A model generated the notes under the pieces. That model saw only the letters and a program-made list of their open reading frames with translations, searched no databases and was not told the DNA's origin. DNA of 64,000 nt from NCBI RefSeq assembly GCF_009806555.1, contig NZ_VUOK01000018.1, positions 186,001-250,000 on the forward strand, given 5' to 3'. This DNA is from Methylobacterium sp. 2A (GTDB taxonomy: Bacteria; Pseudomonadota; Alphaproteobacteria; Rhizobiales; Beijerinckiaceae). This document shows, one piece after another, positions 1 to 64,000 of this stretch; positions within the stretch are counted from its first letter, which is position 1; each line of letters opens with the position of its first letter. A program made the position numbers and the translations under genes.

Positions 1-1601
1 GGGCCGTGCTCACCCGCATCCAGGATCTGGCATCCCGGCCTGACATCTCATCGGAGACGCGCCGGCTCAGCGCGATCCTTGAGGCTCGGATGACGCGCCT
101 CGTGGCGGATGTCTACCGCGAGGTGGTGATCAGCGACGACGCGCTCCTGGAGAAGCTGGCCAACGAGTATCACGAGCATCGCCGCCAGTTCGATCAGGAT
201 TTCGCCAAGCTCAGCGAGGCGGGGCGTAGCGATGGGCTTTCCGAGGCCGTCGCGGCCATCGGTGCCGCGTTCCGCACCTGGGAGGCGGCTGGCGAACAGG
301 TATTCACCCTCGGTCTCGCCAACACCGACGCCAAGGCGCTCCAAGTCTATGTCGGTCCGTTCACGCAGGCGCGGATGGCGCTCATCGAGGAGGTCAAGAA
401 GCTTCGCGCCTACGAGGAGGGCATCGCGCAGAGCTATGTGCGTGAGACTCAGACCGCCTTCGAGACGACCCGTATGATGCTCATCGGTGTCGTCGCCGGC
501 GCGGTGGTGATCGGGCTTGTCATGGCGATCTGGCTGTCGGTCTCGATCTCCCGCGGCATGCTGAAGGCCGTCGGGGCGGCGAACCGGGTGGCTCACGGCG
601 ATCTGACCGAGGACGTGGTGCCTACCGGCAGCGATGAGATCACCGATCTCCTGACCGCCGTGCAGGCCATGACCCTGAAGCTGCGCGAGGTGGTGGGACA
701 GGCGAGTGCGGCGGCCAACAACGTGTCGGCGGGGTCGGAGGAGCTGTCGTCCTCGGCCGAGCAGCTGTCGCAGGGTTCGACCGAGCAGGCCGCGTCCACG
801 GAAGAGGCCTCCGCCTCCATGGAGGAGATGGCCGCCAACGTGAAGCAGAACGCCGAGAATGCCGGCCAGACCGAGGCGATCGCCCGGCAATCGGCCCGGG
901 ACGCCGAGGCCAGCGGCGCGGCGGTCGGGCGCGCGGTCGAGGCGATGCAGACGATCGCGCAGAAGATCACGATCGTGCAGGAGATCGCCCGCCAGACCGA
1001 TCTGCTGGCGCTCAACGCGGCGGTGGAGGCCGCGCGCGCGGGCGAGCATGGCCGCGGCTTCGCGGTGGTGGCCTCGGAGGTGAGGAAGCTCGCCGAGCGC
1101 AGTCAGGCGGCGGCGGCCGAGATCGGCACGCTGTCGGCCGACACGGTCAAGGCGGCTCAGCAGGCGGGCGAGATGCTGGGGCGTCTCGTCCCCGACATCA
1201 AGAAGACGGCCAGCCTGGTGGAAGAGATCTCGGCGGCGTGCCGGGAGCAGGATGTCGGCTCGGGCCAGATCAACCAGGCGATCCAGCAGCTCGACAAGGT
1301 GACCCAGCAGAACGCGAGCGCGTCCGAGCAGGTCTCGGCGACCTCGGACGAGCTGGCCCTGCAGGCGGAGCGGTTGCAGGCGACGATCGCCTACTTCCGG
1401 ACCGAGGCGTCCTCGGGCGTGGCGGCGGCGGTCCCGCAATTGCGGGCTGCGGCGGCGCGGATGGCAGCGCCGGCCCGGCCGGGCAAGGCGGTCGCGCCGA
1501 AGGCGAAGGCACGCCCGCGTGCGGCCGGTGCGGCGGGCTTTGCCCTCGACATGGGCGGCGAGGGCGACACCCGCGATGCCGAGTTCGTCCGCGTCGCCTG
1601 A
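1..1601 (+). CDS. Methyl-accepting chemotaxis protein, 5' end cut by window edge
   Basis: Membrane chemoreceptor that signals to the CheA/CheW complex. The reading frame is open to the left edge; the GTG at 6 is unlikely to be the true start because no N-terminal membrane segment precedes the ligand-binding helices. What remains is the end of a four-helix-bundle sensor region, one membrane segment (about residues 157-181 counting from base 6), a HAMP domain, and a long cytoplasmic coiled-coil signalling domain with the conserved hairpin tip around [19 protein letters not shown]. The C-terminal tail is Ala/Pro/Lys-rich. It lies 126 bases upstream of cheW and probably heads the same chemotaxis operon. 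The ligand cannot be told from the sequence. Confidence 0.93.
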
Positions 1602-1727
1602 TCGACATGCGCTCCGCGCCGAGTCCGGGCCCGCGCGGGCCCGGATTCCGAATGTACCGACCACCCCACCGATATGCGGACTCCCCGAGCGGGAATCCGA
1701 CAGGCGACGACCAAGCCGGAGACCCGT

Positions 1728-2201
1728 ATGTCCAGCGTCTGGCAGTATCTGACCCTCGGCCTCGATCGTGAGATCTTCGGGATCGATATCGAGTCCGTTC
1801 ACGAGATCCTCGATTACCGCGCACCGGCCGCCCTGCCGCATGCGCCGTCCTTCCTGGTCGGCATGATCGATGTCCGCGGGCAGAGCTACCCGGTCATCGA
1901 TCTGCGGACCAAGCTCGGCCTGCCGGCGGTTCCGGTGACGCCGGCCACCCGCATCATCCTCCTGAACATCGCGTTGCGGGACCGCGCCCTGCGGGTCGGC
2001 TTCGTGGCCGACCGGGTGATCGAGGTGACGGAACTCGACCGGGCCGAGATGGAATCGGCCCCCGAGGTCGGCGGACGCTGGCGCTCGAATTACATCGCCG
2101 GCATCGGCCGCAAAGGCGAGGCCTTCGTGGTGGTGTTCAATCTCGAGGCGCTGATGGCGGGCGACGATCCGGCCCTGCTCGAGCCGCCGCTCGCCGCCTG
2201 A
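1728..2201 (+). CDS. cheW: CheW chemotaxis coupling protein
   Basis: Adaptor linking chemoreceptors to the CheA kinase. The 157-residue protein is a single CheW domain: the early YLTLGLDREIFGIDI strand, the conserved LVGMIDVRGQSYPVIDLR core and the family-typical C-terminal hydrophobic strand (AFVVVFNLEAL). The ATG at 1728 is preferred over an upstream in-frame ATG at 1674, because homology begins with MSSVWQYL. It sits between the mcp and cheR (17-base gap to cheR), so it is probably cotranscribed with them. No cheA is present in the window. Confidence 0.93.
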   Translation: MSSVWQYLTLGLDREIFGIDIESVHEILDYRAPAALPHAPSFLVGMIDVRGQSYPVIDLRTKLGLPAVPVTPATRIILLNIALRDRALRVGFVADRVIEVTELDRAEMESAPEVGGRWRSNYIAGIGRKGEAFVVVFNLEALMAGDDPALLEPPLAA

Positions 2202-2218
2202 TCGCCGGGATCGATGCC

Positions 2219-3064
2219 ATGCCGCAGCTGAAGGACCGCCATTTCCAAACGGTCGCCGATCTGATTCAAGCCCGGATCGGCATCCAGATCCCCGAGACCA
2301 AGCGCAGCATGGTCGAGGGTCGGCTGCGCAAGCGCATGCGGGCGCTCGACCTCGACAGCCTCAAGGCCTACGGCGACCACCTGTTCGATGACGGACACCT
2401 CGCCGAGGAGTTCGTCCACATCATCGACTGCGTCACCACCAACAAGACGGATTTCTTCCGGGAGCCCGCGCATTTCGAGCACCTGCGCGACGATCTGGTG
2501 CCGCTGCTCTGCCGGCGGCGGGGCGGGAACCCGCGCCTCAAGATCTGGAGCGCCGCCGCCTCGACCGGGGCGGAGGCCTACACCCTGGCGATGATCCTGC
2601 AGGACATGATCGCGGCCGGGCACGGGTTCAGCTACGCGATCCTCGGCACCGACATCTCCACGGAGGTCCTGCGGGTTGCCGCGGAGGCGATCTACCCGGA
2701 GGAGATGCTGGTTCAGATCCCGCCGGCCTTCCGGCGCCGCTACGTGATGGCCTCCCGGGACCCGGCGCGGAAGCTCGGGCGGATCGTACCCGAGCTGCGC
2801 AGCCACGTGCATTTCCAGCGCCTCAACCTGATGGATGCGTCCTACCCGGTCGATCAGGATGTGGACGTCATCTTCTGCCGCAACGTCCTGATCTATTTCG
2901 ACAAGGACACCCAGAGGGCGGTGCTCAGCCGCCTCGCCCAGCATCTGCGACCGGGTGGCTTCCTGATCGTCGGCCATTCGGAATCCATGGCCGGGACCGG
3001 CGTGCCGGGTCTTGAGCAGGTCTCCTCGACCATCTTCAGCCGGGCGCGGGACATGATCCAATGA
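2219..3064 (+). CDS. cheR: CheR chemoreceptor glutamate methyltransferase
   Basis: S-adenosylmethionine-dependent enzyme that methylates glutamates of chemoreceptors for adaptation. At 281 residues it has the normal family length: an N-terminal helical domain (about 1-80), then a Rossmann methyltransferase domain with the SAM-binding region around [18 protein letters not shown] (the usual W.A..S.GEE.Y pattern) and the conserved [12 protein letters not shown] segment. Its stop codon overlaps the cheB start (ATGA at 3061), which indicates translational coupling of the opposing methylase and methylesterase. Confidence 0.95.
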
Positions 3065-4158
3065 ACCAGCGCGATCCGACCCGAGTCCTGATCGTCGACG
3101 ATTCCGCCTCGGTCCGGCAGACCCTCGTGACCATCCTGGAGGGTGCGCCCGACATCCGGGTGATCGGTACGGCCGCGGATCCGTTCATCGCGGCCCGGCG
3201 CATCCAGGAGGAGGTGCCGGACGTGATCCTCCTCGACCTCGAATTGCCGCGCATGGACGGGCTGACCTTCCTGCGGAAGATCATGGCCCAGCGGCCGATC
3301 CCGGTGATCATCTGCTCCGCCCTGACCGAGGCGGGCTCGCGGACGCTGTTCGACGTGCTGGAGGCGGGCGCCGTCGATGTCGTGCCCAAGCCTCGGATCG
3401 ATACCCGCCAGTTCCTGGTCGAGTCCTCGGTGCGGGTCTGCGATGCGGTCCGGGCCGCCGCGCGGGCGAAGCTGCGTCCGGGGCGCCCGGAGCCCCGCCG
3501 CATCGAGAAGAAGCTGACGGCCGATGCCGTGCTGCCGGCCCCGACCCCCAACCGGGCCGTGGCCGAGACGGACCGGATCGTCTGTATCGGCGCCTCGACG
3601 GGGGGCACGGAATCCCTGCGCGACGTGCTGGAAGCGCTGTCGCCGGATTGCCCCGGCATCGTGATCGTCCAGCACATGCCCGAGCATTTCACCGCGGCTT
3701 TCGCCCGGCGGCTCGACAGCCTCTGCACCGTCGCGGTGAAGGAGGCGGAGGACGGGGACGCGGTGTTGCCTGGGCGGGCCCTGATCGCCCCCGGGGGGCG
3801 CCACCTGCTGCTGCAGCGGACCGGAAACCGCTACAGCGTGTCGGTCAAGGACGGCCCCCTGGTCTCGCGGCACCGGCCGTCCGTGGACGTGCTGTTCCGC
3901 GCGGCCGCGCGCTGCGCCGGCGCGAACGCGCTCGGCATCCTGATGACCGGGATGGGCGACGACGGCGCCACCGGCCTTCTGGAGATGCGGCGCGCCGGGG
4001 CGCTCACGGTCGCGCAGGACGAGGAGAGCTGCGTGGTCTTCGGCATGCCCAAGGAGGCGATCGAGCGGGGCGCGGCCATGAAGGTCCTGCCGCTTGACCG
4101 GATGCACCACGAGATCCTCCGCTTCGGTGCGTTGCCGGCGCTGCGCCAGCCTGCATGA
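3061..4158 (+). CDS. cheB: CheB chemotaxis protein-glutamate methylesterase/response regulator
   Basis: Removes methyl groups from chemoreceptors when phosphorylated by CheA. The 365-residue protein has a receiver domain (about 8-125) with the acidic pair DD at 13-14 and phosphoacceptor Asp59 in [12 protein letters not shown], a linker, then a CheB catalytic domain (about 170-360). The triad is visible as Ser179 in IGASTGG, His205 in IVQHMPEHF and Asp300 or Asp301 in MTGMGDDGA. It overlaps cheR by four bases and is the last gene of the chemotaxis group. Confidence 0.95.
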
Positions 4159-4173
4159 GCGGTAGGCTGGCGC
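4143..4173 (+). terminator. Hairpin over the cheB stop codon
   Basis: A 10-bp perfect stem (GCGCCAGCCT pairing with AGGCTGGCGC) with an 11-base loop that contains the cheB stop codon. No T-run follows, so this is at best a Rho-assisted or mRNA 3'-end-protecting structure, not a classic intrinsic terminator. Confidence 0.4.
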
Positions 4174-4621
4174 GCGCGCATCCGTCGGGGACCGGCTTCC
4201 TGTGCGAAGCCTCAGTTCGGGTGATCCGCCCCTGACCTCGCTGTGCGCTCTGCTCGGAGCGGCGCGACGGCTATGGGACGGTACCGCCAAACGACCGTGC
4301 CGAGGCGGCCGCGATGGTCTGCTGATCCGCCCGATACTCGGCAGGCGGCGGATGGCGCCGCTGACCGCAGACGGCCAAGATCCTGGGTCCGTCCGCAGCA
4401 GGCCCGAACGGATTGAAAGTCTTCGCGAACAAACGGTGGCTGCTTCATCGTCTTGCGGTCTGGACACCGTCGACGTCGTTTCCTGAGCAGACGTCAAGTC
4501 AGGCGATCCCACCTGAAGACGCGCTTCCACCGGCTCGGAGTTTCGCATCCGCGCCCCGATCGGCGGACCGGACGAAGTGTCAGACGATGCCGGAAGCGTC
4601 TCAATGCTTCCCGGTGCCCGG
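4174..4621. other. Intergenic stretch with no gene seen
   Basis: About 450 bases between the convergent cheB and the usp gene at 4622. Short reading frames exist on both strands but none shows family features or a convincing ribosome site. No TTGA-N6-TCAA type box was found here. Confidence 0.5.
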
Positions 4622-5431
4622 TCAGTGACTTATCAGACAGCAGACGGGGCAGCGGGCCAGCAGGTCGCGGGTGACACCTCCGAAGGCCCATTCTTGAAGC
4701 CGGCTATGCCCGTAGCCACCGGCGACGATGAGATCGGCGGCCTGATCCAGCGCCGCTTCGAGCAAGGCTTCGGCGGTCGATGCGCCGTAGGCATCCCGAT
4801 GGACCGCCGTGGCGGAGACGTCGTGCGACTGCAGCAGACACAATGCGTCCCGCGCGTCGTCAGCGCCCCGGCCGTCATCGACGGAGATCAGGACGACACC
4901 GGAAGCCCGCTTCAGGAACGGCAACGCGTCGCGGAGGGCACGGCGCGCCTCGCGGGTATTCTTCCACGCCACCGCGACCCGCCGAGCTTCAAGGTGATCG
5001 ACCTTGGGCGGAACGATCAGCACCGGCAGGCCGAGCCGCATCACGGCATCCCCGGGACCGACAGACATGAACGGGCTGCCGTCGTCGCCCCGCCCGACGA
5101 CCAGCAAGTCGCCGGCGGCCGACTGGACCCCGAGGAACGCCGCGGGGAAGTCGAGGGTGGAGCGCCACTCGACCCGGCTCCGGCCTCCGACGGTTTCCTT
5201 GAACGTCTCGTGCGCGAGGCGGAGGTCATTCAGGACAGCTTCCTGGACAGAAGCGAGGCAGTAACCGCCACCCGGAGTCGGGCCGTAAGGCGCGCCCGCG
5301 TAGGCCGGCATCTCTGCCGCAAGGCCGATCAGGCGAGCGTGAAAGTCGTCGGCGACGTGAGCGGCCAGCCGGACGCGTTCCCGCGCATGCTCGCCGAGAT
5401 CGACCGCTACCAGGATGCTTTTGTAGGACAT
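4622..5431 (-). CDS. Universal stress protein, tandem Usp domains
   Basis: A 269-residue cytoplasmic protein with two UspA folds: the first begins at MSYKSILVAVDLGEHARERV, the second near residue 155 (RRVAVAWKNTREARRAL), ending in the nucleotide-loop region VAGGYGHSRLQEWAFGG. It finishes in VCCLISH, a tail shared with other usp genes here. The ATG at 5431 is chosen because homology starts there; the frame extends upstream without conserved sequence. It lies 84 bases downstream of the BON-domain gene and is probably expressed with it from the FixK-type box at 6238. Usp proteins act in stress survival; the ligand is not known. Confidence 0.9.
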   Translation of the reverse strand: MSYKSILVAVDLGEHARERVRLAAHVADDFHARLIGLAAEMPAYAGAPYGPTPGGGYCLASVQEAVLNDLRLAHETFKETVGGRSRVEWRSTLDFPAAFLGVQSAAGDLLVVGRGDDGSPFMSVGPGDAVMRLGLPVLIVPPKVDHLEARRVAVAWKNTREARRALRDALPFLKRASGVVLISVDDGRGADDARDALCLLQSHDVSATAVHRDAYGASTAEALLEAALDQAADLIVAGGYGHSRLQEWAFGGVTRDLLARCPVCCLISH

Positions 5432-5515
5432 CGAAGCCTCCGACCGGATTGGCAAGGCGATCGTGCGGGCCGACCGGCCCGGCGAGGCTTGCGGGCACGC
5501 CTGGCCTGTCCGCAA

Positions 5516-6163
5516 TCAGGCCAGCGTGAGGTGGTCCTCGACGGCGCGCACGCCCGGGGCCGACCACGCGGCGTTCTCGGCGAGCCGGCGCTCGTGGCAG
5601 GCGTTCACCTTGCCCGCGAGGACGACCCTGCCGTCCTCCACCGTCACCTGGATCGCATCCGCCTCAAGCTCCGCGCTGCGCCTGAGCGCCGCCATGATCT
5701 TCGCGCGCACGTCGGGAACGCTCGCCTTCGGGGTCACCGCGATGGTGTTCACGATGCCCGCCACGCCCGCGAGCCGCCGAATCGCCCGGTAGGCCTCCTC
5801 CTTCTGGTATTGCCACCCGACCGTGCCGGACAGCGTCACCCAGCCGTCCTGAACCTTTACCTGCACGGCGTTCTTCGGGACGGTCACCGACCAGTCGAGC
5901 ATCTGCACGGCGCGGCGCGCCAAGTCCTCGTCGCGCGGCGGCGTCTCGTCGCCGAAGCGGACCTTGATCTCCTCGACCACCCCGCGCACCCCGCGCACCT
6001 TCTGGGCAGCCTTCTCGGCTGAGACGCGTTCCGTGTCGCTGCCGACATGGCCGGTGAGCGTGGCGATGCCGTTCTCCACGGCGACGCCGATATGGGCGGC
6101 GTCGATGCTCGGGTCGAACTCAAGCTCGTCAATGATGTTCTGGCGGATCTGCTTGTCGCCCAT
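5516..6163 (-). CDS. Triple BON-domain protein
   Basis: A 215-residue protein of three successive BON domains (about 3-68, 78-145 and 148-214), each with the family's glycine-centred pattern such as ENGIATLTGHVGSDTE, QDGWVTLSGTVGWQYQ and EDGRVVLAGKVNACHE. BON modules bind membranes or phospholipids and occur in OsmY-type stress proteins. There is no signal peptide, unlike OsmY, so it may act in the cytoplasm. The ATG at 6163 (MGDKQIRQNII) starts the first domain directly. A FixK-type box lies 74 bases upstream, inside the 3' end of the next gene. Probably cotranscribed with the usp gene at 4622. Confidence 0.9.
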   Translation of the reverse strand: MGDKQIRQNIIDELEFDPSIDAAHIGVAVENGIATLTGHVGSDTERVSAEKAAQKVRGVRGVVEEIKVRFGDETPPRDEDLARRAVQMLDWSVTVPKNAVQVKVQDGWVTLSGTVGWQYQKEEAYRAIRRLAGVAGIVNTIAVTPKASVPDVRAKIMAALRRSAELEADAIQVTVEDGRVVLAGKVNACHERRLAENAAWSAPGVRAVEDHLTLA

Positions 6164-6213
6164 CGGCCGTCTCCCCGATAAGGTCTCTCGGACGTCCTTG
6201 ACATCAGCGGACG

Positions 6214-6666
6214 TTAGGCCCGGCAGGCGCTGGGACATTGATCCAGCGCAACGGCCTTGTCCGCCGCGATCCGTCCGGCCATGGGGCAATCGCGACGGAC
6301 GCCCCGGACCGGGCAGCGGGCGGCCAAGACGGCGATCACGTCCCGGGCATCGAACAGCCGGTCGAACGTCGGCACGTCCGAGAAGGCACGAGGCACGCAC
6401 GCGTTTCCCGCGATCAAGGCGAAGGGGATGCCCTTACGGCGCAGGGCGCAGGCCAGCGGGAAGCCCGGCCCCCGATTCAGGTCGGCGCTGATCACCGCGA
6501 AGTCCGGGGGCGCCGTGTCCAGGCTTCCGGCCGCTTCCGCGCAGGTGCCGTAGGGGCCGCTGACCGCGCACCCCGCGTCGGTGAGGACGTCCTCCAGCCA
6601 CATGCCCGGCAGCGCCTGAGGTTCCGCCACCAGCACGACCGGCCTTCTCCGTGGTTCCATCGGCAT
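6214..6666 (-). CDS. Stand-alone response regulator receiver domain
   Basis: A 150-residue protein that is essentially one CheY-like receiver domain: PVVLVAEPQALPGMWLEDVL at the start, where Glu15 is the only acidic residue of the usual pair, and a likely phosphoacceptor Asp62 in AVISADLNRGPG. There is no output domain; the last 40 residues are a poorly conserved Cys/Arg-containing tail. The start is ATG 6666 or the alternative ATG two codons later. It follows the NRAMP-like gene by 65 bases. A FixK-type box that probably serves the BON gene is embedded in its last codons. Confidence 0.75.
   Translation of the reverse strand: MPMEPRRRPVVLVAEPQALPGMWLEDVLTDAGCAVSGPYGTCAEAAGSLDTAPPDFAVISADLNRGPGFPLACALRRKGIPFALIAGNACVPRAFSDVPTFDRLFDARDVIAVLAARCPVRGVRRDCPMAGRIAADKAVALDQCPSACRA
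6238..6251 (-). promoter_or_regulatory. FixK/FNR-type box (TTGATCCAGCGCAA) for the BON-usp operon
   Basis: Matches TTG(A/C)-N6-(T/G)CAA, the consensus known for rhizobial FixK/FNR-type activators. It stands 74 bases before the BON gene start at 6163 and is identical to the boxes at 8599 and 40547. It overlaps the coding 3' end of the receiver gene. Confidence 0.7.
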
Positions 6667-6731
6667 CGCCGGTTTTCCATTCCTGGTTGCGACGGGGCCA
6701 GGATGGAGGGCGGCGGCCGGGCCGCATTGCG

Positions 6732-8063
6732 CTAGATCAAGGGAAGCGCAGCAGTCGCCATCATGGCGAGGACCGCGAGCAGCATGCAGGCCGTGGCGGC
6801 CCAGCCGAGCAGCTTGAGCCATCCGCGCACGGCGAAGGGGCCCATGACGTCGACGCGCGCAGCCGCCCGCATCATCACGGCCATGACGGGGACCGCGATG
6901 ACCCCGTTGACCACCGCGCTCCAGTAGAGCGCCCGGATCGGGTCGACCGCGCCGAGGCTGACGGCCATGCCGACCAGGGTGGCGAGCGCGACCGTGCCGT
7001 AGAAGGCGCGCGCCTCCAGCAGGCGCCGCCCGAAGCCCACCGGCCAGCGTCGGGCCTCGCCGACCGCGTAGGCCGCGGAGCCGGCCAGCACCGGAACCGC
7101 CAGCAGGCCTGTGCCGATGATGCCGAGCGCGAAAACCGTCGCGGAGAACGGGCCGGCGAGGGGGCGCAGCGCCTCCGCGGCCTGGGCGGAAGTCTGAATG
7201 TCCGTGACCCCGTGCGCGTGAAGGACAGCCGCCGTGGTGACCATGATGGCGAGCGCCACGATGTTCGAGAAGGTCATGCCCACGAGGGTGTCGACCTCGA
7301 TCCGGTGCAGGGCGCTCCCGCCCTGCTCGGGCGCGTGCAGGAGATCGCGCCGCCGCGGATAGGCGTGCAGGTCCTCGGCCTCCTCGGCCGCCTGCCAGAA
7401 GAACAGGTACGGGCTGATCGTGGTCCCGAAGAGCGCCACCAGCGTGGTGAGGCTGCCGCCGCCGAGGTCGATCCGCGGCATCATCATGGCCGCGCCGAAA
7501 TCCGACCAGGAGACATGGGCCAGGATCACCACGCCGAGATAGGCGAACAGGCTCAGCGTCAGCCACTTCAGGACGGCGACGTAGCGCGTGTACTGCAGGA
7601 CGAGCTGCATGAAGGCGCAGCTGCCCGCGAAGAGGACCACGTAGAGCCAGCGCGGGCCCGGCAGCAGCAGGGCGAGGGCATCCGCCATGGCGCCGAGATC
7701 GGCCCCGAGGTTCAGGACGTTGGCGGCGAGCAGCAAGAACACCACGCCCTGGAGCTGGCCGTTCGGGTAATACGCGCGCAGCACGCCGGCGATGCCGTGG
7801 CCGGTGGTGCGGCCGATCCGAGCCGAGACCATCTGCACCGCCGCCATGAGCGGCAGGGTGTACAGCATGGTCCAGCACAGGCCGTAGCCGAATTGCGCGC
7901 CCGCCTGCCCGTAGGTGGCGATGCCGCTCGGGTCGTCATCGGAGGCGCCGGTGATCAACCCCGGCCCGAGCACCCGGAGCAGACGCGGCTTCGAAGGGCC
8001 GACGGCGGGGCTCGGCAGCTCGGGGTCGTCCGTTTCGCCGGACGCGACGGGAGAGGCGCTCAT
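6732..8063 (-). CDS. NRAMP-superfamily divalent metal transporter lacking the canonical DPGN
   Basis: A 443-residue polytopic membrane protein with about 11 hydrophobic segments. The NRAMP fold is recognisable from GPGLITGASDDDPSGIATY in the first segment and FGTTISPYLFFWQAAEE in the sixth. Canonical Mn/Fe NRAMPs carry DPGN and MPH at these two unwound helices; here they read DPSG and ISPY, as in NRAMP-related proteins, some of which are reported to move magnesium. The substrate is therefore open. ATG 8063 is chosen by homology; it overlaps the stop of the 85-residue gene upstream (ATGA), so the two are translationally coupled. Confidence 0.85.
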   Translation of the reverse strand: MSASPVASGETDDPELPSPAVGPSKPRLLRVLGPGLITGASDDDPSGIATYGQAGAQFGYGLCWTMLYTLPLMAAVQMVSARIGRTTGHGIAGVLRAYYPNGQLQGVVFLLLAANVLNLGADLGAMADALALLLPGPRWLYVVLFAGSCAFMQLVLQYTRYVAVLKWLTLSLFAYLGVVILAHVSWSDFGAAMMMPRIDLGGGSLTTLVALFGTTISPYLFFWQAAEEAEDLHAYPRRRDLLHAPEQGGSALHRIEVDTLVGMTFSNIVALAIMVTTAAVLHAHGVTDIQTSAQAAEALRPLAGPFSATVFALGIIGTGLLAVPVLAGSAAYAVGEARRWPVGFGRRLLEARAFYGTVALATLVGMAVSLGAVDPIRALYWSAVVNGVIAVPVMAVMMRAAARVDVMGPFAVRGWLKLLGWAATACMLLAVLAMMATAALPLI

Positions 8064-8317
8064 GCGGCCGGCCTCGATGACGCGACCTTCGCCTCGGCCC
8101 CGATCATACGCGCGACCCGCAGGGCGGCCGTCGGGTCGTCGCCATCCGTCCCGTAGCGCCGGCAGAGGGCGCCCAGCCACTCCGGCGGGTCAGCCTCGGC
8201 GTCCGGTATGTCCGCGAATGCGATGGGGTCCATCCCGTCGAGCGCCTCGACGCCGTACCCGGTGACGGTCCATTGCCGCCCCTGCCCATGCACGGGTTCG
8301 GTCAGTCCATGGCTCAT
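8060..8317 (-). CDS. Small protein of unknown function (85 aa)
   Basis: Not recognised. The protein is soluble and acidic, beginning MSHGLTEPVHGQGRQWTV, with no signal peptide or membrane segment. Its four-base overlap with the NRAMP-like gene and its position 10 bases after the 71-residue gene make it a credible operon member. A GGAGG-like ribosome site (reverse complement of cctcctc at 8323-8329) precedes the ATG. Function might relate to the transporter, but that is only context. Confidence 0.6.
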   Translation of the reverse strand: MSHGLTEPVHGQGRQWTVTGYGVEALDGMDPIAFADIPDAEADPPEWLGALCRRYGTDGDDPTAALRVARMIGAEAKVASSRPAA

Positions 8318-8327
8318 CCCCGCCTCC

Positions 8328-8543
8328 TCAGGCCGCCTGCTCGCGCAGTTCGGAGACCGCGCGGGTGTCGGCGCGCAGGCGCCAGTCGATGAGGCCGTCG
8401 GCCTCGCACCGCATCGCCTTGGCCGAGGAGGCTGCGGCGGCGACCGAACGGACGGTGACGACCGCCTGCCGCTGCCGGACGCGATGAGCATGTCGGGTGT
8501 CGTCCGGAACGGTCTCGTGAAAGGTGACCAGGTATTCGCGCAT
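8328..8543 (-). CDS. Small protein of unknown function (71 aa)
   Basis: Not recognised. It begins MREYLVTFHETVPDDTRH; the middle (VVTVRSVAAAASSAKAM) looks like a short beta-helix segment of a DUF-type cytoplasmic protein. It is the first gene after the FixK-type box at 8599 (55 bases upstream) and heads the probable operon 71 aa - 85 aa - NRAMP-like - receiver. The box position supports the ATG at 8543. Confidence 0.6.
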   Translation of the reverse strand: MREYLVTFHETVPDDTRHAHRVRQRQAVVTVRSVAAAASSAKAMRCEADGLIDWRLRADTRAVSELREQAA

Positions 8544-8598
8544 CGCGCGCCTCCGCTCGTCGGATGGGGTGACCTTGAACGAGCGGGATCAGCCGGGC

Positions 8599-8612
8599 TT
8601 GATCCAGCGCAA
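8599..8612 (-). promoter_or_regulatory. FixK/FNR-type box (TTGATCCAGCGCAA) for the NRAMP-like operon
   Basis: Identical to the boxes at 6238 and 40547. It lies 55 bases before the start at 8543 of the first gene of the small protein - NRAMP-like operon. Confidence 0.7.
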
Positions 8613-8626
8613 GGGCGCCTGCGCGC

Positions 8627-9145
8627 TCATGTGCCGGCCGTTGGTGGGAAAAGGGGTTCGCGACCAAGCTCTTCGTCCGCCGAACGGCGGGCCGTCATGG
8701 CGCGAGGCGCGCGCGCCTTCCCGTGCAGCGGCCAGTAGCGCTCCATGGCGAGGTAAGTGAACGAGGCGGACCAGCCGATCAGCAGGAGTCCGTTCAGCGC
8801 CTCGACGCCGGTTAGCAGGCGGGCATGGCCGACGGGCGCGTGGTCGCCGTAACCCAGCGAGGAATAGGCGACTACCGAAACGAAGGCGCAGTCTTCGAGG
8901 GTTGTCACCGGTACGCCCGAGAAGGCGCCGAGACCCAGTTTCAGGACGAGCAGCCAGTAAGCCGCGGCGTAGATCCAGACTGCGGCCGTGTGCCCGGCGA
9001 ACGCGGCGAGGACCACGGCGACGATACGCCAGCGCGGCGGCACCGGCAGCTCCGCGAGGTGCTCCGACGTCAGGCGAAGGGTCTCGTAGAGCACCAAGAT
9101 GGTGGCCATGACGAGAACGATGCTGGCGGCCAGGACGACGAACAT
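8627..9145 (-). CDS. Two-TM (Ion_trans_2 type) potassium channel-like protein
   Basis: A 172-residue membrane protein with hydrophobic segments at about 1-22, 45-68 and 110-130, and a pore loop before the last one. The selectivity filter reads SSLGYGDH, close to the T-x-GYGD signature of potassium channels. There is no RCK or cyclic-nucleotide domain; the C-terminus is a short basic/acidic tail. A FixK-type box (9202) lies 56 bases upstream, placing it in the same putative stress regulon as the neighbouring NRAMP-like and usp genes. Selectivity for K+ is inferred from the filter only. Confidence 0.85.
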   Translation of the reverse strand: MFVVLAASIVLVMATILVLYETLRLTSEHLAELPVPPRWRIVAVVLAAFAGHTAAVWIYAAAYWLLVLKLGLGAFSGVPVTTLEDCAFVSVVAYSSLGYGDHAPVGHARLLTGVEALNGLLLIGWSASFTYLAMERYWPLHGKARAPRAMTARRSADEELGREPLFPPTAGT

Positions 9146-9201
9146 GGCTTCGGTCCCAAGGCGGGGTCGGGGGACCGTGCTCTCCTTTCACGGCGGTCGC
9201 G

Positions 9202-9215
9202 TTGACCTGCCTCAA
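9202..9215 (-). promoter_or_regulatory. FixK/FNR-type box (TTGACCTGCCTCAA) for the ion channel gene
   Basis: Palindromic TTGA-N6-TCAA, 56 bases upstream of the ion channel start at 9145, the same geometry as the other boxes of the window. Confidence 0.65.
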
Positions 9216-9324
9216 GGGCCGTCGTCCCGGCGACCTTGGTTGTTCCGGCCCTGCCATGATCCCGTTCGTCGCAGAATCGGGGCCATGCCGGCATTCCTCC
9301 CCACCCTGGGACGGAACCGAAGGC

Positions 9325-9338
9325 TTGAGGCAGATCAA
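9325..9338 (+). promoter_or_regulatory. FixK/FNR-type box (TTGAGGCAGATCAA) before a decayed usp gene
   Basis: Palindromic TTGA-N6-TCAA. On the plus strand it lies 61 bases before the ATG at 9400 that begins a usp-like N-terminus, so it looks like a surviving promoter element of a lost gene. Confidence 0.6.
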
Positions 9339-9399
9339 CACCGTCCTGCCCGGGGCCCGCAGCGTGATGGCCGCCCATTCCGGCTCGAAAGTGACTCCG

Positions 9400-9445
9400 A
9401 TGTCCTTTGCCAGCATCACGGTCGCGGTCGATGCGGTGCCCCTCG
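9400..9445 (+). pseudogene. N-terminal remnant of a universal stress protein gene
   Basis: The ATG at 9400 opens MSFASITVAVDAVP, which fits the first beta strand of a Usp domain (compare MKISNIMVSVDL and MDLANILVSADL in intact genes of this window). After about 15 codons the similarity stops and the frame runs into low-quality sequence. The FixK-type box 61 bases upstream keeps the spacing of intact copies. The match is short, so the call rests on box plus start together. Confidence 0.45.
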
Positions 9446-9679
9446 TCACCTGCGATTTCGACCTGCTGCGCGACGGTGGAGCGTGGGGGCAGAGCCCAGT
9501 CCGGCCGCCCGTCGTGGCAGGTGCATCCGCCCGGACGACGCTCCGGAAATCCGGCGCCTTCTCCGAGGCGCGCTCCGGCAGTTCGGCGCGCAAACCCGCG
9601 GGGCGCTTATCGACCCGGAAGACACGGTTCCACGATGGGCGCCACGGCCCTCTTCTGTCGCTCGACCCGTACCGTGACC

Positions 9680-12600
9680 TCAGCGTTCCTTCTGGAAGCT
9701 GCGCAGCGGCGCCTCGACGACGCAGGTCACGCCGGCCGGGGCGTAGTCCAGGCTGAGGGTGCCCCCGACCTGCCCCGTCACCCCCCGCTCGATCAGCCGG
9801 GACCCGAACCCCTTCCGCGACGGGGGGGTGACCGGGGGACCGCCGCTCTCCCGCCACTCGATGCGCATGCACGGCTCGTCACCGGCCTCCGAGATGGACC
9901 ACGTCACGTCGACGTGGCCGCCCGGTACCGACAGGGCTCCGTACTTCGCCGCGTTGGTCGAGAGTTCGTGGAGCATCAGCGCCAGGGCGAGCGCGGCGTC
10001 GCCGCCGATCTCGATGTCGGGCCCGGCGTAGCGGAAGCGTCCGCCGCCGTCGTCATGGACCCCGATGCCGCCCCGGATCACCGGCTCGATATGCGCCCGG
10101 TCGGCTGCGCCGCCCAGCAGGATGTCATGGGCGCTCCCGAGGGCGATCAGTCGGCTCCCGAGCACCGCGCGCACGGTCTCGACGTCCGGAGCGTTGCGCG
10201 TCGACTGCACCGCGATGGCCTGCACCATGGCGAGCAGGTTCTTCATGCGGTGGCTGAGTTCGTGGTTGAGCAGGTCCTGGCGCTCCTCGGCCTCGGCCCG
10301 CGCGATGGCGGCGCGGGTTCGATCGGCGAGGTTGCGCAGGAACCCGACCTCTTCCGGCGTCCAGTTTCGGGCGGAGGCGGACAGCATGAAGAACAGCGCC
10401 ACGAAGCGCCCCTGCTCCATCAGCGGGATGTTCACCAGCGCCCCGGCCTGGATGGCGACGAGCGACGCTCCCTCTCCGGCGGTGCGCGGGTCCGTGGTCA
10501 CGTCGTCGATGACGACGGTCTCGCCGCGCTTGAGCGCCTCGATGTAAGAACCGTAGTCGCGGAACCGGTGGTCGCGCGGGATGGCCGCTATGCCGGGCGC
10601 GGTCCAGGCACGCTCGATCGTGATGGTCTCGCGGTCGGCGTCCGCCGCGCCGTAGCCGGCATGGCTCAGCCCGAGCGTGCGGCCGGCGATCTCGGCTGCG
10701 GCCTCGGCGATGCAGGCGCGGTCCCGCAGATCCCGAAGGCGGTCGCCGAGCTCGATCAGGGCCGCTTGGCGGATCTCGCCGTTGTGCCGCGCCGTCACGT
10801 CGAGGAACAGGCAGGCGAAGCGCTCGCCCGCGTCCTTGCTGGCCCGCACCTCGAACCACCGGCCCAGCCCCGCGACCCCGGTCTCGAACCGAGCCGGCTC
10901 GCCGGACTCGACGACCCGCGCGTAGTGGTCGATCACGGATTGTTCGAGGTCGGGGACGAAGTCTCGGATCGTGCGTCCGACGGCGTCCATCGGCAGCCCG
11001 GACTGCCTGGAGAAGGCGGGGTTGATCTGGAGGTAGCGATAGTCGACCGCCTGGCCGGCCCCGTCACGGACGAGCTCGCCCAGGAAGAAGCCCTCCTGCA
11101 TGCCCTCGAACAGGCCGCGCCACCGGGCCTCGCTGTCGGCCAGGGCCCGCTCGGCCCTCTTCCGCTCGGTGATGTCGCTGACCGTCAGGACGGCGCTCGT
11201 CACCTTGCCATCGGTGAACACGGGCGCGTTCGTCGCCAGGACCTGGACGGGCGTGCCGTCCCGGCGGAAGAACACGTCCTCGTGGTCGCGCAGGGTACCG
11301 CCATCCGCCAGCGCCTGGACCAGGGCGCAGTCCCCCGCCGGGAACGGCCGCCCGTCGGGATGGTGGTGGTGCAGGGTCTCGTGGAGGTTGCGGCCGATGA
11401 GCGCCTCGGGTTCCCAGCCGAACATCGCCGTGCAGGCGGGGTTGGCGAAGGTGACGTCGCCGGCCCCGTCCATCTGCAACACGGCCTGACCGAGATGGTC
11501 GGTGATGGTCTGCAACAGGTCCCGCTGAGCCTGCAGCGCCTCCGCGCCGAGGCGCTGCTCGGTCCGGTCGCGCAGCATCTTGACGAAACCGACGGGGCTT
11601 CCGGCCGCGTCGCGCAGGACCATCATTTCGCCGTTGGCCCAGAACCGCTCGCCGTTCTTGCGCATGTGCCAGCGCTCATCTGCGCCGCGTCCCCGCTCCA
11701 ACGCGGAGCGCATCTCCTGCTCCGGGATGCCGGCCGCGCGGTCCTCGGGCGTGAAGAAGCGGTCAGCCGGCTGACCGCACATCTCGCCCGGCGTCCAACC
11801 CAGGATGGCGCGGGCGCCCGCGTTCCAGTCGAGGACCCGCCCTTCGCGGTCCAGGACGATGATGGCGTAGTCGATGGCGCTGTCGAACACCGCCTTGTAG
11901 CGGCCCTCGCTGGCGTTCGCGTCGCGCCGCGCGTCGGCTTCGCCGATCCGGGACAGGCCGGTGGCGACGGTGCCGGCGAACAGGCGTGCGACCTCGACGT
12001 CCGCCTCCCCGAAGGCGCCGATCCGGCTCGACATGAGCTTGAGCACCCCGATGGCGTCGTCGCCATGCGTCACGGGCACCAGGATGCAGGAGCGCAGCCC
12101 CAGGTGCTCGACCACGGCGTGCCGCACATCATGATCTTCGAGCACGTCGGCCACCACCCGCGCCCGCTCAGCGCGCAGGCATGTCCCGGCGAGGCTGCCG
12201 CCGAGGGGCAGCCTCATGCCGGAGTGCCGGGCGAGGTCGCCGGCGCCGCCCCGATAGACGATCTCGTCGCCTGCCCGCATCGCGATAACGCCGCCCTCGG
12301 CCTGCGGCAGGGCCTGCATCGCGCCCTTGACGACGGATGCGAGCACCTCGTCGACCGTGCCCTCGGACGACATCACGGCCGCCTGCGCAGCCAGCAGGGC
12401 CTCCTGCAGGGTCAGGCTCGCCCGCTGGGCGGAAAGCGCGGCGTCGCGTTCGCCGAGGGCGCGACGGAGCTCGATCTGCGCCATGACCTGCCGGGCGAGG
12501 CGCGCGAGGCCCGCGCGCTGGCGCTCGGTCAGGCCCTGCGGGCGTGGAACGTGGTCGAGGATGCAGAGCGTCCCAAGCCGCTCGCCGTCCGCATTCTCCA

Positions 12601-12961
12601 GGGGAGCCCCGGCATAGAAGCGCAGATGCGGCGCGCCCGTCACCAGGGGGTTGTCCCGCGTGCGCGGGTCCGCAGTCAGGTCCGGGATCTCGAGCAGGTC
12701 CGGCTGTCCGAGGGCGTGGGCGCAGACCGAGCGGTCGAGGGTGGTCTGGTCCGGCTCGAACCCGACCCGGGCCTTGAACCACTGCCTGTCTTCGGCGACG
12801 AGGCTGACCAGGGCGACGGGCGCGTCGCAGAACGCGCAGGCCAGCGCGACGATGTCGTCGAACCCCTCCTCGGCGGGCGTGTCGAGGAGGCCGGATGCGT
12901 CGAGCGCCTCCAGCCGCGGACGGGCGCGGACCGCCGTGGGGAGGGGGGCGGTGGGGCTCAT
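9680..12961 (-). CDS. HWE-family sensor histidine kinase with GAF-GAF-PAS-PAS-PAS-GAF
   Basis: A 1093-residue soluble sensor kinase with no membrane segments. Order: GAF (about 20-170), GAF (200-335), three PAS/PAC units (345-465, 470-595, 605-725; each followed by the DRTE.R or DITERK.AE-type end), GAF (730-890), then a kinase core. The phospho-acceptor is His904 in LSHRMKNLLA, the N-box is HELSTNAAKYGAL near 998, and Trp1036 in WRESGG with the N-box His/Glu gives the HWE signature. HWE kinases often act in light, redox or general stress signalling; the ligand here is unknown. The start ATG (12961) overlaps the stop of the Crp/Fnr-type gene by four bases, so the pair is cotranslated. Confidence 0.93.
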   Translation of the reverse strand: MSPTAPLPTAVRARPRLEALDASGLLDTPAEEGFDDIVALACAFCDAPVALVSLVAEDRQWFKARVGFEPDQTTLDRSVCAHALGQPDLLEIPDLTADPRTRDNPLVTGAPHLRFYAGAPLENADGERLGTLCILDHVPRPQGLTERQRAGLARLARQVMAQIELRRALGERDAALSAQRASLTLQEALLAAQAAVMSSEGTVDEVLASVVKGAMQALPQAEGGVIAMRAGDEIVYRGGAGDLARHSGMRLPLGGSLAGTCLRAERARVVADVLEDHDVRHAVVEHLGLRSCILVPVTHGDDAIGVLKLMSSRIGAFGEADVEVARLFAGTVATGLSRIGEADARRDANASEGRYKAVFDSAIDYAIIVLDREGRVLDWNAGARAILGWTPGEMCGQPADRFFTPEDRAAGIPEQEMRSALERGRGADERWHMRKNGERFWANGEMMVLRDAAGSPVGFVKMLRDRTEQRLGAEALQAQRDLLQTITDHLGQAVLQMDGAGDVTFANPACTAMFGWEPEALIGRNLHETLHHHHPDGRPFPAGDCALVQALADGGTLRDHEDVFFRRDGTPVQVLATNAPVFTDGKVTSAVLTVSDITERKRAERALADSEARWRGLFEGMQEGFFLGELVRDGAGQAVDYRYLQINPAFSRQSGLPMDAVGRTIRDFVPDLEQSVIDHYARVVESGEPARFETGVAGLGRWFEVRASKDAGERFACLFLDVTARHNGEIRQAALIELGDRLRDLRDRACIAEAAAEIAGRTLGLSHAGYGAADADRETITIERAWTAPGIAAIPRDHRFRDYGSYIEALKRGETVVIDDVTTDPRTAGEGASLVAIQAGALVNIPLMEQGRFVALFFMLSASARNWTPEEVGFLRNLADRTRAAIARAEAEERQDLLNHELSHRMKNLLAMVQAIAVQSTRNAPDVETVRAVLGSRLIALGSAHDILLGGAADRAHIEPVIRGGIGVHDDGGGRFRYAGPDIEIGGDAALALALMLHELSTNAAKYGALSVPGGHVDVTWSISEAGDEPCMRIEWRESGGPPVTPPSRKGFGSRLIERGVTGQVGGTLSLDYAPAGVTCVVEAPLRSFQKER

Positions 12962-13782
12962 CGGGTCGCTTCACGCATGTCGTTCGGGATCGTGCCGTGG
13001 CTGGCCTTCGGCTCGGTGTCGGGCTCCGTCGCCGCGAAGGTCGCGAACGCGCCTTCCGGTGTGCGGGCACCGCCGAGGACGGTCGCGAAATGCCGCCTGA
13101 CGCGGGCATGGCACTCGCAGCAGGCCGTCTCGGCGCGGTCCCGGTCGAGGATGTGGATGCGTCCCCGGCCGACGACCACCAGCCCTTGGTCCTGGAGGGT
13201 TCCGAGCACGCCGGTGATGTAGCTGCGCCCGACGCCGAGCATGGTCGCGAGCACGTTCTGGGTGACCGGCAGCGCGTCGGTCCCGAGGCGGTCCTGGAGC
13301 GACAGCAGCCAGCGGATGACCCGTTGCTCGATGGGGTGGGCGGCGTTGCAGGCGACCGACTGCAGGATCTGGGCGAGGAGGCAGTCGGCGTAGCGCACGA
13401 ACAGGTCGTCGAGGGCCGGGGAGGCGCGCTTCGCCTCGCGCAGGCGGTCCGCATCCATGCGCAGGACGCTGCCCTCGATCTGGACGACGCACCGGGTGAA
13501 GGCGGGCAGGTAGCCCTGGCTGACCACGCCGCCGATGGCGCCCTCGTGCCCGACCGTGGCGGTCTCGACGGTGCGACCGCCGCGCAGCGGCACGATCAGG
13601 GTGGCGACGGTGCGACGGAGCGGGAAGGTGACCTGCGAGACGTCGTCGTCCGCCTCGAACAGGACCGACCCGCGTGTGCATTCGACCGGCACCAGGTGCG
13701 GGGCCAGGAGCGCGCGGTCGCCGGCATCGAGGGCGTCGAGGAGCAGGTTGCCCTCGAACGATGGGTGGCTTGTCGAAGGCAT
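12958..13782 (-). CDS. Crp/Fnr-family transcriptional regulator
   Basis: A 274-residue regulator: cyclic-nucleotide-binding-like beta barrel (about 15-125), dimer helix, and a winged helix-turn-helix (about 150-215) with recognition segment VGRSYITGVLGTLQDQG. It lacks the N-terminal cysteine cluster of FNR, and the E-x-x-S-R recognition residues of FNR/FixK are absent, so it probably does not read the TTGA-N6-TCAA boxes of the window. A CCECH cluster follows the HTH. It overlaps the kinase gene by ATGA. A palindrome 73 bases upstream of its start may be its own operator. Confidence 0.9.
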   Translation of the reverse strand: MPSTSHPSFEGNLLLDALDAGDRALLAPHLVPVECTRGSVLFEADDDVSQVTFPLRRTVATLIVPLRGGRTVETATVGHEGAIGGVVSQGYLPAFTRCVVQIEGSVLRMDADRLREAKRASPALDDLFVRYADCLLAQILQSVACNAAHPIEQRVIRWLLSLQDRLGTDALPVTQNVLATMLGVGRSYITGVLGTLQDQGLVVVGRGRIHILDRDRAETACCECHARVRRHFATVLGGARTPEGAFATFAATEPDTEPKASHGTIPNDMREATR

Positions 13783-14237
13783 GGGGTGTGGACCACGGGA
13801 ACGTTCGAGGCAGTCCCCACCACGACCCTTGCCATGACAGACCTATGTCTACAACTCAACAATCGTTGAATTCTGTGCGATCGTGGAACGTCGTCGCAGC
13901 CGGGACATCCAGGGCGGCCCCTGATGCGGGGAGCGCGACCTGCCGGGGATCCGGCTCATGCTTTTTCGGCGCCAAAAGGATGGACGCGCGGTTTGATCCT
14001 GACGAGGCGGCTCGCACTGGGCCATCGGTCAGGCCAGGGGCGCAGGTTCAGGAAGGGGACGCCGAGTCAGCCTCTTTCGTCGCGCGACGGGTCGGTTTAC
14101 CCGCAGCCCAAGGTCCGAAGCAGCCATTCCATTTGCGGCCAGATCGGTGACTTTGCGCGCCATCGCCCGTCTCAAATCACTGGATACACATCCGGAAGCT
14201 GTCGATAGGAGCGCTGTCATACGGCGCTCAGCATGTA
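13783..14237. other. Intergenic stretch, only a palindrome seen
   Basis: About 455 bases between the start of the Crp-type gene and the stop of the GMC gene. Besides the palindrome at 13856 nothing convincing is seen; the 94-residue plus-strand frame at 13924 has no family features. Confidence 0.5.
13856..13869 (-). promoter_or_regulatory. Palindrome TCAACAATCGTTGA upstream of the Crp/Fnr-type gene
   Basis: Two perfect 5-bp arms with a 4-base centre, in an AT-richer patch 73 bases before the regulator start. The 14-bp dyad is typical of Crp/Fnr-family operators but the half-site differs from the FixK-type boxes, which fits a regulator with a different recognition helix. Autoregulation is an inference. 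Confidence 0.45.
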
Positions 14238-15935
14238 TCACCCGTTTCGAGCCGAAATGCGGTCTGCCGTACGCAAAGCGATAGCCTGAATGGTCAGCGA
14301 GGGATTGACGCCGCCCACCGTCGGGAAGACCGAACCGTCGCAGACATACAGATTCGGAATGTCCCAGGAGCGGCAATCGGCATCGACCACGGAGGTGCGC
14401 GGGTCGGACCCCATCCGGGCGGTGCCGTTGAGATGGCAGGTGTCGTCGCCCTGGTCCCAGACCTCGCGCCCGCCCGCGGCCACCAAGGCCTCGCGCATGA
14501 ACTTCAGCGCGTGCCGGTTCAGCGCCTTGTCGTTGTCGCACCAGGAATAGGTGATGCGCGCCACCGGCAGCCCGTACTGATCCTTCACGTCGGAGAGCGT
14601 CACCCGGTTGCGCTCCTGCGGCATGTATTCGGAGACCACCTTGAGGCCGGCGACGTGGTTGTAGCGCTGCATCTCGGCCACAAGCGCCTCGCCCCAGAGG
14701 CCGTGGGCGGAGGCCTGGGTATTGGCCCAGAGTTGCGGCAGCGGGCCCTGGCTCATGTAGGAATAGCCGCCGAAAAAATCCTTGGCGAAGGGGCCGTGAC
14801 CCGTGTCGTCGTAGTTCCAGTGCTCGCTGATGGCGAGCGAGGGCGGCCCCTTGTAGCTGCGGATCTCCTCGTCGAAGACACCCCAGACCGCTTGATTGCC
14901 CTGGACCATCAGGTTCCTGCCGACGAGGCCCGAGGAATTGGCGAGCCCGTCCGGAAATTCCTGGTTGGCCGAGTTCAGCAGCAGGCGCGGGGTCTCGATG
15001 GCGTAGCCCGCCACCACGACGTTCTTCGCCCGCTGGAAGCGCCATTGTCCCTCGCGGTGATAGTGGACGCCGGTGGCGCGACCGTTCTTCGTCTCGATCC
15101 GTCCGACCATGGCGAGGTCCCGGATCTCGGCGCCGGCCTTCAGGGCACGGGGCAGGTAGCTGACGAGCACGCTCTGCTTGGCGTTGGTCGAGCAGCCGAG
15201 GGTGCAGAAGCCGCGGTAGACACAAGGAGGCGCGTCGCCGTGCGGGGCCGAAACCGTGGCGAGCGGCGTCGGCGTCCAGTCGATGCCCATCGCTTCGGCG
15301 CCCCGGGCCAGGACCTTGGCGGCGGCGTTGATCTCGTGCGCGCGCCGATGGTAGCGCCGCCGGTGCGGCCCCCAGGGATACGAGACCGGGCCGGAGATCT
15401 TCAGGTCGTCCTCGACCTGATCGTAGTAGTGCCACATCTCCCGCCAATCGATCGGCCAGTCGGCGCCGTAGCCCATCAGGGTGCGCGCCTTGAACCAGTC
15501 CGGCCGGAAGCGCAGGGCCACCATGGCGTAGTGGACGGTGGAGCCGCCCACGGCCTTGCCGGAATTGTTCGAGCCCATCTGCAACGGGTTCTCGCCGTCG
15601 ACGATGCGCTCGTCCGTCCAGTAGAGCTTGGACTGGTGGCTCTCGTCCGAGGCGAAATCCTCGAGCGGCCGGAAATACGGGCCGGCATCGAAGGCCACGA
15701 CCGAGAAGCCCCGCTCGGCGAGCCGGCAGGCCAGGGTGCCGCCCCCCGCGCCGGTGCCGACGATGGCGAAATCGACCTCCTCGTCGTCCCGGTGCTGACG
15801 CATCGGGACCCATTCGCCGATCCGCATGACGTTGGGGGCGCGGCCGTCGCGGGCACGGGGATGGTGCTCCGGGTCGTCGCCGGGCGTGGCGTGCTTCGGG
15901 TTGTCGGCGGCGTTGCCGAGGCCGGGGATGCGCAT
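14238..15935 (-). CDS. GMC-family FAD oxidoreductase (gluconate 2-dehydrogenase large-subunit type)
   Basis: A 565-residue flavoprotein with the FAD-binding VDFAIVGTGAGGGTLACRLAE motif region at the N-terminus (about 35-55), a GGST motif, and the GMC C-terminal region with CHLNGTARMGSDP and VCDGSVFPTVGGVNPSLT. The class oxidises sugars or sugar acids and passes electrons to a membrane or cytochrome partner. It is the last gene of a five-gene operon, 14 bases after the subunit-3-like gene, its probable partner. No Tat-type signal is visible on this subunit. ATG 15935 is preferred; the upstream extension has no homology character. Confidence 0.88.
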   Translation of the reverse strand: MRIPGLGNAADNPKHATPGDDPEHHPRARDGRAPNVMRIGEWVPMRQHRDDEEVDFAIVGTGAGGGTLACRLAERGFSVVAFDAGPYFRPLEDFASDESHQSKLYWTDERIVDGENPLQMGSNNSGKAVGGSTVHYAMVALRFRPDWFKARTLMGYGADWPIDWREMWHYYDQVEDDLKISGPVSYPWGPHRRRYHRRAHEINAAAKVLARGAEAMGIDWTPTPLATVSAPHGDAPPCVYRGFCTLGCSTNAKQSVLVSYLPRALKAGAEIRDLAMVGRIETKNGRATGVHYHREGQWRFQRAKNVVVAGYAIETPRLLLNSANQEFPDGLANSSGLVGRNLMVQGNQAVWGVFDEEIRSYKGPPSLAISEHWNYDDTGHGPFAKDFFGGYSYMSQGPLPQLWANTQASAHGLWGEALVAEMQRYNHVAGLKVVSEYMPQERNRVTLSDVKDQYGLPVARITYSWCDNDKALNRHALKFMREALVAAGGREVWDQGDDTCHLNGTARMGSDPRTSVVDADCRSWDIPNLYVCDGSVFPTVGGVNPSLTIQAIALRTADRISARNG

Positions 15936-15949
15936 GGGCGGGAAAATCC

Positions 15950-16609
15950 TTACCGGCCGACCAGGAGGTTCTCTGCGTGGGCCTCGTCCTCGCGGCCGGG
16001 CTTGGCCTCGGCCGCCTCCCAGGGGTCGCGGCGGTCGAAATCCATGCGGACGTAGCCCCGCGGGCTCGCCGGGCCGCCCCATCCGATCTCGTTCCAGGCG
16101 GTGGGGTGGGCGTAATAGGCCTTCACCACGTCGGGGAGGATCCGCTTGTGGAAGAACAGCCTGGACGGCATGCCCGCCCAGGCCGCGCCGGTGAGCTCAC
16201 CCGCCTCGGCGCGCTTCAGCAGATCGTCCTGCGCCCAGGCGCCGAGTTCGTGGAAGCGCGCGCCGAACCGCGCCTGCGCCTCTGCATCCAGAGCCTTCAG
16301 CCCCAGGCGCCACGCTCCGCGCTCCTCGGGCAGTTCGGGGTTGCGGTAGCCGTCGCGGGTATCGGTGGCGAGCTTGTGGTCCACGAGGGCGGCCACCGGC
16401 ACCGGATCCGCCCGGTCCGCCGGCTGCGGCACGATCCGGTCGGCAATCGCCTTCATCGTCAACCATTCGGCTTCGTCGAAGAAGCGGCGCGTCTCGGGGC
16501 CGATCGCCAGCCGTTCGTCCAGGACCGCGCGGGTCTTGGCGTTCCAGGAGGGGCTGTCGCGCTTCGCCAGCACGTCGTAGCCCGGATAGAGATCACGTCT
16601 CGGCAGCAT
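15950..16609 (-). CDS. Gluconate 2-dehydrogenase subunit 3-like protein
   Basis: A 219-residue protein of the family that accompanies GMC dehydrogenases as the small subunit. The EWLTMKAIADRIVPQPADRADPVPVAALVD region and the later helical segment with FFHKRILPDVVKAYYAHPTAWNEIGWGGPASPRGY are typical. Unlike many relatives it has no evident twin-arginine signal peptide. It lies 12 bases after the membrane protein gene and 14 before the GMC gene, so the three are cotranscribed. Confidence 0.85.
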   Translation of the reverse strand: MLPRRDLYPGYDVLAKRDSPSWNAKTRAVLDERLAIGPETRRFFDEAEWLTMKAIADRIVPQPADRADPVPVAALVDHKLATDTRDGYRNPELPEERGAWRLGLKALDAEAQARFGARFHELGAWAQDDLLKRAEAGELTGAAWAGMPSRLFFHKRILPDVVKAYYAHPTAWNEIGWGGPASPRGYVRMDFDRRDPWEAAEAKPGREDEAHAENLLVGR

Positions 16610-16621
16610 GGGACACCCGGC

Positions 16622-17686
16622 TCAGAAGCGGAAGGGTCGGTGTTCGAGCAGTTCGAGGGCGGCGAGCCCCCCGAGCGCGACGCCGGAGAAGGACGGCGGG
16701 GCCGGCAGCGGCGGGCCGTCGATGAGGTTCTGGCGCCAGTTGTCCCAGCCGCCCATCATCCGGGCGACGCCGTAGGCGTGGAAGGCGACGCCGCCGATTC
16801 CCATCGCCGAGACCGCCCACATCCCCCATCTGGCGGCCGTTTGGCTCGCCCCTTGCGGCTTGGTGGCGGCGCGCACAAGGAGCGCGGCGGCGAGCGGCGG
16901 CAGGGTCACGGGGATATACATGGCCGGGTTCTGGAAGGCGCCGCGGAAATGCAGCAGCCCGGCCTCCAGGGTCGTGCCGGCGAGCATGCCCGCGGTGGCG
17001 ATCGCCAGGGCCCGGCCGGCCGGCAGGCCGGCGAGGCGGGGCGTTCCGGGATCGGCGTTGCGGACATGCTCGGCGACGACGCCGAGGATGCCGGCGAGCG
17101 TCAACGCCATCGGCGCGCCGATGGGGGCGGAATAGAACAGGTTCTGGAAGGAATAGCCGCCCTCCCGCTTGCCGACATTGTAGCCGTGGAAGCCGAAGCC
17201 GATCAGCCCGGTCAGTCCGGCCAGCGCCTGCACCCCGTGGCGGATGCGGGAGCTGCCGGGATCGGTATCGCCGGCCCCGTGCAGGGATGCCGCCAGGGTG
17301 ACGCTGGACACGATGATCGGCGTGTACATCGCCCGGTTGAAGAACTGGCCGCGGTAATGCTCCAGGCCGGAATCGAACAGCACCGAGGCGGCGAGCATCG
17401 TCGAGGCGTGGTTGAGGCGCTGCGCCGCGCTCGCCGTCACCGCGCTCCCGCGGGGCGCGTAGCGGCGCCCCTCCGACTCGGTCGAGGCGAGGCGCTTCGA
17501 GCGTCCGGAGGCGAACCATGTCAGCAGGCCGGCTCCGGCCGCCGCGGCGGCGAGGACCACCACCGGATGCACGGCGGCCTCCACCCGCACCGGGGCGACG
17601 CGCCGCCTCAGGGCGGGCCGGGATGATCGCGGGGCGCCGCGCTGGCGCTGCGGCGGGCGGGGGCCGCGGTCAGACAGCGTAGGCAT
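16622..17686 (-). CDS. Polytopic membrane protein with an internally repeated His/Arg motif
   Basis: A 354-residue protein, not recognised by name, with about seven hydrophobic segments after a basic N-terminus. Two segments carry a related motif, LEHYRGQFFNRAMYTPI (about 109-125) and LLHFRGAFQNPAMYIPV (about 243-259), so the membrane part is probably an internal duplication; further histidines (GFHGYNVGK, AFHAYGV) also pair up. No heme-binding CxxCH is present. It starts 17 bases inside the enolase-superfamily gene and precedes the dehydrogenase subunits. It may be a membrane anchor or electron acceptor for the GMC enzyme; that is inference from operon position. Confidence 0.8.
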   Translation of the reverse strand: MPTLSDRGPRPPQRQRGAPRSSRPALRRRVAPVRVEAAVHPVVVLAAAAAGAGLLTWFASGRSKRLASTESEGRRYAPRGSAVTASAAQRLNHASTMLAASVLFDSGLEHYRGQFFNRAMYTPIIVSSVTLAASLHGAGDTDPGSSRIRHGVQALAGLTGLIGFGFHGYNVGKREGGYSFQNLFYSAPIGAPMALTLAGILGVVAEHVRNADPGTPRLAGLPAGRALAIATAGMLAGTTLEAGLLHFRGAFQNPAMYIPVTLPPLAAALLVRAATKPQGASQTAARWGMWAVSAMGIGGVAFHAYGVARMMGGWDNWRQNLIDGPPLPAPPSFSGVALGGLAALELLEHRPFRF

Positions 17687-18764
17687 CGGCGTCCCGGGTC
17701 TTGAGGATGAGGCCGTGGCCCGGCCGGGTCAGGTCGGGGGCGATCGCCCCGTCCCGCGCTACGGGCGCGCCGTCGAACAGCATCCGCTCGATGCGGACGT
17801 GGTCGTGAAACCATTCGAGGTGCCGGAAGCGCGGCGCGGCGACCGCCACGGGCAGGTGCAGCGCCGGGGCGCAATGGCCGGAGAGGTCGAGATGCGCCGC
17901 CTCGCAGAGGGCCGCGATCTTCAGGAAGCCGCTGTAGCCGCCGCAGCGTGTCACGTCCGCCTGCGCGACATCGACCGCGCCGGCCGCGAGCAGGCCGCGC
18001 AGGTCGTCCAGGGTGTAGACATATTCGCCCGCCGCGATCTCCATGCCGGCAGGCGCCGCCGCGCGGACGGCGGCCAGCCCGGCGGGATCGTCACTCGACA
18101 CCGGCTCCTCGAACCACGCCACGCCGAATCGCTCCGCGGTCCGCGCGACCGCGACGGCGCGCTTCGGGGTGAAGGCGCCGTTGGCGTCGATGAACAGGTG
18201 CGCGGCGCCGATCGCCGCCTTGGCGACCGCCATGCGGGCCGGATCGCGCTCGGGCTGGCTGCCGATCTTCATCTTCACGGCGCGGCAGCCGTCGCGCTCC
18301 ACCCAGCCGGCGAGCTGTTCACGCAAAAGCCGGTCGTCGTAGCTCGTGAAGCCGCCGCTGCCGTAGATCTCGGCCCGCTCCCGCGCCCGTCCGAACAGGC
18401 TCGCGAGCGGCCGTCCGAGGAGCCGCGCCTTCAAGTCCCACAGGGCCGTGTCGAGGGCCGAGATCGCCGTGGCGGCGAGCCCGGAGCGGCCAAGGTTGCG
18501 CACCGCGCCCCACAGCACGGCGTTCGCCCGCGGGATGTCGAGGGCGGGGAGTCCGGAGAGGCGCGCCGCCAGGGTCTTTTCGATCAGAGGGGCGACGCTG
18601 GCATCGGTGTAGCTGTAGCCGAGACCGGTCTCGCCGCCGGCCTCGATCTCGGCGACCACGAGGGTCGTCCTGTCCCAACTGAGTGTGCCGTCGGCCTCGG
18701 GCGCGTCGGTGGGAATGGTGAAGGCCCGCGCCCGCACCGCCCTGATCGTCGGATCCTCACGCAT
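17670..18764 (-). CDS. Mandelate racemase/muconate lactonizing enzyme-type enolase-superfamily protein
   Basis: A 364-residue enzyme with an N-terminal capping domain and a TIM-barrel. Catalytic residues are visible: Lys164 and Lys166 (AVKMKIG), metal ligands Asp193 (FIDANGA), Glu219 (FEEPV) and Glu247 (AGEYVY), and the His297-Asp270 dyad (SGHCAP, QADVTRCGG) with Glu317. This set is that of the mandelate racemase subgroup, which includes acid-sugar dehydratases. Given the neighbours, an acid-sugar dehydratase is more likely than a racemase, but the substrate cannot be read from sequence alone. Confidence 0.87.
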   Translation of the reverse strand: MREDPTIRAVRARAFTIPTDAPEADGTLSWDRTTLVVAEIEAGGETGLGYSYTDASVAPLIEKTLAARLSGLPALDIPRANAVLWGAVRNLGRSGLAATAISALDTALWDLKARLLGRPLASLFGRARERAEIYGSGGFTSYDDRLLREQLAGWVERDGCRAVKMKIGSQPERDPARMAVAKAAIGAAHLFIDANGAFTPKRAVAVARTAERFGVAWFEEPVSSDDPAGLAAVRAAAPAGMEIAAGEYVYTLDDLRGLLAAGAVDVAQADVTRCGGYSGFLKIAALCEAAHLDLSGHCAPALHLPVAVAAPRFRHLEWFHDHVRIERMLFDGAPVARDGAIAPDLTRPGHGLILKTRDADAYAV

Positions 18765-18782
18765 GGTCGTGGACCTTGCGCC

Positions 18783-20573
18783 CTACTTCCTGTCGCCGGG
18801 CAGGACCGAGCTGAGCACCTGCCGGGCGGTGTCGGCGAGGAGATGGCGCTCCTTCGGATCGCCCTTGCCGAGCATCGACATGAAGTTCTGCACCTGCTGG
18901 AGGGTGAAGAACGGCGGCAGCGGCGGAACCTCGGGGTCGGTCTTGACCTCCAGCACCACCGGAACCGGGCTCGCCAGGGCCTCGTCCCATGCCGGGCCGA
19001 CCTTGGCGGGGTCGTCCACGTAGATCCCCTTCAGGCCGATCAGCTCGGCGAACTTGTGATAGGGCACGTTCGGGATGGTCTGGCTCGCCTCGAATTTCGG
19101 GTTGCCCTCCATCACCCGCTGCTCCCAGGTGACCTGGTTCAGGTCCTCGTTGTTGAACACGCAGCAGATCCAGGTCTTGTTCGACCAGCGGTGCCTGTAC
19201 TTCGCCACCGTGATCAGCTCGGCCATGTTGTTCATCTGCATGGCCCCGTCGCCGACCAGCGCGATCACCGGCCGGTCGGGATGCGCCACCTTGGCGGCGA
19301 TGGCGTAGGGCACCGCCGCGCCCATGGAGGCGAGGCCACCCGAGAGCGAGCACATCTGGCCGCGGCGCATCTTCAGGTCGCGGGCGTACCAATTGGCGCA
19401 GGACCCCGAATCCGAGGTGACGATCACCCGTTCGGGCATGCGCGGCGAGAGCTCCCAGGTCACGCGCTGCGGGTTGACCGGGTTGGCCTTCGCCATGGCG
19501 CGGTCCTCCGCCTCCTTCCACCAGGAGGCGACGCCCTTCTCGATGCCGGTGCGCCAGGAGCCGCCCTCCTTCTTCTGCTCCAGGAGCGGCAGCAGGGCGG
19601 TGAGGGTCTCGGCGGACTCGCCGCAGAGCGGCACCTCCATCGGGTAGCGCAGGGACAGCATCTCCGGGGAAATGTCGATCTGCACGCCGCGCGCCTGCCC
19701 CTCCTCGGGGAGGAACTCGGCCCAGGGGAAGCCGGAGCCCACCATCAGCAGGGTGTCGCACTCGGCCATCATGTCGGAGGACGGCTTGGAGCCCAGGAGC
19801 CCGATCGTGCCGGTGACGAAGGGCAGATCGTCGGGGAGCGCCGCCTTGCCGAGCAACGCCTTGGCGACGCCGGCCTGGAGCTTGTTGGCCACCGCGATCA
19901 CCTGATCGGTGGCGTGGAGCGCCCCGGCGCCGACCAGGATCGCGACCTTCTTGCCGGCGTTCAGCACGTCGGCGGCCCGGCGCAGGTCGGCGTCGAAGGG
20001 CACGACCTTCGGGGCGGTGTAGCCGACCCCCGAGAAGGTGTTGCCGTGCTTGCGCACCGGCGCCTCGTAGGGGACGTCCTGCAGGTCGTTGGGCAGGATG
20101 ATCGCCGCGACCTTGCGCTCGGCCTTGGCGATGCGCATGGCGCGGTCGACGATGTGGCGGACCTGCGCCGGCGAGGACGCCTGCTGCACGTAGGCCGAGA
20201 CGTCCTTGTAGACGCTGGTGAGGTCGAATTCCTGCTGGTAATGCGCGCCGTTCACGTTGCGCGCCTGCTGGCCGGCGATGGCGAGCAGCGGCACGTGGTC
20301 GAGATGGGCGTCGTACATGCCGGTGAGCAGGTGGGTCGCGCCCGGCCCGGAGGTGGCGAGGCAGACCCCGACCTCGCCGGTGAACTTGGCGTAGGCCGAG
20401 GCCATGAAGGCGGCCATCTCCTCGTGGCGGACCTGGATGAACTCGAAGGGCAGGTCGTTGCGCTGGAGAGCGCCGAGCAGCCCGTTGATGCCGTCGCCGG
20501 GGTAGCCGAAGATTGTCTTGACGCCCCACTCGGCGAGACGCTTCCAGAAGAAGTCCGCGACGGCTTCGGCCAT
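18783..20573 (-). CDS. Thiamine diphosphate-dependent enzyme (pyruvate oxidase/acetolactate synthase-like)
   Basis: A 596-residue ThDP enzyme with the three usual domains: Pyr domain with catalytic glutamate in VRHEEMAAFMASAYAK (about 50), a central domain, and a PP domain whose cofactor motif runs from GDGAMQMNN to FNNEDLNQ (about 430-470). It resembles the pyruvate oxidase/ThDP-requiring group without a clear assignment. The start ATG (20573) has a strong AAGGAG ribosome site. It is probably the first gene of the operon, followed after 18 bases by the enolase-superfamily gene. Confidence 0.88.
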   Translation of the reverse strand: MAEAVADFFWKRLAEWGVKTIFGYPGDGINGLLGALQRNDLPFEFIQVRHEEMAAFMASAYAKFTGEVGVCLATSGPGATHLLTGMYDAHLDHVPLLAIAGQQARNVNGAHYQQEFDLTSVYKDVSAYVQQASSPAQVRHIVDRAMRIAKAERKVAAIILPNDLQDVPYEAPVRKHGNTFSGVGYTAPKVVPFDADLRRAADVLNAGKKVAILVGAGALHATDQVIAVANKLQAGVAKALLGKAALPDDLPFVTGTIGLLGSKPSSDMMAECDTLLMVGSGFPWAEFLPEEGQARGVQIDISPEMLSLRYPMEVPLCGESAETLTALLPLLEQKKEGGSWRTGIEKGVASWWKEAEDRAMAKANPVNPQRVTWELSPRMPERVIVTSDSGSCANWYARDLKMRRGQMCSLSGGLASMGAAVPYAIAAKVAHPDRPVIALVGDGAMQMNNMAELITVAKYRHRWSNKTWICCVFNNEDLNQVTWEQRVMEGNPKFEASQTIPNVPYHKFAELIGLKGIYVDDPAKVGPAWDEALASPVPVVLEVKTDPEVPPLPPFFTLQQVQNFMSMLGKGDPKERHLLADTARQVLSSVLPGDRK

Positions 20574-20756
20574 GGAAAAACTCCTTGAACCCGCGCCCCC
20601 GCGTCGCCCCGGGAAGGAGCCACGCCTCACGTGCTGCGACGGGATTCCCAATGAGACGCGCAGTGGCTCGCGCAGTGTCGTGAGGCTAACGGGCGGTGTT
20701 CCGGCGCGTTCCTGTCCGGCCTGGAAGCGTTCTGACGTTTGCGTGAGTCACCCGGC

Positions 20757-21701
20757 TCAGCCGGGCATGAGGTCCACGGCGTAGAGGTGCTCCTTCGAGG
20801 TGATGAAGAGCCGCCCCTCGCCGGGACCGAAGCAGCAATTGGAGCAGAGCTGCGGCGTCGGGATCAGCCCCAGCCGGTGCCCCTCTGCCGAGAACACCTG
20901 CACCCCGGCCTCGGAACTCGTCCAGATCCAGCCGCGGCGGTCCACGCGAAAGCCGTCCGGCACGCCGGGCTCGACCTCCGCGAAGATGCGGGGCTCCCCG
21001 AGGCTCCCATCGTCGCGGACGGGAAAGGCGTGGATCGTGTGCCCATCGCCACCCTCGGTGCGGGATGTGTCACTGACGTACAGGGTGCGCCCGTCTGGGG
21101 CGAAGGCCAGCCCGTTCGGCTGACCGAGATCCACCATGCGGCGGACGCTGCCGTCACGCGGGTCGAAGCGGTAGACGCTGTGGTGACCGAGGTCGGACAC
21201 GTCGAGCACGCCCTGCTTGGGCAGGCGCAGGCCGTAGGCGGGATCGCTGAACCAAAGTGCCCCATCGGCGGCGCAGACGACGTCGTTCGGCGCGTTGAAT
21301 CGGCGCCCCTCGTAGGTCTCCACCAGGGCGGTATAGGTGCCATCCGGCGCCGTCCGCGACAGGCGGCGGTTGCCGTGCTCGCAGTGGATCAGATTGCCGT
21401 CCCGATCGACGGTGTTGCCGTTGATGAACGGCGTGGCATCGATCACGACCCGGACGCAGCCATCCGGATGCCAGCCGAGGACGCGGCGCCCCTCGATATC
21501 GGACCAGACGAGGATGTCCCGGGCGGGCCACCAGGTCGGGCCCTCGCAGAAAGTCGCCTGATCGTAGAGTGAGACGAGCCGGGCGCCATGGGGCACGGCC
21601 TCCGCGAAGCGCGGGTCGGAGGCCCGGGGCGGGTCGACATGAGGCACAGGCTCCGGCGGGCCGGGCCGGCGCAGAAGGTTCGATGCCTGTTCGACGGCCA
21701 T
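20757..21701 (-). CDS. SMP-30/gluconolactonase family protein
   Basis: A 314-residue six-bladed beta-propeller hydrolase that probably opens sugar lactones. Recognisable pieces are ATFCEGPTWWPARDILVWSD near residue 50, NGNTVDRDGNLIHCEHGNRRLSR, the metal-binding NAPNDVV and WFSDPAYGL, and PNGLAFAPDGRTLYVSDTSR. It lies 183 bases upstream of the ThDP enzyme on the same strand, so it may be expressed separately but probably serves the same sugar-acid pathway. Confidence 0.9.
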   Translation of the reverse strand: MAVEQASNLLRRPGPPEPVPHVDPPRASDPRFAEAVPHGARLVSLYDQATFCEGPTWWPARDILVWSDIEGRRVLGWHPDGCVRVVIDATPFINGNTVDRDGNLIHCEHGNRRLSRTAPDGTYTALVETYEGRRFNAPNDVVCAADGALWFSDPAYGLRLPKQGVLDVSDLGHHSVYRFDPRDGSVRRMVDLGQPNGLAFAPDGRTLYVSDTSRTEGGDGHTIHAFPVRDDGSLGEPRIFAEVEPGVPDGFRVDRRGWIWTSSEAGVQVFSAEGHRLGLIPTPQLCSNCCFGPGEGRLFITSKEHLYAVDLMPG

Positions 21702-22023
21702 GATCCCTCGAATCTGCTTCTCTTCGACGCTGAGGTTCGGCAGCTCTCAACCCGACAATGGCTGTCGGTCGGTATCGTTCGGCCGCTGCCTGAAACGAAC
21801 AACGCAGACTTGAAGGTCGCTTTCCCCTGGGCCGGCTCCACACCGGACGCACCACCGGATCCGATGATTTGCGCGTGATCAGGCTGCGCGACGGATGTCT
21901 GCTCCGAGGCGGTCGTCGCTCGATCGCGGACCAGGCGCTCCCGGCCGAGCTTGGCCGGCGGTCGTGCGCCCCTTGCTGCCGCTCGGCCGAAGGCATCGGC
22001 CTCCCGAAAGCAGACCTTCTTCG

Positions 22024-22046
22024 TGCCTGCCGCAGCAGGCATTTTG
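22024..22046 (+). terminator. Hairpin followed by a short T-run on the plus strand
   Basis: TGCCTGC-CGCA-GCAGGCA, a perfect 7-bp stem, followed by TTTT. It has the form of a weak intrinsic terminator for a plus-strand transcript, yet no plus-strand gene is recognised upstream. Confidence 0.4.
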
Positions 22047-22058
22047 CATGCTCGACGT

Positions 22059-22095
22059 CCTTGATCCGTTCCGATTGAAGCGAACGTGATCAAGG
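22059..22095 (-). terminator. Long inverted repeat downstream of the protease gene
   Basis: Arms CCTTGATC-CGTTC and GAACG-t-GATCAAGG form a 13-bp stem with one bulged base and a 10-base loop, about 36 bases past the protease stop codon. It probably ends or stabilises the protease mRNA. The TTGATC halves are 25 bases apart, so this is not counted as a FixK-type box. Confidence 0.4.
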
Positions 22096-22131
22096 GACGG
22101 TGTGCGTGTTTCCGATCGCCGTGCCTCAATC

Positions 22132-22914
22132 TTACCGATGTCGAGAAAGAAGCTTCAGTTCGGCGATGAGTTGGCCTTCAAACAGCAACGCTGAGCCATA
22201 ATGGAATTCAGGGTCGAACCCATGTTTCGCGTTCATTGCTGACGACGCGCTCTGCATAGCAATCAGCCGACCAGACTCGTCGAACAGGCCTGAACCGGAA
22301 CCGCCGTAGCCGTCGTTGCAATCGTGGCGGGCGCGGCGGATCTCGTCTTCGCTCGGCGGGTCGATGCGCCGGATCGTGCAATGCTCCAAGCTGCTGGGAC
22401 CATGATAATTTTCGTGCCCGGCCGGTGAAACCATCGTCACACCCACAGAGACCGCGCCGATCGGCAGGTCCGGCGGCTCGGGCAGGGGTTGCGGGACGGC
22501 GTCCGCCGGACTCGCGAGGCGCAGGATCGCCCAATCGTCCGTGATGTGCAGGGCTTGGGCACCGGGCGCCGCTCCGAGCCGGAGGCTGTCGGGCACAAAC
22601 GCGTAATTGCGGCCGCTGATCTGGAAGTAGCAGTCGGAGACCGGACGCGTCTGCTCCAGGCGCCGATCGCGGAAGTTGTGGGCGTTGAGCACGACCACGG
22701 ACGGGTCCGCCACCAGCCACGCCGCGGCGGCCTTCTGCGGCACCCCGTCCGGCCGGCGGCACCAGAGCACACCCGCGCCCTTGTAGCGGTCGAGATCGGC
22801 GCCGGTCAGGTCCCGGCGCTGGTCCTGCGGGTAAAGCGCGGCCATTGCGAGACCTGCTCCACAAAAGAGCGGCACAACCAGGAGGAACAGGCGCCTCGCC
22901 AGCCCGCGTCTCAT
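22132..22914 (-). CDS. Exported trypsin-like serine protease
   Basis: A 260-residue protein with an N-terminal signal peptide (MRRGLARRLFLLVVPLFC then cleavage near AMA) and a chymotrypsin-fold domain. The triad can be placed as His79 (VVVLNAHNF), Asp126 or Asp127 (ITDDWAILRL) and Ser206 (DGYGGSGSGLFD); the motif spacing fits trypsin-like S1 proteases although the His and Ser boxes are divergent (NAHN for TAAHC, GGSGS for GDSGG). Four cysteines could form disulfides. It is divergent from mxaF and shares its 332-base upstream region. Substrate unknown. Confidence 0.78.
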   Translation of the reverse strand: MRRGLARRLFLLVVPLFCGAGLAMAALYPQDQRRDLTGADLDRYKGAGVLWCRRPDGVPQKAAAAWLVADPSVVVLNAHNFRDRRLEQTRPVSDCYFQISGRNYAFVPDSLRLGAAPGAQALHITDDWAILRLASPADAVPQPLPEPPDLPIGAVSVGVTMVSPAGHENYHGPSSLEHCTIRRIDPPSEDEIRRARHDCNDGYGGSGSGLFDESGRLIAMQSASSAMNAKHGFDPEFHYGSALLFEGQLIAELKLLSRHR

Positions 22915-23246
22915 CCCGCCTCCACCTCGATCTGCGCCGATGTTGCGGCCATGAAAGGGCGCGGGTGCAGGGCGCGTCAAGCAATACGCGCGAGTTCCAC
23001 ACTTGCCATCGCCAATTGCCGCTTTGTCCCGGCAACAAATGACCGAGTGCCTAGAGACATTCGCAAGCTGCCCTCGGTAAAAATAAATCGCGATCGAGGT
23101 CGTAATAAGTCTTTCATAAGAGATATGCGTCGTCAATCTCTTGCGATCGACCGACCATCCGCGAGATCGACCTGAAGTCTGTCTTGCAACGCACAATCAA
23201 CAGCCGCGAGGCCTCAAGGCGCGGCGGCCCGGCGAGGAGATGCACG
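22915..23246. other. Divergent promoter region between the protease gene and mxaF
   Basis: 332 bases that must hold the promoters of the exported protease (minus) and of the mxa operon (plus). It is markedly AT-richer at 23070-23125 than the surroundings. The best mxaF promoter candidate is listed separately. Confidence 0.6.
23053..23083 (+). promoter_or_regulatory. Candidate mxaF promoter
   Basis: AGAGACA at 23053-23059, 18 bases, then TAAAAA at 23078-23083. This resembles the AAAGACA / TAGAA elements described for methylotroph mxa promoters, and a start a few bases further would give a leader of roughly 155-160 bases, as is known for long mxaF leaders. The -10 match is imperfect. Confidence 0.35.
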
Positions 23247-25136
23247 ATGAGATTGGGACAACTTTCGCGCTCGGTGTCGGTGCTGGCGATGGTCGCGGTC
23301 GCGCCGCTCGGCCTGCCCGGGGCGGCCTTTGCCAACGACAAGCTCGGCGAGCTGGCGAAGAGCGGCGAAAACTGGGTGATGCCCGGCAAGAACTACGACT
23401 CGAACAATTACAGTGAGCTGACGCAGATCAATAAATCCAACGTCAAGCAGCTGAAGCCGGCCTGGACCTTCTCCACCGGCCTGCTCAACGGCCATGAGGG
23501 TGCGCCGCTGGTCGTGGACGGCAAGATGTACGTCCACACCTCGTTCCCGAACTACACCTTCGCCCTCGATCTCGACGATCCGGGCCACATCCTGTGGCAG
23601 GACAAGCCGAAGCAGAACCCGGCAGCCCGCTCGGTCGCCTGCTGCGATCTCGTCAACCGCGGGCTGGCCTATTGGCCGGGCGACGGCAAGACGCCGCCGC
23701 TGATCCTCAAGACCCAGCTCGACGGCCACGTGGTGGCGCTGAACGCGCAGACCGGCGAAACGGTGTGGAAGGTCGAGAATTCCGACATCAAGGTCGGCTC
23801 GACCCTGACCATCGCCCCCTACGTGGTGAAGGACAAGGTGATCGTCGGGTCCTCGGGCGCCGAACTCGGCGTGCGCGGCTACCTGACCGCCTACGACGTG
23901 AAGACCGGCGCGCAGGTCTGGCGGGCCTACGCCACCGGGCCGGACCAGGACCTGCTGCTGGCCGACGACTTCAACATCAGGAACGCCCATTACGGCCAGA
24001 AGGGCCTCGGCACGGCCACCTGGGAGGGCGATGCCTGGAAGATCGGCGGCGGCACCAACTGGGGCTGGTACGCCTACGACCCCGGCACGAACATGATCTA
24101 CTTCGGCACCGGCAACCCGGCGCCGTGGAACGAGACCATGCGGCCGGGCGACAACAAGTGGACCATGACCATCTTCGGCCGCGACGCCGATACCGGCCAG
24201 GCTCATTTCGGCTACCAGAAGACGCCGCATGACGAGTGGGACTATGCCGGCGTCAACGTGATGATGCTGTCCGAGCAGAAGGACAAGGACGGGAAGCTGA
24301 GGAAGCTCCTCACCCACCCGGACCGCAACGGCATCGTCTACACCCTGGACCGGACCGACGGCTCGCTGGTCTCGGCCAACAAGATCGACGACACGGTGAA
24401 CGTGTTCAAGTCGGTCGATCTGAAGTCCGGCACCCCGGTCCGCGACCCGGAATACGGCACCCGGATGGATCACCTCGCCAAGGACATCTGCCCCTCGGCG
24501 ATGGGCTACCACAACCAGGGCCACGATTCGTACGATCCGAAGCGTCAGGCCTTCTTCATGGGCATCAACCATATCTGCATGGATTGGGAGCCCTTCATGC
24601 TGCCCTACCGGGCGGGCCAGTTCTTCGTCGGCGCGACGCTGAACATGTATCCGGGCCCGAAGGGTGACCGGCAGAACTACGAAGGTCTGGGCCAGATCAA
24701 GAGCTACAACGCCATCACCGGCAAGTTCAACTGGGAGAAGATGGAGCGCTTCGCGGTCTGGGGCGGCACCACCGCCACCGCCGGGAACATCGTGCTCTAC
24801 GGGACGCTCGACGGCTTCATCAAGGCGCGGGATTCCGATACCGGCGACCTGCTCTGGAAGTTCAAGCTGCCCTCCGGGGCGATCGGCTACCCGATCACCT
24901 ACACCCACAAGGGCACGCAATACGTCGCCATCAATTACGGCGTCGGCGGCTGGCCGGGCGTGGGCCTCGTCTTCGACCTGCAGGACCCGACCGCCGGCCT
25001 CGGCGCGGTGGGCGCGTTCAAGAAGCTCGCCAACTACACCCAGATGGGCGGCGGCGTGATCGTGTTCTCGCTGGACGGCAAGGGTCCCTACGACGACCCG
25101 AATGTCGGCGAGTACCAGCAGGCCTCCACGAAGTAA
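23247..25136 (+). CDS. mxaF: MxaF, calcium-type PQQ methanol dehydrogenase large subunit
   Basis: Periplasmic quinoprotein that oxidises methanol to formaldehyde and passes electrons to cytochrome cL (MxaG). The 629-residue precursor has a 29-residue signal peptide (ending GAAFA) and an eight-bladed propeller. On the precursor, the vicinal disulfide is Cys132-Cys133, metal ligands Glu206 and Asn290, and catalytic base Asp332 (HDEWDYAG), equivalent to mature Cys103-104, Glu177, Asn261 and Asp303. The residue two after the catalytic Asp is Ala334; lanthanide XoxF enzymes have Asp there, so this is the Ca2+ type. ATG 23247 has a GAGGAGA site and begins the signal peptide; an upstream ATG at 23184 is less suitable. 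Confidence 0.98.
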
Positions 25137-25151
25137 CGCCACGCGCGACAT

Positions 25152-25171
25152 CGCCGGCCTCCGGGCCGGCG
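25152..25171 (+). other. Hairpin in the mxaF-mxaJ spacer
   Basis: CGCCGGC-CTCCGG-GCCGGCG forms a 7-bp GC stem 15 bases after the mxaF stop. No T-run follows. It could slow 3' decay or reduce readthrough, giving more mxaF than downstream message; this is inference. Confidence 0.4.
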
Positions 25172-25260
25172 GGATGCCCGCGGTGCCGCCTGCTCCGGAC
25201 GGGCACGCCCTGCCCGGGACGGCGCGCCGCCTCTCAGAACATCATCAGGGATCAACGTGC

Positions 25261-26169
25261 ATGCCGCTCCTCGGCGGATCCTTTCGTGCGGCGACCTGCG
25301 CCGCCCTCCTCCTCGCCCTGCCGCCGCTCGGTGGCCAGACGCGCGCCCAGGAATCGGAGGCCCAGGCCGTCCAGTCCGACGCCGTCAGGGCTCCGACGGC
25401 GCCGGCGGCCGATCCCGGGACGCTGCGGATCTGCGCGTCCGAGACGCAGCCGCCGCTCTCGATGAAGGACGGGTCGGGCCTGGAGAACCGGATCGCGGTG
25501 GCGGTGGCCGAGGCGATGGGCCGGAAGCCGGTCTTCGTCTGGATCGCCAAGCCGGCGATCTATCTCGTCCGCGACGGGCTGGAGAAGCGCCTCTGCGACG
25601 TGGTCGTCGGCCTCGACAGCGACGACCCGCGGGTGCTCACCACCAAGCCCTATTACCGCGCCGGCTACGTCTTCCTCACGAAGGCCGATAGCGGCCTCGA
25701 CATCACATCGTGGAGCGACCCGCGCCTGAAGACCGTCGACCACATGGTGGTGCCGTTCGGCTCCCCCGGCGAGGCGATGCTCAAGGATATCGGCCGCTAC
25801 GAGGAGGACATGGCCTACCTCTATGCGCTGGTCGGCTTCCGCGCGCCGCGCAACCAGTACACGCAGATCGACCCCGCGCGTCTCGTCGGCGAGGTGGCGC
25901 AGGGCAACGCCGCGGTGGGCGTGGCCTTCGCCCCCGACATCGCCCGCTACGTGAAGGCCTCGACGGTGCCCCTGCGCATGGCCCCCGTCCCGAACGACAC
26001 GGTGACCAGCGACGGCCGCCGGATGCCGCAGGATTTCGACCAGTCCATGGGGGTGCGCAAGGACGACGCCGCCCTGAAGGACGCCCTCGATGCCGGCATC
26101 GCGACGGCGAAGCCGAGGATCGACGCCATCCTGAAGCAGGACGGCGTGCCGGTCCTCGCCACCAACTGA
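25261..26169 (+). CDS. mxaJ: MxaJ, periplasmic solute-binding-like methanol oxidation protein
   Basis: A 302-residue exported protein required for active methanol dehydrogenase in methylotrophs; its fold is that of extracellular solute-binding proteins. The signal peptide ends near QTRAQ (about residue 29). The binding-protein core starts at TLRICASETQPPLSMKDGSGLENRIAVAVAEAMG (in parts) and continues through VVVGLDSDDPRVLTTKPYYRAGYVF, typical of the quinoprotein-associated family. It follows mxaF by 124 bases. ATG 25261 is chosen because it directly opens the signal peptide. Confidence 0.93.
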   Translation: MPLLGGSFRAATCAALLLALPPLGGQTRAQESEAQAVQSDAVRAPTAPAADPGTLRICASETQPPLSMKDGSGLENRIAVAVAEAMGRKPVFVWIAKPAIYLVRDGLEKRLCDVVVGLDSDDPRVLTTKPYYRAGYVFLTKADSGLDITSWSDPRLKTVDHMVVPFGSPGEAMLKDIGRYEEDMAYLYALVGFRAPRNQYTQIDPARLVGEVAQGNAAVGVAFAPDIARYVKASTVPLRMAPVPNDTVTSDGRRMPQDFDQSMGVRKDDAALKDALDAGIATAKPRIDAILKQDGVPVLATN

Positions 26170-26211
26170 ACGCCCACCACAGATCTCTCGAGAGAATTGC
26201 GAAGTCTTGGT

Positions 26212-26811
26212 ATGACCGTTTCCAAGCGTATCCTGACCCTCACGGCCGTGTTCGCCCTCGGCTCGGCGGGCGTCGCCGGCGCGGTGCTGGCCCAGCCGCA
26301 ATCCGGCCCGCAGACCGGCATCGTCTTCCGCAACACCATCACGGGCGAGGCGCTGGATCTCAACGAGGGCAAGCCCGGCGGGCGCGACACGGAGGCGGTG
26401 AAGACCTTCTTCCAGACGGGGAAGAACATCTACATCGACGACAAGTCCTGCCTGCGCAACGGCGAGAGCCTGTTCCTCACCTCCTGCTCGGGCTGCCACG
26501 GGCACCTCGCGGAGGGCAAGGTCGGGCCGGGCCTCAACGACAATTACTGGACCTATCCGGCCAACACCGAGGACACGGGGCTGTTCGCGACCCTCTGGGG
26601 CGGGGCCAACGGCATGATGGGCCCGCACAACGAAGACCTGAACCCGGACGAGATGCTGCAGGTGATCGCCTGGATCCGGCATCTCTACACCGGCCCGGTC
26701 AAGGACGCCGTCTGGCTGAACGACGCGCAGAAGAAGGGCTACACGCCGTTCAAGGAAGGCGAGACCTTCGCCAAGGACACGCCCGGCCAGTGCAAGCCCC
26801 TGGCGGAATGA
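26212..26811 (+). CDS. mxaG: MxaG, cytochrome cL, electron acceptor of methanol dehydrogenase
   Basis: Periplasmic class I c-type cytochrome that takes electrons from MxaFI. The precursor from ATG 26212 is 199 residues, with a signal peptide ending AVLA (about residue 27), heme motif CSGCH at 92-96 and an axial methionine candidate at 135/136 in GANGMMGPHN. The typical cL extension around YIDDKSCLRNGESLFLTSC precedes the heme. A TTG at 26197 is in frame and would add five residues. It lies 42 bases after mxaJ. Confidence 0.95.
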   Translation: MTVSKRILTLTAVFALGSAGVAGAVLAQPQSGPQTGIVFRNTITGEALDLNEGKPGGRDTEAVKTFFQTGKNIYIDDKSCLRNGESLFLTSCSGCHGHLAEGKVGPGLNDNYWTYPANTEDTGLFATLWGGANGMMGPHNEDLNPDEMLQVIAWIRHLYTGPVKDAVWLNDAQKKGYTPFKEGETFAKDTPGQCKPLAE

Positions 26812-26866
26812 GCGGTCCAGCGAGGAGAGGCCCCGGTCGAGGGGCGAGGAAGCGAGGAGACGTCAG

Positions 26867-27190
26867 ATGCGCAAGACGATGAGGGTGGCGATGCTGTTCG
26901 CGGGGGCGGCCTTGGCGGTCCCCTTGGCGGTCCCCTTGGCGGTCCCCTTGGCATGCCCGGCGCTCGCCTATGACGGGCAGACCTGCAAGGCGCCGGGCAA
27001 TTGCTGGGAGCCGAAGCCCGGCTTCCCCGAGAAGGTCGCGGGCACGAAATACGACCCGAAGCACGACCCCAGGGAAATCTCCAAGCAGGCCGCCTCCATC
27101 ACGCAGATGGAGGAGCGCAACAGGAAGCGCGTCGAGAACTTCAAGAAGACCGGCACGTTCGAATACGACCTCGCCAAGATCCCGAACTGA
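26867..27190 (+). CDS. mxaI: MxaI, methanol dehydrogenase small (beta) subunit
   Basis: The 107-residue precursor of the small subunit that wraps MxaF in the alpha2-beta2 enzyme. The mature chain starts at YDGQTCKAPGNCWEPKPG, with Cys6 and Cys12 (mature numbering) forming the known disulfide, and continues with the Lys/Glu-rich helix QMEERNRKRVENFKK. The signal peptide contains a threefold LAVP repeat encoded by a 12-base tandem repeat (26912). The start is ATG 26867, with ATG 26879 as an alternative. It lies 55 bases after mxaG. Confidence 0.97.
   Translation: MRKTMRVAMLFAGAALAVPLAVPLAVPLACPALAYDGQTCKAPGNCWEPKPGFPEKVAGTKYDPKHDPREISKQAASITQMEERNRKRVENFKKTGTFEYDLAKIPN
26912..26947 (+). repeat. 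Three tandem copies of a 12-base unit in the mxaI signal peptide
   Basis: The unit TTGGCGGTCCCC occurs three times in exact succession and a fourth begins (TTGGC). Each unit encodes Leu-Ala-Val-Pro in frame, lengthening the hydrophobic core of the MxaI signal peptide by four residues per copy. Confidence 0.9.
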
Positions 27191-27252
27191 GCGTCACGGG
27201 CATGGGCTCCCCCGGCCCATGCCCGCCCGTTTGCGAATCCCCCGAGTCCCCC

Positions 27253-28284
27253 ATGAACCCTCCGCGCCCCGGCGACGCGATGCTGACCGACTGGCGCGAC
27301 GCGGCCGGCCGGTTCGAGGCCGAGATCGCCCGGGCGGTGGTGGGCCAGGCCCGCGCCATCCGCCTCGTCACGATCGCGATCTTCGCCCGCGGCCACGTGA
27401 TGCTGGAGGGCGATGTCGGCACCGGCAAGACGACCCTCCTGCGGGCGGTCGCGCGCGCCCTCGGGGGCGCCTACGAGCGGATCGAGGGCACGGTCGACCT
27501 GATGCCGACCGACCTGATCTACCACACCTTCCTCGGCGCGGACGGCCGCCCCCGGGTCGAGCCCGGCCCGGTGCTGCGGCAGGCGGAGGATCTGTCGGTC
27601 TTCTTCTTCAACGAGATCAACCGCGCCCGGCCGCAGGTCCATGCCCTGCTGCTGCGCCTGATGGCGGAACGGACCGTCACGGCCTTCGAGCGGGAATGGC
27701 GCTTCCCGAACCTTCAGGTCTTCGCCGACCGCAACCGGGTCGAGCGCGAGGAGACCTTCGAGTTGCCCGCCGCCGCCCGCGACCGGTTTTTGATGGAGAT
27801 CGGCCTGGAGGCACCCCGCGACGCCGAGACCCGCCGGGCGCTCGCCTTCGATCCGCGCTTCCACGACACCGACCGGCTGATCGACGAGGTGGCCCCCGCG
27901 GTGCTCGACCACCGGGGCATCGGCGGCATCGCGAACGCGATCCAGCACGCGGTCGATGCGGCCCCGGCGATCGAAGCCTATGTCGTCGCCCTGTGGGACG
28001 CGCTGCTGCGCCCCGCCGAGGCCGGTATCCGCCTACCCGGGATCGACATGGCGCACCTCGTTCAGGGGGGCGCCTCGCCGCGCGGCCTCGCCTTCCTCGT
28101 GCGCGCCGCCCGCGTCCGGGCGTGGCTCGAAGGCCGCGACTGGCTCGTGCCGGAGGATATCCGCGCACTCTTCCCCGACGTGATGGCCCACCGGATCTTC
28201 CTCGAACCGGTCCACGAGATGCGCCGGGCCGAGATCGTCCCCGCCCTGTGCCGGGCGGTGTTCGACACGGTGCCGGCCCCATGA
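27253..28284 (+). CDS. mxaR: MxaR, MoxR-type AAA+ ATPase
   Basis: A 343-residue cytoplasmic ATPase of the MoxR family, thought to act as a chaperone in methanol dehydrogenase maturation together with the von Willebrand-type proteins encoded downstream. Walker A is GDVGTGKTT (about residues 52-60), Walker B FFFNEIN, and sensor/arginine-finger regions follow. The ATG at 27253 starts just before the conserved N-terminus; the frame extends upstream into mxaI without homology. Its stop overlaps the mxaS start. Confidence 0.95.
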   Translation: MNPPRPGDAMLTDWRDAAGRFEAEIARAVVGQARAIRLVTIAIFARGHVMLEGDVGTGKTTLLRAVARALGGAYERIEGTVDLMPTDLIYHTFLGADGRPRVEPGPVLRQAEDLSVFFFNEINRARPQVHALLLRLMAERTVTAFEREWRFPNLQVFADRNRVEREETFELPAAARDRFLMEIGLEAPRDAETRRALAFDPRFHDTDRLIDEVAPAVLDHRGIGGIANAIQHAVDAAPAIEAYVVALWDALLRPAEAGIRLPGIDMAHLVQGGASPRGLAFLVRAARVRAWLEGRDWLVPEDIRALFPDVMAHRIFLEPVHEMRRAEIVPALCRAVFDTVPAP

Positions 28285-29138
28285 ATGGGCCCCCATCCGC
28301 CGAAATCGTCTACCGGCCGCGCTGGCGCCCGCGCGGAAGCCGGCCCGGCGCCCATCGCGGGCGGGATGCGGGCGGGCTCGGCACGTTCCGCGATCAGGTG
28401 CCGTTCCTGAGCCTGCCGGATGCAAGGCGGATCGATCTCCGCGCCACCCTGCGCGACCCGTTCGAGGGCGTGCATGTCCGCCGCTTCGAGACCCGCGTAC
28501 CGGTGGAGATCTACGCCCTCGTCGATCTCTCGGCCTCCATGCGCTACCGGGGCGTGGCCGATCGCATCGCGCTGGCGGCCGAACTCTGCGCCGGGCTCGC
28601 CGCCTCCGCGACCCGGATCGGGGACGGGTTCGGGCTGATCGCGGCCGACCGGGCGATCCGCGCCGACCTCACCCTGCCGGCGACCCGCCACCGCAGCGCA
28701 GCCCTGACTCTCGCCGGCCGGCTCGCCGCGGCCTCATGCCCGGCGGGCGGAGCCGAGGGGATGGTCGAGGGGGCACACAGCCTCCTCGGGCGGCCGAAGA
28801 TGGTCTTCGTCATCTCGGATTTCCGCTGGCCGGCGGAGCTGATCCGCCGGCTGTTCAGCGCCCTGGCGCTGCACGATACGGTGCCGGTGCTCCTCGCCGA
28901 CAGCGCGGAGGACGAGGATCTGCCGGATTGGGGCCTCGCCGAGCTCGAGGATCTCGAAGGGGCAGGGCGCCGTCTCGTGTTCCTGCGGCCGGCGCTGCGC
29001 CGCCGCTGGATCGCCCGCGAGCAGGAACGGCGCGAGGCCCTGGCCGCGATGGCGGCCGCGTCGGGCGCGCGCCGGCCCTTCACGCTCGTCGATCGCTTCG
29101 ATGCGCAGGCGCTGAGCCGCCACCTGCTGACGGATTGA
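28281..29138 (+). CDS. mxaS: MxaS, DUF58 family protein
   Basis: A 285-residue protein with the DUF58 core: the RRFETRVPVEIYALVDLSASM segment carries a degenerate MIDAS motif (DLSAS) as in von Willebrand A domains. No signal peptide is evident. It starts with an ATGA overlap on mxaR, the usual MoxR-DUF58 pairing, and ends one base before mxaA. Needed in known methylotrophs for Ca2+ insertion or maturation of the dehydrogenase, though the exact step is unsettled. Confidence 0.92.
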   Translation: MNGPPSAEIVYRPRWRPRGSRPGAHRGRDAGGLGTFRDQVPFLSLPDARRIDLRATLRDPFEGVHVRRFETRVPVEIYALVDLSASMRYRGVADRIALAAELCAGLAASATRIGDGFGLIAADRAIRADLTLPATRHRSAALTLAGRLAAASCPAGGAEGMVEGAHSLLGRPKMVFVISDFRWPAELIRRLFSALALHDTVPVLLADSAEDEDLPDWGLAELEDLEGAGRRLVFLRPALRRRWIAREQERREALAAMAAASGARRPFTLVDRFDAQALSRHLLTD

Positions 29139-29139
29139 G

Positions 29140-30033
29140 ATGCGCGTCGTCGCGATCCTGTTCCTCATCCTCCAGGCTGGCGTGGCCGCCGCGCAGGTCC
29201 GCTCGGTCGAGCTGCGCGTGCCGCGCAGCTTCGGCTACTTCCTCGGCGACCTGCTTCAGGTCCGCGCCGACATCGCCCTGGAGCCCGGCTTCACCGTGCA
29301 GCGCGCCTCCCTCCCGAAGCCCGGCCCCGTCACCTACTGGCTCGACCTGCGCGACGTCGCCGTCGAGCGGGTTTCCGGCGGTGCCCGCCTGCGCCTGACC
29401 TACCAGAGCTTCTATGCCGCCCTCGACGCGCGGCGGCTCGACGTGCCGGGCTTCAGCGTCGCCCTCGCCGACGCGAATCCCGGCGGAGCCATCACAAGTC
29501 AGGCCGAGATCCCGCCCTGGTCCTTCGGCGTCTCACCCCTGCGGGAGATCCAGCCGGAGAAGCGCGACGACCCGGCCGATTACCTGCAGCCGGACGGCCG
29601 CGTGTCCCGCCTCGACCCGGAGCCCGCCGCCACGGCGGCGCTCGTGCTGGTCGGTCTCGCGCTCCTGGCGCTCGGGCTTCTCGCCTATGACCGCGCGTGG
29701 TTCGGCCGCCGCCGGGGCCGCCCCTTCGCCCGTGCCGCACAGCGCCTGCGCCGGCTCGCGGGGACGGACGAGGGCGGCTACCAGGAGGCCCTGCGCCTGA
29801 TCCATCGCAGCCTCGACGAGACGGACGGGCGGCGGCTCCTCGCCGACGACCTCCCGGCCTTCCTCGACCGCCATCCGGCCTTCCGGGAAGAGGAGGAGGC
29901 CCTGGCGCGCTTCTTCGCGGCATCCCGCCGGGCCTTCTTCGGGCGGGAGGCGCAGGCGGCCCGGGAGATCTGGCCCTGGCCGGAGATGCAGGCGGCGCTC
30001 CGCCGCCTCGCCGCCGCCGAGCGGGCCGCCTGA
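29140..30033 (+). CDS. mxaA: MxaA, membrane-anchored methanol dehydrogenase maturation protein
   Basis: A 297-residue protein with an N-terminal signal peptide (MRVVAILFLILQAGVAAAQ), a periplasmic domain to about residue 160, one membrane segment at about 163-183 (AALVLVGLALLALGLLAY) and a cytoplasmic helical tail. The order within the operon and this topology match MxaA, which is linked to calcium insertion into the enzyme in earlier genetic work. It starts one base after mxaS. Confidence 0.9.
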   Translation: MRVVAILFLILQAGVAAAQVRSVELRVPRSFGYFLGDLLQVRADIALEPGFTVQRASLPKPGPVTYWLDLRDVAVERVSGGARLRLTYQSFYAALDARRLDVPGFSVALADANPGGAITSQAEIPPWSFGVSPLREIQPEKRDDPADYLQPDGRVSRLDPEPAATAALVLVGLALLALGLLAYDRAWFGRRRGRPFARAAQRLRRLAGTDEGGYQEALRLIHRSLDETDGRRLLADDLPAFLDRHPAFREEEEALARFFAASRRAFFGREAQAAREIWPWPEMQAALRRLAAAERAA

Positions 30034-30034
30034 C

Positions 30035-31078
30035 ATGCCGGCCGTCTTCGCTCCTTACGGCGTCGAGACCGCGTGGGTGCTGTGGCTCCTGCCGCTAGCC
30101 CTGCTGCCGATCGTCGCCTCCGGCCGGAGGCGCAGCGCGGTGCCGGCCATCGCGGCGGCGCCGGCCGATCCACTCTCCCGCCGGATCGGCCGCGCTCTGA
30201 CACTCTCGGGGATCGCCACGATCGGCGGCCTCGTGGTCGGTCTGTCCGGCCCCTATCGGGCGGGGGAACGGATCACGCGCATCGGCATCGGCGCGCAGGT
30301 TTCGATGCTCATCGACCGCTCCGGCAGCATGAACGAGACGTTTGCCGGCAAGCAGCCCTCGGGGGCGGAGGAATCGAAGGCGGCGGCCTCCCGGCGCCTG
30401 CTCTCGGGCTTTGTGGGCGAGCGGGCGCACGATCACTTCGCCGTCACGGCCTTCTCGACGGCCCCGATGCTCGTCCTGCCGATGACCGACCGGCACGACG
30501 CCGTGCGTGCGGCCATCGCGGCCATCGACCGGCCGGGCCTCGACTACACCAACGTCGCCAGGGGGCTCGCCATGGCCCTGTCGCAGTTCGGGGCGGACCG
30601 GGGCATCGCGCGGGTGCTGCTCTTCATCTCGGACGGGGCGGCGGTGATCGACCCGCGCGTGCAGGACCAACTCCGCGCCGCGTTCGCCAAGGTGCGGCCG
30701 AACCTCTACTGGCTGTTCCTGCGCACCAAGGGCTCGCCCTCGATCCACGACCGGCCGGCGGGCGAGGACACGCCCCAGGCCGCCCCCGAGCGCCATCTCG
30801 ATCTGTTCTTCAAGAGCCTGACCATTCCCTACCGCGCCTTCGAGGCCGAGGGGCCGCAGGCCGTGGCCGACGCCATCGCGCGGATCGAGGCGCTGGAACG
30901 CGACCCCATCCCCTCTACGGAGGTTCGACCCCGCCACGACCTCACCGGATGGGCCTACGGGGTGGCAGCCCTCGGCCTTCTCCTGCTGGCGCTCGCGGTT
31001 TTGGCCGAGGCGGATCTCCCCGCTCGCCGGGCCGTCCGACGGATCGCGGCGGACGAGCCCCTGCGGAGGGCGGCATGA
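30035..31078 (+). CDS. mxaC: MxaC, von Willebrand factor A-domain membrane protein
   Basis: A 347-residue protein with membrane segments near the N-terminus (about 12-30 and 57-75), a vWA domain with a MIDAS motif in VSMLIDRSGSM (D-x-S-x-S, about 90-96), and a C-terminal membrane segment (about 305-325). It is thought to work with the MoxR-type ATPase on MDH maturation. It begins one base after the mxaA stop and its own stop overlaps the mxaK start (ATGA at 31075). Confidence 0.93.
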   Translation: MPAVFAPYGVETAWVLWLLPLALLPIVASGRRRSAVPAIAAAPADPLSRRIGRALTLSGIATIGGLVVGLSGPYRAGERITRIGIGAQVSMLIDRSGSMNETFAGKQPSGAEESKAAASRRLLSGFVGERAHDHFAVTAFSTAPMLVLPMTDRHDAVRAAIAAIDRPGLDYTNVARGLAMALSQFGADRGIARVLLFISDGAAVIDPRVQDQLRAAFAKVRPNLYWLFLRTKGSPSIHDRPAGEDTPQAAPERHLDLFFKSLTIPYRAFEAEGPQAVADAIARIEALERDPIPSTEVRPRHDLTGWAYGVAALGLLLLALAVLAEADLPARRAVRRIAADEPLRRAA

Positions 31079-31641
31079 AGCGCCTGTGGGCCCGCCTGCG
31101 CCCGAGCCTGATCGTGGTTCTGCCCGTCCTGCTGCTCGCAACGGCCGCCGCCTTCGGCATCGAGGCGTGGCGGCTCGAACGGGCGAACCGGACCATCGCC
31201 GCGCTGGAGCGCGGGACCGACGCGGAGGTCTCCGCCAATGCGCCGGGTCCGGTCCTGGCCGCGCGCGTCGCCTTCCTCGCCAAGCGCGGGCGCCTGGACG
31301 AGGTCGAGCCGCTTCTCTCCGGCCTCGAAGCCGGCGATGACAGGGGGAACCTCGCCCGCGCCCGCTACACCCTCGCCAACGCCCGCCTGCGCGACGCCTT
31401 CGGTCTCCTCGCCCGGGGCGAGTTGGACAAGGCCGGGCCGCTCGTGACGCTCTCCCGACAGGATTACCGTCGGGCACTGCGCGAGCGTCCCGATTTCTGG
31501 GACGCCAAGTTCAACCTCGACGTCGCCTCGCGCCTGATCCGCGACTACCCGGAGCTCAACCGCACGGACGGCGACGAACTCCGATCGGAGCCCAAGAAGA
31601 TCTGGACCGACATTCCCGGCCAGCCGAGGGGCGGCCCGTGA
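31075..31641 (+). CDS. mxaK: MxaK, membrane-anchored TPR-like methanol oxidation protein
   Basis: A 188-residue protein with one N-terminal membrane anchor (about 12-32) and an all-helical periplasmic region (ARVAFLAKRGRLDEVEPLL and following) that looks TPR-like. The identification rests on position between mxaC and mxaL and on general family features. Coupled to both neighbours by 4-base overlaps (ATGA at 31075 and GTGA at 31638). Confidence 0.87.
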   Translation: MKRLWARLRPSLIVVLPVLLLATAAAFGIEAWRLERANRTIAALERGTDAEVSANAPGPVLAARVAFLAKRGRLDEVEPLLSGLEAGDDRGNLARARYTLANARLRDAFGLLARGELDKAGPLVTLSRQDYRRALRERPDFWDAKFNLDVASRLIRDYPELNRTDGDELRSEPKKIWTDIPGQPRGGP

Positions 31642-32633
31642 TTGCCGCCTCGCCCATTCCCTGGCCCATCGCCCGCAACCTGCGCGGCTGGCGCTTCCTC
31701 GCCCTGGCCGTCGCCTTCGGCCTGACCCTCGCCGCCCTCGTCGTGCCGGTGCTGCCAGTCACGCGCATTGGCGCCGAGATCCTGATGGTGGTGGACATCA
31801 CCGGCTCGATGAACGTCCGCGACTATGCGCAGGACGGGAAGCCGGTGAGTCGCCTCGACACGGCGAAGGCGGCGCTCCGCCGGCTGATGGCGGATCTGCC
31901 CTGTGGTTCGCGAGCGGCGCTCGGCCTGTTCACCGAGCGACGCCCCTTCCTGCTCTTCACGCCCATCGAGGTCTGCGCCGATTTCGCCCCCCTCGACGGC
32001 GCGCTCGCCGCCATCGACTGGCGCATGGCCTGGGAGGGCGACAGCCGCATCGCCGCCGGCCTCTCCCGGGCGATCGAGATGGCCGCCGGGCTCGGCACCG
32101 ATCTCGTCTTCGTCACGGACGGCCAGGAAACGCCGCCCCTGCCGGGGGGCGAGCCGCCCGCCTTCGACGGCAGGCCCGGCGCCGTGCGCGGGCTCATCGT
32201 CGGCGCCGGGGCCTACGCCCTCTCGCCGATCCCCCGCTACGACGAGCTCGGCCGGGAGAAGGGCTTCTATGGCGAGACCGACGTGGCGCAGGAGAACCGC
32301 TTCGGGCCGCCACCGAGCGATGCCGAAAACCGCGAGGGCTACAACCCGCGCAACGCGCCCTTCGGTGCCGCGGCCGCGCGGGGCACCGAGCACCTCTCCT
32401 CCGTGCGCGAGGCCTACCTGAAGCGCCTCGCGGGGGCGACGGGTCTCGCCTACGCCCATCTCGACAGGCCGGGCGGGCTCGACGCTCCCGTCCGCGCGGC
32501 GGTGACGCCCCGCGCCCTGAAGGGCTCCCTCGATCCACGTCCGATCCTCGGCGCCCTGGCGCTGGCGCTGGTGCTGGCCACCCTCTGCGCCGGCCTGCCG
32601 CTTTCCCTCAGCCCCTCAGCGAGAATGCGATGA
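31638..32633 (+). CDS. mxaL: MxaL, von Willebrand factor A-domain membrane protein
   Basis: A 331-residue protein with a GTG start inside the mxaK stop (GTGA), one N-terminal membrane segment (about 21-42), a vWA domain with MIDAS-like MVVDITGSMN, and a C-terminal membrane segment (about 302-322). The VFVTDGQETPP segment is the usual second metal-site loop. Partner of MxaC and the MoxR-type ATPase in dehydrogenase maturation. Confidence 0.93.
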   Translation: MIAASPIPWPIARNLRGWRFLALAVAFGLTLAALVVPVLPVTRIGAEILMVVDITGSMNVRDYAQDGKPVSRLDTAKAALRRLMADLPCGSRAALGLFTERRPFLLFTPIEVCADFAPLDGALAAIDWRMAWEGDSRIAAGLSRAIEMAAGLGTDLVFVTDGQETPPLPGGEPPAFDGRPGAVRGLIVGAGAYALSPIPRYDELGREKGFYGETDVAQENRFGPPPSDAENREGYNPRNAPFGAAAARGTEHLSSVREAYLKRLAGATGLAYAHLDRPGGLDAPVRAAVTPRALKGSLDPRPILGALALALVLATLCAGLPLSLSPSARMR

Positions 32634-33163
32634 TCCGTACCCTGGCCACCCTGACTCTGATCCTCGCCACAGGCACGGCCCTGGCCCACGGCCCGACGCC
32701 GCAGAAGGTCGTGCAGACCGTGACGATCAAGGCGAAGCCCGACGCGGTGTGGAAGATCGTGGGCGAATTCGGCGGCATCGCCGCCTGGCACCCGGACGTC
32801 GCCACGGTCGAGGCGACGGGCGGCAATGCCGGGGGCGCCGTGCGCAAGGTGACGCTCAAGTCCGGCGGCACCCTGGTCGAGGGGCTCGACGAGTGGAAGG
32901 GGTCCGAGCGCACCTATTCCTACCGCATGTCCGACCCGGACCTGACGGCGCTGCCGGTCTCCTCCTATTCCGCGATCCTGACCGTCGACCCGGATGGGGA
33001 CGGCTCCAGGGTCGAATGGATGGGTCGCTTCTATCGGGGAGACACGGGCAACGAGCCGCCGGAGAACCTGAGCGACGAAGCCGGCCGCGAGGCGATGAAC
33101 CGCTATCTCGCCGATGGCCTCAAGGGTCTGAAGGCCAGAATGGAGGGCGGGCCGACGCAATGA
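32630..33163 (+). CDS. mxaD: MxaD, exported START/SRPBCC-fold methanol oxidation protein
   Basis: A 177-residue periplasmic protein with a short signal peptide ending ALA (about residue 19) and an SRPBCC fold beginning KVVQTVTIKAKPDAVWKIVGEFGGIAAWHP. MxaD has been reported to aid electron transfer between methanol dehydrogenase and cytochrome cL. ATGA overlaps join it to mxaL and mxaE. Confidence 0.92.
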   Translation: MIRTLATLTLILATGTALAHGPTPQKVVQTVTIKAKPDAVWKIVGEFGGIAAWHPDVATVEATGGNAGGAVRKVTLKSGGTLVEGLDEWKGSERTYSYRMSDPDLTALPVSSYSAILTVDPDGDGSRVEWMGRFYRGDTGNEPPENLSDEAGREAMNRYLADGLKGLKARMEGGPTQ

Positions 33164-34095
33164 TCGGGTGCGTTCGCCTCTTCGGGCTCCTCGTCCTGCT
33201 GGCGGCATGGCCGGCGGCAGGCGGGGGCCTGTTCGTCGTGAGCCAGCAGGGCGCGAAGGTCACGCGGATCGAGGTAGGCGGGGCGACAACCGCTACCCTC
33301 GTGGCGGCGGCACCGGCCGTCGTGGCGGCGGATGCGGCCGGCAGGTTGTATCTCAGCCATCCCGATCGAAGGGTCGTCTCGGTGGTCGCGCCGGACGGAT
33401 CCGTGCGGAGCCTTCCGCTCAAGGCTCAGCCCTTCGGTCTCGCCGCCGAGCCGGACGGCAGCCGGATCTATGTCGGCGATTGGTCGGGCAACCGGGTGAT
33501 CGCCCTCGCGATGGACGGCGCCGTCGCGGGCGAGGCGGCGACCGGGCCCGACCCGGCGCATCTCGTCCTCGGGCCGGCTGGACGTCTCTACGTCGCCGAG
33601 CGGGAAGGCCGCTCGGTGGGCGTGATCGACACGGTCGCGATGCGGCGGGTCGGCAGCTTTCCCGTGGGCGATGGACCGTTCGCCCTGGCCTACGATCCGG
33701 CGCGCGGGCGCCTCTATGTCGCGAATGTCCGCAGCAACGACGTGACGGTGATCGATACCCAGGCCGGGCGCATCCTGGCGACCGTGCCGGCGGGCGCGAG
33801 CCCCTACGGCATCGCCGTCACCGCGGATGGCGCGCGCGTGCTCGTCAGCGACCAGCACGCGGGCAAGGTCTCGGTGATCGACGCGAAGACCCTCGCGGTG
33901 ACGGCGACGGTGCCGGTCGGCCCCTACCCGGAGGGGGTGGCGATCCGCGGCGGCTTCGCCTACGTCGCCAATTGGTTCTCCGATACCGTCTCCGTGATCG
34001 ACCTCGCGACCCTGCGCGAGACGCGCCGCATTCCGGTCGCCGAGGGGCCGCGCGGCCTCGCCGTGGCGCCCGGTGCACCGGAGGCGTCCCGATGA
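33160..34095 (+). CDS. mxaE: MxaE, exported YVTN-type beta-propeller protein
   Basis: A 311-residue protein with a signal peptide (MIGCVRLFGLLVLLAAWPAAG) and about seven beta-propeller blades of the YVTN/NHL type, for instance LYVANVRSNDVTVIDTQAG and VSVIDAKTLAVTATVPVG. Named MxaE by its position between mxaD and mxaH; its biochemical role is unknown. Coupled to both neighbours by ATGA overlaps. Confidence 0.82.
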   Translation: MIGCVRLFGLLVLLAAWPAAGGGLFVVSQQGAKVTRIEVGGATTATLVAAAPAVVAADAAGRLYLSHPDRRVVSVVAPDGSVRSLPLKAQPFGLAAEPDGSRIYVGDWSGNRVIALAMDGAVAGEAATGPDPAHLVLGPAGRLYVAEREGRSVGVIDTVAMRRVGSFPVGDGPFALAYDPARGRLYVANVRSNDVTVIDTQAGRILATVPAGASPYGIAVTADGARVLVSDQHAGKVSVIDAKTLAVTATVPVGPYPEGVAIRGGFAYVANWFSDTVSVIDLATLRETRRIPVAEGPRGLAVAPGAPEASR

Positions 34096-34607
34096 GGAAT
34101 GTCCTTCTTCCCGCCCTGGCCCTGATGTTGCCGCTCGCCGCCTGCAATCGCGGCGAGGAGGACGCGAAGACCGATGAGGCGGTGGTGGCGCGCACCTCCG
34201 AGACGGAGCTTGCCGCCTGGCTTTCGCCCAAGGACGGGACCGATCCGGCGCGCTGGCTCGCCGGCCGCGAGGCGGGGCACCCGCTCGCCAACGACGCGCC
34301 GGCGGTCCAGGCGATGCGCACGAGCCTCGCCCGCGCCGCCGAGGGCTTCATCGAGGATCCGCGGATGATCGCCAACCGCACGGTCCAGCTCGGCCAGATG
34401 CTCGCCGAGACCGGCAAGTCCGAGAGCTACGGCGACCTCCTCGACGGGTTCGGGCAGATCGCCGCCAAGCGCGGCCGCCACAAGAGCCTCTACGGCGAGA
34501 TGTGCCAGCACTACGTCAACATCCGTAACCGAGGGCTCGGCCACGAGGCGGCGCTCTCCGAACTCTCCGAGAACGAAGTGAGGCCGCTCACCCGGAGCAC
34601 CCCATGA
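34092..34607 (+). CDS. mxaH: MxaH, small lipoprotein of the mxa locus
   Basis: A 171-residue lipoprotein: the signal sequence ends in a lipobox LPLAAC with Cys18, then a helical domain follows. No enzymatic motif is seen. Named MxaH from its position before mxaB; function unknown. ATGA overlaps link it to mxaE and mxaB. Confidence 0.8.
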   Translation: MRNVLLPALALMLPLAACNRGEEDAKTDEAVVARTSETELAAWLSPKDGTDPARWLAGREAGHPLANDAPAVQAMRTSLARAAEGFIEDPRMIANRTVQLGQMLAETGKSESYGDLLDGFGQIAAKRGRHKSLYGEMCQHYVNIRNRGLGHEAALSELSENEVRPLTRSTP

Positions 34608-35302
34608 GCGCCGCCCTCGACATCGCCCCGCGGAGGGAGGCGCCCTCGGCGCGGGCGGGAATCCTGATCGTCGACGACCACCCGGTCGTGCTCCAGGGCT
34701 TCCGGCAGCTCGCCGAGATGGAGGGGATCGCCGAGGTCTTCGAGGCCAACGACATCGTCTCCGGCTACCGGGTGTTCCATCGCCACCGGCCGGGCCTCGT
34801 GGTGACGGACCTTTCCTTCGGGGAGGACGGCCCCTCCGGCCTGTCGCTGATCCGCCGGATCCGGGCGCTGGAGCCGGCGACCCGCATCCTCGCCTTCAGC
34901 ATGTACGACGACCCGGTCATCGCCGCCCGCGTGCTCGAAGCCGGGGCGCTGGGCTTCGTGATGAAGGATACGTCCGTCGCGACCTTCCTCGAAGCCCTCG
35001 ATGCGGTGCGCGCGGGCCGGAGCTACCTGCCCCATGCCATCGCGACGCATATCGCGGTCCTCGACCTCGCCGCCGATCGCTCGCCGCTGACCCGCTTGAA
35101 CGCGCGGGAGCTTCAGATCCTGTCGCTGCTCGGCAAGGGCAAGACTTACACCGAGATCGCCCACATCCTGGCGCTGAACTACCGCAGCGTCGTCGGAACC
35201 ACATCGGCCATGCGGCTCAAGCTCGGCGTGGGGAGTCTCGCGGAACTGATCCACATCGCCCTGTCCCAGCCCGGGGCGCGATCCGGCTTCCCGGCTCGCT
35301 GA
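34604..35302 (+). CDS. mxaB: MxaB, NarL/FixJ-type response regulator
   Basis: A 232-residue two-component regulator required for mxa expression in related methylotrophs. The receiver domain starts ILIVDDHPVVLQGF with phosphoacceptor Asp69 (LVVTDLSFGED), and a LuxR-type HTH lies at the C-terminus (LTRLNARELQILSLLGKGKTYTEIA in parts, about 160-215). The cognate kinase is not in the window. It is the last gene of the mxa operon, with an ATGA overlap on mxaH. Confidence 0.93.
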   Translation: MSAALDIAPRREAPSARAGILIVDDHPVVLQGFRQLAEMEGIAEVFEANDIVSGYRVFHRHRPGLVVTDLSFGEDGPSGLSLIRRIRALEPATRILAFSMYDDPVIAARVLEAGALGFVMKDTSVATFLEALDAVRAGRSYLPHAIATHIAVLDLAADRSPLTRLNARELQILSLLGKGKTYTEIAHILALNYRSVVGTTSAMRLKLGVGSLAELIHIALSQPGARSGFPAR

Positions 35303-35320
35303 CGGCGGGCCTCACCGTGA

Positions 35321-35431
35321 GATGAGGATGCGATCGGCGCCTGCGGGCACAGCCGCCTGCGTGGGTGGGTCTTCGGCGGCGTCACCTGCGGCATCCTGAC
35401 GACGCCCGCCTGTTGCCTGATGTCCCACTGA
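35321..35431 (+). pseudogene. C-terminal remnant of a universal stress protein gene
   Basis: In one frame the bases read DEDAIGACGHSRLRGWVFGG then VTCGILTTPACCLMSH and a stop. This lines up with the end of the intact usp at 36726 (DADLIVMGAYGHSRLREWVFGG, then ATRDILTTTPVCCLMSH), with a three-residue gap. A stop codon directly precedes it and no start is present, so it is a fragment. It begins 18 bases after mxaB on the plus strand, opposite in orientation to the next usp gene. Confidence 0.75.
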
Positions 35432-35514
35432 TGACGCGGGCCGGATCGAGGGTCCGTCCCCTGAGGCGGGCCGCCCTGTTCGTCCCAGACTTCGCAGGCG
35501 GGCTGGCCCGATGC

Positions 35515-36375
35515 TCAATGGGCCATGAGCACCGGGAGGCGGGCGTGCTCGATCACATGCCGGGTGACGCCCCCGAGGAGGAGTTCGCGCACCCGGCTGT
35601 GGGTATAGGCGCCGAGGGCGAGCATGGAGGCCTTGCGTCGCTCAGCCTCTGCCAGGATGGCCGCGCCAACCGAGGCCCCTTCCTCGACCGACAGAGAGAC
35701 GGCCTCCGCCATGATGCCGTGCCAGTGCAGGTAGCCGCAAAGGTCCGCGGCCCGCGCCTCCTCAAAGCGTTCGGTTCGAGCCTGCACGACCGTGACCCGG
35801 GTTGCCTCGTGCAGGAGCGTGATGGACTGACCGATCAGGCGTGTCGCTTCCAGGCTGCCGTTCCACGCGATCACGACGTGATCCAACAGATCGTAGGGCA
35901 GGATCTCGCTGACCATCAGGGTCGGTCGACCCACCGAGAACAGCGCCGTGTCGAGCGCCCGCTTGGTGAACGGATGCTCCGGGGCGGGCCGGTCGACGAT
36001 GACGAGGTCGCTGACGCGGCCCGCCAGGGTGAGGAGCGGCTCGACCTCGCCCGAGAGTTCGGTCCAGGTCGCGAAGGTGGCGTCCAGGCGCCCGCCCGAC
36101 ACCGCGAACGGCACGCCTTCGCGCGCGCACCACGCCCGCAAGGCTGCCTGACCCTCGGCCGCGGATTCCCGCACGCCCCGCTCGATGGCCTCGATGGTCG
36201 CGCCGTCCATCGGCACGAGGCTGGCCATCCCGGCGAGCACGTGCTCCGGGCCCGGCGCCATGAAGCTGACGCCGATATGCGCGTGCAGCCGGCGGCCCAG
36301 CCGCAGGGCCGCATCCAGCCGCCGGGTGGCGTCGAGGCCGGGGGCGGTGGGAACGAGGAGGCAGCGCAGGTACAT
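35515..36375 (-). CDS. Universal stress protein, tandem Usp domains, divergent subgroup
   Basis: A 286-residue protein starting MYLRCLLVPTAPGLDATRRL, with a second domain around DHVVIAWNGSLEATRLIG and the C-terminal loop region LALGAYTHSRVRELLLGGVTR. It is less like the CCLMSH-tailed usp genes; its end is PVLMAH without the cysteine pair. It lies 15 bases after the cytochrome c gene and is probably the third gene of the operon controlled by the box at 37609. ATG 36375 is preferred over the TTG two codons earlier. Confidence 0.88.
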   Translation of the reverse strand: MYLRCLLVPTAPGLDATRRLDAALRLGRRLHAHIGVSFMAPGPEHVLAGMASLVPMDGATIEAIERGVRESAAEGQAALRAWCAREGVPFAVSGGRLDATFATWTELSGEVEPLLTLAGRVSDLVIVDRPAPEHPFTKRALDTALFSVGRPTLMVSEILPYDLLDHVVIAWNGSLEATRLIGQSITLLHEATRVTVVQARTERFEEARAADLCGYLHWHGIMAEAVSLSVEEGASVGAAILAEAERRKASMLALGAYTHSRVRELLLGGVTRHVIEHARLPVLMAH

Positions 36376-36390
36376 CGGCAAACTCCTCGC

Positions 36391-36726
36391 TCAGCGTTCC
36401 AGGCTCTTGAGGTAGGCGATCAGGGCTTCGGCCTGGTCCGGGTCGAACCGGAATTCCGGCATGCTCGGATGACCCGTGCGGATGCCCTCGGCGAGTGCCT
36501 CGCCGAGATCCTCGACGGGGTAGCGCGTGTGCAATTCGCGGAAGGGCGGCGCTTCCCGCAGGGGGCTCGCTCCGACTTTTCCCACGGCGTGGCACCGGGC
36601 GCAGTTGGTCCGGGCGAGCGTCTCGCCCTGCTTGACCTGCCGGTCCCAGGCGAGGGCGTCCCCGGTGGGAAGGAGGCTGGCGAGCAGCGCGAGGGCGCCC
36701 GCCGGCAGGGTGGCGGCCACGCGCAT
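36391..36726 (-). CDS. Small exported c-type cytochrome
   Basis: An 111-residue precursor with a signal peptide (MRVAATLPAGALALLASLL, cleavage near ALA) and a single class I cytochrome domain. The heme motif is CARCH near residue 41, followed by a methionine ligand candidate in GHPSMPEFRF. The start ATG shares one base with the stop of the usp gene upstream. Being sandwiched between two usp genes under a FixK-type box suggests a role in low-oxygen or stress respiration; redox partners are unknown. Confidence 0.88.
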   Translation of the reverse strand: MRVAATLPAGALALLASLLPTGDALAWDRQVKQGETLARTNCARCHAVGKVGASPLREAPPFRELHTRYPVEDLGEALAEGIRTGHPSMPEFRFDPDQAEALIAYLKSLER

Positions 36727-37541
36727 CAATGGCTCATCAGGCAGCAGACGGGCGTCGTCGTCAGGATGTCGCGGGTGGCGCCGCCGAAGACCCATTCGCG
36801 CAGGCGGCTGTGCCCGTAGGCGCCCATCACGATCAGGTCGGCGTCCGCGCGTTGGGCGAACCGGAGGATCTCGTCCGCGGTGCCGATCTCCGGCTTGTGC
36901 AGCAGATGCGTGGTGACCCCGACGCAATGGCCGGAGAGGTAGGCGGCGACATCCTCGGCGCCCTCCCGGTCGGCCTCAGGGCCGACCACCGCCACCTGGA
37001 CCGCCTCGGCCCGTGTCAGGAGCGGCAGCGCGTCGTGAACGGCCCGGCGCGCCTCGCGCGTGTCCTTCCAGGCCACGACGATCCGCCGCGCCGCGATGGT
37101 CTCCACACCGGGCGGCGCGATCAGAACCGGACGCCCGGCTTCCATCAGGAGCGGCCCGGCCGGGACGCCCATCGGACCGGGGTCTCCGTCCGCCGGCCCG
37201 TGCCGGCCGACGACCACCAGGTCGGCCGCCCGCGCCTGCCCGGCGAGGTAGGCCAGCGGGTTGGTCGGAGCCGCGCGCCACTCCGATCTGGGCGCTGCCC
37301 TGGCCTCGCGCGCGAACAGGGCCTTGGCCGCCGCGAGTTGCTCATCGGCGAGGCGCTCCTCGATGGCCCAGATGCGCTCGACCTCCAGCATGTCGCCGAT
37401 CGGCATGGGCGCCAGGACGGCGCGCGCCGCGACGCCGGTCAGCTTGGCCTCGAAACGTTCGGCGAGGCTTGCAGCGAGTTGGACGCGGTCCGCTGCCGCC
37501 GCCCCGAGATCGACCGAGACCATGATGTTGGAGATCTTCAT
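36726..37541 (-). CDS. Universal stress protein, tandem Usp domains
   Basis: A 271-residue protein beginning MKISNIMVSVDLGAAAADRV, second domain at RRIVVAWKDTREARRAV, ending in GAYGHSRLREWVFGG and PVCCLMSH. The start at 37541 is set by homology and by the FixK-type box 67 bases upstream. First gene of the probable operon usp - cytochrome c - usp. Closely related to the usp genes at 4622 and 39671. Confidence 0.92.
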   Translation of the reverse strand: MKISNIMVSVDLGAAAADRVQLAASLAERFEAKLTGVAARAVLAPMPIGDMLEVERIWAIEERLADEQLAAAKALFAREARAAPRSEWRAAPTNPLAYLAGQARAADLVVVGRHGPADGDPGPMGVPAGPLLMEAGRPVLIAPPGVETIAARRIVVAWKDTREARRAVHDALPLLTRAEAVQVAVVGPEADREGAEDVAAYLSGHCVGVTTHLLHKPEIGTADEILRFAQRADADLIVMGAYGHSRLREWVFGGATRDILTTTPVCCLMSH

Positions 37542-37608
37542 GACCGCCTCCCGCTGCCGGAACTCCGGCGCCCTATGAGGAGCGTGCCTCCGGTTCGCGG
37601 CGTCGGCC

Positions 37609-37622
37609 TTGATCCATCTCAA
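37609..37622 (-). promoter_or_regulatory. FixK/FNR-type box (TTGATCCATCTCAA) for usp - cytochrome c - usp
   Basis: TTGA-N6-TCAA, 67 bases before the usp start at 37541; same form and spacing as the other boxes. Confidence 0.7.
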
Positions 37623-37680
37623 GGGACGTGCCGGTGTGCCGTGACGTCACCCATCGCCCGCCACCGCGCTTCGGTCGGGG

Positions 37681-37893
37681 TCAGAGGACGAGCCAGAGCA
37701 GCGCTGGCGTCACCACCGCCGCCGCAAGGGCCAGGGCCAGGGCCAGGGCAAGGGCCCGCCGGCTGCCGATGCTCCGGTATCGATAGCCATCGGCGATAAG
37801 CCGTTGGCCCGCATCGTTCCGCGGCGCCAGCCTGACCGGGACCCGCGCGCGGCGCACCGCCTCCAGGTAGGTCGTTCGAAACGCCTGGGTCAT
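37681..37893 (-). CDS. Small single-span membrane protein (70 aa)
   Basis: Not recognised. It begins MTQAFRTTYLEAVRRARVPV, has a basic middle, then a C-terminal hydrophobic segment with an Ala-Leu repeat (about 48-70). No signal peptide. The FixK-type box at 37951 lies 57 bases upstream and supports the ATG at 37893. It could be a tail-anchored stress-regulon protein; function unknown. Confidence 0.65.
   Translation of the reverse strand: MTQAFRTTYLEAVRRARVPVRLAPRNDAGQRLIADGYRYRSIGSRRALALALALALAAAVVTPALLWLVL
37726..37755. repeat. Six-base tandem repeat (GGGCCA) in the small membrane protein gene
   Basis: About four to five imperfect copies of GGGCCA on the plus strand, encoding the Ala-Leu repeat of the membrane segment on the minus strand. 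Confidence 0.75.
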
Positions 37894-37950
37894 CGTCCGC
37901 TCCCATCCAACCTGACAGAGGCCATCCTGCCCGCCATCGCCGGAAGCGCT

Positions 37951-37964
37951 TTGATCCACTTCAA
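37951..37964 (-). promoter_or_regulatory. FixK/FNR-type box (TTGATCCACTTCAA) for the small membrane protein
   Basis: TTGA-N6-TCAA, 57 bases upstream of the start at 37893. Confidence 0.7.
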
Positions 37965-38145
37965 CGCTGCCGATTCGGCTCATCGGCACGGCCGATCCCG
38001 GGATCAGCACCCGCCCGGGGCCGGCATGACGGCCAGCACCCGGAAGCGTTTCCAGAACAAGGAACGGCCGCCTGTTCGTATTCGAGGCCGGTGCCGGATG
38101 AGTTTTTGGTTTGAACTCAAGATGCGGCCGTATTGGCTCCGCCGC

Positions 38146-38159
38146 TTGCGGTGGATCAA
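38146..38159 (+). promoter_or_regulatory. FixK/FNR-type box (TTGCGGTGGATCAA) for the usp at 38216
   Basis: TTGC-N6-TCAA; its reverse complement TTGATCCACCGCAA matches the other boxes. It ends 56 bases before the usp start at 38216. Confidence 0.7.
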
Positions 38160-38215
38160 GGCCGCGAAGCCGTGACGGGGCGAATCATGGGGCCGATCAA
38201 GACCGGAGACTCCCC

Positions 38216-39076
38216 ATGTCCAGTTCATGCCCATCACCGCTCGCAGGCATCCGAGACGTCCTCGTCGGCACCGCAATCGAGGGCGAGCGCGAGGAGGCCT
38301 CGTCTGCCATCGGCTATGGCCTGACATTGGCCAAAACCGCCGGCGCGCACCTCACCGTTCAGTCAGCCTCGTGGCGCCTCTCGGGCGACGATGCGTGGCT
38401 TGGCGCGTTCGATGTCGAAGGCGTCTCAATCCTCGATCGTCGGCTCGACGCGCTGGCCCATTCGATCGCGGAGCGCTCGGCTGCGGACGCCGCGCAGGCC
38501 GGCGTGGTCTGCACGTGGGACGCGCCGAACCTGCCCTATCCGGAGATCGTCAGCCGGCTGGCCGCGTGCGCGCGCCTGCACGACCTGACGGTCCTCGACA
38601 TCGGCGCGCGAACCTACGACCTCGACCGCGAGATGATCCAGAAGGCGCTGTTCGACAGCGGCCGCCCGGTCATCGCCGTCCCGCCGGGACATGACGCCTT
38701 CGTCGCGCGGCGGATCATCGTCGCCTGGGACGGCAGTGCGCAGGCAGCGCGGGCCGCCAACGACGCCCTGCCGTTCCTGCGTGCGGCCGAGGCGGTCGAA
38801 ATCGTCTCAGTCGGCACCGAGGCCGAGAGCCACGCTTCGCTGCCGGGCGCCGAATTTGCGCCCCACCTCGCACGGCACGGGGTGGCCGTGACGGTCAACG
38901 ACCTGCCGCAGCGCGACAGCGTCGCCGCGACGCTTCGCAGCCAGGCCGGCCTGTTCCGGGCGGACATGATCGTGATGGGCGCCTACCGGCATTCCCCGAC
39001 ACGCGAATACTTCTTCGGCGGCGTGACGCGCTCCTTCCTGAGGGGCAGCCCGGCACCGCTGTTCCTCGCCCGCTGA
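38216..39076 (+). CDS. Universal stress protein, tandem Usp domains
   Basis: A 286-residue protein with a longer first domain (IRDVLVGTAIEGEREEASSAI) and a second at RRIIVAWDGSAQAARAANDAL, ending in the nucleotide-loop region VMGAYRHSPTREYFFGGVTRSFL. The tail is PLFLAR, lacking the cysteine pair. ATG 38216 fits the box 56 bases upstream; the frame extends further 5' without conserved sequence. It is the only intact usp of the window on the plus strand. Confidence 0.9.
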   Translation: MSSSCPSPLAGIRDVLVGTAIEGEREEASSAIGYGLTLAKTAGAHLTVQSASWRLSGDDAWLGAFDVEGVSILDRRLDALAHSIAERSAADAAQAGVVCTWDAPNLPYPEIVSRLAACARLHDLTVLDIGARTYDLDREMIQKALFDSGRPVIAVPPGHDAFVARRIIVAWDGSAQAARAANDALPFLRAAEAVEIVSVGTEAESHASLPGAEFAPHLARHGVAVTVNDLPQRDSVAATLRSQAGLFRADMIVMGAYRHSPTREYFFGGVTRSFLRGSPAPLFLAR

Positions 39077-39093
39077 AGCTCCGGGAGGCGACG

Positions 39094-39303
39094 ATGCCCG
39101 AGCGAGATCCCCGTCGAAGCGACATGACCGGCCGGGTCGTGCGCGCGCGCAAGCCCAGGCGTCCGGTCCCGACGGCACCGACCCCATCCACGATCGACGA
39201 GGCGCCGCCTCAGCTGCGCGCACCGAACAGGACCGACTGGCGCGGTCCATTGGACGAGGACGAACGCGCCGCGTTGGAAGCGGGCTGGGGCTTCATCGAG
39301 TGA
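39094..39303 (+). CDS. Small protein of unknown function (69 aa)
   Basis: Not recognised. A basic, proline-rich N-terminal half (RARKPRRPVPTAPTPST) and an acidic C-terminus (LDEDERAALEAGWGFIE). It starts 17 bases after the usp stop with a GGGAGG-type ribosome site, so it may be the second gene of that unit. Composition alone would not prove coding. Confidence 0.45.
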   Translation: MPERDPRRSDMTGRVVRARKPRRPVPTAPTPSTIDEAPPQLRAPNRTDWRGPLDEDERAALEAGWGFIE

Positions 39304-39670
39304 GGTGCACGGCGCAGCGAAGGCCGCCACGGACCGCATCCGTGGCGGCTCTCGTCGGGCGCCGCTCACGGCGCAGGACCCCGGAAAAGGCGAGGAGATC
39401 GGCGGTATCTGAGGGGGCGAGCCCGACCGGGCATAGTCGGATGCCGACAGTTCTTGCCCGCTGCCAAGACATCGGCGCGGTCGCCGATGGAGGGGCGCCC
39501 GGCGAGCGCGAAATGACGGCGCCTCGGGCATCGGGCCGGCTGGTTTCGAACCGACCGCACGGCGGGGGCCGCCATGTGCCCGGGCACATGCCAGGCCGCG
39601 AATTGCCGGGACGTTCCAGGCTGCCGTCGCTACGGCGGCCATACGCCGAGGCGCGCGTGGGACGAGCCGA
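39304..39670. other. Intergenic stretch with no gene seen
   Basis: About 367 bases between the convergent 69-residue gene and the usp at 39671. Several overlapping frames exist on both strands, none with recognisable features. Confidence 0.5.
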
Positions 39671-40483
39671 TCAGTGGCACATCAGGCAGCACACCGGCGC
39701 GCGTTCGAGCGCCGCGCGCGTGACGCCGCCGAAGATCCACTCCCGCAGGCGCGAATGGCCGTAGGCACCCATCACGATGAGGTCGGCGTCCTGAAGCAGG
39801 GCGAAGTCCAAGATCTCTCCGCCCTCGCTCCCGGCCGCCCGCAGCAGATGCGTGGTGACAGGCGCGCCGTGCCGCGCGAGATGGCCGGCCACCGCCTCCA
39901 ACCCCTCGTGCCGCCTGTCGGCCCCGACCGTCGCGACCAGGACTTCCTCGGTGCCGGGGATGAGGGGCAGCATCGCCGATATGGCGCGCCGCGCCTCCGG
40001 TCCATCCTTCCAGGCGACGATGATGCGGGCCGCCCTCAAGCGCACGAGCCGGGGCGGTACGACGAGGACCGGCCGGCCCGCTTCCATCAGCACCGGTCCG
40101 GGCGGCACGCCGAGCGGCCCGGGATCGTCGTCTTTCGGCCCGCGCCGGCCGACCACCACGAGGTCGGCGGCCCGCGCCTGTTCGACGAGGTGCGTGATCG
40201 GCCCGGCAAGGGCGGCTTGCCAATCCATGCGGGTGCCCTCGCCGGCGCTACGCTCGAACATGGCGCGCGCCTGTTCGAGGATCTCGTTGACCACCACGCG
40301 GCTGCGCTCCTCCTGCCGGGCGGCGTCGGAGACGTCGCGCACCAAGAGGGGGGCCGGCACCTTGTGGGCGGCCGTACCCGTGAGGGTGGCCTCGAAGCGT
40401 CGCGCCAACCCGGCGGCGAGGCGGATCCGATCCGGTGCAGCGTCGCCGAGATCGGCGGAAACCAAGATATTCGCAAGGTCCAT
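39671..40483 (-). CDS. Universal stress protein, tandem Usp domains
   Basis: A 270-residue protein beginning MDLANILVSADLGDAAPDRI, second domain RIIVAWKDGPEARRAI, ending in GAYGHSRLREWIFGG and PVCCLMCH. The start at 40483 is set by homology; the FixK-type box lies 63 bases upstream. A close paralog of the genes at 36726 and 4622. Confidence 0.92.
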   Translation of the reverse strand: MDLANILVSADLGDAAPDRIRLAAGLARRFEATLTGTAAHKVPAPLLVRDVSDAARQEERSRVVVNEILEQARAMFERSAGEGTRMDWQAALAGPITHLVEQARAADLVVVGRRGPKDDDPGPLGVPPGPVLMEAGRPVLVVPPRLVRLRAARIIVAWKDGPEARRAISAMLPLIPGTEEVLVATVGADRRHEGLEAVAGHLARHGAPVTTHLLRAAGSEGGEILDFALLQDADLIVMGAYGHSRLREWIFGGVTRAALERAPVCCLMCH

Positions 40484-40546
40484 GGCCACCTCCACCATAG
40501 GCCGATGCCGACGCGGGAAGCCTGGCGTGGGCTGGATCCACCCACC

Positions 40547-40560
40547 TTGATCCAGCGCAA
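40547..40560 (-). promoter_or_regulatory. FixK/FNR-type box (TTGATCCAGCGCAA) for the usp at 39671
   Basis: Identical to the boxes at 6238 and 8599; 63 bases before the start at 40483. Confidence 0.72.
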
Positions 40561-40564
40561 GTCC

Positions 40565-40757
40565 GCGCGGTCGTTCGATTGGCCTAGCGGATGAGCCTGC
40601 CCGGCCCCTTCTGCGCTCAGCCGTCTCGGCGGCCGAGCGCGCATGGCGTCGAGGAGGACGGCGATGTCGATGGCTTCCTGCACGATCGCCGCCGACCATC
40701 ATCACGGGACCGTTCCGGCGCCCGGCGGCGATCGTGCCCGTCTTGGCCGTCTGCTTC
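40565..40757 (-). pseudogene. Remnant of a heavy-metal P-type ATPase
   Basis: Read on the minus strand, one frame gives KTGTIAAGRR (40733-40744 encodes KTGT), like the DKTGT phosphorylation loop with the Asp lost, then PVMMVGGD, like the MVGDG hinge motif. A second frame then gives IVQEAIDIAVLLDAMRA, like the QEAIDVAVILNALRA end of P1B-type ATPases. Three landmarks that lie hundreds of residues apart in intact enzymes are packed into under 200 bases, so this looks like a telescoped, frameshifted relic. Confidence 0.55.
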
Positions 40758-40759
40758 GG

Positions 40760-41488
40760 TCAGATCGTCCAGCCGCCGTCGATGGTGACGGCTTGGCCGG
40801 TGGTGTAGGTCGCCCCCGCCAGATAGACGGCGAGGTCTGCGATCTCCTCGGGCGTGCCGAGCCGTCCGATGGGCTGGCGGGCGATGAAGGCCGCTCGCGT
40901 CTGCTCGTAGTCGCCCTGCGCCCGGATCCGCTCCTGCAGAGACGGGCTCTCCACCGTGCCGGGGCAGATCGCGTTGCAGCGGATGTTGTCGGCGACGTAA
41001 TCGGCCGCGACCGCCTTGGTCAGCCCGATCACCGCCGCCTTGGTCACCCCGTAGGCGAAGCGATTCGGTACGCCCTTCACCGAGGAGGCGACCGAGGCCA
41101 TGTTGATGATCGCTCCGTCGCGCCGCTCCACCATGCCGGGGAGAACGGCGCGGATCGTGCGAATCATCGCCTTGACGTTGAGGTCGAAGGCGAAGTCGAG
41201 GTCGGTATCGGGCATCTCCAGGATGGTCCCGCCGTGGACGATGCCGGCGCAGTTGAACAGGATGTCCACGGCGCCGATCCCCGCGACCAGTGCTTTGACG
41301 GCGGCCTCGTCCCGCACGTCGAGGCGCGCGGTCTTGAGATTGTCGGCGTGCAGTTCACCCAGCGCCGCCGCGTTGATGTCGGTGGCGTGGACCCGCGCCC
41401 CGGCGCGCGCGAAGGCGAGGGCGCTCGCGCGCCCGATGCCCTGGCCGGCCGCCGTGATCAGGACCGATTTTCCGGACAGATCAGCCAT
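40760..41488 (-). CDS. Short-chain dehydrogenase/reductase
   Basis: A 242-residue classical SDR: cofactor motif GQGIGRA (about 15-21, NAD-type with Asp after the second strand, HATDIN), NCAG, catalytic Ser in NMASVASS and Tyr-x-x-x-Lys in YGVTK, and the family end TGQAVTIDGGWTI. It resembles the DHRS6 / 3-hydroxybutyrate dehydrogenase type 2 and sugar-acid dehydrogenase group; substrate uncertain. It stands alone next to the ATPase relic. Confidence 0.9.
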   Translation of the reverse strand: MADLSGKSVLITAAGQGIGRASALAFARAGARVHATDINAAALGELHADNLKTARLDVRDEAAVKALVAGIGAVDILFNCAGIVHGGTILEMPDTDLDFAFDLNVKAMIRTIRAVLPGMVERRDGAIINMASVASSVKGVPNRFAYGVTKAAVIGLTKAVAADYVADNIRCNAICPGTVESPSLQERIRAQGDYEQTRAAFIARQPIGRLGTPEEIADLAVYLAGATYTTGQAVTIDGGWTI

Positions 41489-41573
41489 GCCTTGCTCCTG
41501 AAGTGCGTGTCCCGACGCGGACGGTCGCCTCGATCATAGGCGAGGACCACGATCCGAACACGCGCCACGACGA

Positions 41574-42722
41574 TCAGGCCGCCGCGACGCGCCCTCCGCG
41601 CGTCAGGGCCGCGAGCTGGAGTATCAGGGCCGCCACCGCGACCCCGGCCGCCGCGACCGGCAGGGCGGTGATACCCGCCACCGCCATGACGATGCCCCCG
41701 AGCGCCGCACCCACGGCGCCCCCGAGATAGTTTGCCGAACTGTTCAGGGCCACGGCGACGCTGCCGTGCTCAGGCTTGAGCCCGAGCAGCGCGTGCTGTT
41801 GCGGCGCCTGAGAGGCCCAACCCATCGCGCCCCAGATCAGGAACGGCAGGTAGCCCAGCAAGCCGCGTTCGAGCAGGCCCGGCAGCGCGGCCAGCGTCAG
41901 AGCCAGAACTGCCAGGATCAGGGCCATCAGTCGCCGGGGTGCCCCCGACCAGTCGAGCAACGGGCCGATCGCGAAGCTGCCGACGAGGCCGCCGACGCCC
42001 CAGGCCCAGAAATACGCCGCCGCGGCCTCGCTCAACCCCGTGCTCTCAAGGAGCGGCGCGACGTAGGTGTAGAGGCCGAGGCTGGACACTGCGGTCAGGA
42101 ACGAGACCGCCACGGTGACGACGATCCGGGGATCGGCGAGGAGCGCGGCCCGTGCCCGCCAGGACGGCGGCTCCGCGGCGGGGAGGTCCGGCAGGCGCAG
42201 GAGGATCGCGGCCGCCGCCAGGGCGCCGAGCAGCGCCACCAGCATGAGGGTCCCCTGCCAGCCGAGCCGCTCCGCGATCCACAGGCCGGCCGGCACGCCG
42301 ATCACCGTGCCGGTGCTCATGCCGCCGAGCGTCAGGGCGAGGGCGCGACCCTTGCGGCGCGGCTCCACCAGGGTGGCGGCCGCCGCGACCGCCACGGGCG
42401 CGTAGAGGCCCGCGGCGAGGCCGGCGAGCGCGCGGGCCAGCAGCAGCCACAACAGACTGGCGGCGCATGCGCTCAGCGCGTTGGCGACGGCGAAGACCGC
42501 GAGCGCCAGGGCCAAAATCTTCCGGACCGGTCGCCCGGCCAGCAGCGTGGCGCAGACCGGGGCCGCCAGGGCGTAGGTCAGGGTGAAGACGGTGACAGCC
42601 TGCCCGGCCTCGCCGGGCGCGATCCCGAAGCTCGCGCCGATTCCCGGCAACAGGCCCGCGACGACGTAGGCATCCAGGCCGAGAGCGAACATCCCGTTAG
42701 CGAGAACGACGATACGCTCCAT
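41574..42722 (-). CDS. Major facilitator superfamily drug/metabolite exporter
   Basis: A 382-residue membrane protein with 12 predicted segments, DHA1-like, beginning MERIVVLANGMFALGLDAYVVAGLLPG and with the RALAGLAAGLYAP motif C region (G-x-x-x-G-P type). It is divergent from an ArsR-family gene with a 50-base intergenic space that holds a perfect operator palindrome, so it is probably repressed by that regulator. ATG 42722 starts the first membrane helix; an upstream extension is unlikely because it would run over the operator. Confidence 0.88.
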   Translation of the reverse strand: MERIVVLANGMFALGLDAYVVAGLLPGIGASFGIAPGEAGQAVTVFTLTYALAAPVCATLLAGRPVRKILALALAVFAVANALSACAASLLWLLLARALAGLAAGLYAPVAVAAAATLVEPRRKGRALALTLGGMSTGTVIGVPAGLWIAERLGWQGTLMLVALLGALAAAAILLRLPDLPAAEPPSWRARAALLADPRIVVTVAVSFLTAVSSLGLYTYVAPLLESTGLSEAAAAYFWAWGVGGLVGSFAIGPLLDWSGAPRRLMALILAVLALTLAALPGLLERGLLGYLPFLIWGAMGWASQAPQQHALLGLKPEHGSVAVALNSSANYLGGAVGAALGGIVMAVAGITALPVAAAGVAVAALILQLAALTRGGRVAAA

Positions 42723-42740
42723 GGCACGACTCGCTTTACG

Positions 42741-42762
42741 ATGTACGACGAACACCGTACAT
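42741..42762. promoter_or_regulatory. Operator palindrome between the MFS and ArsR-type genes
   Basis: ATGTACG-N8-CGTACAT: two perfect 7-bp arms in the 50-base divergent promoter region. A typical 12-2-12-like ArsR dyad is not seen; this is the only strong palindrome present, so it is the probable binding site of the adjacent regulator. Confidence 0.6.
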
Positions 42763-42772
42763 TATCGCCGCC

Positions 42773-43090
42773 ATGAGCCCGCGCAAGTTCTTCCATCCCG
42801 ACGCCGCCGCGTTGACGCTGCACCGGATCCTGTTCGCGCTGAGCGATCCGACGCGGCTGGCCGTGGTCTCGGAGCTGAAGGATGGCGCCGAGCGCGCCTC
42901 CGGCGATCTCCTGGCCGAGAGCGTGCCGCGCTCGACGATGACGCATCACCTCAAGATCCTTCGAGAGGCCGGCGTGACGCGCACGCGGCCCGAGGGCATG
43001 CGCTGCCTGATCTCACTCCGGCGTGACGATGTCGATGCGCGCTTTCCCGGGCTGCTGGAGGCGATCCTGGCGCACGGGCATTCGGGCTGA
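42773..43090 (+). CDS. ArsR-family winged-helix repressor
   Basis: A 105-residue regulator with the ArsR HTH: ILFALSDPTRLAVVSELKDG, then recognition helix VPRSTMTHHLKILREAGV. No CxC metal-sensing motif, so the inducer is probably not a metal. It is divergent from the MFS exporter and shares its operator region; it probably controls both genes. Confidence 0.9.
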   Translation: MSPRKFFHPDAAALTLHRILFALSDPTRLAVVSELKDGAERASGDLLAESVPRSTMTHHLKILREAGVTRTRPEGMRCLISLRRDDVDARFPGLLEAILAHGHSG

Positions 43091-43156
43091 GGCGCCGACG
43101 CCGGCAGCCCGCGCGACGATGCGCTGAGGCGTCTCGGCCAACCTTCCGGATCGGCG

Positions 43157-44053
43157 CTAGGCGCGCCGGATCGCCCGCGCCAGATCGGCCGCCTGATCCC
43201 GGTCCCGGCAGATCAGCCAGAGATCGTCGTGGCTCGACAGCGCGGCATCGAACAGGTCGATGAACGCGGGTGGCGGCTCCGCGAGATCGGGCCAGTGGAA
43301 CAGACGGAAGCCCAGCGCTTCCAGCACGGGTAGGATCGGCGCGAGATCCCACAGCATGTTGCTGGTCAATGTCGCGTCGAGGCGGCCGGTCGCCAGAAGG
43401 GCGGCGTCGGAGATCGCGCCGCCCTCGCTCCAGGGAAACCAGCCGCGCCCATAATCCAGGGTGTAGCGCTGCGCCGAGACGGCGAGCCAGCCGACATGCC
43501 CGGTGCGTGTGGCGGGCCGCTCCAGGGGCCGCAGCGCCTCGGTCGGGCGTCCGCCCCGGGTCGGTGCCCAAAGGGCCTGGCCCTCGCAGGCCGCCAGCAG
43601 GAGGCCGCGCGCCGCCTCCGGCGGATCGATCCGGGCGGGACCGGCGCGGTCCTCGGCCCAGACCGGCAGGTTCATCACGCCGATGCGCGGCCAGCCTGCG
43701 CGGCAGGCCGCCACCATCACGCCCCAGCCCGTCAGGCCGCCCGCGAAGGGGCGGGTCCCGTCGATCGGGTCGGCCACGAAGGTCCAGGCATCCCGGGCGA
43801 GCATCGCCGAGGCGGCCGCGTGGCCGAGATCGCCGGCCGTCTCCTCCTCGATCAGGTCCGGGCCGAGTCGATCGTGCAGCAGGCGGCTGACGGCGAGGTC
43901 GGCCTCCGTGAGGGCCTGGCCCAGATCCGGGCCCTTGTTGGTCATGTCGAGCCCGGCCGCGCGCATGCGCAGGGCGATGGGTGCCGCCTCCTCGACGAAG
44001 GCCAGCATCCGGGCGAGGACAGCCTGCGCGGAGGCATCGGACGGAACGGTCAT
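43157..44053 (-). CDS. Inositol monophosphatase family protein (histidinol-phosphatase-like)
   Basis: A 298-residue phosphatase of the FIG fold: LTEADLAVSRLL, the metal site EEETAGD, the DPIDGTRPFAGGLTGWGVMVA signature (in parts) and WDLAPILPVLEALG near the C-terminus. It is close to HisN-type histidinol phosphatases, but inositol or nucleotide substrates cannot be excluded. The start overlaps the stop of the Nudix gene by ATGA. Confidence 0.85.
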   Translation of the reverse strand: MTVPSDASAQAVLARMLAFVEEAAPIALRMRAAGLDMTNKGPDLGQALTEADLAVSRLLHDRLGPDLIEEETAGDLGHAAASAMLARDAWTFVADPIDGTRPFAGGLTGWGVMVAACRAGWPRIGVMNLPVWAEDRAGPARIDPPEAARGLLLAACEGQALWAPTRGGRPTEALRPLERPATRTGHVGWLAVSAQRYTLDYGRGWFPWSEGGAISDAALLATGRLDATLTSNMLWDLAPILPVLEALGFRLFHWPDLAEPPPAFIDLFDAALSSHDDLWLICRDRDQAADLARAIRRA

Positions 44054-44625
44054 GCGGCGAACAGCGCGGGGTGACGGAGCATCAGGGCCTGGACGAGCAC
44101 GAGCGTCTTGAGGTCGGGAAGCCGGCCCGAACGGGCGGCGTCGGACAGCTCCGCGAGGGGAACTTCCACGGGCAGCACCTGCTCGCCCTCCGCGTGCAGC
44201 CCGCCGCCGGGACCGACCTTGTCGGCCTGCCCGTAGGGCGCGAGGTAGAGCCAGAGGCGCTCCGAGGAGACGCTCGGCATGCTGTAGGCATGTGCCACGC
44301 GTTCCAGCTGCCGCAGGTGCACGCCCGCCTCCTCCATGGCTTCCCGGATCGCGGTCGCCTCCGGCTCGCCGCCGTCGAGGCCGCCCGCCGGTGCCTCGTC
44401 CAGGTCGGCCGGCTCGCCCCAGAAGGCCGGGCCAACCCGGGCCTGCCGGACGAGCAGCGCCACGCGCCGCTCGGGGTCGTAGGGCAGGACGCAGGCCGCC
44501 TCGCCGTGATCCTCCAGCGCCCTCGGCACCGTGCTGCCGTCGGGCAGGGTCAGCGTGGCGATCCCGAAGGTGTTCCACCCGCGGTGGATCACCCGGAGGG
44601 GCAAAGCGGCCGGCGTCTCGCTCAT
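44050..44625 (-). CDS. Nudix hydrolase
   Basis: A 191-residue protein of the ADP-ribose/ADP-sugar pyrophosphatase type. The Nudix box reads GGLDGGEPEATAIREAMEEAG, one residue shorter between the first Glu and REAMEE than the standard pattern. A proline-rich region and the AYSMPSVSSERLWLYLA segment fit the NudF/NudK group. Translationally coupled to the phosphatase gene; preceded by the GST gene by nine bases. Confidence 0.85.
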   Translation of the reverse strand: MSETPAALPLRVIHRGWNTFGIATLTLPDGSTVPRALEDHGEAACVLPYDPERRVALLVRQARVGPAFWGEPADLDEAPAGGLDGGEPEATAIREAMEEAGVHLRQLERVAHAYSMPSVSSERLWLYLAPYGQADKVGPGGGLHAEGEQVLPVEVPLAELSDAARSGRLPDLKTLVLVQALMLRHPALFAA

Positions 44626-44634
44626 CGGGGCGGG

Positions 44635-45342
44635 TCAGCGCTTGGTGTTGGCGGCCGTCTGGCCGAACATCACCTTCTTGGCGTCCTCGCTCATGGTCTT
44701 GCCGAAATCGGGATTGATCTCCGGCGCGCGGGCATAGGCCGCCTTGGTGGCGGGCCGCTCGGCGATGGCCGAGAACCAGCGCTTGAGGTTCGGGTGCTCG
44801 TCGAGGTTCTGGCCCTGCTTCTCCCACGGCACGATCCAGGGATAGCAGGCCATGTCGGCGATGGAGTATTCGGGCCCGGCGACGAACGCACGGTCGGCCA
44901 AGCGCCGGTCGAGCACGCCGTAGAGCCGGTTGGTCTCGTTGACGTAGCGCTTGATCGCGTAGTCGATCTTCTCGGGCGCGTATTGCGAGAAATGGTGGTT
45001 CTGGCCGAGCATGGGCCCGAGGCCGCCCATCTGCCAGAACAGCCATTGCAGCACCTCGGCCCGGCCGCGCAGATCGGCCGGGATGAAGCGCCCGGTCTTC
45101 TCGGCGAGGTAGAGCAGGATCGCGCCCGATTCGAACAGCGAGACCGGGGCACCCCCACCGACCGGCTCGTCGTCGATGATCGCCGGCATGCGGTTATTGG
45201 GGGCGATCTTCAGAAAATCCGGGTTGAATTGCTCGCCTTTTCCAATATTGACCGCGCTGATTTTGTACGGCAGGCCTGCTTCTTCGAGGAACATCGTGAT
45301 CTTGTGGCCGTTCGGTGTCGGCCAGTAGTAGAGATCGATCAT
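44635..45342 (-). CDS. Glutathione S-transferase family, YfcG/YghU-type disulfide-bond oxidoreductase
   Basis: A 235-residue protein with thioredoxin-like domain beginning MIDLYYWPTPNGHKITMFLEE, the WPTPNGHK motif of the Nu-class (YfcG/YghU) enzymes, APNNRMPAI and the SLFESGAILLYLAEKTG glutathione site. The C-terminal helical domain is complete. These enzymes reduce disulfides or peroxides with glutathione. It is the first gene of the group gst - nudix - phosphatase. Confidence 0.92.
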   Translation of the reverse strand: MIDLYYWPTPNGHKITMFLEEAGLPYKISAVNIGKGEQFNPDFLKIAPNNRMPAIIDDEPVGGGAPVSLFESGAILLYLAEKTGRFIPADLRGRAEVLQWLFWQMGGLGPMLGQNHHFSQYAPEKIDYAIKRYVNETNRLYGVLDRRLADRAFVAGPEYSIADMACYPWIVPWEKQGQNLDEHPNLKRWFSAIAERPATKAAYARAPEINPDFGKTMSEDAKKVMFGQTAANTKR

Positions 45343-45523
45343 CGGCTTATGTCCCGCTAAACCCCCGGCGGACGGGAAGTGGGCCTGCCGGGTGCTCCGG
45401 TCAAGCATGTGCGTACGGCCATCGAGCTGTCGTTGATCCTCCAGACAGCCCCCTCGTCCTGCGGGCCGTCGCGCAGAGGAGGCCTCGAAGGATGGCGACC
45501 GGATTCGCGCATCGCGTTCGGGA

Positions 45524-46015
45524 TCAGCCTATGGTTGCCAAGAGGGGCGGGCCGGACATCCCCCACGCATCTGCCTCCCGGCAGAGGAGGAGGGCGATTC
45601 GCACAAACGTCCTGTCTCCTCTCCAGAGGGACATGTGGACATCGTCCCAGTTGAACAGGAACTTCCGGCCACGGTTCAGCACCTCGTAGAGGAGGGTGCC
45701 GCTGCCGCGCGCGAAATCCTTGGGCCGCAGGATGAACAGATCGGTGCGGTATTCGACAAAGCCGCGGGCGTTGCGGGGCGCCAGGGCAATATCGGCGATG
45801 CCGGCATTGGCTGAATCGGTCGGGTCGATCTCGCCGCGAGCCGTTCCGATCACCCGCTCGTAGGGGACGGCCTGCCCGAAGGCTGCGCCATCCGCGAACG
45901 GCTCGACCGCGGTGATGTCGATGCCGACGATCCGGGCCGAGGCGGGTGCCATGAGCGGAGGGGCCAGCGCCAGGGCGCCGATACAGGCCTGCAGGCGCAC
46001 GGCGCGGGCACGCAT
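45524..46015 (-). pseudogene. N-terminal fragment of an alpha/beta-hydrolase-domain (Abhydrolase_10-like) protein
   Basis: 163 residues with a signal peptide (MRARAVRLQACIGALAL, end near PASA) and the recognisable start of the large secreted family: VPYERVIGTARGEIDP, LAPRNARGFVEYRTDLFILRP and LLYEVLNRGRK. Full members run to several hundred residues with a nucleophile-elbow region; here the frame diverges after NWDD and stops. The 180 bases beyond (45343-45523) show no continuation, so the 3' part is lost. A start at 46066 is also in frame. Confidence 0.6.
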
Positions 46016-46323
46016 TCCCGACCTCCACGATCTTGTGGCCCCGGCAGACGCGGCGCCCTTGTTCACGACATGATAGGGGCCGGCCTTCCGTGCCGGCAGA
46101 ATTCGGTCGACCCACCTCTCACGTCGGCGTCAGATGTCAGGCCGACGATGGGGCCGCGGAATGCCGTTGCATTCATTCGAGGACGTACGCGCCAGCCTTG
46201 CGTTTTGGCGACCGATCTCCGAAAACGCCCCCCGTCCGGGAAGCTAGGCTTGGCCGGGGCATCCGGCCGTCCGTCGGAGCCCGGCCGGTGCGGCATTCCG
46301 ATCCCGTTCGAGGACAGGGTTCG

Positions 46324-46977
46324 ATGATCGATTACGCGCAGGCGCGGCGGATGATGGTCGACTGCCAGTTGCGGACCTTCGACGTCAACGACATCGCGGT
46401 GCTCGACGCGTTCGACGACGTGCCGCGCGAGACCTTCGTGCCCCAGGGGCGCGAGCCCTTCGCGTATATCGATCAGACCCTGCATATCGACGAGGCCGGC
46501 GGCGGGACCCGCTGCATGCCGGCGCCGATGGTGCTGGCCCGGATGATCCAGGCCCTGAAGATCCGCCCGGGCGTAGCCGCCCTCGATGTCGCCACCGGCT
46601 ACGGCTACGCGGCGGCGGTCATGGCGCATCTCGGCGCGCAGGTGACGGCGCTCGAATCGGTTTCGAGCCTCGCCGCCGAGGCGCGCAGGCGGCTCGGCCC
46701 CACGGTGCAGGTGATCGAGGGGCCGATCGAGGCGGGTGCGCCGAAGCAAGCGCCCTTCGACGCGATCCTGATCAACGGCCGCATCGAGGTCCGGCCGCAA
46801 ACGCTGCTGGAGCAGCTCAAGGACGACGGCCGCCTCGTCTGCGTGATGGGACCTCATCGCAACGCCAAGGTGACGCTGTTCGTGCGCGCCGGCGACGCCT
46901 TCGGGGCACGGCCGCTGTTCGACGCGTCGCTGCCCGGGCTCGAGGCCTTCCAGGAGGAAGCCGGGTTCGCGTTCTGA
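46324..46977 (+). CDS. Protein-L-isoaspartate O-methyltransferase family protein
   Basis: A 217-residue SAM-dependent methyltransferase that would repair isoaspartyl residues. MIDYAQARRMMVDCQLRTFDVND at the start, the ETFVP motif, and SAM motif I ALDVATGYGYAAAVMA. Alphaproteobacterial members like this lack some catalytic-loop residues of E. coli Pcm, so activity is likely but not certain. ATG 46324 is chosen by homology; it is an isolated plus-strand gene. Confidence 0.85.
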   Translation: MIDYAQARRMMVDCQLRTFDVNDIAVLDAFDDVPRETFVPQGREPFAYIDQTLHIDEAGGGTRCMPAPMVLARMIQALKIRPGVAALDVATGYGYAAAVMAHLGAQVTALESVSSLAAEARRRLGPTVQVIEGPIEAGAPKQAPFDAILINGRIEVRPQTLLEQLKDDGRLVCVMGPHRNAKVTLFVRAGDAFGARPLFDASLPGLEAFQEEAGFAF

Positions 46978-46993
46978 ACGTTCGATCCGAGCT

Positions 46994-48472
46994 TCAGCCC
47001 AGCCGGTAATCCGCCATCCGCGCCCGCCGGGCGCTCCGGCGATAGGCCATCACGGAATCCGGCCAGAGGGTCGCGTTGCGGCCCTGCGCGTCGAGGTACC
47101 AGCTCCGGCAGCCGCCGGCCTGCCAGATGCTGTCTGAGAGCCGGGCGCGGATCCGGTCGAGGAAGCGCGCCTGCGCCTCCGGGCGGACCTCGATGGCGCG
47201 GGTGCCCCGCCGCAGGGCCTTCAGGCAATCCAGCACGTGCTGCACCTGGATCTCGATCATCGCCACGACCGAGTTGTGCCCGAGCCCCGTATTCGGCCCG
47301 AGCAGCATGAAGTAGTTCGGGAAGCCCGCGACCGTGATGCCCTGGTAGGCGCCCATGCCGTCGGCCCAGGCCTCCTTCAGGCGCAGACCGCCGCGGCCGA
47401 CGAGGTCCATCCGCGTGAAGGTCGCGGTGACGTCGAATCCGGTGGCGTAGACGATGACGTCGAGATCGTGCGCCCGGCCATCCTCGGTGACCGCGCCGGC
47501 CTCGGTGATCCGCGCGATGCGGCCGGTTTCCAGCGTCACGTTCGGGCGCTGAAGGGCGGGGTAATAGTCGTCCGAGATCAGCACGCGCTTGCAGCCGAGC
47601 CGGTAGCTTGGCGTCAGCTTCGCCCGCAGGTCCTTGTCGCGCACCGCCTTGGCGAGGTGGCGCCGCGCCAGACCCTCCGCCTGAACAGTCAGCTTCGAGA
47701 CCTTGGTGAAGCCCAGGAGGGCGCGCACCTCGTGCAGCCAGAACAGCCGAGCCCGTTCAAGCCGGCGAGCGAGCGGGAGGCGCCGGTAGCGGTCCCTGGC
47801 GCGCTCCGCGATGGCATGATCGTTCTTGGGCATGATCCAGGGTGGCGTGCGCTGGAACAGGGTGAGATGGCCGGCGATCTTGGCAAGTTCCGGCACAACC
47901 TGGATCGCGCTCGCCCCCGTGCCGATCACGCCAATGCGCTTGCCGGCGAGGTTCACGGAGTGGTCCCAGGCGGCCGTGTGGAAGGCCGGACCCGCGAAGC
48001 TGTCGCGGCCCGGAATGGCGGGATAGGCCGGATGGTGAAGGCCGCCCATGCCGGAGACGATCGCCCGCGCGGTGATCGGCCCGCGGTCGGTCTCCACGTG
48101 CCAGAGCGCGGCCGCCTCGTCCCAGGTCGCGCCCTGGAAGGTCGTGCCGAGCTGGATGAGGGGCGTCAGATTGTGGCGCTCGGCGGTCTCGCGCAGATAG
48201 GCCAGGATCTCGGCCTGCGGCGCATACATCCGGCTCCAATCCGCCTTGGGAGCGAAGGAGAGGGAGTAGAGGTGGGAGGGGATGTCGCAGGCCGCCCCCG
48301 GATAGGTGTTGTCGTACCACGTGCCGCCGATGCTGCCGGACTTCTCGATCACGCGCAGCGGCCCGATCCCGGCCTGCCTGCAGCGGATCGCCATGGCGAG
48401 CCCGGAGAAGCCGGCGCCGACGATCAGGACCGCCAGCGGCTCCGGTCCGGTGTCGCGCGGAATGTCGGTCAT
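46994..48472 (-). CDS. Flavin-containing monooxygenase (Baeyer-Villiger type)
   Basis: A 492-residue FAD/NADPH enzyme. FAD motif VLIVGAGFSGLAMAIRC (GxGxxG), the GGTWYDNTYPGAACD segment typical of BVMOs, the fingerprint FAGPAFHTAAWD (F-x-G-x-x-x-H-x-x-x-W) and the NADPH motif GVIGTGASAIQ. It probably inserts oxygen into ketones or oxidises heteroatoms. The start overlaps the esterase stop by ATGA: BVMO and esterase often act in sequence (ketone to ester to alcohol plus acid). Confidence 0.92.
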   Translation of the reverse strand: MTDIPRDTGPEPLAVLIVGAGFSGLAMAIRCRQAGIGPLRVIEKSGSIGGTWYDNTYPGAACDIPSHLYSLSFAPKADWSRMYAPQAEILAYLRETAERHNLTPLIQLGTTFQGATWDEAAALWHVETDRGPITARAIVSGMGGLHHPAYPAIPGRDSFAGPAFHTAAWDHSVNLAGKRIGVIGTGASAIQVVPELAKIAGHLTLFQRTPPWIMPKNDHAIAERARDRYRRLPLARRLERARLFWLHEVRALLGFTKVSKLTVQAEGLARRHLAKAVRDKDLRAKLTPSYRLGCKRVLISDDYYPALQRPNVTLETGRIARITEAGAVTEDGRAHDLDVIVYATGFDVTATFTRMDLVGRGGLRLKEAWADGMGAYQGITVAGFPNYFMLLGPNTGLGHNSVVAMIEIQVQHVLDCLKALRRGTRAIEVRPEAQARFLDRIRARLSDSIWQAGGCRSWYLDAQGRNATLWPDSVMAYRRSARRARMADYRLG

Positions 48473-49377
48473 CGCTTCGGGCTCCCGGAAGAGGCGTCGG
48501 GCTGCGGCGCGTGGGCCTTGAGGAAGGCGGCGGCCTCGTCCAGGGAGGCGCGCGCCTCCGGCAGCATACCGGCGGCGAATTGCCAGGCGTGGGAGACGAC
48601 CGGAAAGACCTTCAGCTCCGTCGCGACGCCGGCTGCCCGGGCCCGCTCCGCCATGCGCACGGAATCGTCGCGCAGCACCTCCCGGCCGCCCACGTGGAAC
48701 AGCAGCGGCGGGAAGCCGGTCGGGTCGCCGTTGATCGGTGAGATGCGCGGGTCGGCCGGGTCGGCAGTCCCGAGATACATCGTCCGGATCGTCGCCAGCG
48801 CCTTCGGGTCGAACATGGCGTCATGCCACGCATTCGTGACGCGCGAGCCCCCTTCGGAGACGAAGTCGGTGGCCGGGGAGAACAGGGCGGCGGCCCAGGG
48901 CATCGGCAGGTTCCGCGACCGGGCCTCGCTCATCAGGACGAGGGCGAGGTTGCCGCCGGCGGATTCCCCCGCCACGCAGGCCGCGCCCTCGGCGCTGAAG
49001 GCCCGCCAGACCGCCATGACATCCTCGACGGCGGCCGGGAACGGGTGCTCGGGGGCGAGGCGGTAATCGGGGGCGAAGATCGTGAAGCCGCGATTGGCCA
49101 GGGCGCCGGTGACGGGCCGGTGCGTGCGCGGCGAGCAGGCGATGAAGCCGCCGCCGTGGATGTAGAGCATCCGCCGCCCGGGCCCCGCCTTCGGCCGGAC
49201 CCACTCGCCCCGCACGCCGCCGACGCTGCCGGCCTCGTAGGTCACGCCCTTCGGGTCCGGGAAAGTCGGCGCCTCGAAGATGCGGCGGAAGTCGGCCGCG
49301 CTCCGCGCCCGGGCCAGCGGGCCGCGGACCCGGCTGCGGATCATGTAGGCGCCGATATAGGCACGCAGGCTCGCCAT
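48469..49377 (-). CDS. Alpha/beta hydrolase, hormone-sensitive-lipase family esterase
   Basis: A 302-residue esterase with oxyanion-hole motif HGGGF, nucleophile motif GESAGG, and the acid/base part with VSHAWQF carrying the catalytic His. No signal peptide. ATG 49377 is next to the SDR stop at 49379; a GTG at 49392 is a possible alternative. It is in the operon SDR - esterase - monooxygenase. Confidence 0.92.
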   Translation of the reverse strand: MASLRAYIGAYMIRSRVRGPLARARSAADFRRIFEAPTFPDPKGVTYEAGSVGGVRGEWVRPKAGPGRRMLYIHGGGFIACSPRTHRPVTGALANRGFTIFAPDYRLAPEHPFPAAVEDVMAVWRAFSAEGAACVAGESAGGNLALVLMSEARSRNLPMPWAAALFSPATDFVSEGGSRVTNAWHDAMFDPKALATIRTMYLGTADPADPRISPINGDPTGFPPLLFHVGGREVLRDDSVRMAERARAAGVATELKVFPVVSHAWQFAAGMLPEARASLDEAAAFLKAHAPQPDASSGSPKR

Positions 49378-49378
49378 C

Positions 49379-50230
49379 TCAGAGTTTCCCACCCGACATG
49401 CGCACGATCGTCTTCCAGTAGCCCGCCGGCATCAGACGCTGGATCAGGGCCGCGCTGCGGGCATCCTTGCCGATCACGAGGCGCGGCGCCCGGGTCTCGA
49501 TGGCGCGGATGATCTGCGCCGCAGCCTCCGTGGGGGCGAGCGTCAGGAGCTTGCCGAAGGCCTCGCGGGCCTCCGCATCCTCCACCGCCGCGCGCTTGGC
49601 CGCCTCCGGGTCGCTCGGCGGCCGCCGGCCGCGGGCATTGCGGGAGATGGCGGTGGCGACGCCGCCCGGATGGACCACCGTCACGCCGAGCCCGGTGCCG
49701 GCATATTCATGCCGCAGGGCCTCCGAGAAGCCGCGGACCCCGAACTTGCTGGTGCAGTAGGCGACCTGCCCGGGCGGCGCGATCAGCCCGAACAGGCTCG
49801 ACAGGTTGACGATCTGCGCCGCAGGCCGGGCGCGCAGCATCGGCAGGAAGGCGTGGCACATCCGCACGACCGCGCGCAGGTTGATGTCCATCAGCCACTC
49901 GAAATCGTCGAGATGCGTCTCGTCGAACCGGCCGCCGAGCGCCACGCCGGCATTGTTGATCAGGATGTCGACATGGCCGAAGCGCTCCGTCGCCCAACCC
50001 GGCAGTGCGCGGATCGCCTCCGCGTCCACGAGATCGACGACCCGGGTCTCGACCGCCGCGCCGTGCTCGCGGATCCGCCGGGCGATCGTCCCCAGGCCTT
50101 CCGAATCGCGGTCCACCAGCAGCAGGCTACATCCCTTGGCGGCGAGCGCCGTCGCCAGGGCAGCCCCGATGCCACTCGCGGCACCGGTGATGAGCGCGAC
50201 CGTTCCCGCGAGCTGAAACCTCTGAGCCAA
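49379..50230 (-). CDS. Short-chain dehydrogenase/reductase
   Basis: A 283-residue SDR: TGAASGIG cofactor motif, NNAG, catalytic Ser in LSSLFG and YCTSK. It probably oxidises an alcohol to the ketone used by the adjacent monooxygenase. No ATG is found near the N-terminus; TTG at 50230 with a GGGAGG site seven bases upstream is the most credible start (LAQRFQLAGTVALITG). First gene of the group SDR - esterase - BVMO. Confidence 0.88.
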   Translation of the reverse strand: MAQRFQLAGTVALITGAASGIGAALATALAAKGCSLLLVDRDSEGLGTIARRIREHGAAVETRVVDLVDAEAIRALPGWATERFGHVDILINNAGVALGGRFDETHLDDFEWLMDINLRAVVRMCHAFLPMLRARPAAQIVNLSSLFGLIAPPGQVAYCTSKFGVRGFSEALRHEYAGTGLGVTVVHPGGVATAISRNARGRRPPSDPEAAKRAAVEDAEAREAFGKLLTLAPTEAAAQIIRAIETRAPRLVIGKDARSAALIQRLMPAGYWKTIVRMSGGKL

Positions 50231-50485
50231 GCTGCGCCTCCCGTTTCGCCGGTTGGTCCGGGCGTTGACCGAGGGATAGGGCCGGCTCGCGGGATTGTCT
50301 AGGGTGAACACCCTAGACGAGGCGATGGCCGGCGGGACGGCACCGCGCGACGGAGGCCGGGCTCGATCGCGGTTTCGTGCCTCTCCGCGATCCGCTCGCC
50401 CCGCATCTCGCCGCTCCTCAACCGGATCGACAGATTCTGGCCCGAACCTTCCATGGGCGCCGACCGTGCTCATGAGAAGGATCCG

Positions 50486-51733
50486 ATGCTCGACCGCCTG
50501 ACCCATGCCGGCCTCAGCCTCCTGCTGCTGCTCGCCGTCGCGGTGCTGTTCTCCACGAACCGGCGGGCGATCCGCCCGCGGGTCGTGCTCACCGGCTTGG
50601 CGCTTCAGGTGGGCCTCGGCGCGCTGATCCTGTTCCTGCCGGCCGGGCAGGCGGCCCTGAACGCGGCCGCCGCTGTGGTGGTGCGCGTGCTTTCCTACGG
50701 CGATCGCGGCACCGCCTTCCTGTTCGGCGGGCTCGTCGAGCCGAAGATGTTCGAGCTGTTCGGCGGCTCGGGCTTCATCCTGGCGCTGCGGGTGCTGCCG
50801 CAGATCCTCTACGTCTCCGCCCTGATCGGCGTGCTCTACCACCTGGGCGTGATGCAGGCCCTGGCACGGGGCCTCGGCGCGGTGCTGCGGCGGATCCTCG
50901 GCACCTCGCCGATCGAGTCCTTCGCGGCGGTGATCACCATCGCGATCGGCCAGAGCGAGATCGCGGTGGCTTTGCGCCCGTTCCTCGCCCGCCTGACCGG
51001 GGCCGAATTGTTCGCCGTGATGTCGAGCGGGGCCGCCTCCACCGCCGGCTCGATCCTGGCCGGCTACGCGGCGCTCGGCGTCCCGATGACCTACCTGCTC
51101 GCGGCTTCCGCGATGGCGATTCCCGGTGGGCTCCTCTACGCCAAGATGCTGGTGCCCTCCACGGAGCCGACCCGGATCACCACCACCCGGGTCGAGTTCG
51201 GCGAGACCCGGGCGGCCAACGTCATCGAGGCGGCGGCCGACGGCACGCAGAAGGGGCTGGCGGTGGCGGTCTCGGTCGGCGCGATGCTGATCGCCTTCGT
51301 GGGGTTGATCGCGCTGGCGGATGGCCTGTTCGGCACCCTCGGCGGATGGGTGGGCTATCCCGGCGCCTCGTTCGAGGGGGTGCTCGGCTGGGCGCTCAGC
51401 CCGCTCGCGTGGCTCCTCGGCGTCCCCTGGGAGCACGCGACGCTGGCTGGCGGCGCGATCGGCCAGAAGATCGCCTTCAACGAGTTCCTGGCCTACGCCA
51501 ACCTGTCGCCGACCCTGAAGGCCGGGACGCTCGATGCCCGGTCGCAGGCGATCGTCTGCTTCGCCCTGTGTGGCTTCGCGAACTTCGCCTCGATCGCCAT
51601 CCAGCTCGCGAGCTTCGCGAGCCTCGTGCCGGAGCGGCGCTCCGAGGTCGCCCGCTACGGGCTGCGGGCGATCCTGGCGGGGACGCTGTCGAACCTCACG
51701 AGCGCGGCGATCGCGGGGTTGTTCGTGAAATGA
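50486..51733 (+). CDS. Concentrative nucleoside transporter (NupC/CNT family)
   Basis: A 415-residue inner-membrane transporter for nucleosides, probably cation-coupled. Recognisable are GTAFLFGGLVEPK, FAAVITIAIGQSEIAV, the SGAASTAGSILAGY segment and GGAIGQKIAFNEFLAY near the C-terminus. ATG 50486 begins the first helix; the in-frame ATG at 50453 is less likely. It is monocistronic and convergent with the pqqA pair. Confidence 0.9.
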   Translation: MLDRLTHAGLSLLLLLAVAVLFSTNRRAIRPRVVLTGLALQVGLGALILFLPAGQAALNAAAAVVVRVLSYGDRGTAFLFGGLVEPKMFELFGGSGFILALRVLPQILYVSALIGVLYHLGVMQALARGLGAVLRRILGTSPIESFAAVITIAIGQSEIAVALRPFLARLTGAELFAVMSSGAASTAGSILAGYAALGVPMTYLLAASAMAIPGGLLYAKMLVPSTEPTRITTTRVEFGETRAANVIEAAADGTQKGLAVAVSVGAMLIAFVGLIALADGLFGTLGGWVGYPGASFEGVLGWALSPLAWLLGVPWEHATLAGGAIGQKIAFNEFLAYANLSPTLKAGTLDARSQAIVCFALCGFANFASIAIQLASFASLVPERRSEVARYGLRAILAGTLSNLTSAAIAGLFVK

Positions 51734-51821
51734 CTTGGCTGCGGTCGTATTCCGAAGACAGGCCGGCCGTCGTTTCTAAAGAGCCTGCCGTTTGCCGTAC
51801 TGAACGCACAGATCTGCACAC

Positions 51822-51859
51822 CGCGCAAAAGAAAAGCGCCGCTTCGCGAGAAGCGGCGC
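51822..51859 (-). terminator. Intrinsic terminator downstream of the pqqA pair
   Basis: GCGCCGCTTC-TCGC-GAAGCGGCGC on the minus strand (51836-51859), a perfect 10-bp stem with 4-base loop, followed by TTTTCTTTT. It lies 21 bases after the second pqqA stop and shows that the pqqA transcript ends there without reaching other pqq genes. Confidence 0.85.
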
Positions 51860-51880
51860 CCGAACCATCTGATCGAGATC

Positions 51881-51970
51881 TTAGTTGAAGGTGTCGATCT
51901 CGGCGGACTCGTAGCTGGTGACTTCCATGCCGACGCAGATCTCGGACACGATCGGAGCAGTCCAGGCCAT
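51881..51970 (-). CDS. pqqA: PqqA, PQQ precursor peptide (second copy)
   Basis: A 29-residue peptide, MAWTAPIVSEICVGMEVTSY followed by ESAEIDTFN. PqqE cross-links the Glu and Tyr of the conserved E-V-T-S-Y segment (Glu16 and Tyr20) to build pyrroloquinoline quinone, the cofactor of MxaF. It has an AGGAGG ribosome site (reverse complement of cctcct at 51977-51982). It differs from the first copy by three of 90 bases and one residue (Thr4 for Ser4). No pqqB, pqqC, pqqD or pqqE follows. Confidence 0.97.
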   Translation of the reverse strand: MAWTAPIVSEICVGMEVTSYESAEIDTFN

Positions 51971-52050
51971 GTATTCCTCCTCGTAAACTTCAGGTGGTTG
52001 ACGCAAGCGACCACGGTGACCGGAGCGACGACCGCGCCGGCCCGGGCCTC

Positions 52051-52140
52051 TTAGTTGAAGGTGTCGATCTCGGCGGACTCGTAGCTGGTGACTTCCATGC
52101 CGACGCAGATCTCGGACACGATCGGGGCAGACCAAGCCAT
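52051..52140 (-). CDS. pqqA: PqqA, PQQ precursor peptide (first copy)
   Basis: A 29-residue peptide, MAWSAPIVSEICVGMEVTSY followed by ESAEIDTFN, with the same Glu16/Tyr20 pair. A GAGGAG ribosome site precedes the ATG. The promoter candidate at 52169-52198 would give a leader of about 20 bases. The spacer to the second copy is 80 bases; both probably share one transcript ending at the hairpin at 51836. Confidence 0.97.
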   Translation of the reverse strand: MAWSAPIVSEICVGMEVTSYESAEIDTFN

Positions 52141-52559
52141 GGCGTTTCTCCTCAGTGTTGATGAGGCGTATATAGGCAATATCTTGGACGCAATACAAGT
52201 GAGCGCAACACTTATATTTCTCATAGGGACCCCTGGTGCATCGGCGCGACACAAGCGGGCGGCGTGCGCGCCGGGGAGCTGAAAGCCCGGGACCCTGGAA
52301 CCGTTACGGCTTGACGGACCTCCCGCGCGGGCGCACGACGCAGCCGCGCGACATCGTTCCGGCGGCGCCGCGCTCCCCTTCAGCAGCGACCCGCGAAGCG
52401 ACGTGCCCGACCGATCGTGCCTGCCGTGCCCGGCCCCGTGCCGTCGTCCCGCCTGAGCCGCTGAGAGGCCTGGCCGCGGGGCAACCGACGCGGCGCCCGT
52501 CACGGCCCAGCCCCAGGATGACCGGCGCCGCGTCGCCTCGTAACCGACGAGGCGAGGCC
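52141..52559. other. Divergent upstream region of pqqA and mgtE
   Basis: About 420 bases. The pqqA side holds the promoter candidate; the mgtE side (52240-52559) is GC-rich with an open but unconserved frame. No Mg2+ riboswitch could be recognised by eye. Confidence 0.5.
52169..52198 (-). promoter_or_regulatory. Candidate pqqA promoter
   Basis: Minus strand TTGTAT, 18 bases, TATATA, ending about 28 bases before the first pqqA start, in an AT-rich patch (52165-52230) that stands out from the surrounding GC-rich DNA. Confidence 0.6.
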
Positions 52560-53930
52560 ATGAACGAGATCGCCCCCTTCGACACCCGCGTCGACCCCTC
52601 CGTGCTGGCCGCGCGGCTCTCGGATGAACGCGCCCCCGACATCGTCGAGAAGCTCAACGACGAGGCCCCCGAGGTCGCGGCCGCGATCCTGCTCGGCCTG
52701 CCGATGGAGCGGGCCGTGGAGGTGCTGGACCAGCCGGAACTCGACTGCGCCGCCGACATCATCGAGATGCTGCCCCGCGACCGGGTGGCGAGCTATCTCT
52801 CGGGCATGTCGGCCGACCGCGTCACCGACGTCTTTCGCGAGATCGAGGAGCCCGGCCGCTCCGACCTGCGCGCCCGCCTCGATGCCGAGACCCGCGGCGC
52901 CGTGGACCGCCTCTCGGCCTATGGCGAGGAGACGGTCGGCTCGCTGATGACCACCGAGTTCGTCACCGTGCCGGGCACCTGGACGGTGGGCCAGACCCTG
53001 GAGCACATCCGCCACGTCGAGAAGACCCGCGAGACCATCTACGCGATCTTCGTGCTCGATCCGCGCACCCGCGCGCTCACCAAGGCGGTGCCCCTGCGCC
53101 GGCTGATCTCGGGCAATCCGAACGACAACGTGCTGAGCGTGGCCCCGGGCCGGCGGCCGCTCGCCGTCTCGCCGACCGCGAGCCGCGAGGAGGCGGCCCG
53201 GCTGATCTCCAAATACGACCTGCTGGCCCTGCCGGTGGTCGACGCGGTCGGCCACGTGATCGGCATCGTGACCGTCGACGACATGATCGACGCGATGATC
53301 GAGAAGCAGACGCAGGACGTGCAGCGCTTCGGCGGCATGGAGGCGCTGCCCGAGCCCTACATGGATATCGGCTTCTTCACGATGATCCGGAAGCGGGCCG
53401 GCTGGCTCTGCGCGCTGTTCCTCTCGGAGATGCTGACCGCCTCGGCCATGCAGGGCTTCGAGGGCGAGCTGGAGAAGGCGATCGTCCTGACGCTGTTCAT
53501 CCCGCTGATCATGAGCTCGGGCGGCAATTCCGGCTCGCAGGCGACTTCGCTGCTGATCCGGGCGCTCGCCCTGCACCAGATCCGCCTGCGCGACTGGTGG
53601 CGGGTGGCGTTGCGGGAACTGCCGACCGGGATGCTGCTCGGCGCGATCCTCGGGGTGATCGCGGTGATCCGGATCGTCGCGTGGCAGAAGCTCGGCCTCT
53701 ACGATTACGGCGAGCACTGGCCGCTGGTCGCCGCCACGGTCGGGGCGGCGCTGGTCGGAATCGTGACGTTCGGCTCGCTGTCGGGCTCGATGCTGCCGTT
53801 CCTGCTCCAGCGGATCGGCTTCGATCCGGCGACCGCCTCGGCACCGTTCGTGGCGACGCTGGTCGATGTGACCGGGCTCGTCATCTACTTCTCGGTGGCG
53901 CTGCTGATCCTGCGCGGGACGCTGCTGTAG
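52560..53930 (+). CDS. mgtE: MgtE-type magnesium transporter/channel
   Basis: A 456-residue protein in standard MgtE order: N-domain (about 15-125), two CBS domains (about 130-260), plug helix, and five membrane helices (about 285-456) with the conserved PLIMSSGGNSGSQATSL signature region. Imports Mg2+, closed by cytoplasmic Mg2+ through the CBS domains. ATG 52560 (MNEIAPF) starts the N-domain; in-frame ATG 52518 is a less likely alternative. Confidence 0.95.
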   Translation: MNEIAPFDTRVDPSVLAARLSDERAPDIVEKLNDEAPEVAAAILLGLPMERAVEVLDQPELDCAADIIEMLPRDRVASYLSGMSADRVTDVFREIEEPGRSDLRARLDAETRGAVDRLSAYGEETVGSLMTTEFVTVPGTWTVGQTLEHIRHVEKTRETIYAIFVLDPRTRALTKAVPLRRLISGNPNDNVLSVAPGRRPLAVSPTASREEAARLISKYDLLALPVVDAVGHVIGIVTVDDMIDAMIEKQTQDVQRFGGMEALPEPYMDIGFFTMIRKRAGWLCALFLSEMLTASAMQGFEGELEKAIVLTLFIPLIMSSGGNSGSQATSLLIRALALHQIRLRDWWRVALRELPTGMLLGAILGVIAVIRIVAWQKLGLYDYGEHWPLVAATVGAALVGIVTFGSLSGSMLPFLLQRIGFDPATASAPFVATLVDVTGLVIYFSVALLILRGTLL

Positions 53931-54140
53931 AACGCCGCGTTCCCGGGGGGGACGAAAAGTACGAACCCAGGTTCGGAGTGGATTCGGCAAGGACGGCCGC
54001 AGGTTTCCCGGCTGGAACCGGCAATTGTCCAGCGCTCTTGCCGCGCGCGGCGTTGGCTTGCCACCGGAAGTCTGTTTAGGCGGGCCTTGCGCCGTCGCGC
54101 TATCGCGTGGCGGCGCCACGACCACCGGAGCAATCTGCCG

Positions 54141-55364
54141 ATGCAGCGCCACGTTCGCGAATTGAGCTTGGCCCTCTCTGTCTGGGCCGGGCTCATCCCG
54201 ATGGCTCCGGCCCTTGCGGAGGATCAGGCGTCCACCGGGCAGGCCCATTACCGCCCCGCGCCGGAGACCGGGCAGCCTGACTGGATCGCCTGGACGGCCG
54301 ACGGCGATGGCGTGCTGCGGTTCGATGCCGTGGTCGCCGGCCGGCCCGTCAACGCCATGGCGGATACCGGCGCGACCTTCACGGCGCTCGATCGCCGGTT
54401 CGCCGAGACGCTGGGCGCCAAGGTGGCGGCGAACGCGCAGGCCATTCCGGTGGTCGGGACCGGCGGTCCGGCCTCGGCCTATCCGGGACCGACGATCGAT
54501 CTGACCTTCCCCTCCTACACGATCGAGCGGCTGCCGACGGCCATCCTCGACCTCGCGCCGCTGCGGGCCGACGGCGAACGCCCGATCGACATGATGCTCG
54601 GGCTCGATGTCCTCGGCAGCGGCGCCCTGGAACTCGATCTCGCCGGTCACGGCTGGCGCCTGTGGCCGAGCGGGGTCCAATGGCAGGAGGCCGCGACGGC
54701 ACCCCTGCACCGGTCGGAGACGGGCTTCTACACCTTCGTGACGATTCCGCTCGGCGCCCGGCCGCTCCGCTTGTGGGTCGATACCGGCGCGATGGCGGGG
54801 CTGCGGCTCACCGCCGCCGCGGCGGAGACGATCGCGGCTTTGAAGCAGGGCCGGCGCACGTCGATCGCCGCGCAGGGGGTCAATGGCATGGCGGTGGAGA
54901 CCCTCGTCATTCCGAGCCGCCTGACCTTCGGCGCGGCCGAGCTGTCGGAGGTCCCGGTGCAGATCGAAGGGGAGGGGGGCGACGCGCAGCCGGAGGGGTT
55001 CGACGGCATGATCGGCCTCGGACTCCTGCAGCGGCTCCACGCCGTCCTGGATGTCCCGGCCGGCACCTTCCTGTACGCCGCCGACACGGCGACGCCGAAG
55101 CCCCTGGTGCGATCGACCATCGGGCTTCAGACGGGATGGGATGGCGGCGGCGTCGTGGTCCGCCACGTAATGGCCAACAGTCCGGCCGCTTCCGGCGGAT
55201 GGCGGGCGGGCGATCGCATCTGCGCCGTCGACGGCGCGCCCGTGACCCAACGCGCGGCGAACCATGCGGCCTATCCGTGGAGCGTCAAGCCAGCCGGAAC
55301 GAAGCTGACCTTCCGGCTCTGCGACGGCACCGAACGCGCGCTCGTCGCACAGGATTTCTATTGA
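54141..55364 (+). CDS. Exported retropepsin-like aspartic protease with C-terminal PDZ domain
   Basis: A 407-residue protein with signal peptide (MQRHVRELSLALSVWAGLI, end near ALA), two retropepsin-type half-sites (ADTGATFTALD near residue 75 and VDTGAMAGL near 215), and a PDZ domain at about 325-400 (GVVVRHVMANSPAASGGWRAGDRICAVDG in parts). Two DTG motifs in one chain suggest an intramolecular pepsin-like pair. Substrate unknown. It stands alone, 210 bases after mgtE. Confidence 0.85.
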   Translation: MQRHVRELSLALSVWAGLIPMAPALAEDQASTGQAHYRPAPETGQPDWIAWTADGDGVLRFDAVVAGRPVNAMADTGATFTALDRRFAETLGAKVAANAQAIPVVGTGGPASAYPGPTIDLTFPSYTIERLPTAILDLAPLRADGERPIDMMLGLDVLGSGALELDLAGHGWRLWPSGVQWQEAATAPLHRSETGFYTFVTIPLGARPLRLWVDTGAMAGLRLTAAAAETIAALKQGRRTSIAAQGVNGMAVETLVIPSRLTFGAAELSEVPVQIEGEGGDAQPEGFDGMIGLGLLQRLHAVLDVPAGTFLYAADTATPKPLVRSTIGLQTGWDGGGVVVRHVMANSPAASGGWRAGDRICAVDGAPVTQRAANHAAYPWSVKPAGTKLTFRLCDGTERALVAQDFY

Positions 55365-55395
55365 GGCCCCGTGCCGGCCTCGGGCGCTGCCCTGA

Positions 55396-56943
55396 TCAGC
55401 CGGAGGATCGCACCGCCTCGGCCAGCCGCTTCCGCTGCACCTTGCCGTTGGCCGTGCGCGGCAGGGCGTCGAGGAAGCGGATCTCCCGCGGGCGCTTGTA
55501 GGCGGCGAGCCGCTCGGCACACCACGCGAGCAGCGCCTCCGCGTCGGGCTCGGCATCGGGTTGAGGCACCACGAAGCCGCAGATGACCGAGACATCCGCC
55601 CGCACCGGCAGCTCGGCGACGCCGACCTCCGCAACCGCGGGGTGGGCGGCCAGCACCACCTCGACCTCGTTGGGCGAGACCCGGTAGCCCATCGCCTTCA
55701 TCAGGTCGTTGTTGCGGCCCTCGAACCAGAGGTAGCCGTCTTCATCGAATCGGGCGAGGTCGCCGCCGACGAACCAGTCGCCGCGCATCACCTCGGCCTC
55801 CTCCTCGGGCCGGTTCCAGTAGCCGAGCATCAGGGCCGGCTCGGAGCGGTGGACGGCCAGCAGCCCGGTCTCGCCCGCCGGCAGCGGCACCGGCTCGCCC
55901 TCGACCGGCAGGATCGCCACGCGCCGCCCGGGCTGCGGCTTGCCGGGTGAGCCGGGGCGCACCGGGATGGTGGGGCCGCTGGAGATGTAGGTCGAGATCT
56001 CGCTCATCCCGAGCGCCTCGTAGAGCGGCTTGCCGGTTGCCTCGGTCCAGGCCGCGAGCAGCTCCACCGGGAGCGCCTCGCCGGCCGTGCAGCCGTAGCG
56101 CAGGCGCGACAGGTCGTGGGCCTCGGGGCCGCCGTATTTCAGGATCTGACGGTAGAGGGTCGGCACGGCCGCGAAGATCGTGGCGCCGTATTCCGCGATC
56201 AGCCGCGGCCAGACGGCGGGGTCGCGCGGGCCGTTGTAGAGCACCGCCGTGGCGCCCACCGACCACGGGTCGCTGAGGCCCACGCCCAGCGTGTAGGTCC
56301 AGTTCATGGTGCCGGCATGCAGCATCACGTCGGATTCGGTTAGGCCCAGCCAGTGGTCGAGCATCGGCCGCCGGCCATAGGCGGCGCGGTGGGCGTGCAG
56401 GACGCCCTTCGGCCGGCTGGTGGTGCCGGAGGTGTAGATCAGCATCGCCGGATCGTCGGCGGCGGTGTCGGCGTAGTCGGGCAGCGGCGGCCCGGCCTTC
56501 AGGGCGGCGATCGTGGGGGCGTCGAGGAGCAGCCGGTCGCCCAGGGCCTCGGGCGCGACGGTGCAGCCGCTGCCGACGACCAATGCGGCGGCGCCCGAAT
56601 TCTCCATCAGGAACGCCGCCTCGCCCTCCGTGAGCTGTGGCGAGGAGGGCAGCGACACGAGGCCGGCCGCGAGCGCGCCGAAATGCACGAGGACGTAATC
56701 GACCTCGTTGCCCATCCGGATCATCACCCGGTCGCCGGGCCTGAGGCCGAGGCCGAGCAGGCCCGCCGCGATGCCGCGCACCGCGCGCTCGACCGCGCCG
56801 AAGGAGAGCCGTTCGACCGTGCCGTCGCCGACCATCACCAGGGCGGTCTTGTCCGGGCGCAGGCGCGCGTTCTCGGCGAGGCCATAGCGGGCCGCATTGA
56901 ACCGCGCGGGCGGGTGGCGATCGTCAGGCAGGATGTCGGACAC
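55396..56943 (-). CDS. AMP-dependent acyl-CoA synthetase (benzoate-CoA ligase-like)
   Basis: A 515-residue ANL-family ligase activating a carboxylic acid with ATP and CoA. Motifs are the P-loop YTSGTTSRPKGVLH, the GMSE motif (EALGMSEIS), the hinge FVGGDLARFDEDGYLWFEGR and catalytic Lys in RTANGKVQRK. It resembles the benzoate/aromatic or medium-chain acid subgroup. GTG 56943 with AGGAAG upstream is preferred; ATG 57006 would add 21 unconserved residues. Confidence 0.85.
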   Translation of the reverse strand: MSDILPDDRHPPARFNAARYGLAENARLRPDKTALVMVGDGTVERLSFGAVERAVRGIAAGLLGLGLRPGDRVMIRMGNEVDYVLVHFGALAAGLVSLPSSPQLTEGEAAFLMENSGAAALVVGSGCTVAPEALGDRLLLDAPTIAALKAGPPLPDYADTAADDPAMLIYTSGTTSRPKGVLHAHRAAYGRRPMLDHWLGLTESDVMLHAGTMNWTYTLGVGLSDPWSVGATAVLYNGPRDPAVWPRLIAEYGATIFAAVPTLYRQILKYGGPEAHDLSRLRYGCTAGEALPVELLAAWTEATGKPLYEALGMSEISTYISSGPTIPVRPGSPGKPQPGRRVAILPVEGEPVPLPAGETGLLAVHRSEPALMLGYWNRPEEEAEVMRGDWFVGGDLARFDEDGYLWFEGRNNDLMKAMGYRVSPNEVEVVLAAHPAVAEVGVAELPVRADVSVICGFVVPQPDAEPDAEALLAWCAERLAAYKRPREIRFLDALPRTANGKVQRKRLAEAVRSSG

Positions 56944-57012
56944 CGGGTGCTTCTTCCTGGAAATGGGCTTCCGACCGGGTGTCCTGCGTCGGTGTGCCGT
57001 CGTCAACAGAAA

Positions 57013-57048
57013 GGGGACGGCGGCACCGTACGGCGCCGGACCGTCCCC
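57013..57048. terminator. Hairpin upstream of the acyl-CoA ligase gene
   Basis: GGGGACGG and CCGTCCCC form an 8-bp stem around a 20-base loop that itself contains a GTAC palindrome. It lies between rplI and the ligase gene; no T-run on either side. Confidence 0.35.
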
Positions 57049-57058
57049 TCCTGAATAG

Positions 57059-57086
57059 GCTCGATCCGGGCAGGCCCGGATCGAGC
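57059..57086 (-). terminator. Strong hairpin after rplI
   Basis: GCTCGATCCGGGC and GCCCGGATCGAGC form a perfect 13-bp stem with a two-base centre, 16 bases beyond the rplI stop. It probably marks the 3' end of the rpsF-rpsR-rplI mRNA although no T-run follows. Confidence 0.6.
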
Positions 57087-57102
57087 GGCCGTGCGAAGAG
57101 GA

Positions 57103-57675
57103 TCAGCCGCGGTCGTCGGCGCCCTCGCCGGCATCGGCCAGCGCCTGACCGACCTCCAGGCCGAGATCGTCGAGGTTGAACGCCTCGCGCTCGGTGACCG
57201 ACTCGCCGCGGGCCTGACGCTCGGCCTCCTCGGGGCTGCGGGCGACGTTGACGGTGATCTCGACCTCGACCTCGGGGTGCAGCACCACCGGGACCGTGTG
57301 CAGGCCGAGCGTCTTGATCGGCTGGTTCAGGGTGAACTGGCCGCGATCCACCGTGAAGCCCTCCTTCGAGACGACCTCGGCGAGGTCGCGGGTCGAGACG
57401 GAGCCGTAGAGCACGCCGGTCTCGCCCGACTGGCGGATCAGGACGAAGCTCTGGCCGTTCAGCTTCTCGGCCACCGCCTCGGCGTCCTTCTTGCGGTCGA
57501 GGTTGCGGGCTTCGAGCTGGGCGCGCTGGGCCTCGAAGTGCTTCTTGTTGGCTTCCGTCGCGCGCAGGGCCTTGCCGCGGGCGAGCAGGAAGTTGCGGGC
57601 GAAGCCCGGGCGGACATTCACGGTCTCGCCCATCTGGCCGAGCTTGGCCACGCGCTCGAGCAGGATCACTTCCAT
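57103..57675 (-). CDS. rplI: 50S ribosomal protein L9
   Basis: A 190-residue L9: N-terminal rRNA-binding domain ([36 protein letters not shown] in parts), long connecting helix ([23 protein letters not shown]) and the C-terminal domain. The length and acidic tail (EGADDRG) are typical of alphaproteobacteria. Last gene of the rpsF-rpsR-DUF2232-rplI block. Confidence 0.97.
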
Positions 57676-57716
57676 GGTCTTTCTCCTTCAGGGTTTCGGC
57701 CTCTCGGGCCGGGGTC

Positions 57717-58760
57717 TCACGGCGCCGGGCGCTTCTGCGAACGCCGGCGGTCGAGGGCTGTGTCGGCGAGGCCGAACAGGGTGAGGGCGACCAGGGCGAT
57801 GCCCTGGGTCACGAACAGGATCAGGTACAGCCCGAACAGCATCAGGGTGCGTCCCGGCCGGCCGCGGGAACGGTCGTGGAAGGCGGCGAGGCCTTGAAGC
57901 GCGAAGGCCGCGCCGAACCCGCCCACCAGGGCGACGCCGAGCACGCCGACATAGCCGGGCGCGAGGCACATCAGCAGCGCGGCCCCGAGGGCGGCGAGCG
58001 TGATCCGCGGCATCGCCGTCGCGGGGAGGTCGGGCCAGGGCCGGGGCAGGCGGCCGGAGATTTTCACGATGCGCGCCGAGGCCCAGAGATAGAAGGCCAG
58101 CAGCAGCGCCAGCCCGTTCGCCGCGAAGGCCGGCACCACGCGCGCCAGGGCGTCGGCCATCTCGGTCCGCGTGACGTCGGCCGGATCAGCATCCGCCTGG
58201 GCCTGCGCATCGGTGTCCGCACCCGGATCTTGGCCGGCGCGGTCCGTCTCGGACGGAGGCGCGTCGGCGCGGCCGGCCTCGCCGGTCGTGCGGGCAGGAG
58301 CAGGAGCGGGCATCCGGGCCTGCACCAGGGTTTGGGCGAGGCTGCGCAGCTGCCGATCGAAGGCCGCGTGGTTCGGCGAGGACAGGACCGCGATGGCGAT
58401 GAAGGCGAGCGCCGCCGTGGCGGCGATCCAGCCGAGCAGGCGGCCGGTCGGGTACCATTCGAGGCCGCGCGGCGTCTCGCGCCCGAGGAGGGTCAGATAG
58501 GCGAGCCACCACGCGGGCAGCGCGATATAGGCCCCGAAGGCGAGGCCCATGAAGGGCGCGATCGCCAGGCCCAGCGCGAGGCTGCCGGCCGCGGCCGCCC
58601 ACAAAGCCGCCTTGTGGCTCCAGCCGAGGCCGACGATCAGGATCGGCAGCGGCGCCACGAGGTAGAGCAGGATCGCGAGCGGCGTCGCCTTCAGGAGCAC
58701 CCCGAACAGGAGTGCCGAGACGAGGCCCGCGCCGATGCCGATGCCGATATGCTGTGCCAT
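57717..58760 (-). CDS. DUF2232 polytopic membrane protein
   Basis: A 347-residue inner-membrane protein with about eight hydrophobic segments, of the DUF2232 family often found between rpsR and rplI in alphaproteobacteria. A Ala/Thr/Asp-rich hydrophilic loop lies at about 145-205. No function is established for the family. Confidence 0.85.
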   Translation of the reverse strand: MAQHIGIGIGAGLVSALLFGVLLKATPLAILLYLVAPLPILIVGLGWSHKAALWAAAAGSLALGLAIAPFMGLAFGAYIALPAWWLAYLTLLGRETPRGLEWYPTGRLLGWIAATAALAFIAIAVLSSPNHAAFDRQLRSLAQTLVQARMPAPAPARTTGEAGRADAPPSETDRAGQDPGADTDAQAQADADPADVTRTEMADALARVVPAFAANGLALLLAFYLWASARIVKISGRLPRPWPDLPATAMPRITLAALGAALLMCLAPGYVGVLGVALVGGFGAAFALQGLAAFHDRSRGRPGRTLMLFGLYLILFVTQGIALVALTLFGLADTALDRRRSQKRPAP

Positions 58761-58890
58761 GAAATCCGCTGTCCCGCTGCCGCTGCGGCAGGGTTAGAGG
58801 CGGCGTCGCGCCCCAACGATCGGGCGACCTCGGGGCCGCCCTCTGCGAGGACCGGCCCGGGCTGATGCCGGGCCGGCGGTTTTTCGTGTC

Positions 58891-59142
58891 TTACTTGATC
58901 ACATAGGGCAGCAGGCCGAGGAAGCGGGCGCGCTTGATCGCCTGGGCGAGCTCACGCTGCTTCTTGGCCGAGACCGCGGTGATCCGCGACGGCACGATCT
59001 TGCCGCGCTCGGAGACGTAGCGGGACAGGAGCTTGACGTCCTTGTAGTCGATCTTCGGCGCGTTGGCGCCGGAGAACGGGCAGGTCTTGCGACGACGGAA
59101 GAAGGGACGGCGTCCGCCGCCCGCACCAGCACCGAATGCCAT
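58891..59142 (-). CDS. rpsR: 30S ribosomal protein S18
   Basis: An 83-residue S18 with conserved core [20 protein letters not shown] and [21 protein letters not shown] Gly-rich N-terminus and a CPF motif are normal for the family. Three bases after rpsF. Confidence 0.98.
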
Positions 59143-59145
59143 GGG

Positions 59146-59598
59146 TTAGCCCTCCCCGCCGAAGCTGCGCTCGCCGCGATCACCGCGGTCGCCCCGGTCA
59201 CCGCCGAAGCCGCCGCCACCGAAGCCCTCGTCGTCACGACGGCGGCCGCGCTCGCGATCCTTGCGGTCGTCGCGGTCGCGCTTCTGCATCATGGCGGACG
59301 GCTCCTGATCGAGCTCCTCGACCCGGACGGTCATGAAGCGCAGCACGTCCTCGGAGATCTGCATCTGGCGCTCCATCTCGGCGATCGCGGCCGGCGGGGC
59401 GTCGATGTTGAGGAGCGCGAAATGCGCCTTGCGGTTCTTCTTGATCCGGTAGGCGAGGGACTTCACGCCCCACATCTCGATCTTCTCGAGACGGCCACCG
59501 TTCTGCTCGATCACACCCTTGTAGGTGTCGATCATCTGTTCGACCTGCTGGGACGTCACGTCCTGGCGGGCCAAGAGCACATGCTCGTAGAGAGGCAT
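59146..59598 (-). CDS. rpsF: 30S ribosomal protein S6
   Basis: A 150-residue S6: conserved [20 protein letters not shown] start and the [19 protein letters not shown] core; it binds S18 in the platform of the 30S subunit. The C-terminal 45 residues are an extended Arg/Asp/Gly-rich tail with repeated GDRGDRGD, longer than in enteric S6 but usual for the alphaproteobacterial form. ATG 59598 is set by homology. First gene of the block. Confidence 0.97.
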
Positions 59599-59987
59599 CG
59601 TCGGGCCTTTCAGCATCAAAGGAAGCCCGGCCGCGCGAGGCGGCTGATCCGGGCCGGTTCATCCCGCGAAACACTCGGCGCCAAGCCCTTCGAGCCGATT
59701 TTCAGGCCCGAGCGGTTGATCGAAGGCGGAGACACCGGACGACGGGTTTTGGGAAAACCCTGTGCCGCAAGCGGCACCGTCCGTTCAGCCCCCGGCCGGA
59801 GCGAACGCGAGGGGCGGCGCATAGTCGGTTTTCGCCGGGATGGCAAGTCGGAGAGCCTCCTCGAAATGCCTTCTCGCCGGCCCGTCTTGCCGGCCCGTCT
59901 TGCCGGAGCGCGGGAACGCCAGCATATCGCGGCTTCGAATCTTCGCGCACATCTGTCGGATCGCGCCGACAGGGGACGAACCAGCGG
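59599..59987. other. Divergent region between rpsF and pdxJ with two adjacent hairpins
   Basis: 389 bases with no protein gene. It contains the leader of rpsF (minus) and the promoter of pdxJ (plus). The hairpins at 59744 and 59762 and a doubled GCCCGTCTTGCCG near 59879-59904 are the only structures noticed. Confidence 0.55.
59744..59777 (-). other. Two abutting perfect hairpins in the rpsF leader region
   Basis: GGGTTTT-GGG-AAAACCC (59744-59760) and GTGCCGC-AA-GCGGCAC (59762-59777), each a perfect 7-bp inverted repeat, one base apart. They stand about 146 bases upstream of rpsF. On the minus strand the GC hairpin is followed by AGGGTTTTCCC, so it could act as an attenuator or terminator. 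Confidence 0.5.
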
Positions 59988-60737
59988 ATGACCTCCGAAA
60001 CACTGCGCCTCGGCGTCAACATCGATCACGTCGCCACGGTCCGCAACGCCCGCGGCGGTGACTATCCGGACCCGGTGCGGGCCGCGCTCCTCGCGGTCGA
60101 GGCGGGGGCGGACGGCATCACGGCGCATCTGCGCGAGGACCGGCGCCACATCCGCGACACCGACATCGCGGCGCTCAAGCGCGGCCTGTCGGTCCCGCTC
60201 AACTTCGAGATGGCCGCCACCGACGAGATGGTGGGGATCGCGCTGGATACCCGCCCCCACGCCGCCTGCCTCGTCCCGGAGAAGCGCGAGGAGCGCACCA
60301 CCGAGGGCGGCCTCGACATCATCGGCGGCCGCGATCACCTCGCCCCACGGATCCGGGCGCTGTCGGAGGCGGGCATCCGGGTCTCGCTGTTCGTCGAGCC
60401 GGAACCGGCCGTGATGGAGGCCGCCCGGGCGCTCGGGGTGCCGGTGGTCGAGCTGCATACCGGCCGCTACTGCGAAGCCGCGCTGGCGGGCGACGCGGCG
60501 CAGACCGCGCAGGAACTCGCCCGCATCCGGCGCGCCGCGGAGCACGGCGCCGGCCTCGGTCTGGAGATCCATGCCGGCCACGGCCTCACCCTCGGCAGCG
60601 TCGGACCCGTCGCGGCCCTGCCGCAGATCCGGGAGCTGAACATCGGCCACGCGCTGATCGCCGACGCGATCTTCGTCGGGCTGTCCCAGGCCGTGCGCGA
60701 CATGCGGGCGGCCATGGACCGGGCGCGGCATCCATGA
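59988..60737 (+). CDS. pdxJ: Pyridoxine 5'-phosphate synthase
   Basis: A 249-residue TIM-barrel enzyme that condenses aminoacetone phosphate with deoxyxylulose phosphate to form pyridoxine 5'-phosphate. [18 protein letters not shown], the [16 protein letters not shown] phosphate loop, [10 protein letters not shown] and IHAGHGLT are conserved. ATG 59988 is supported by homology. Its stop overlaps the acpS start (ATGATC at 60734). Confidence 0.97.
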
Positions 60738-61144
60738 TCCTCGGGATCGGATCGGATCTCTGCGACATCCGCCGGATCGCCCGGACGCTGGAGCGCCACG
60801 GCGAGCGGTTCACCCATCGGGTCTTCACCGACGGGGAACGGACCCGCTGCGACGGGCGGGCCGCCCGCGCGGAGGGCTATGCGAGGCGCTTCGCCGCCAA
60901 GGAGGCCTGCGCCAAGGCGCTCGGCACCGGCCTCAGCGCCGGGGTGTTCTGGCGCGACATGGAGGTGGTGAACCTCCCCACCGGTCAGCCGACCCTGCGC
61001 CTCGCCGGAGGTGCGGCTGCGCGGCTCGCAGAGCTGGTGCCGCCGGGGCACGCGGCGCGCCTGCACGTCAGCCTGACGGACGATCCGCCCCTGGCACAAG
61101 CCTTCGTGATCATCGAGGCGCTGCCCGTGCCGGGTGCCGGCTGA
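60734..61144 (+). CDS. acpS: Holo-[acyl-carrier-protein] synthase
   Basis: A 136-residue phosphopantetheinyl transferase that loads apo-ACP from Co[19 protein letters not shown] carries the Mg-binding Asp and [17 protein letters not shown] (in parts) the Glu and Lys of the active site. The C-terminus is complete. ATGA overlap with pdxJ. Confidence 0.96.
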
Positions 61145-61164
61145 GGACGGGCCGGATTAGCAGG

Positions 61165-61187
61165 CCCCCCTCGCGCGTTGCGGGGGG
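61165..61187 (+). terminator. GC hairpin after acpS
   Basis: CCCCCC and GGGGGG 11 bases apart, 20 bases after the acpS stop and before lepB. No T-run follows; it may separate pdxJ-acpS from lepB-rnc-era partially. Confidence 0.4.
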
Positions 61188-61308
61188 ATCGCGCTTGGTC
61201 TAGACCCGCCGCTCACAGCGGACACGATTGCGGCGTATTCCTCGGGACAACCGCTTTCCGCGCCGCCTCCGGGGCGGCAGACGACGCAATTTCAACCGAA
61301 GACGGAAC

Positions 61309-62100
61309 GTGCGCGTGGATTACGACGGCAAGCCGCTCAGGAAGCCCGCCGAAACCGGCACCTGGGCCAGCATCCGCGAGACCCTGAAGGTCGGCATCCA
61401 GGCGCTGCTCATCGCCCTCGTGGTGCGCACGCTGCTGTTTCAGCCGTTCAACATCCCCTCGGGATCGCTGGTTCCGACCCTGCTGATCGGCGACTACCTG
61501 TTCGTCTCGAAGTACTCTTACGGCTACTCGAAGTACTCGCTGCCGCTCTCGGAATACATCCCGATCCAGGCCGAGGGCCGGGTCTGGGCCGCCGAGCCCA
61601 AGCGCGGCGACATCGCAGTGTTCAAGCTGCCGAAGGACAATTCGACCGACTACATCAAGCGCGTGATCGGCCTGCCGGGCGACAAGATCCAGATGATCGA
61701 CGGCGTGCTCAACATCAACGGCAAGGCGGTCAAGCGCGAGCGGATCGCCGATTACGAGACGACCGACCCCTACGGTCAGGCCACCAAGGTGCCGCAATAC
61801 CTCGAGACCCTGCCCAACGGCGTGGTCCATAAGGTGATCGAGCGCGACGGCGACAACGGCTTCTGGGACAAGACCGAGCTCTACACGGTCCCGCCCGGCC
61901 ACTTCTTCATGATGGGCGACAACCGCGACAACTCCACCGATTCGCGCGATCTCGCCAATGTCGGCTACGTGCCCTTCGCCAACTTCGTCGGCCGGGCCGA
62001 GATGATCTTCTTCTCGATCGACGAGGGCACGCCGGCGTGGCAGGTCTGGAACTGGCCGGCCCATGTCCGCTGGTCGCGCCTGTTCTCGACGATCCATTGA
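61309..62100 (+). CDS. lepB: Signal peptidase I
   Basis: A 263-residue membrane peptidase. One N-terminal membrane segment (about 25-43), catalytic Ser in FNIPSGSLVPTLL and catalytic Lys in YIKRVIGLPGD; the FMMGDNRDNSTDSR box is complete. No suitable ATG: GTG 61309 (GTG CGC GTG GAT) after GACGGA is preferred, GTG 61315 possible. The stop overlaps the rnc TTG start. Confidence 0.95.
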   Translation: MRVDYDGKPLRKPAETGTWASIRETLKVGIQALLIALVVRTLLFQPFNIPSGSLVPTLLIGDYLFVSKYSYGYSKYSLPLSEYIPIQAEGRVWAAEPKRGDIAVFKLPKDNSTDYIKRVIGLPGDKIQMIDGVLNINGKAVKRERIADYETTDPYGQATKVPQYLETLPNGVVHKVIERDGDNGFWDKTELYTVPPGHFFMMGDNRDNSTDSRDLANVGYVPFANFVGRAEMIFFSIDEGTPAWQVWNWPAHVRWSRLFSTIH

Positions 62101-62876
62101 CCGGTTCGGACTTGGACGAGGCCGCTCAGCCCCGGACCTCGGCGCGGACCCGGCGCGCCCACAAGCCGCGTCCCCCGCTTGGCGTGCTCGAGGCGCGGAT
62201 CGGGCACAGCTTCGCCGACCAGAGCCTGCTCACTCGGGCGCTGACCCATACCAGCAAGGCCGCCGGTCGAGGTGGCAGCTACCAGCGCCTGGAATTCCTC
62301 GGCGACCGCGTGCTCGGCCTCGCCGTGGCCGACCGGCTTTACGCCGCGTTTCCGGAGGCCGACGAGGGCGATCTCTCGCGCCGGCTCGCCGCGCTCGTGC
62401 GGCGGGAGACCTGCGCGATGGTGGCCGCGGCCTGGGACGTCGGACCCCACCTGATCCTCGGGCAGGGCGAGGTCATGGGCGGTGGGCGGCGCAACCAGAC
62501 CATCCTGGCCGATGTCTGCGAGGCGATCCTCGGCGCGATCTACCTCGATGCCGGGTTCGATGCGGCCCGCGCCGTGGTCGAGGCGCATTTTCATCCGAGC
62601 GAGCCCCCGGCGGCCTCGCGGGGCCGCGACGCTAAATCGGCCTTGCAGGAATGGGCCATGGGCCGGAGCCTGCCGATCCCCACTTATGAGGTGGTCGAGC
62701 GCACCGGCCCGGACCACGCGCCTAAGTTTCGCATCGCGGTTCGGGTCGAGGGCCTTGCGCCCGGGCTCGGCGAGGGCACATCGAAGCGGATTGCCGAGCA
62801 GGCGGCCGCGCAGGCGCTGATGGAGCGGGAGGGAATCGGAGCCCTGCCGGCGGCGGGGCCGACGGAGACAGCATGA
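62097..62876 (+). CDS. rnc: Ribonuclease III
   Basis: A 259-residue double-strand-specific RNase. Signature QRLEFLGDRVLGLAVAD, a second acidic site DVCEAILGAIYLDAG, and a C-terminal dsRNA-binding domain (about 180-250: KSALQEWAMGRSLPIPTYEV). The proposed start is TTG 62097 overlapping the lepB stop (TTGA); no ATG fits, and the N-terminal 40 residues are not conserved. Coupled with era by ATGA. Confidence 0.93.
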   Translation: MTGSDLDEAAQPRTSARTRRAHKPRPPLGVLEARIGHSFADQSLLTRALTHTSKAAGRGGSYQRLEFLGDRVLGLAVADRLYAAFPEADEGDLSRRLAALVRRETCAMVAAAWDVGPHLILGQGEVMGGGRRNQTILADVCEAILGAIYLDAGFDAARAVVEAHFHPSEPPAASRGRDAKSALQEWAMGRSLPIPTYEVVERTGPDHAPKFRIAVRVEGLAPGLGEGTSKRIAEQAAAQALMEREGIGALPAAGPTETA

Positions 62877-63844
62877 CCGAGCACGAGCAGGATGATCCCC
62901 CGGCGGAAGGGCCCGCCAGCACCGTCTCCGCGCTCCCGGGCACGCCCAGCGACGCCCGGGCGGGCTTCGTCGCGCTGATCGGCGTGCCGAATGCCGGCAA
63001 GTCGACGCTCCTGAACAACCTCGTCGGCACGAAGGTCTCGATCGTCTCCCGCAAGGTGCAGACCACGCGGGCGCTGGTGCGCGGCATCTTCATCGAGGGC
63101 AACGCCCAGGTGGTTCTGGTGGACACGCCCGGCATCTTCGCACCCAAGCGCCGGCTCGACCGGGCCATGGTCCACTCGGCCTGGAGCGGCGCCGCCGATG
63201 CGGACGCGGTCTGCCTTCTGGTGGATGCCCGCAAGGGCGTCGACGAAGAAGTCGAGGCCGTGCTGTCCCGTCTCGACGCGGTGAAGCGCGACAAGCTGCT
63301 GATCCTCAACAAGATCGACCTGATCGCCCGCGAGCGGCTGCTCGACCTCGCGGCCCGGCTCAACGCCGCCGCGCCCTTCACCGAGACCTTCATGATCTCG
63401 GCGCTGAACGGCGACGGCGTGCAGGATCTCCGGCGGGCGCTCGCCGCCAGGATGCCGGCGGGTCCCTGGCTCTACCCGGAGGATCAGGTCTCGGACGCAC
63501 CGCTGCGGATGCTCGCCGCCGAGATCACGCGGGAAAAAATCTACGACCGGCTGCACGAGGAACTGCCCTATCGCTCCACGGTCGAGACCGATCAGTGGCA
63601 GGTCCGGACCGACGGCTCGGTGCGGATCGAGCAGACGATCTTCGTGGAGCGCGAGAGCCAGCGCTCGATCGTGCTCGGCAAGGGCGGCCAGACCATCAAG
63701 GCGATCGGGCAGGCGGCCCGCATCGAGATCGCCGAGGCGGCGGACGCCAAGGTCCACCTGTTCCTGCACGTGAAGGTGCGCGAGAACTGGGCCGACGACC
63801 CGGCCCGATACCGCGAGATGGGGCTCGAATTCCCCCGGGGTTGA
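62873..63844 (+). CDS. era: GTPase Era
   Basis: A 323-residue ribosome-assembly GTPase: P-loop GVPNAGKST, DTPG, and NKID motifs (about 40-165) followed by the KH domain with VLGKGGQTIK. The N-terminal 25 residues are a poorly conserved acidic/Ala-rich extension. Last of pdxJ-acpS-lepB-rnc-era; 155 bases remain to the window end, with no gene start recognised there. Confidence 0.97.
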   Translation: MTEHEQDDPPAEGPASTVSALPGTPSDARAGFVALIGVPNAGKSTLLNNLVGTKVSIVSRKVQTTRALVRGIFIEGNAQVVLVDTPGIFAPKRRLDRAMVHSAWSGAADADAVCLLVDARKGVDEEVEAVLSRLDAVKRDKLLILNKIDLIARERLLDLAARLNAAAPFTETFMISALNGDGVQDLRRALAARMPAGPWLYPEDQVSDAPLRMLAAEITREKIYDRLHEELPYRSTVETDQWQVRTDGSVRIEQTIFVERESQRSIVLGKGGQTIKAIGQAARIEIAEAADAKVHLFLHVKVRENWADDPARYREMGLEFPRG

Positions 63845-64000
63845 TGGCGGATCCGGGCAGCCCCGACCGGAGAGGCTGGGCTTCCGCCGCTATTCCGGTA
63901 TAAACTGGGGCGTTCCCCCGGATGATCCGAGTCGGGCGCGGGTTTCTCCGCACCGCCGCGGAGCCGCGTTCCGGAGCCGACTCTCCAACGCCCGAATCGT

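Follow-up and report, generated by a model that had tools for sequence, protein, structure and literature searches.

PQQ is the cofactor of the calcium and lanthanide methanol dehydrogenases, and in the peptide PqqA a glutamate and a tyrosine four positions apart are the residues turned into PQQ. Orphan pqqA copies are a kind of gene already known from Methylorubrum extorquens AM1, where two of them, pqqA2 and pqqA3, showed a fourfold change with neodymium supply (PMC11317620; this and the other reports cited here were accessible in part). Two AM1 homologues with adjacent tags, MEXAM1_RS21885/RS21890, have been proposed as the source of PQQ without the operon pqqA (PMC6520949), and loss of the operon pqqA without loss of PQQ is on record for M. 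extorquens (Toyama and Lidstrom 1998, as cited in PMC6520949); judged from the adjacent tags, these homologues are probably pqqA2 and pqqA3 themselves. Multiple pqqA genes are also reported from other lineages: the Methylophilaceae carry 3–12 copies for what is mostly one enzyme set (PMC4109929), Hyphomicrobium has five, two in operons and three apart (PMC9851590), and Methylovorus sp. MP688 likewise has several, the supply of PqqA there being said to be rate-determining (Ge et al. 2015, as cited in PMC11317620). Methylobacterium aquaticum 22A has a pqqA1A2BCDE operon (PMC4392154, PMC5784242), in which methanol raises pqqA1A2 and only calcium raises pqqBCDE (PMC5784242). The pqqA of M. oryzae lies 930 kb from pqqBC/DE (PMC4161386), and that of M. 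mesophilicum SR1.6/6 has been called missing (PMC3707593). A different strain of the latter species, NBRC 15688 (L068), carries a tandem pqqA pair; going by the accessible text on SR1.6/6, short pqqA genes may therefore have been overlooked there.

The locus described here lies in the window, that is, the whole 64,000-nucleotide stretch of Methylobacterium sp. 2A that was analysed. Like AM1 pqqA2/pqqA3, which come from the same genus group, it consists of two pqqA genes additional to that of the pqq operon and separate from it. AM1 is compared by its published description, the accessible parts of which mention neither the upstream box reported below nor its link to the array; the Methylorubrum-type loci read here differ in having a longer leader and no mgtE upstream where 2.5 kb was covered. 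Strain 22A shares the duplicated pqqA, but there both copies precede pqqBCDE. The relevant features of the window are as follows.

52225–52184, minus strand: conserved 42-bp promoter box, TATGAGAAATATAAGTGTTGCGCTCACTTGTATTGCGTCCAA, near-invariant across 61 aligned loci
52199–52194, minus strand: −35-like hexamer CTTGTA, overlapping the box; CTTG invariant in the 61 aligned loci
52175–52170, minus strand: −10-like hexamer CTATAT, its columns partly conserved
52140–52051, minus strand: orphan pqqA copy 1, 29 aa, MAWSAPIVSEICVGMEVTSYESAEIDTFN; TIGR02107 39.9 bits, PF08042 36.3 bits
52050–51971, minus strand: 80-nt inter-copy spacer, with a ribosome-site-like GAGGAGG stretch before copy 2
51970–51881, minus strand: orphan pqqA copy 2, 29 aa, MAWTAPIVSEICVGMEVTSYESAEIDTFN; TIGR02107 41.2 bits, PF08042 39.1 bits
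51861–51834, minus strand: intrinsic terminator hairpin with a T-rich tail behind; −21.8 kcal/mol, z −3.9
52236–53930 as listed ORF, plus strand: mgtE, magnesium transporter, divergent neighbour; TIGR00400 311 bits
50453–51733, plus strand: nucleoside transporter of the NupC family, convergent neighbour; Pfam Nucleos_tra2_C 243 bits
23184–26169, plus strand: mxaF (best solved match a methanol dehydrogenase alpha subunit, 1341 bits) and mxaJ (TIGR03870 388 bits)

The two pqqA genes are arranged head to tail, each with a purine-rich, ribosome-site-like stretch, and both peptides belong to PqqA by both curated models (cut-offs 20 bits for NCBIfam TIGR02107 and 21.1 bits for Pfam PF08042). An earlier note on this DNA had described tandem copies identical at 87 of 90 bases and 28 of 29 residues, and the alignment agrees: the base differences fall at gene positions 6, 10 and 15, and the sole residue change is S4/T4. 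Both copies have E16 and Y20, the E-x3-Y arrangement of a PQQ precursor. Across 138 copies from 64 loci, residues 13–20, E16 and Y20 included, are invariant and residues 13–26 almost so; changes between copies of one genome are concentrated in third codon positions, with 0.143 per site compared with 0.033 and 0.021 at the other two.

The same note had placed no pqqBCDE near the pair, and this was borne out for pqqB and pqqE: among the matches listed, the over-cut-off pqqB and pqqE of the genome are only on another contig than the pair, and tblastn with PqqB gave no match in window positions 45001–58000. By PF08042 there are three pqqA in this genome of 6.4 Mb and 67 contigs. The pair is on contig C23; the third copy, MKWAAPVVSEICVGMEVTSYESAEIDTFN, which matches orphan copy 1 at 26 of 29 residues, heads an operon on contig C4 in the order pqqA, pqqB, fused pqqC-pqqD and pqqE, with PqqB, PqqCD and PqqE all over their cut-offs. 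The PqqF model gave two matches, both below cut-off. With a complete operon that has its own pqqA, the cell is not without pqqB–E, and the pair adds a further source of precursor to that operon, as an orphan unit of the AM1 kind. The genome search for pqqBCDE and further pqqA copies had been suggested in the earlier note, which set against its own reading a complete operon elsewhere supplying nearly all message beside a silent pair; the operon, half of that picture, is present. Contig C4 also carries an XoxF-type methanol dehydrogenase (162989–164608, L213) about 5 kb past pqqE, with 6oc5 as its best solved match (1312.7 bits), and the matches to PQQ alcohol dehydrogenase in the genome comprise four over the cut-off and two under.

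The orphan pqqA arrangement is widespread in the genus and not special to this genome. PF08042 matches occur in 111 of 111 genus genomes, with 1 to 6 in each. A pattern of two pqqA cores about 147–177 nt apart, searched in one genome per species for 84,980 species, returned 82 stretches, in 67 of which a stricter finder confirmed PqqA; because spacing and part of the motif are fixed in this pattern, arrays laid out differently would escape it. The titles of the 67, L118 and L119 excepted, name Methylobacterium, Methylorubrum, or bins called only Methylobacteriaceae or Beijerinckiaceae. Together with the window these stretches form a set of 68 loci: 57 have two copies, eight have three (L054 among them), one has four, and two have one within the stretch covered.

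Downstream of the pair come a terminator and the convergent nucleoside transporter (also matched by TIGR00804 at 415 bits, below its cut-off of 442) and not pqqB–E, so that the pair does not head a pqqABCDE operon. The intrinsic terminator proposed earlier stands, although the hairpin starts 19 nt past the stop of copy 2 and not 21; a terminator-like hairpin lies 3′ of the last pqqA copy in 56 of the 68 loci, a count in which 6 loci have fewer than 150 nt beyond the last copy. The inter-copy spacer (51971–52050) has no unusual fold (z 0.41). Within the window no Rfam family reached its gathering score, and nine sub-threshold Rfam matches (six to microRNA models, three to a plasmid antisense RNA model) at seven loci (L124, from the window's genome, plus six more) were set aside as chance. 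On the upstream side, the true start of mgtE is probably the ATG at 52560.

The promoter candidate of the earlier note survives in one respect and not in another: CTTGTA-N18-CTATAT is conserved in relatives, with CTATAT ending 29 nt before the ATG, but an E. coli sigma-70-type scan found no promoter at the pair (0.2 expected). We take hexamers of this type to fit alphaproteobacterial housekeeping promoters. For M. extorquens, the −35 is described as resembling that of E. coli and the −10 as being without a conserved −7 T (PMC9320726). Mean information per column is 0.13–0.26 bits at 60 to 11 nt 5′ of the box, reaches 1.5–1.9 bits over the next 40 nt, inside the box, and is lower at the −10, in an alignment of 61 loci that were selected by a box match within 6 substitutions and are thereby biased towards likeness. 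Their box consensus is TATGAGAAATATAAGTgtNGNGccCgCTTGtATTGcGcCCAA. Among the 68 loci, L042 and L081 have too little upstream sequence and L053 and L066 are operon-type; the box is present within 6 substitutions in 62 of the remaining 64, and is visible by eye, with a small indel, in the other two (L052 and L069). It contains an imperfect inverted repeat, AATATAAGTG-N7-CACTTGTATT, centred just upstream of the −35, a position that we infer to be typical of polymerase-contacting activators; conservation of the palindrome is not strict, since the right arm is variable and reads CTTGAA in several species. A literature search that left most subscription papers outside its reach found no earlier description of the box, which is apparently a new part, undescribed so far.

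A box pattern allowing up to 3 mismatches matches 88 of the 111 genus genomes, one copy in each, while the reversed-pattern control matches 0. A family sample of 397 genomes has the box in 36, which are 36 of its 45 genus members and 0 of the 352 others. Thirty of the 88 box loci were read: pqqA, in 1–3 copies, comes next in 29, and the remaining one (L177) stops at the contig end before its first gene is complete. At operon loci the box is absent in 49 of 49 (48 genomes). Two pqqA genes stand inside the operon, as in strain 22A, in 19 of the 23 box-less genomes; a second precursor gene is thus mostly kept either way. Box-less genome G064 has one pqqA in the stretch read and two PF08042 matches genome-wide, and G026 and G077 have a single pqqA in the operon stretch read and 3 and 4 such matches genome-wide. 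Genome G025 (L201), which is 99% complete, has a single pqqA match in the whole genome, and is a natural case of an array lost or never gained.

It could be asked whether the box belongs to the divergent mgtE and not to pqqA, since mgtE lies upstream in 35 of the 43 box-bearing loci for which 2.5 kb was covered. However, the other eight have no mgtE match in the stretch covered and still have the box with pqqA, the hexamers are oriented towards pqqA, and the distance from box end to first pqqA is 41–46 nt in 51 of 62 loci (124–155 nt in the other 11); ownership by mgtE is accordingly very doubtful. The near-identity of the two copies raises a different question, whether a recent local duplication, or exchange keeping the copies alike, explains their 87 of 90 matching bases. 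Distances were compared among 138 copies in 64 non-operon arrays, having dropped L053, L066 and the single-copy L052 and L062. Over all locus pairs, mean distances (of 90) are nearly equal for same-position (11.3 and 10.3) and cross-position copies (11.2) and only 5.9 within genomes, as slow long-term exchange would give, and 18 copies have only their own sister as closest relative, with ties in a further 7. Against this, 85 of the 138 have as their sole nearest neighbour the same-position copy in a different genome (28 fall otherwise), and of 112 locus pairs with near-identical leaders (0–5 differences) 87 have the same-position copies closer and 10 the cross-position copies. The corresponding counts are 80 and 14 of 123 pairs at 6–10 leader differences, 89 and 39 of 175 at 11–20, and 584 and 465 of 1606 above 20, a sorting by leader divergence that explains both the nearest-copy result and the near-equal overall distances. 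The window copies themselves differ from their counterparts in L055 by 1 (copy 1) and 2 (copy 2), and from each other by 3. Position-matched copies among close relatives, with a signal that fades in distant ones, indicate that the window pair is not a recent duplication: judged from these substitutions, the pair is older than the split from the window's close relatives, L055 included, and recent duplication is unlikely. On the same comparison the copies have likely undergone slow exchange in the longer term, yet as an account of the identity seen here we give duplication or exchange hardly any credence.

Two further explanations concern what the peptides do. Given a complete operon in the genome, and one genus genome (G025) that lives without the array, the pair could be a redundant duplicate in the course of being lost, with little or no expression; the fact that 88 of 111 genus genomes retain the box, and most loci a terminator-like hairpin, together with the third-position bias, makes this very unlikely. 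Somewhat easier to entertain, while still improbable, is a role other than that of precursor, for instance in lanthanide handling, as suggested for AM1 pqqA2/pqqA3. Expression there is lanthanide-linked, and the accessible text raises the idea that PqqA takes part in an alternative uptake system (PMC11317620); the box is, moreover, kept in 15 of the 27 genomes without an over-cut-off MxaJ. But the PqqA core with E-x3-Y is retained, copy 1 is close to the operon copy, and the peptides bear no sequence mark of a second function.

We therefore consider it likely that the pair is a separately controlled, orphan two-gene supply unit for the PQQ precursor. A single promoter, CTTGTA-N18-CTATAT, with the box over its −35, would transcribe both pqqA genes up to the strong terminator, and each would be translated from its own ribosome-binding site; the peptides would be matured by the PqqE, PqqD, PqqB and PqqC of the pqqA-B-CD-E operon elsewhere. 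The box may bind an activator or other regulator, and the orphan copies may set PQQ output; separate control would mean that a consumed, one-use precursor is supplied apart from the reusable enzymes. This comes close to the dedicated, putatively high-output source for a modular maturation system that the earlier note envisaged, which anatomy and conservation fit, with the difference that the full operon has its own pqqA and that the arrangement is common in the genus; modular precursor supply is plausible in view of that conservation.

Several observations count against the supply unit. Genome G025, near-complete with a single pqqA and no box, indicates that the unit can be lost, and the window's own genome has no second inverted-repeat site within 3 mismatches. 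The direction of the neodymium effect on the AM1 orphans seems opposite in the accessible results and discussion of the report (PMC11317620), and in a Beijerinckiaceae strain with three pqqA copies neodymium lowers them (PMC10848612). Strain DM4, described as having no start site directly upstream of the operon pqqA, only one before mxbM, speaks for the unit; the same source, in its accessible part, cites an older, reporter-tested promoter for the AM1 operon pqqA (PMC9320726), by which the operon pqqA would not be silent in AM1. Conservation among relatives is, besides, by itself no proof of regulation.

More tentatively, and with rather less than even confidence, the box might be a genus-specific, single-target switch, binding a dedicated regulator so that precursor supply answers to a signal of its own, be it methanol, lanthanide or PQQ demand, independently of the maturation enzymes. 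If so, one cofactor pathway would be tuned by its one-use substrate peptide. Orphan copies, which published accounts in their accessible parts propose as the explanation for PQQ made without the operon pqqA, are now seen across much of the genus, and the box offers a concrete handle on the control of PQQ supply, perhaps also on raising PQQ yield.

The presence of mxaF and mxaJ 26 kb from the pair (mxaJ 27 kb from the box) suggested a link between box and mxa cluster, which was rejected: in the 18 other genomes compared, where a single contig carries both, mxaJ lies 0.1–3.2 Mb from the box. An over-cut-off MxaJ occurs in 84 of the 111 genomes, and the persistence of the box in over half of the remainder suggests that the array has no tie to the calcium enzyme; given that several assemblies are fragmented, little weight attaches to any single absence of MxaJ or box.

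Measured from box end to first ATG, the longer leaders are 124–127 nt at ten loci, of a type to which the Methylorubrum species belong, and 155 nt in L082. The roughly 82 extra bases of the ten (L048, L060, L067, L080, L087, L090, L092, L093, L104 and L113) resemble the inter-copy spacer at about 2 to 5 sd above shuffles, to which the shared ribosome site contributes, and are perhaps what is left of a lost first pqqA copy. A half-site search of the window's own genome gave seven other places with 1–2 mismatches, and its reversed control one. Only one of these other places, contig C23 319113–319137, has a single mismatch, and it may be chance because the reversed control also gave one. A further motif match, on contig C34, was dismissed as chance, since by eye it falls within a frame resembling NADH dehydrogenase subunit G. 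Between pqqB and the fused pqqCD of the operon on contig C4 (L004, about 7690–7560), a long palindromic, repeat-like stretch was seen by eye.
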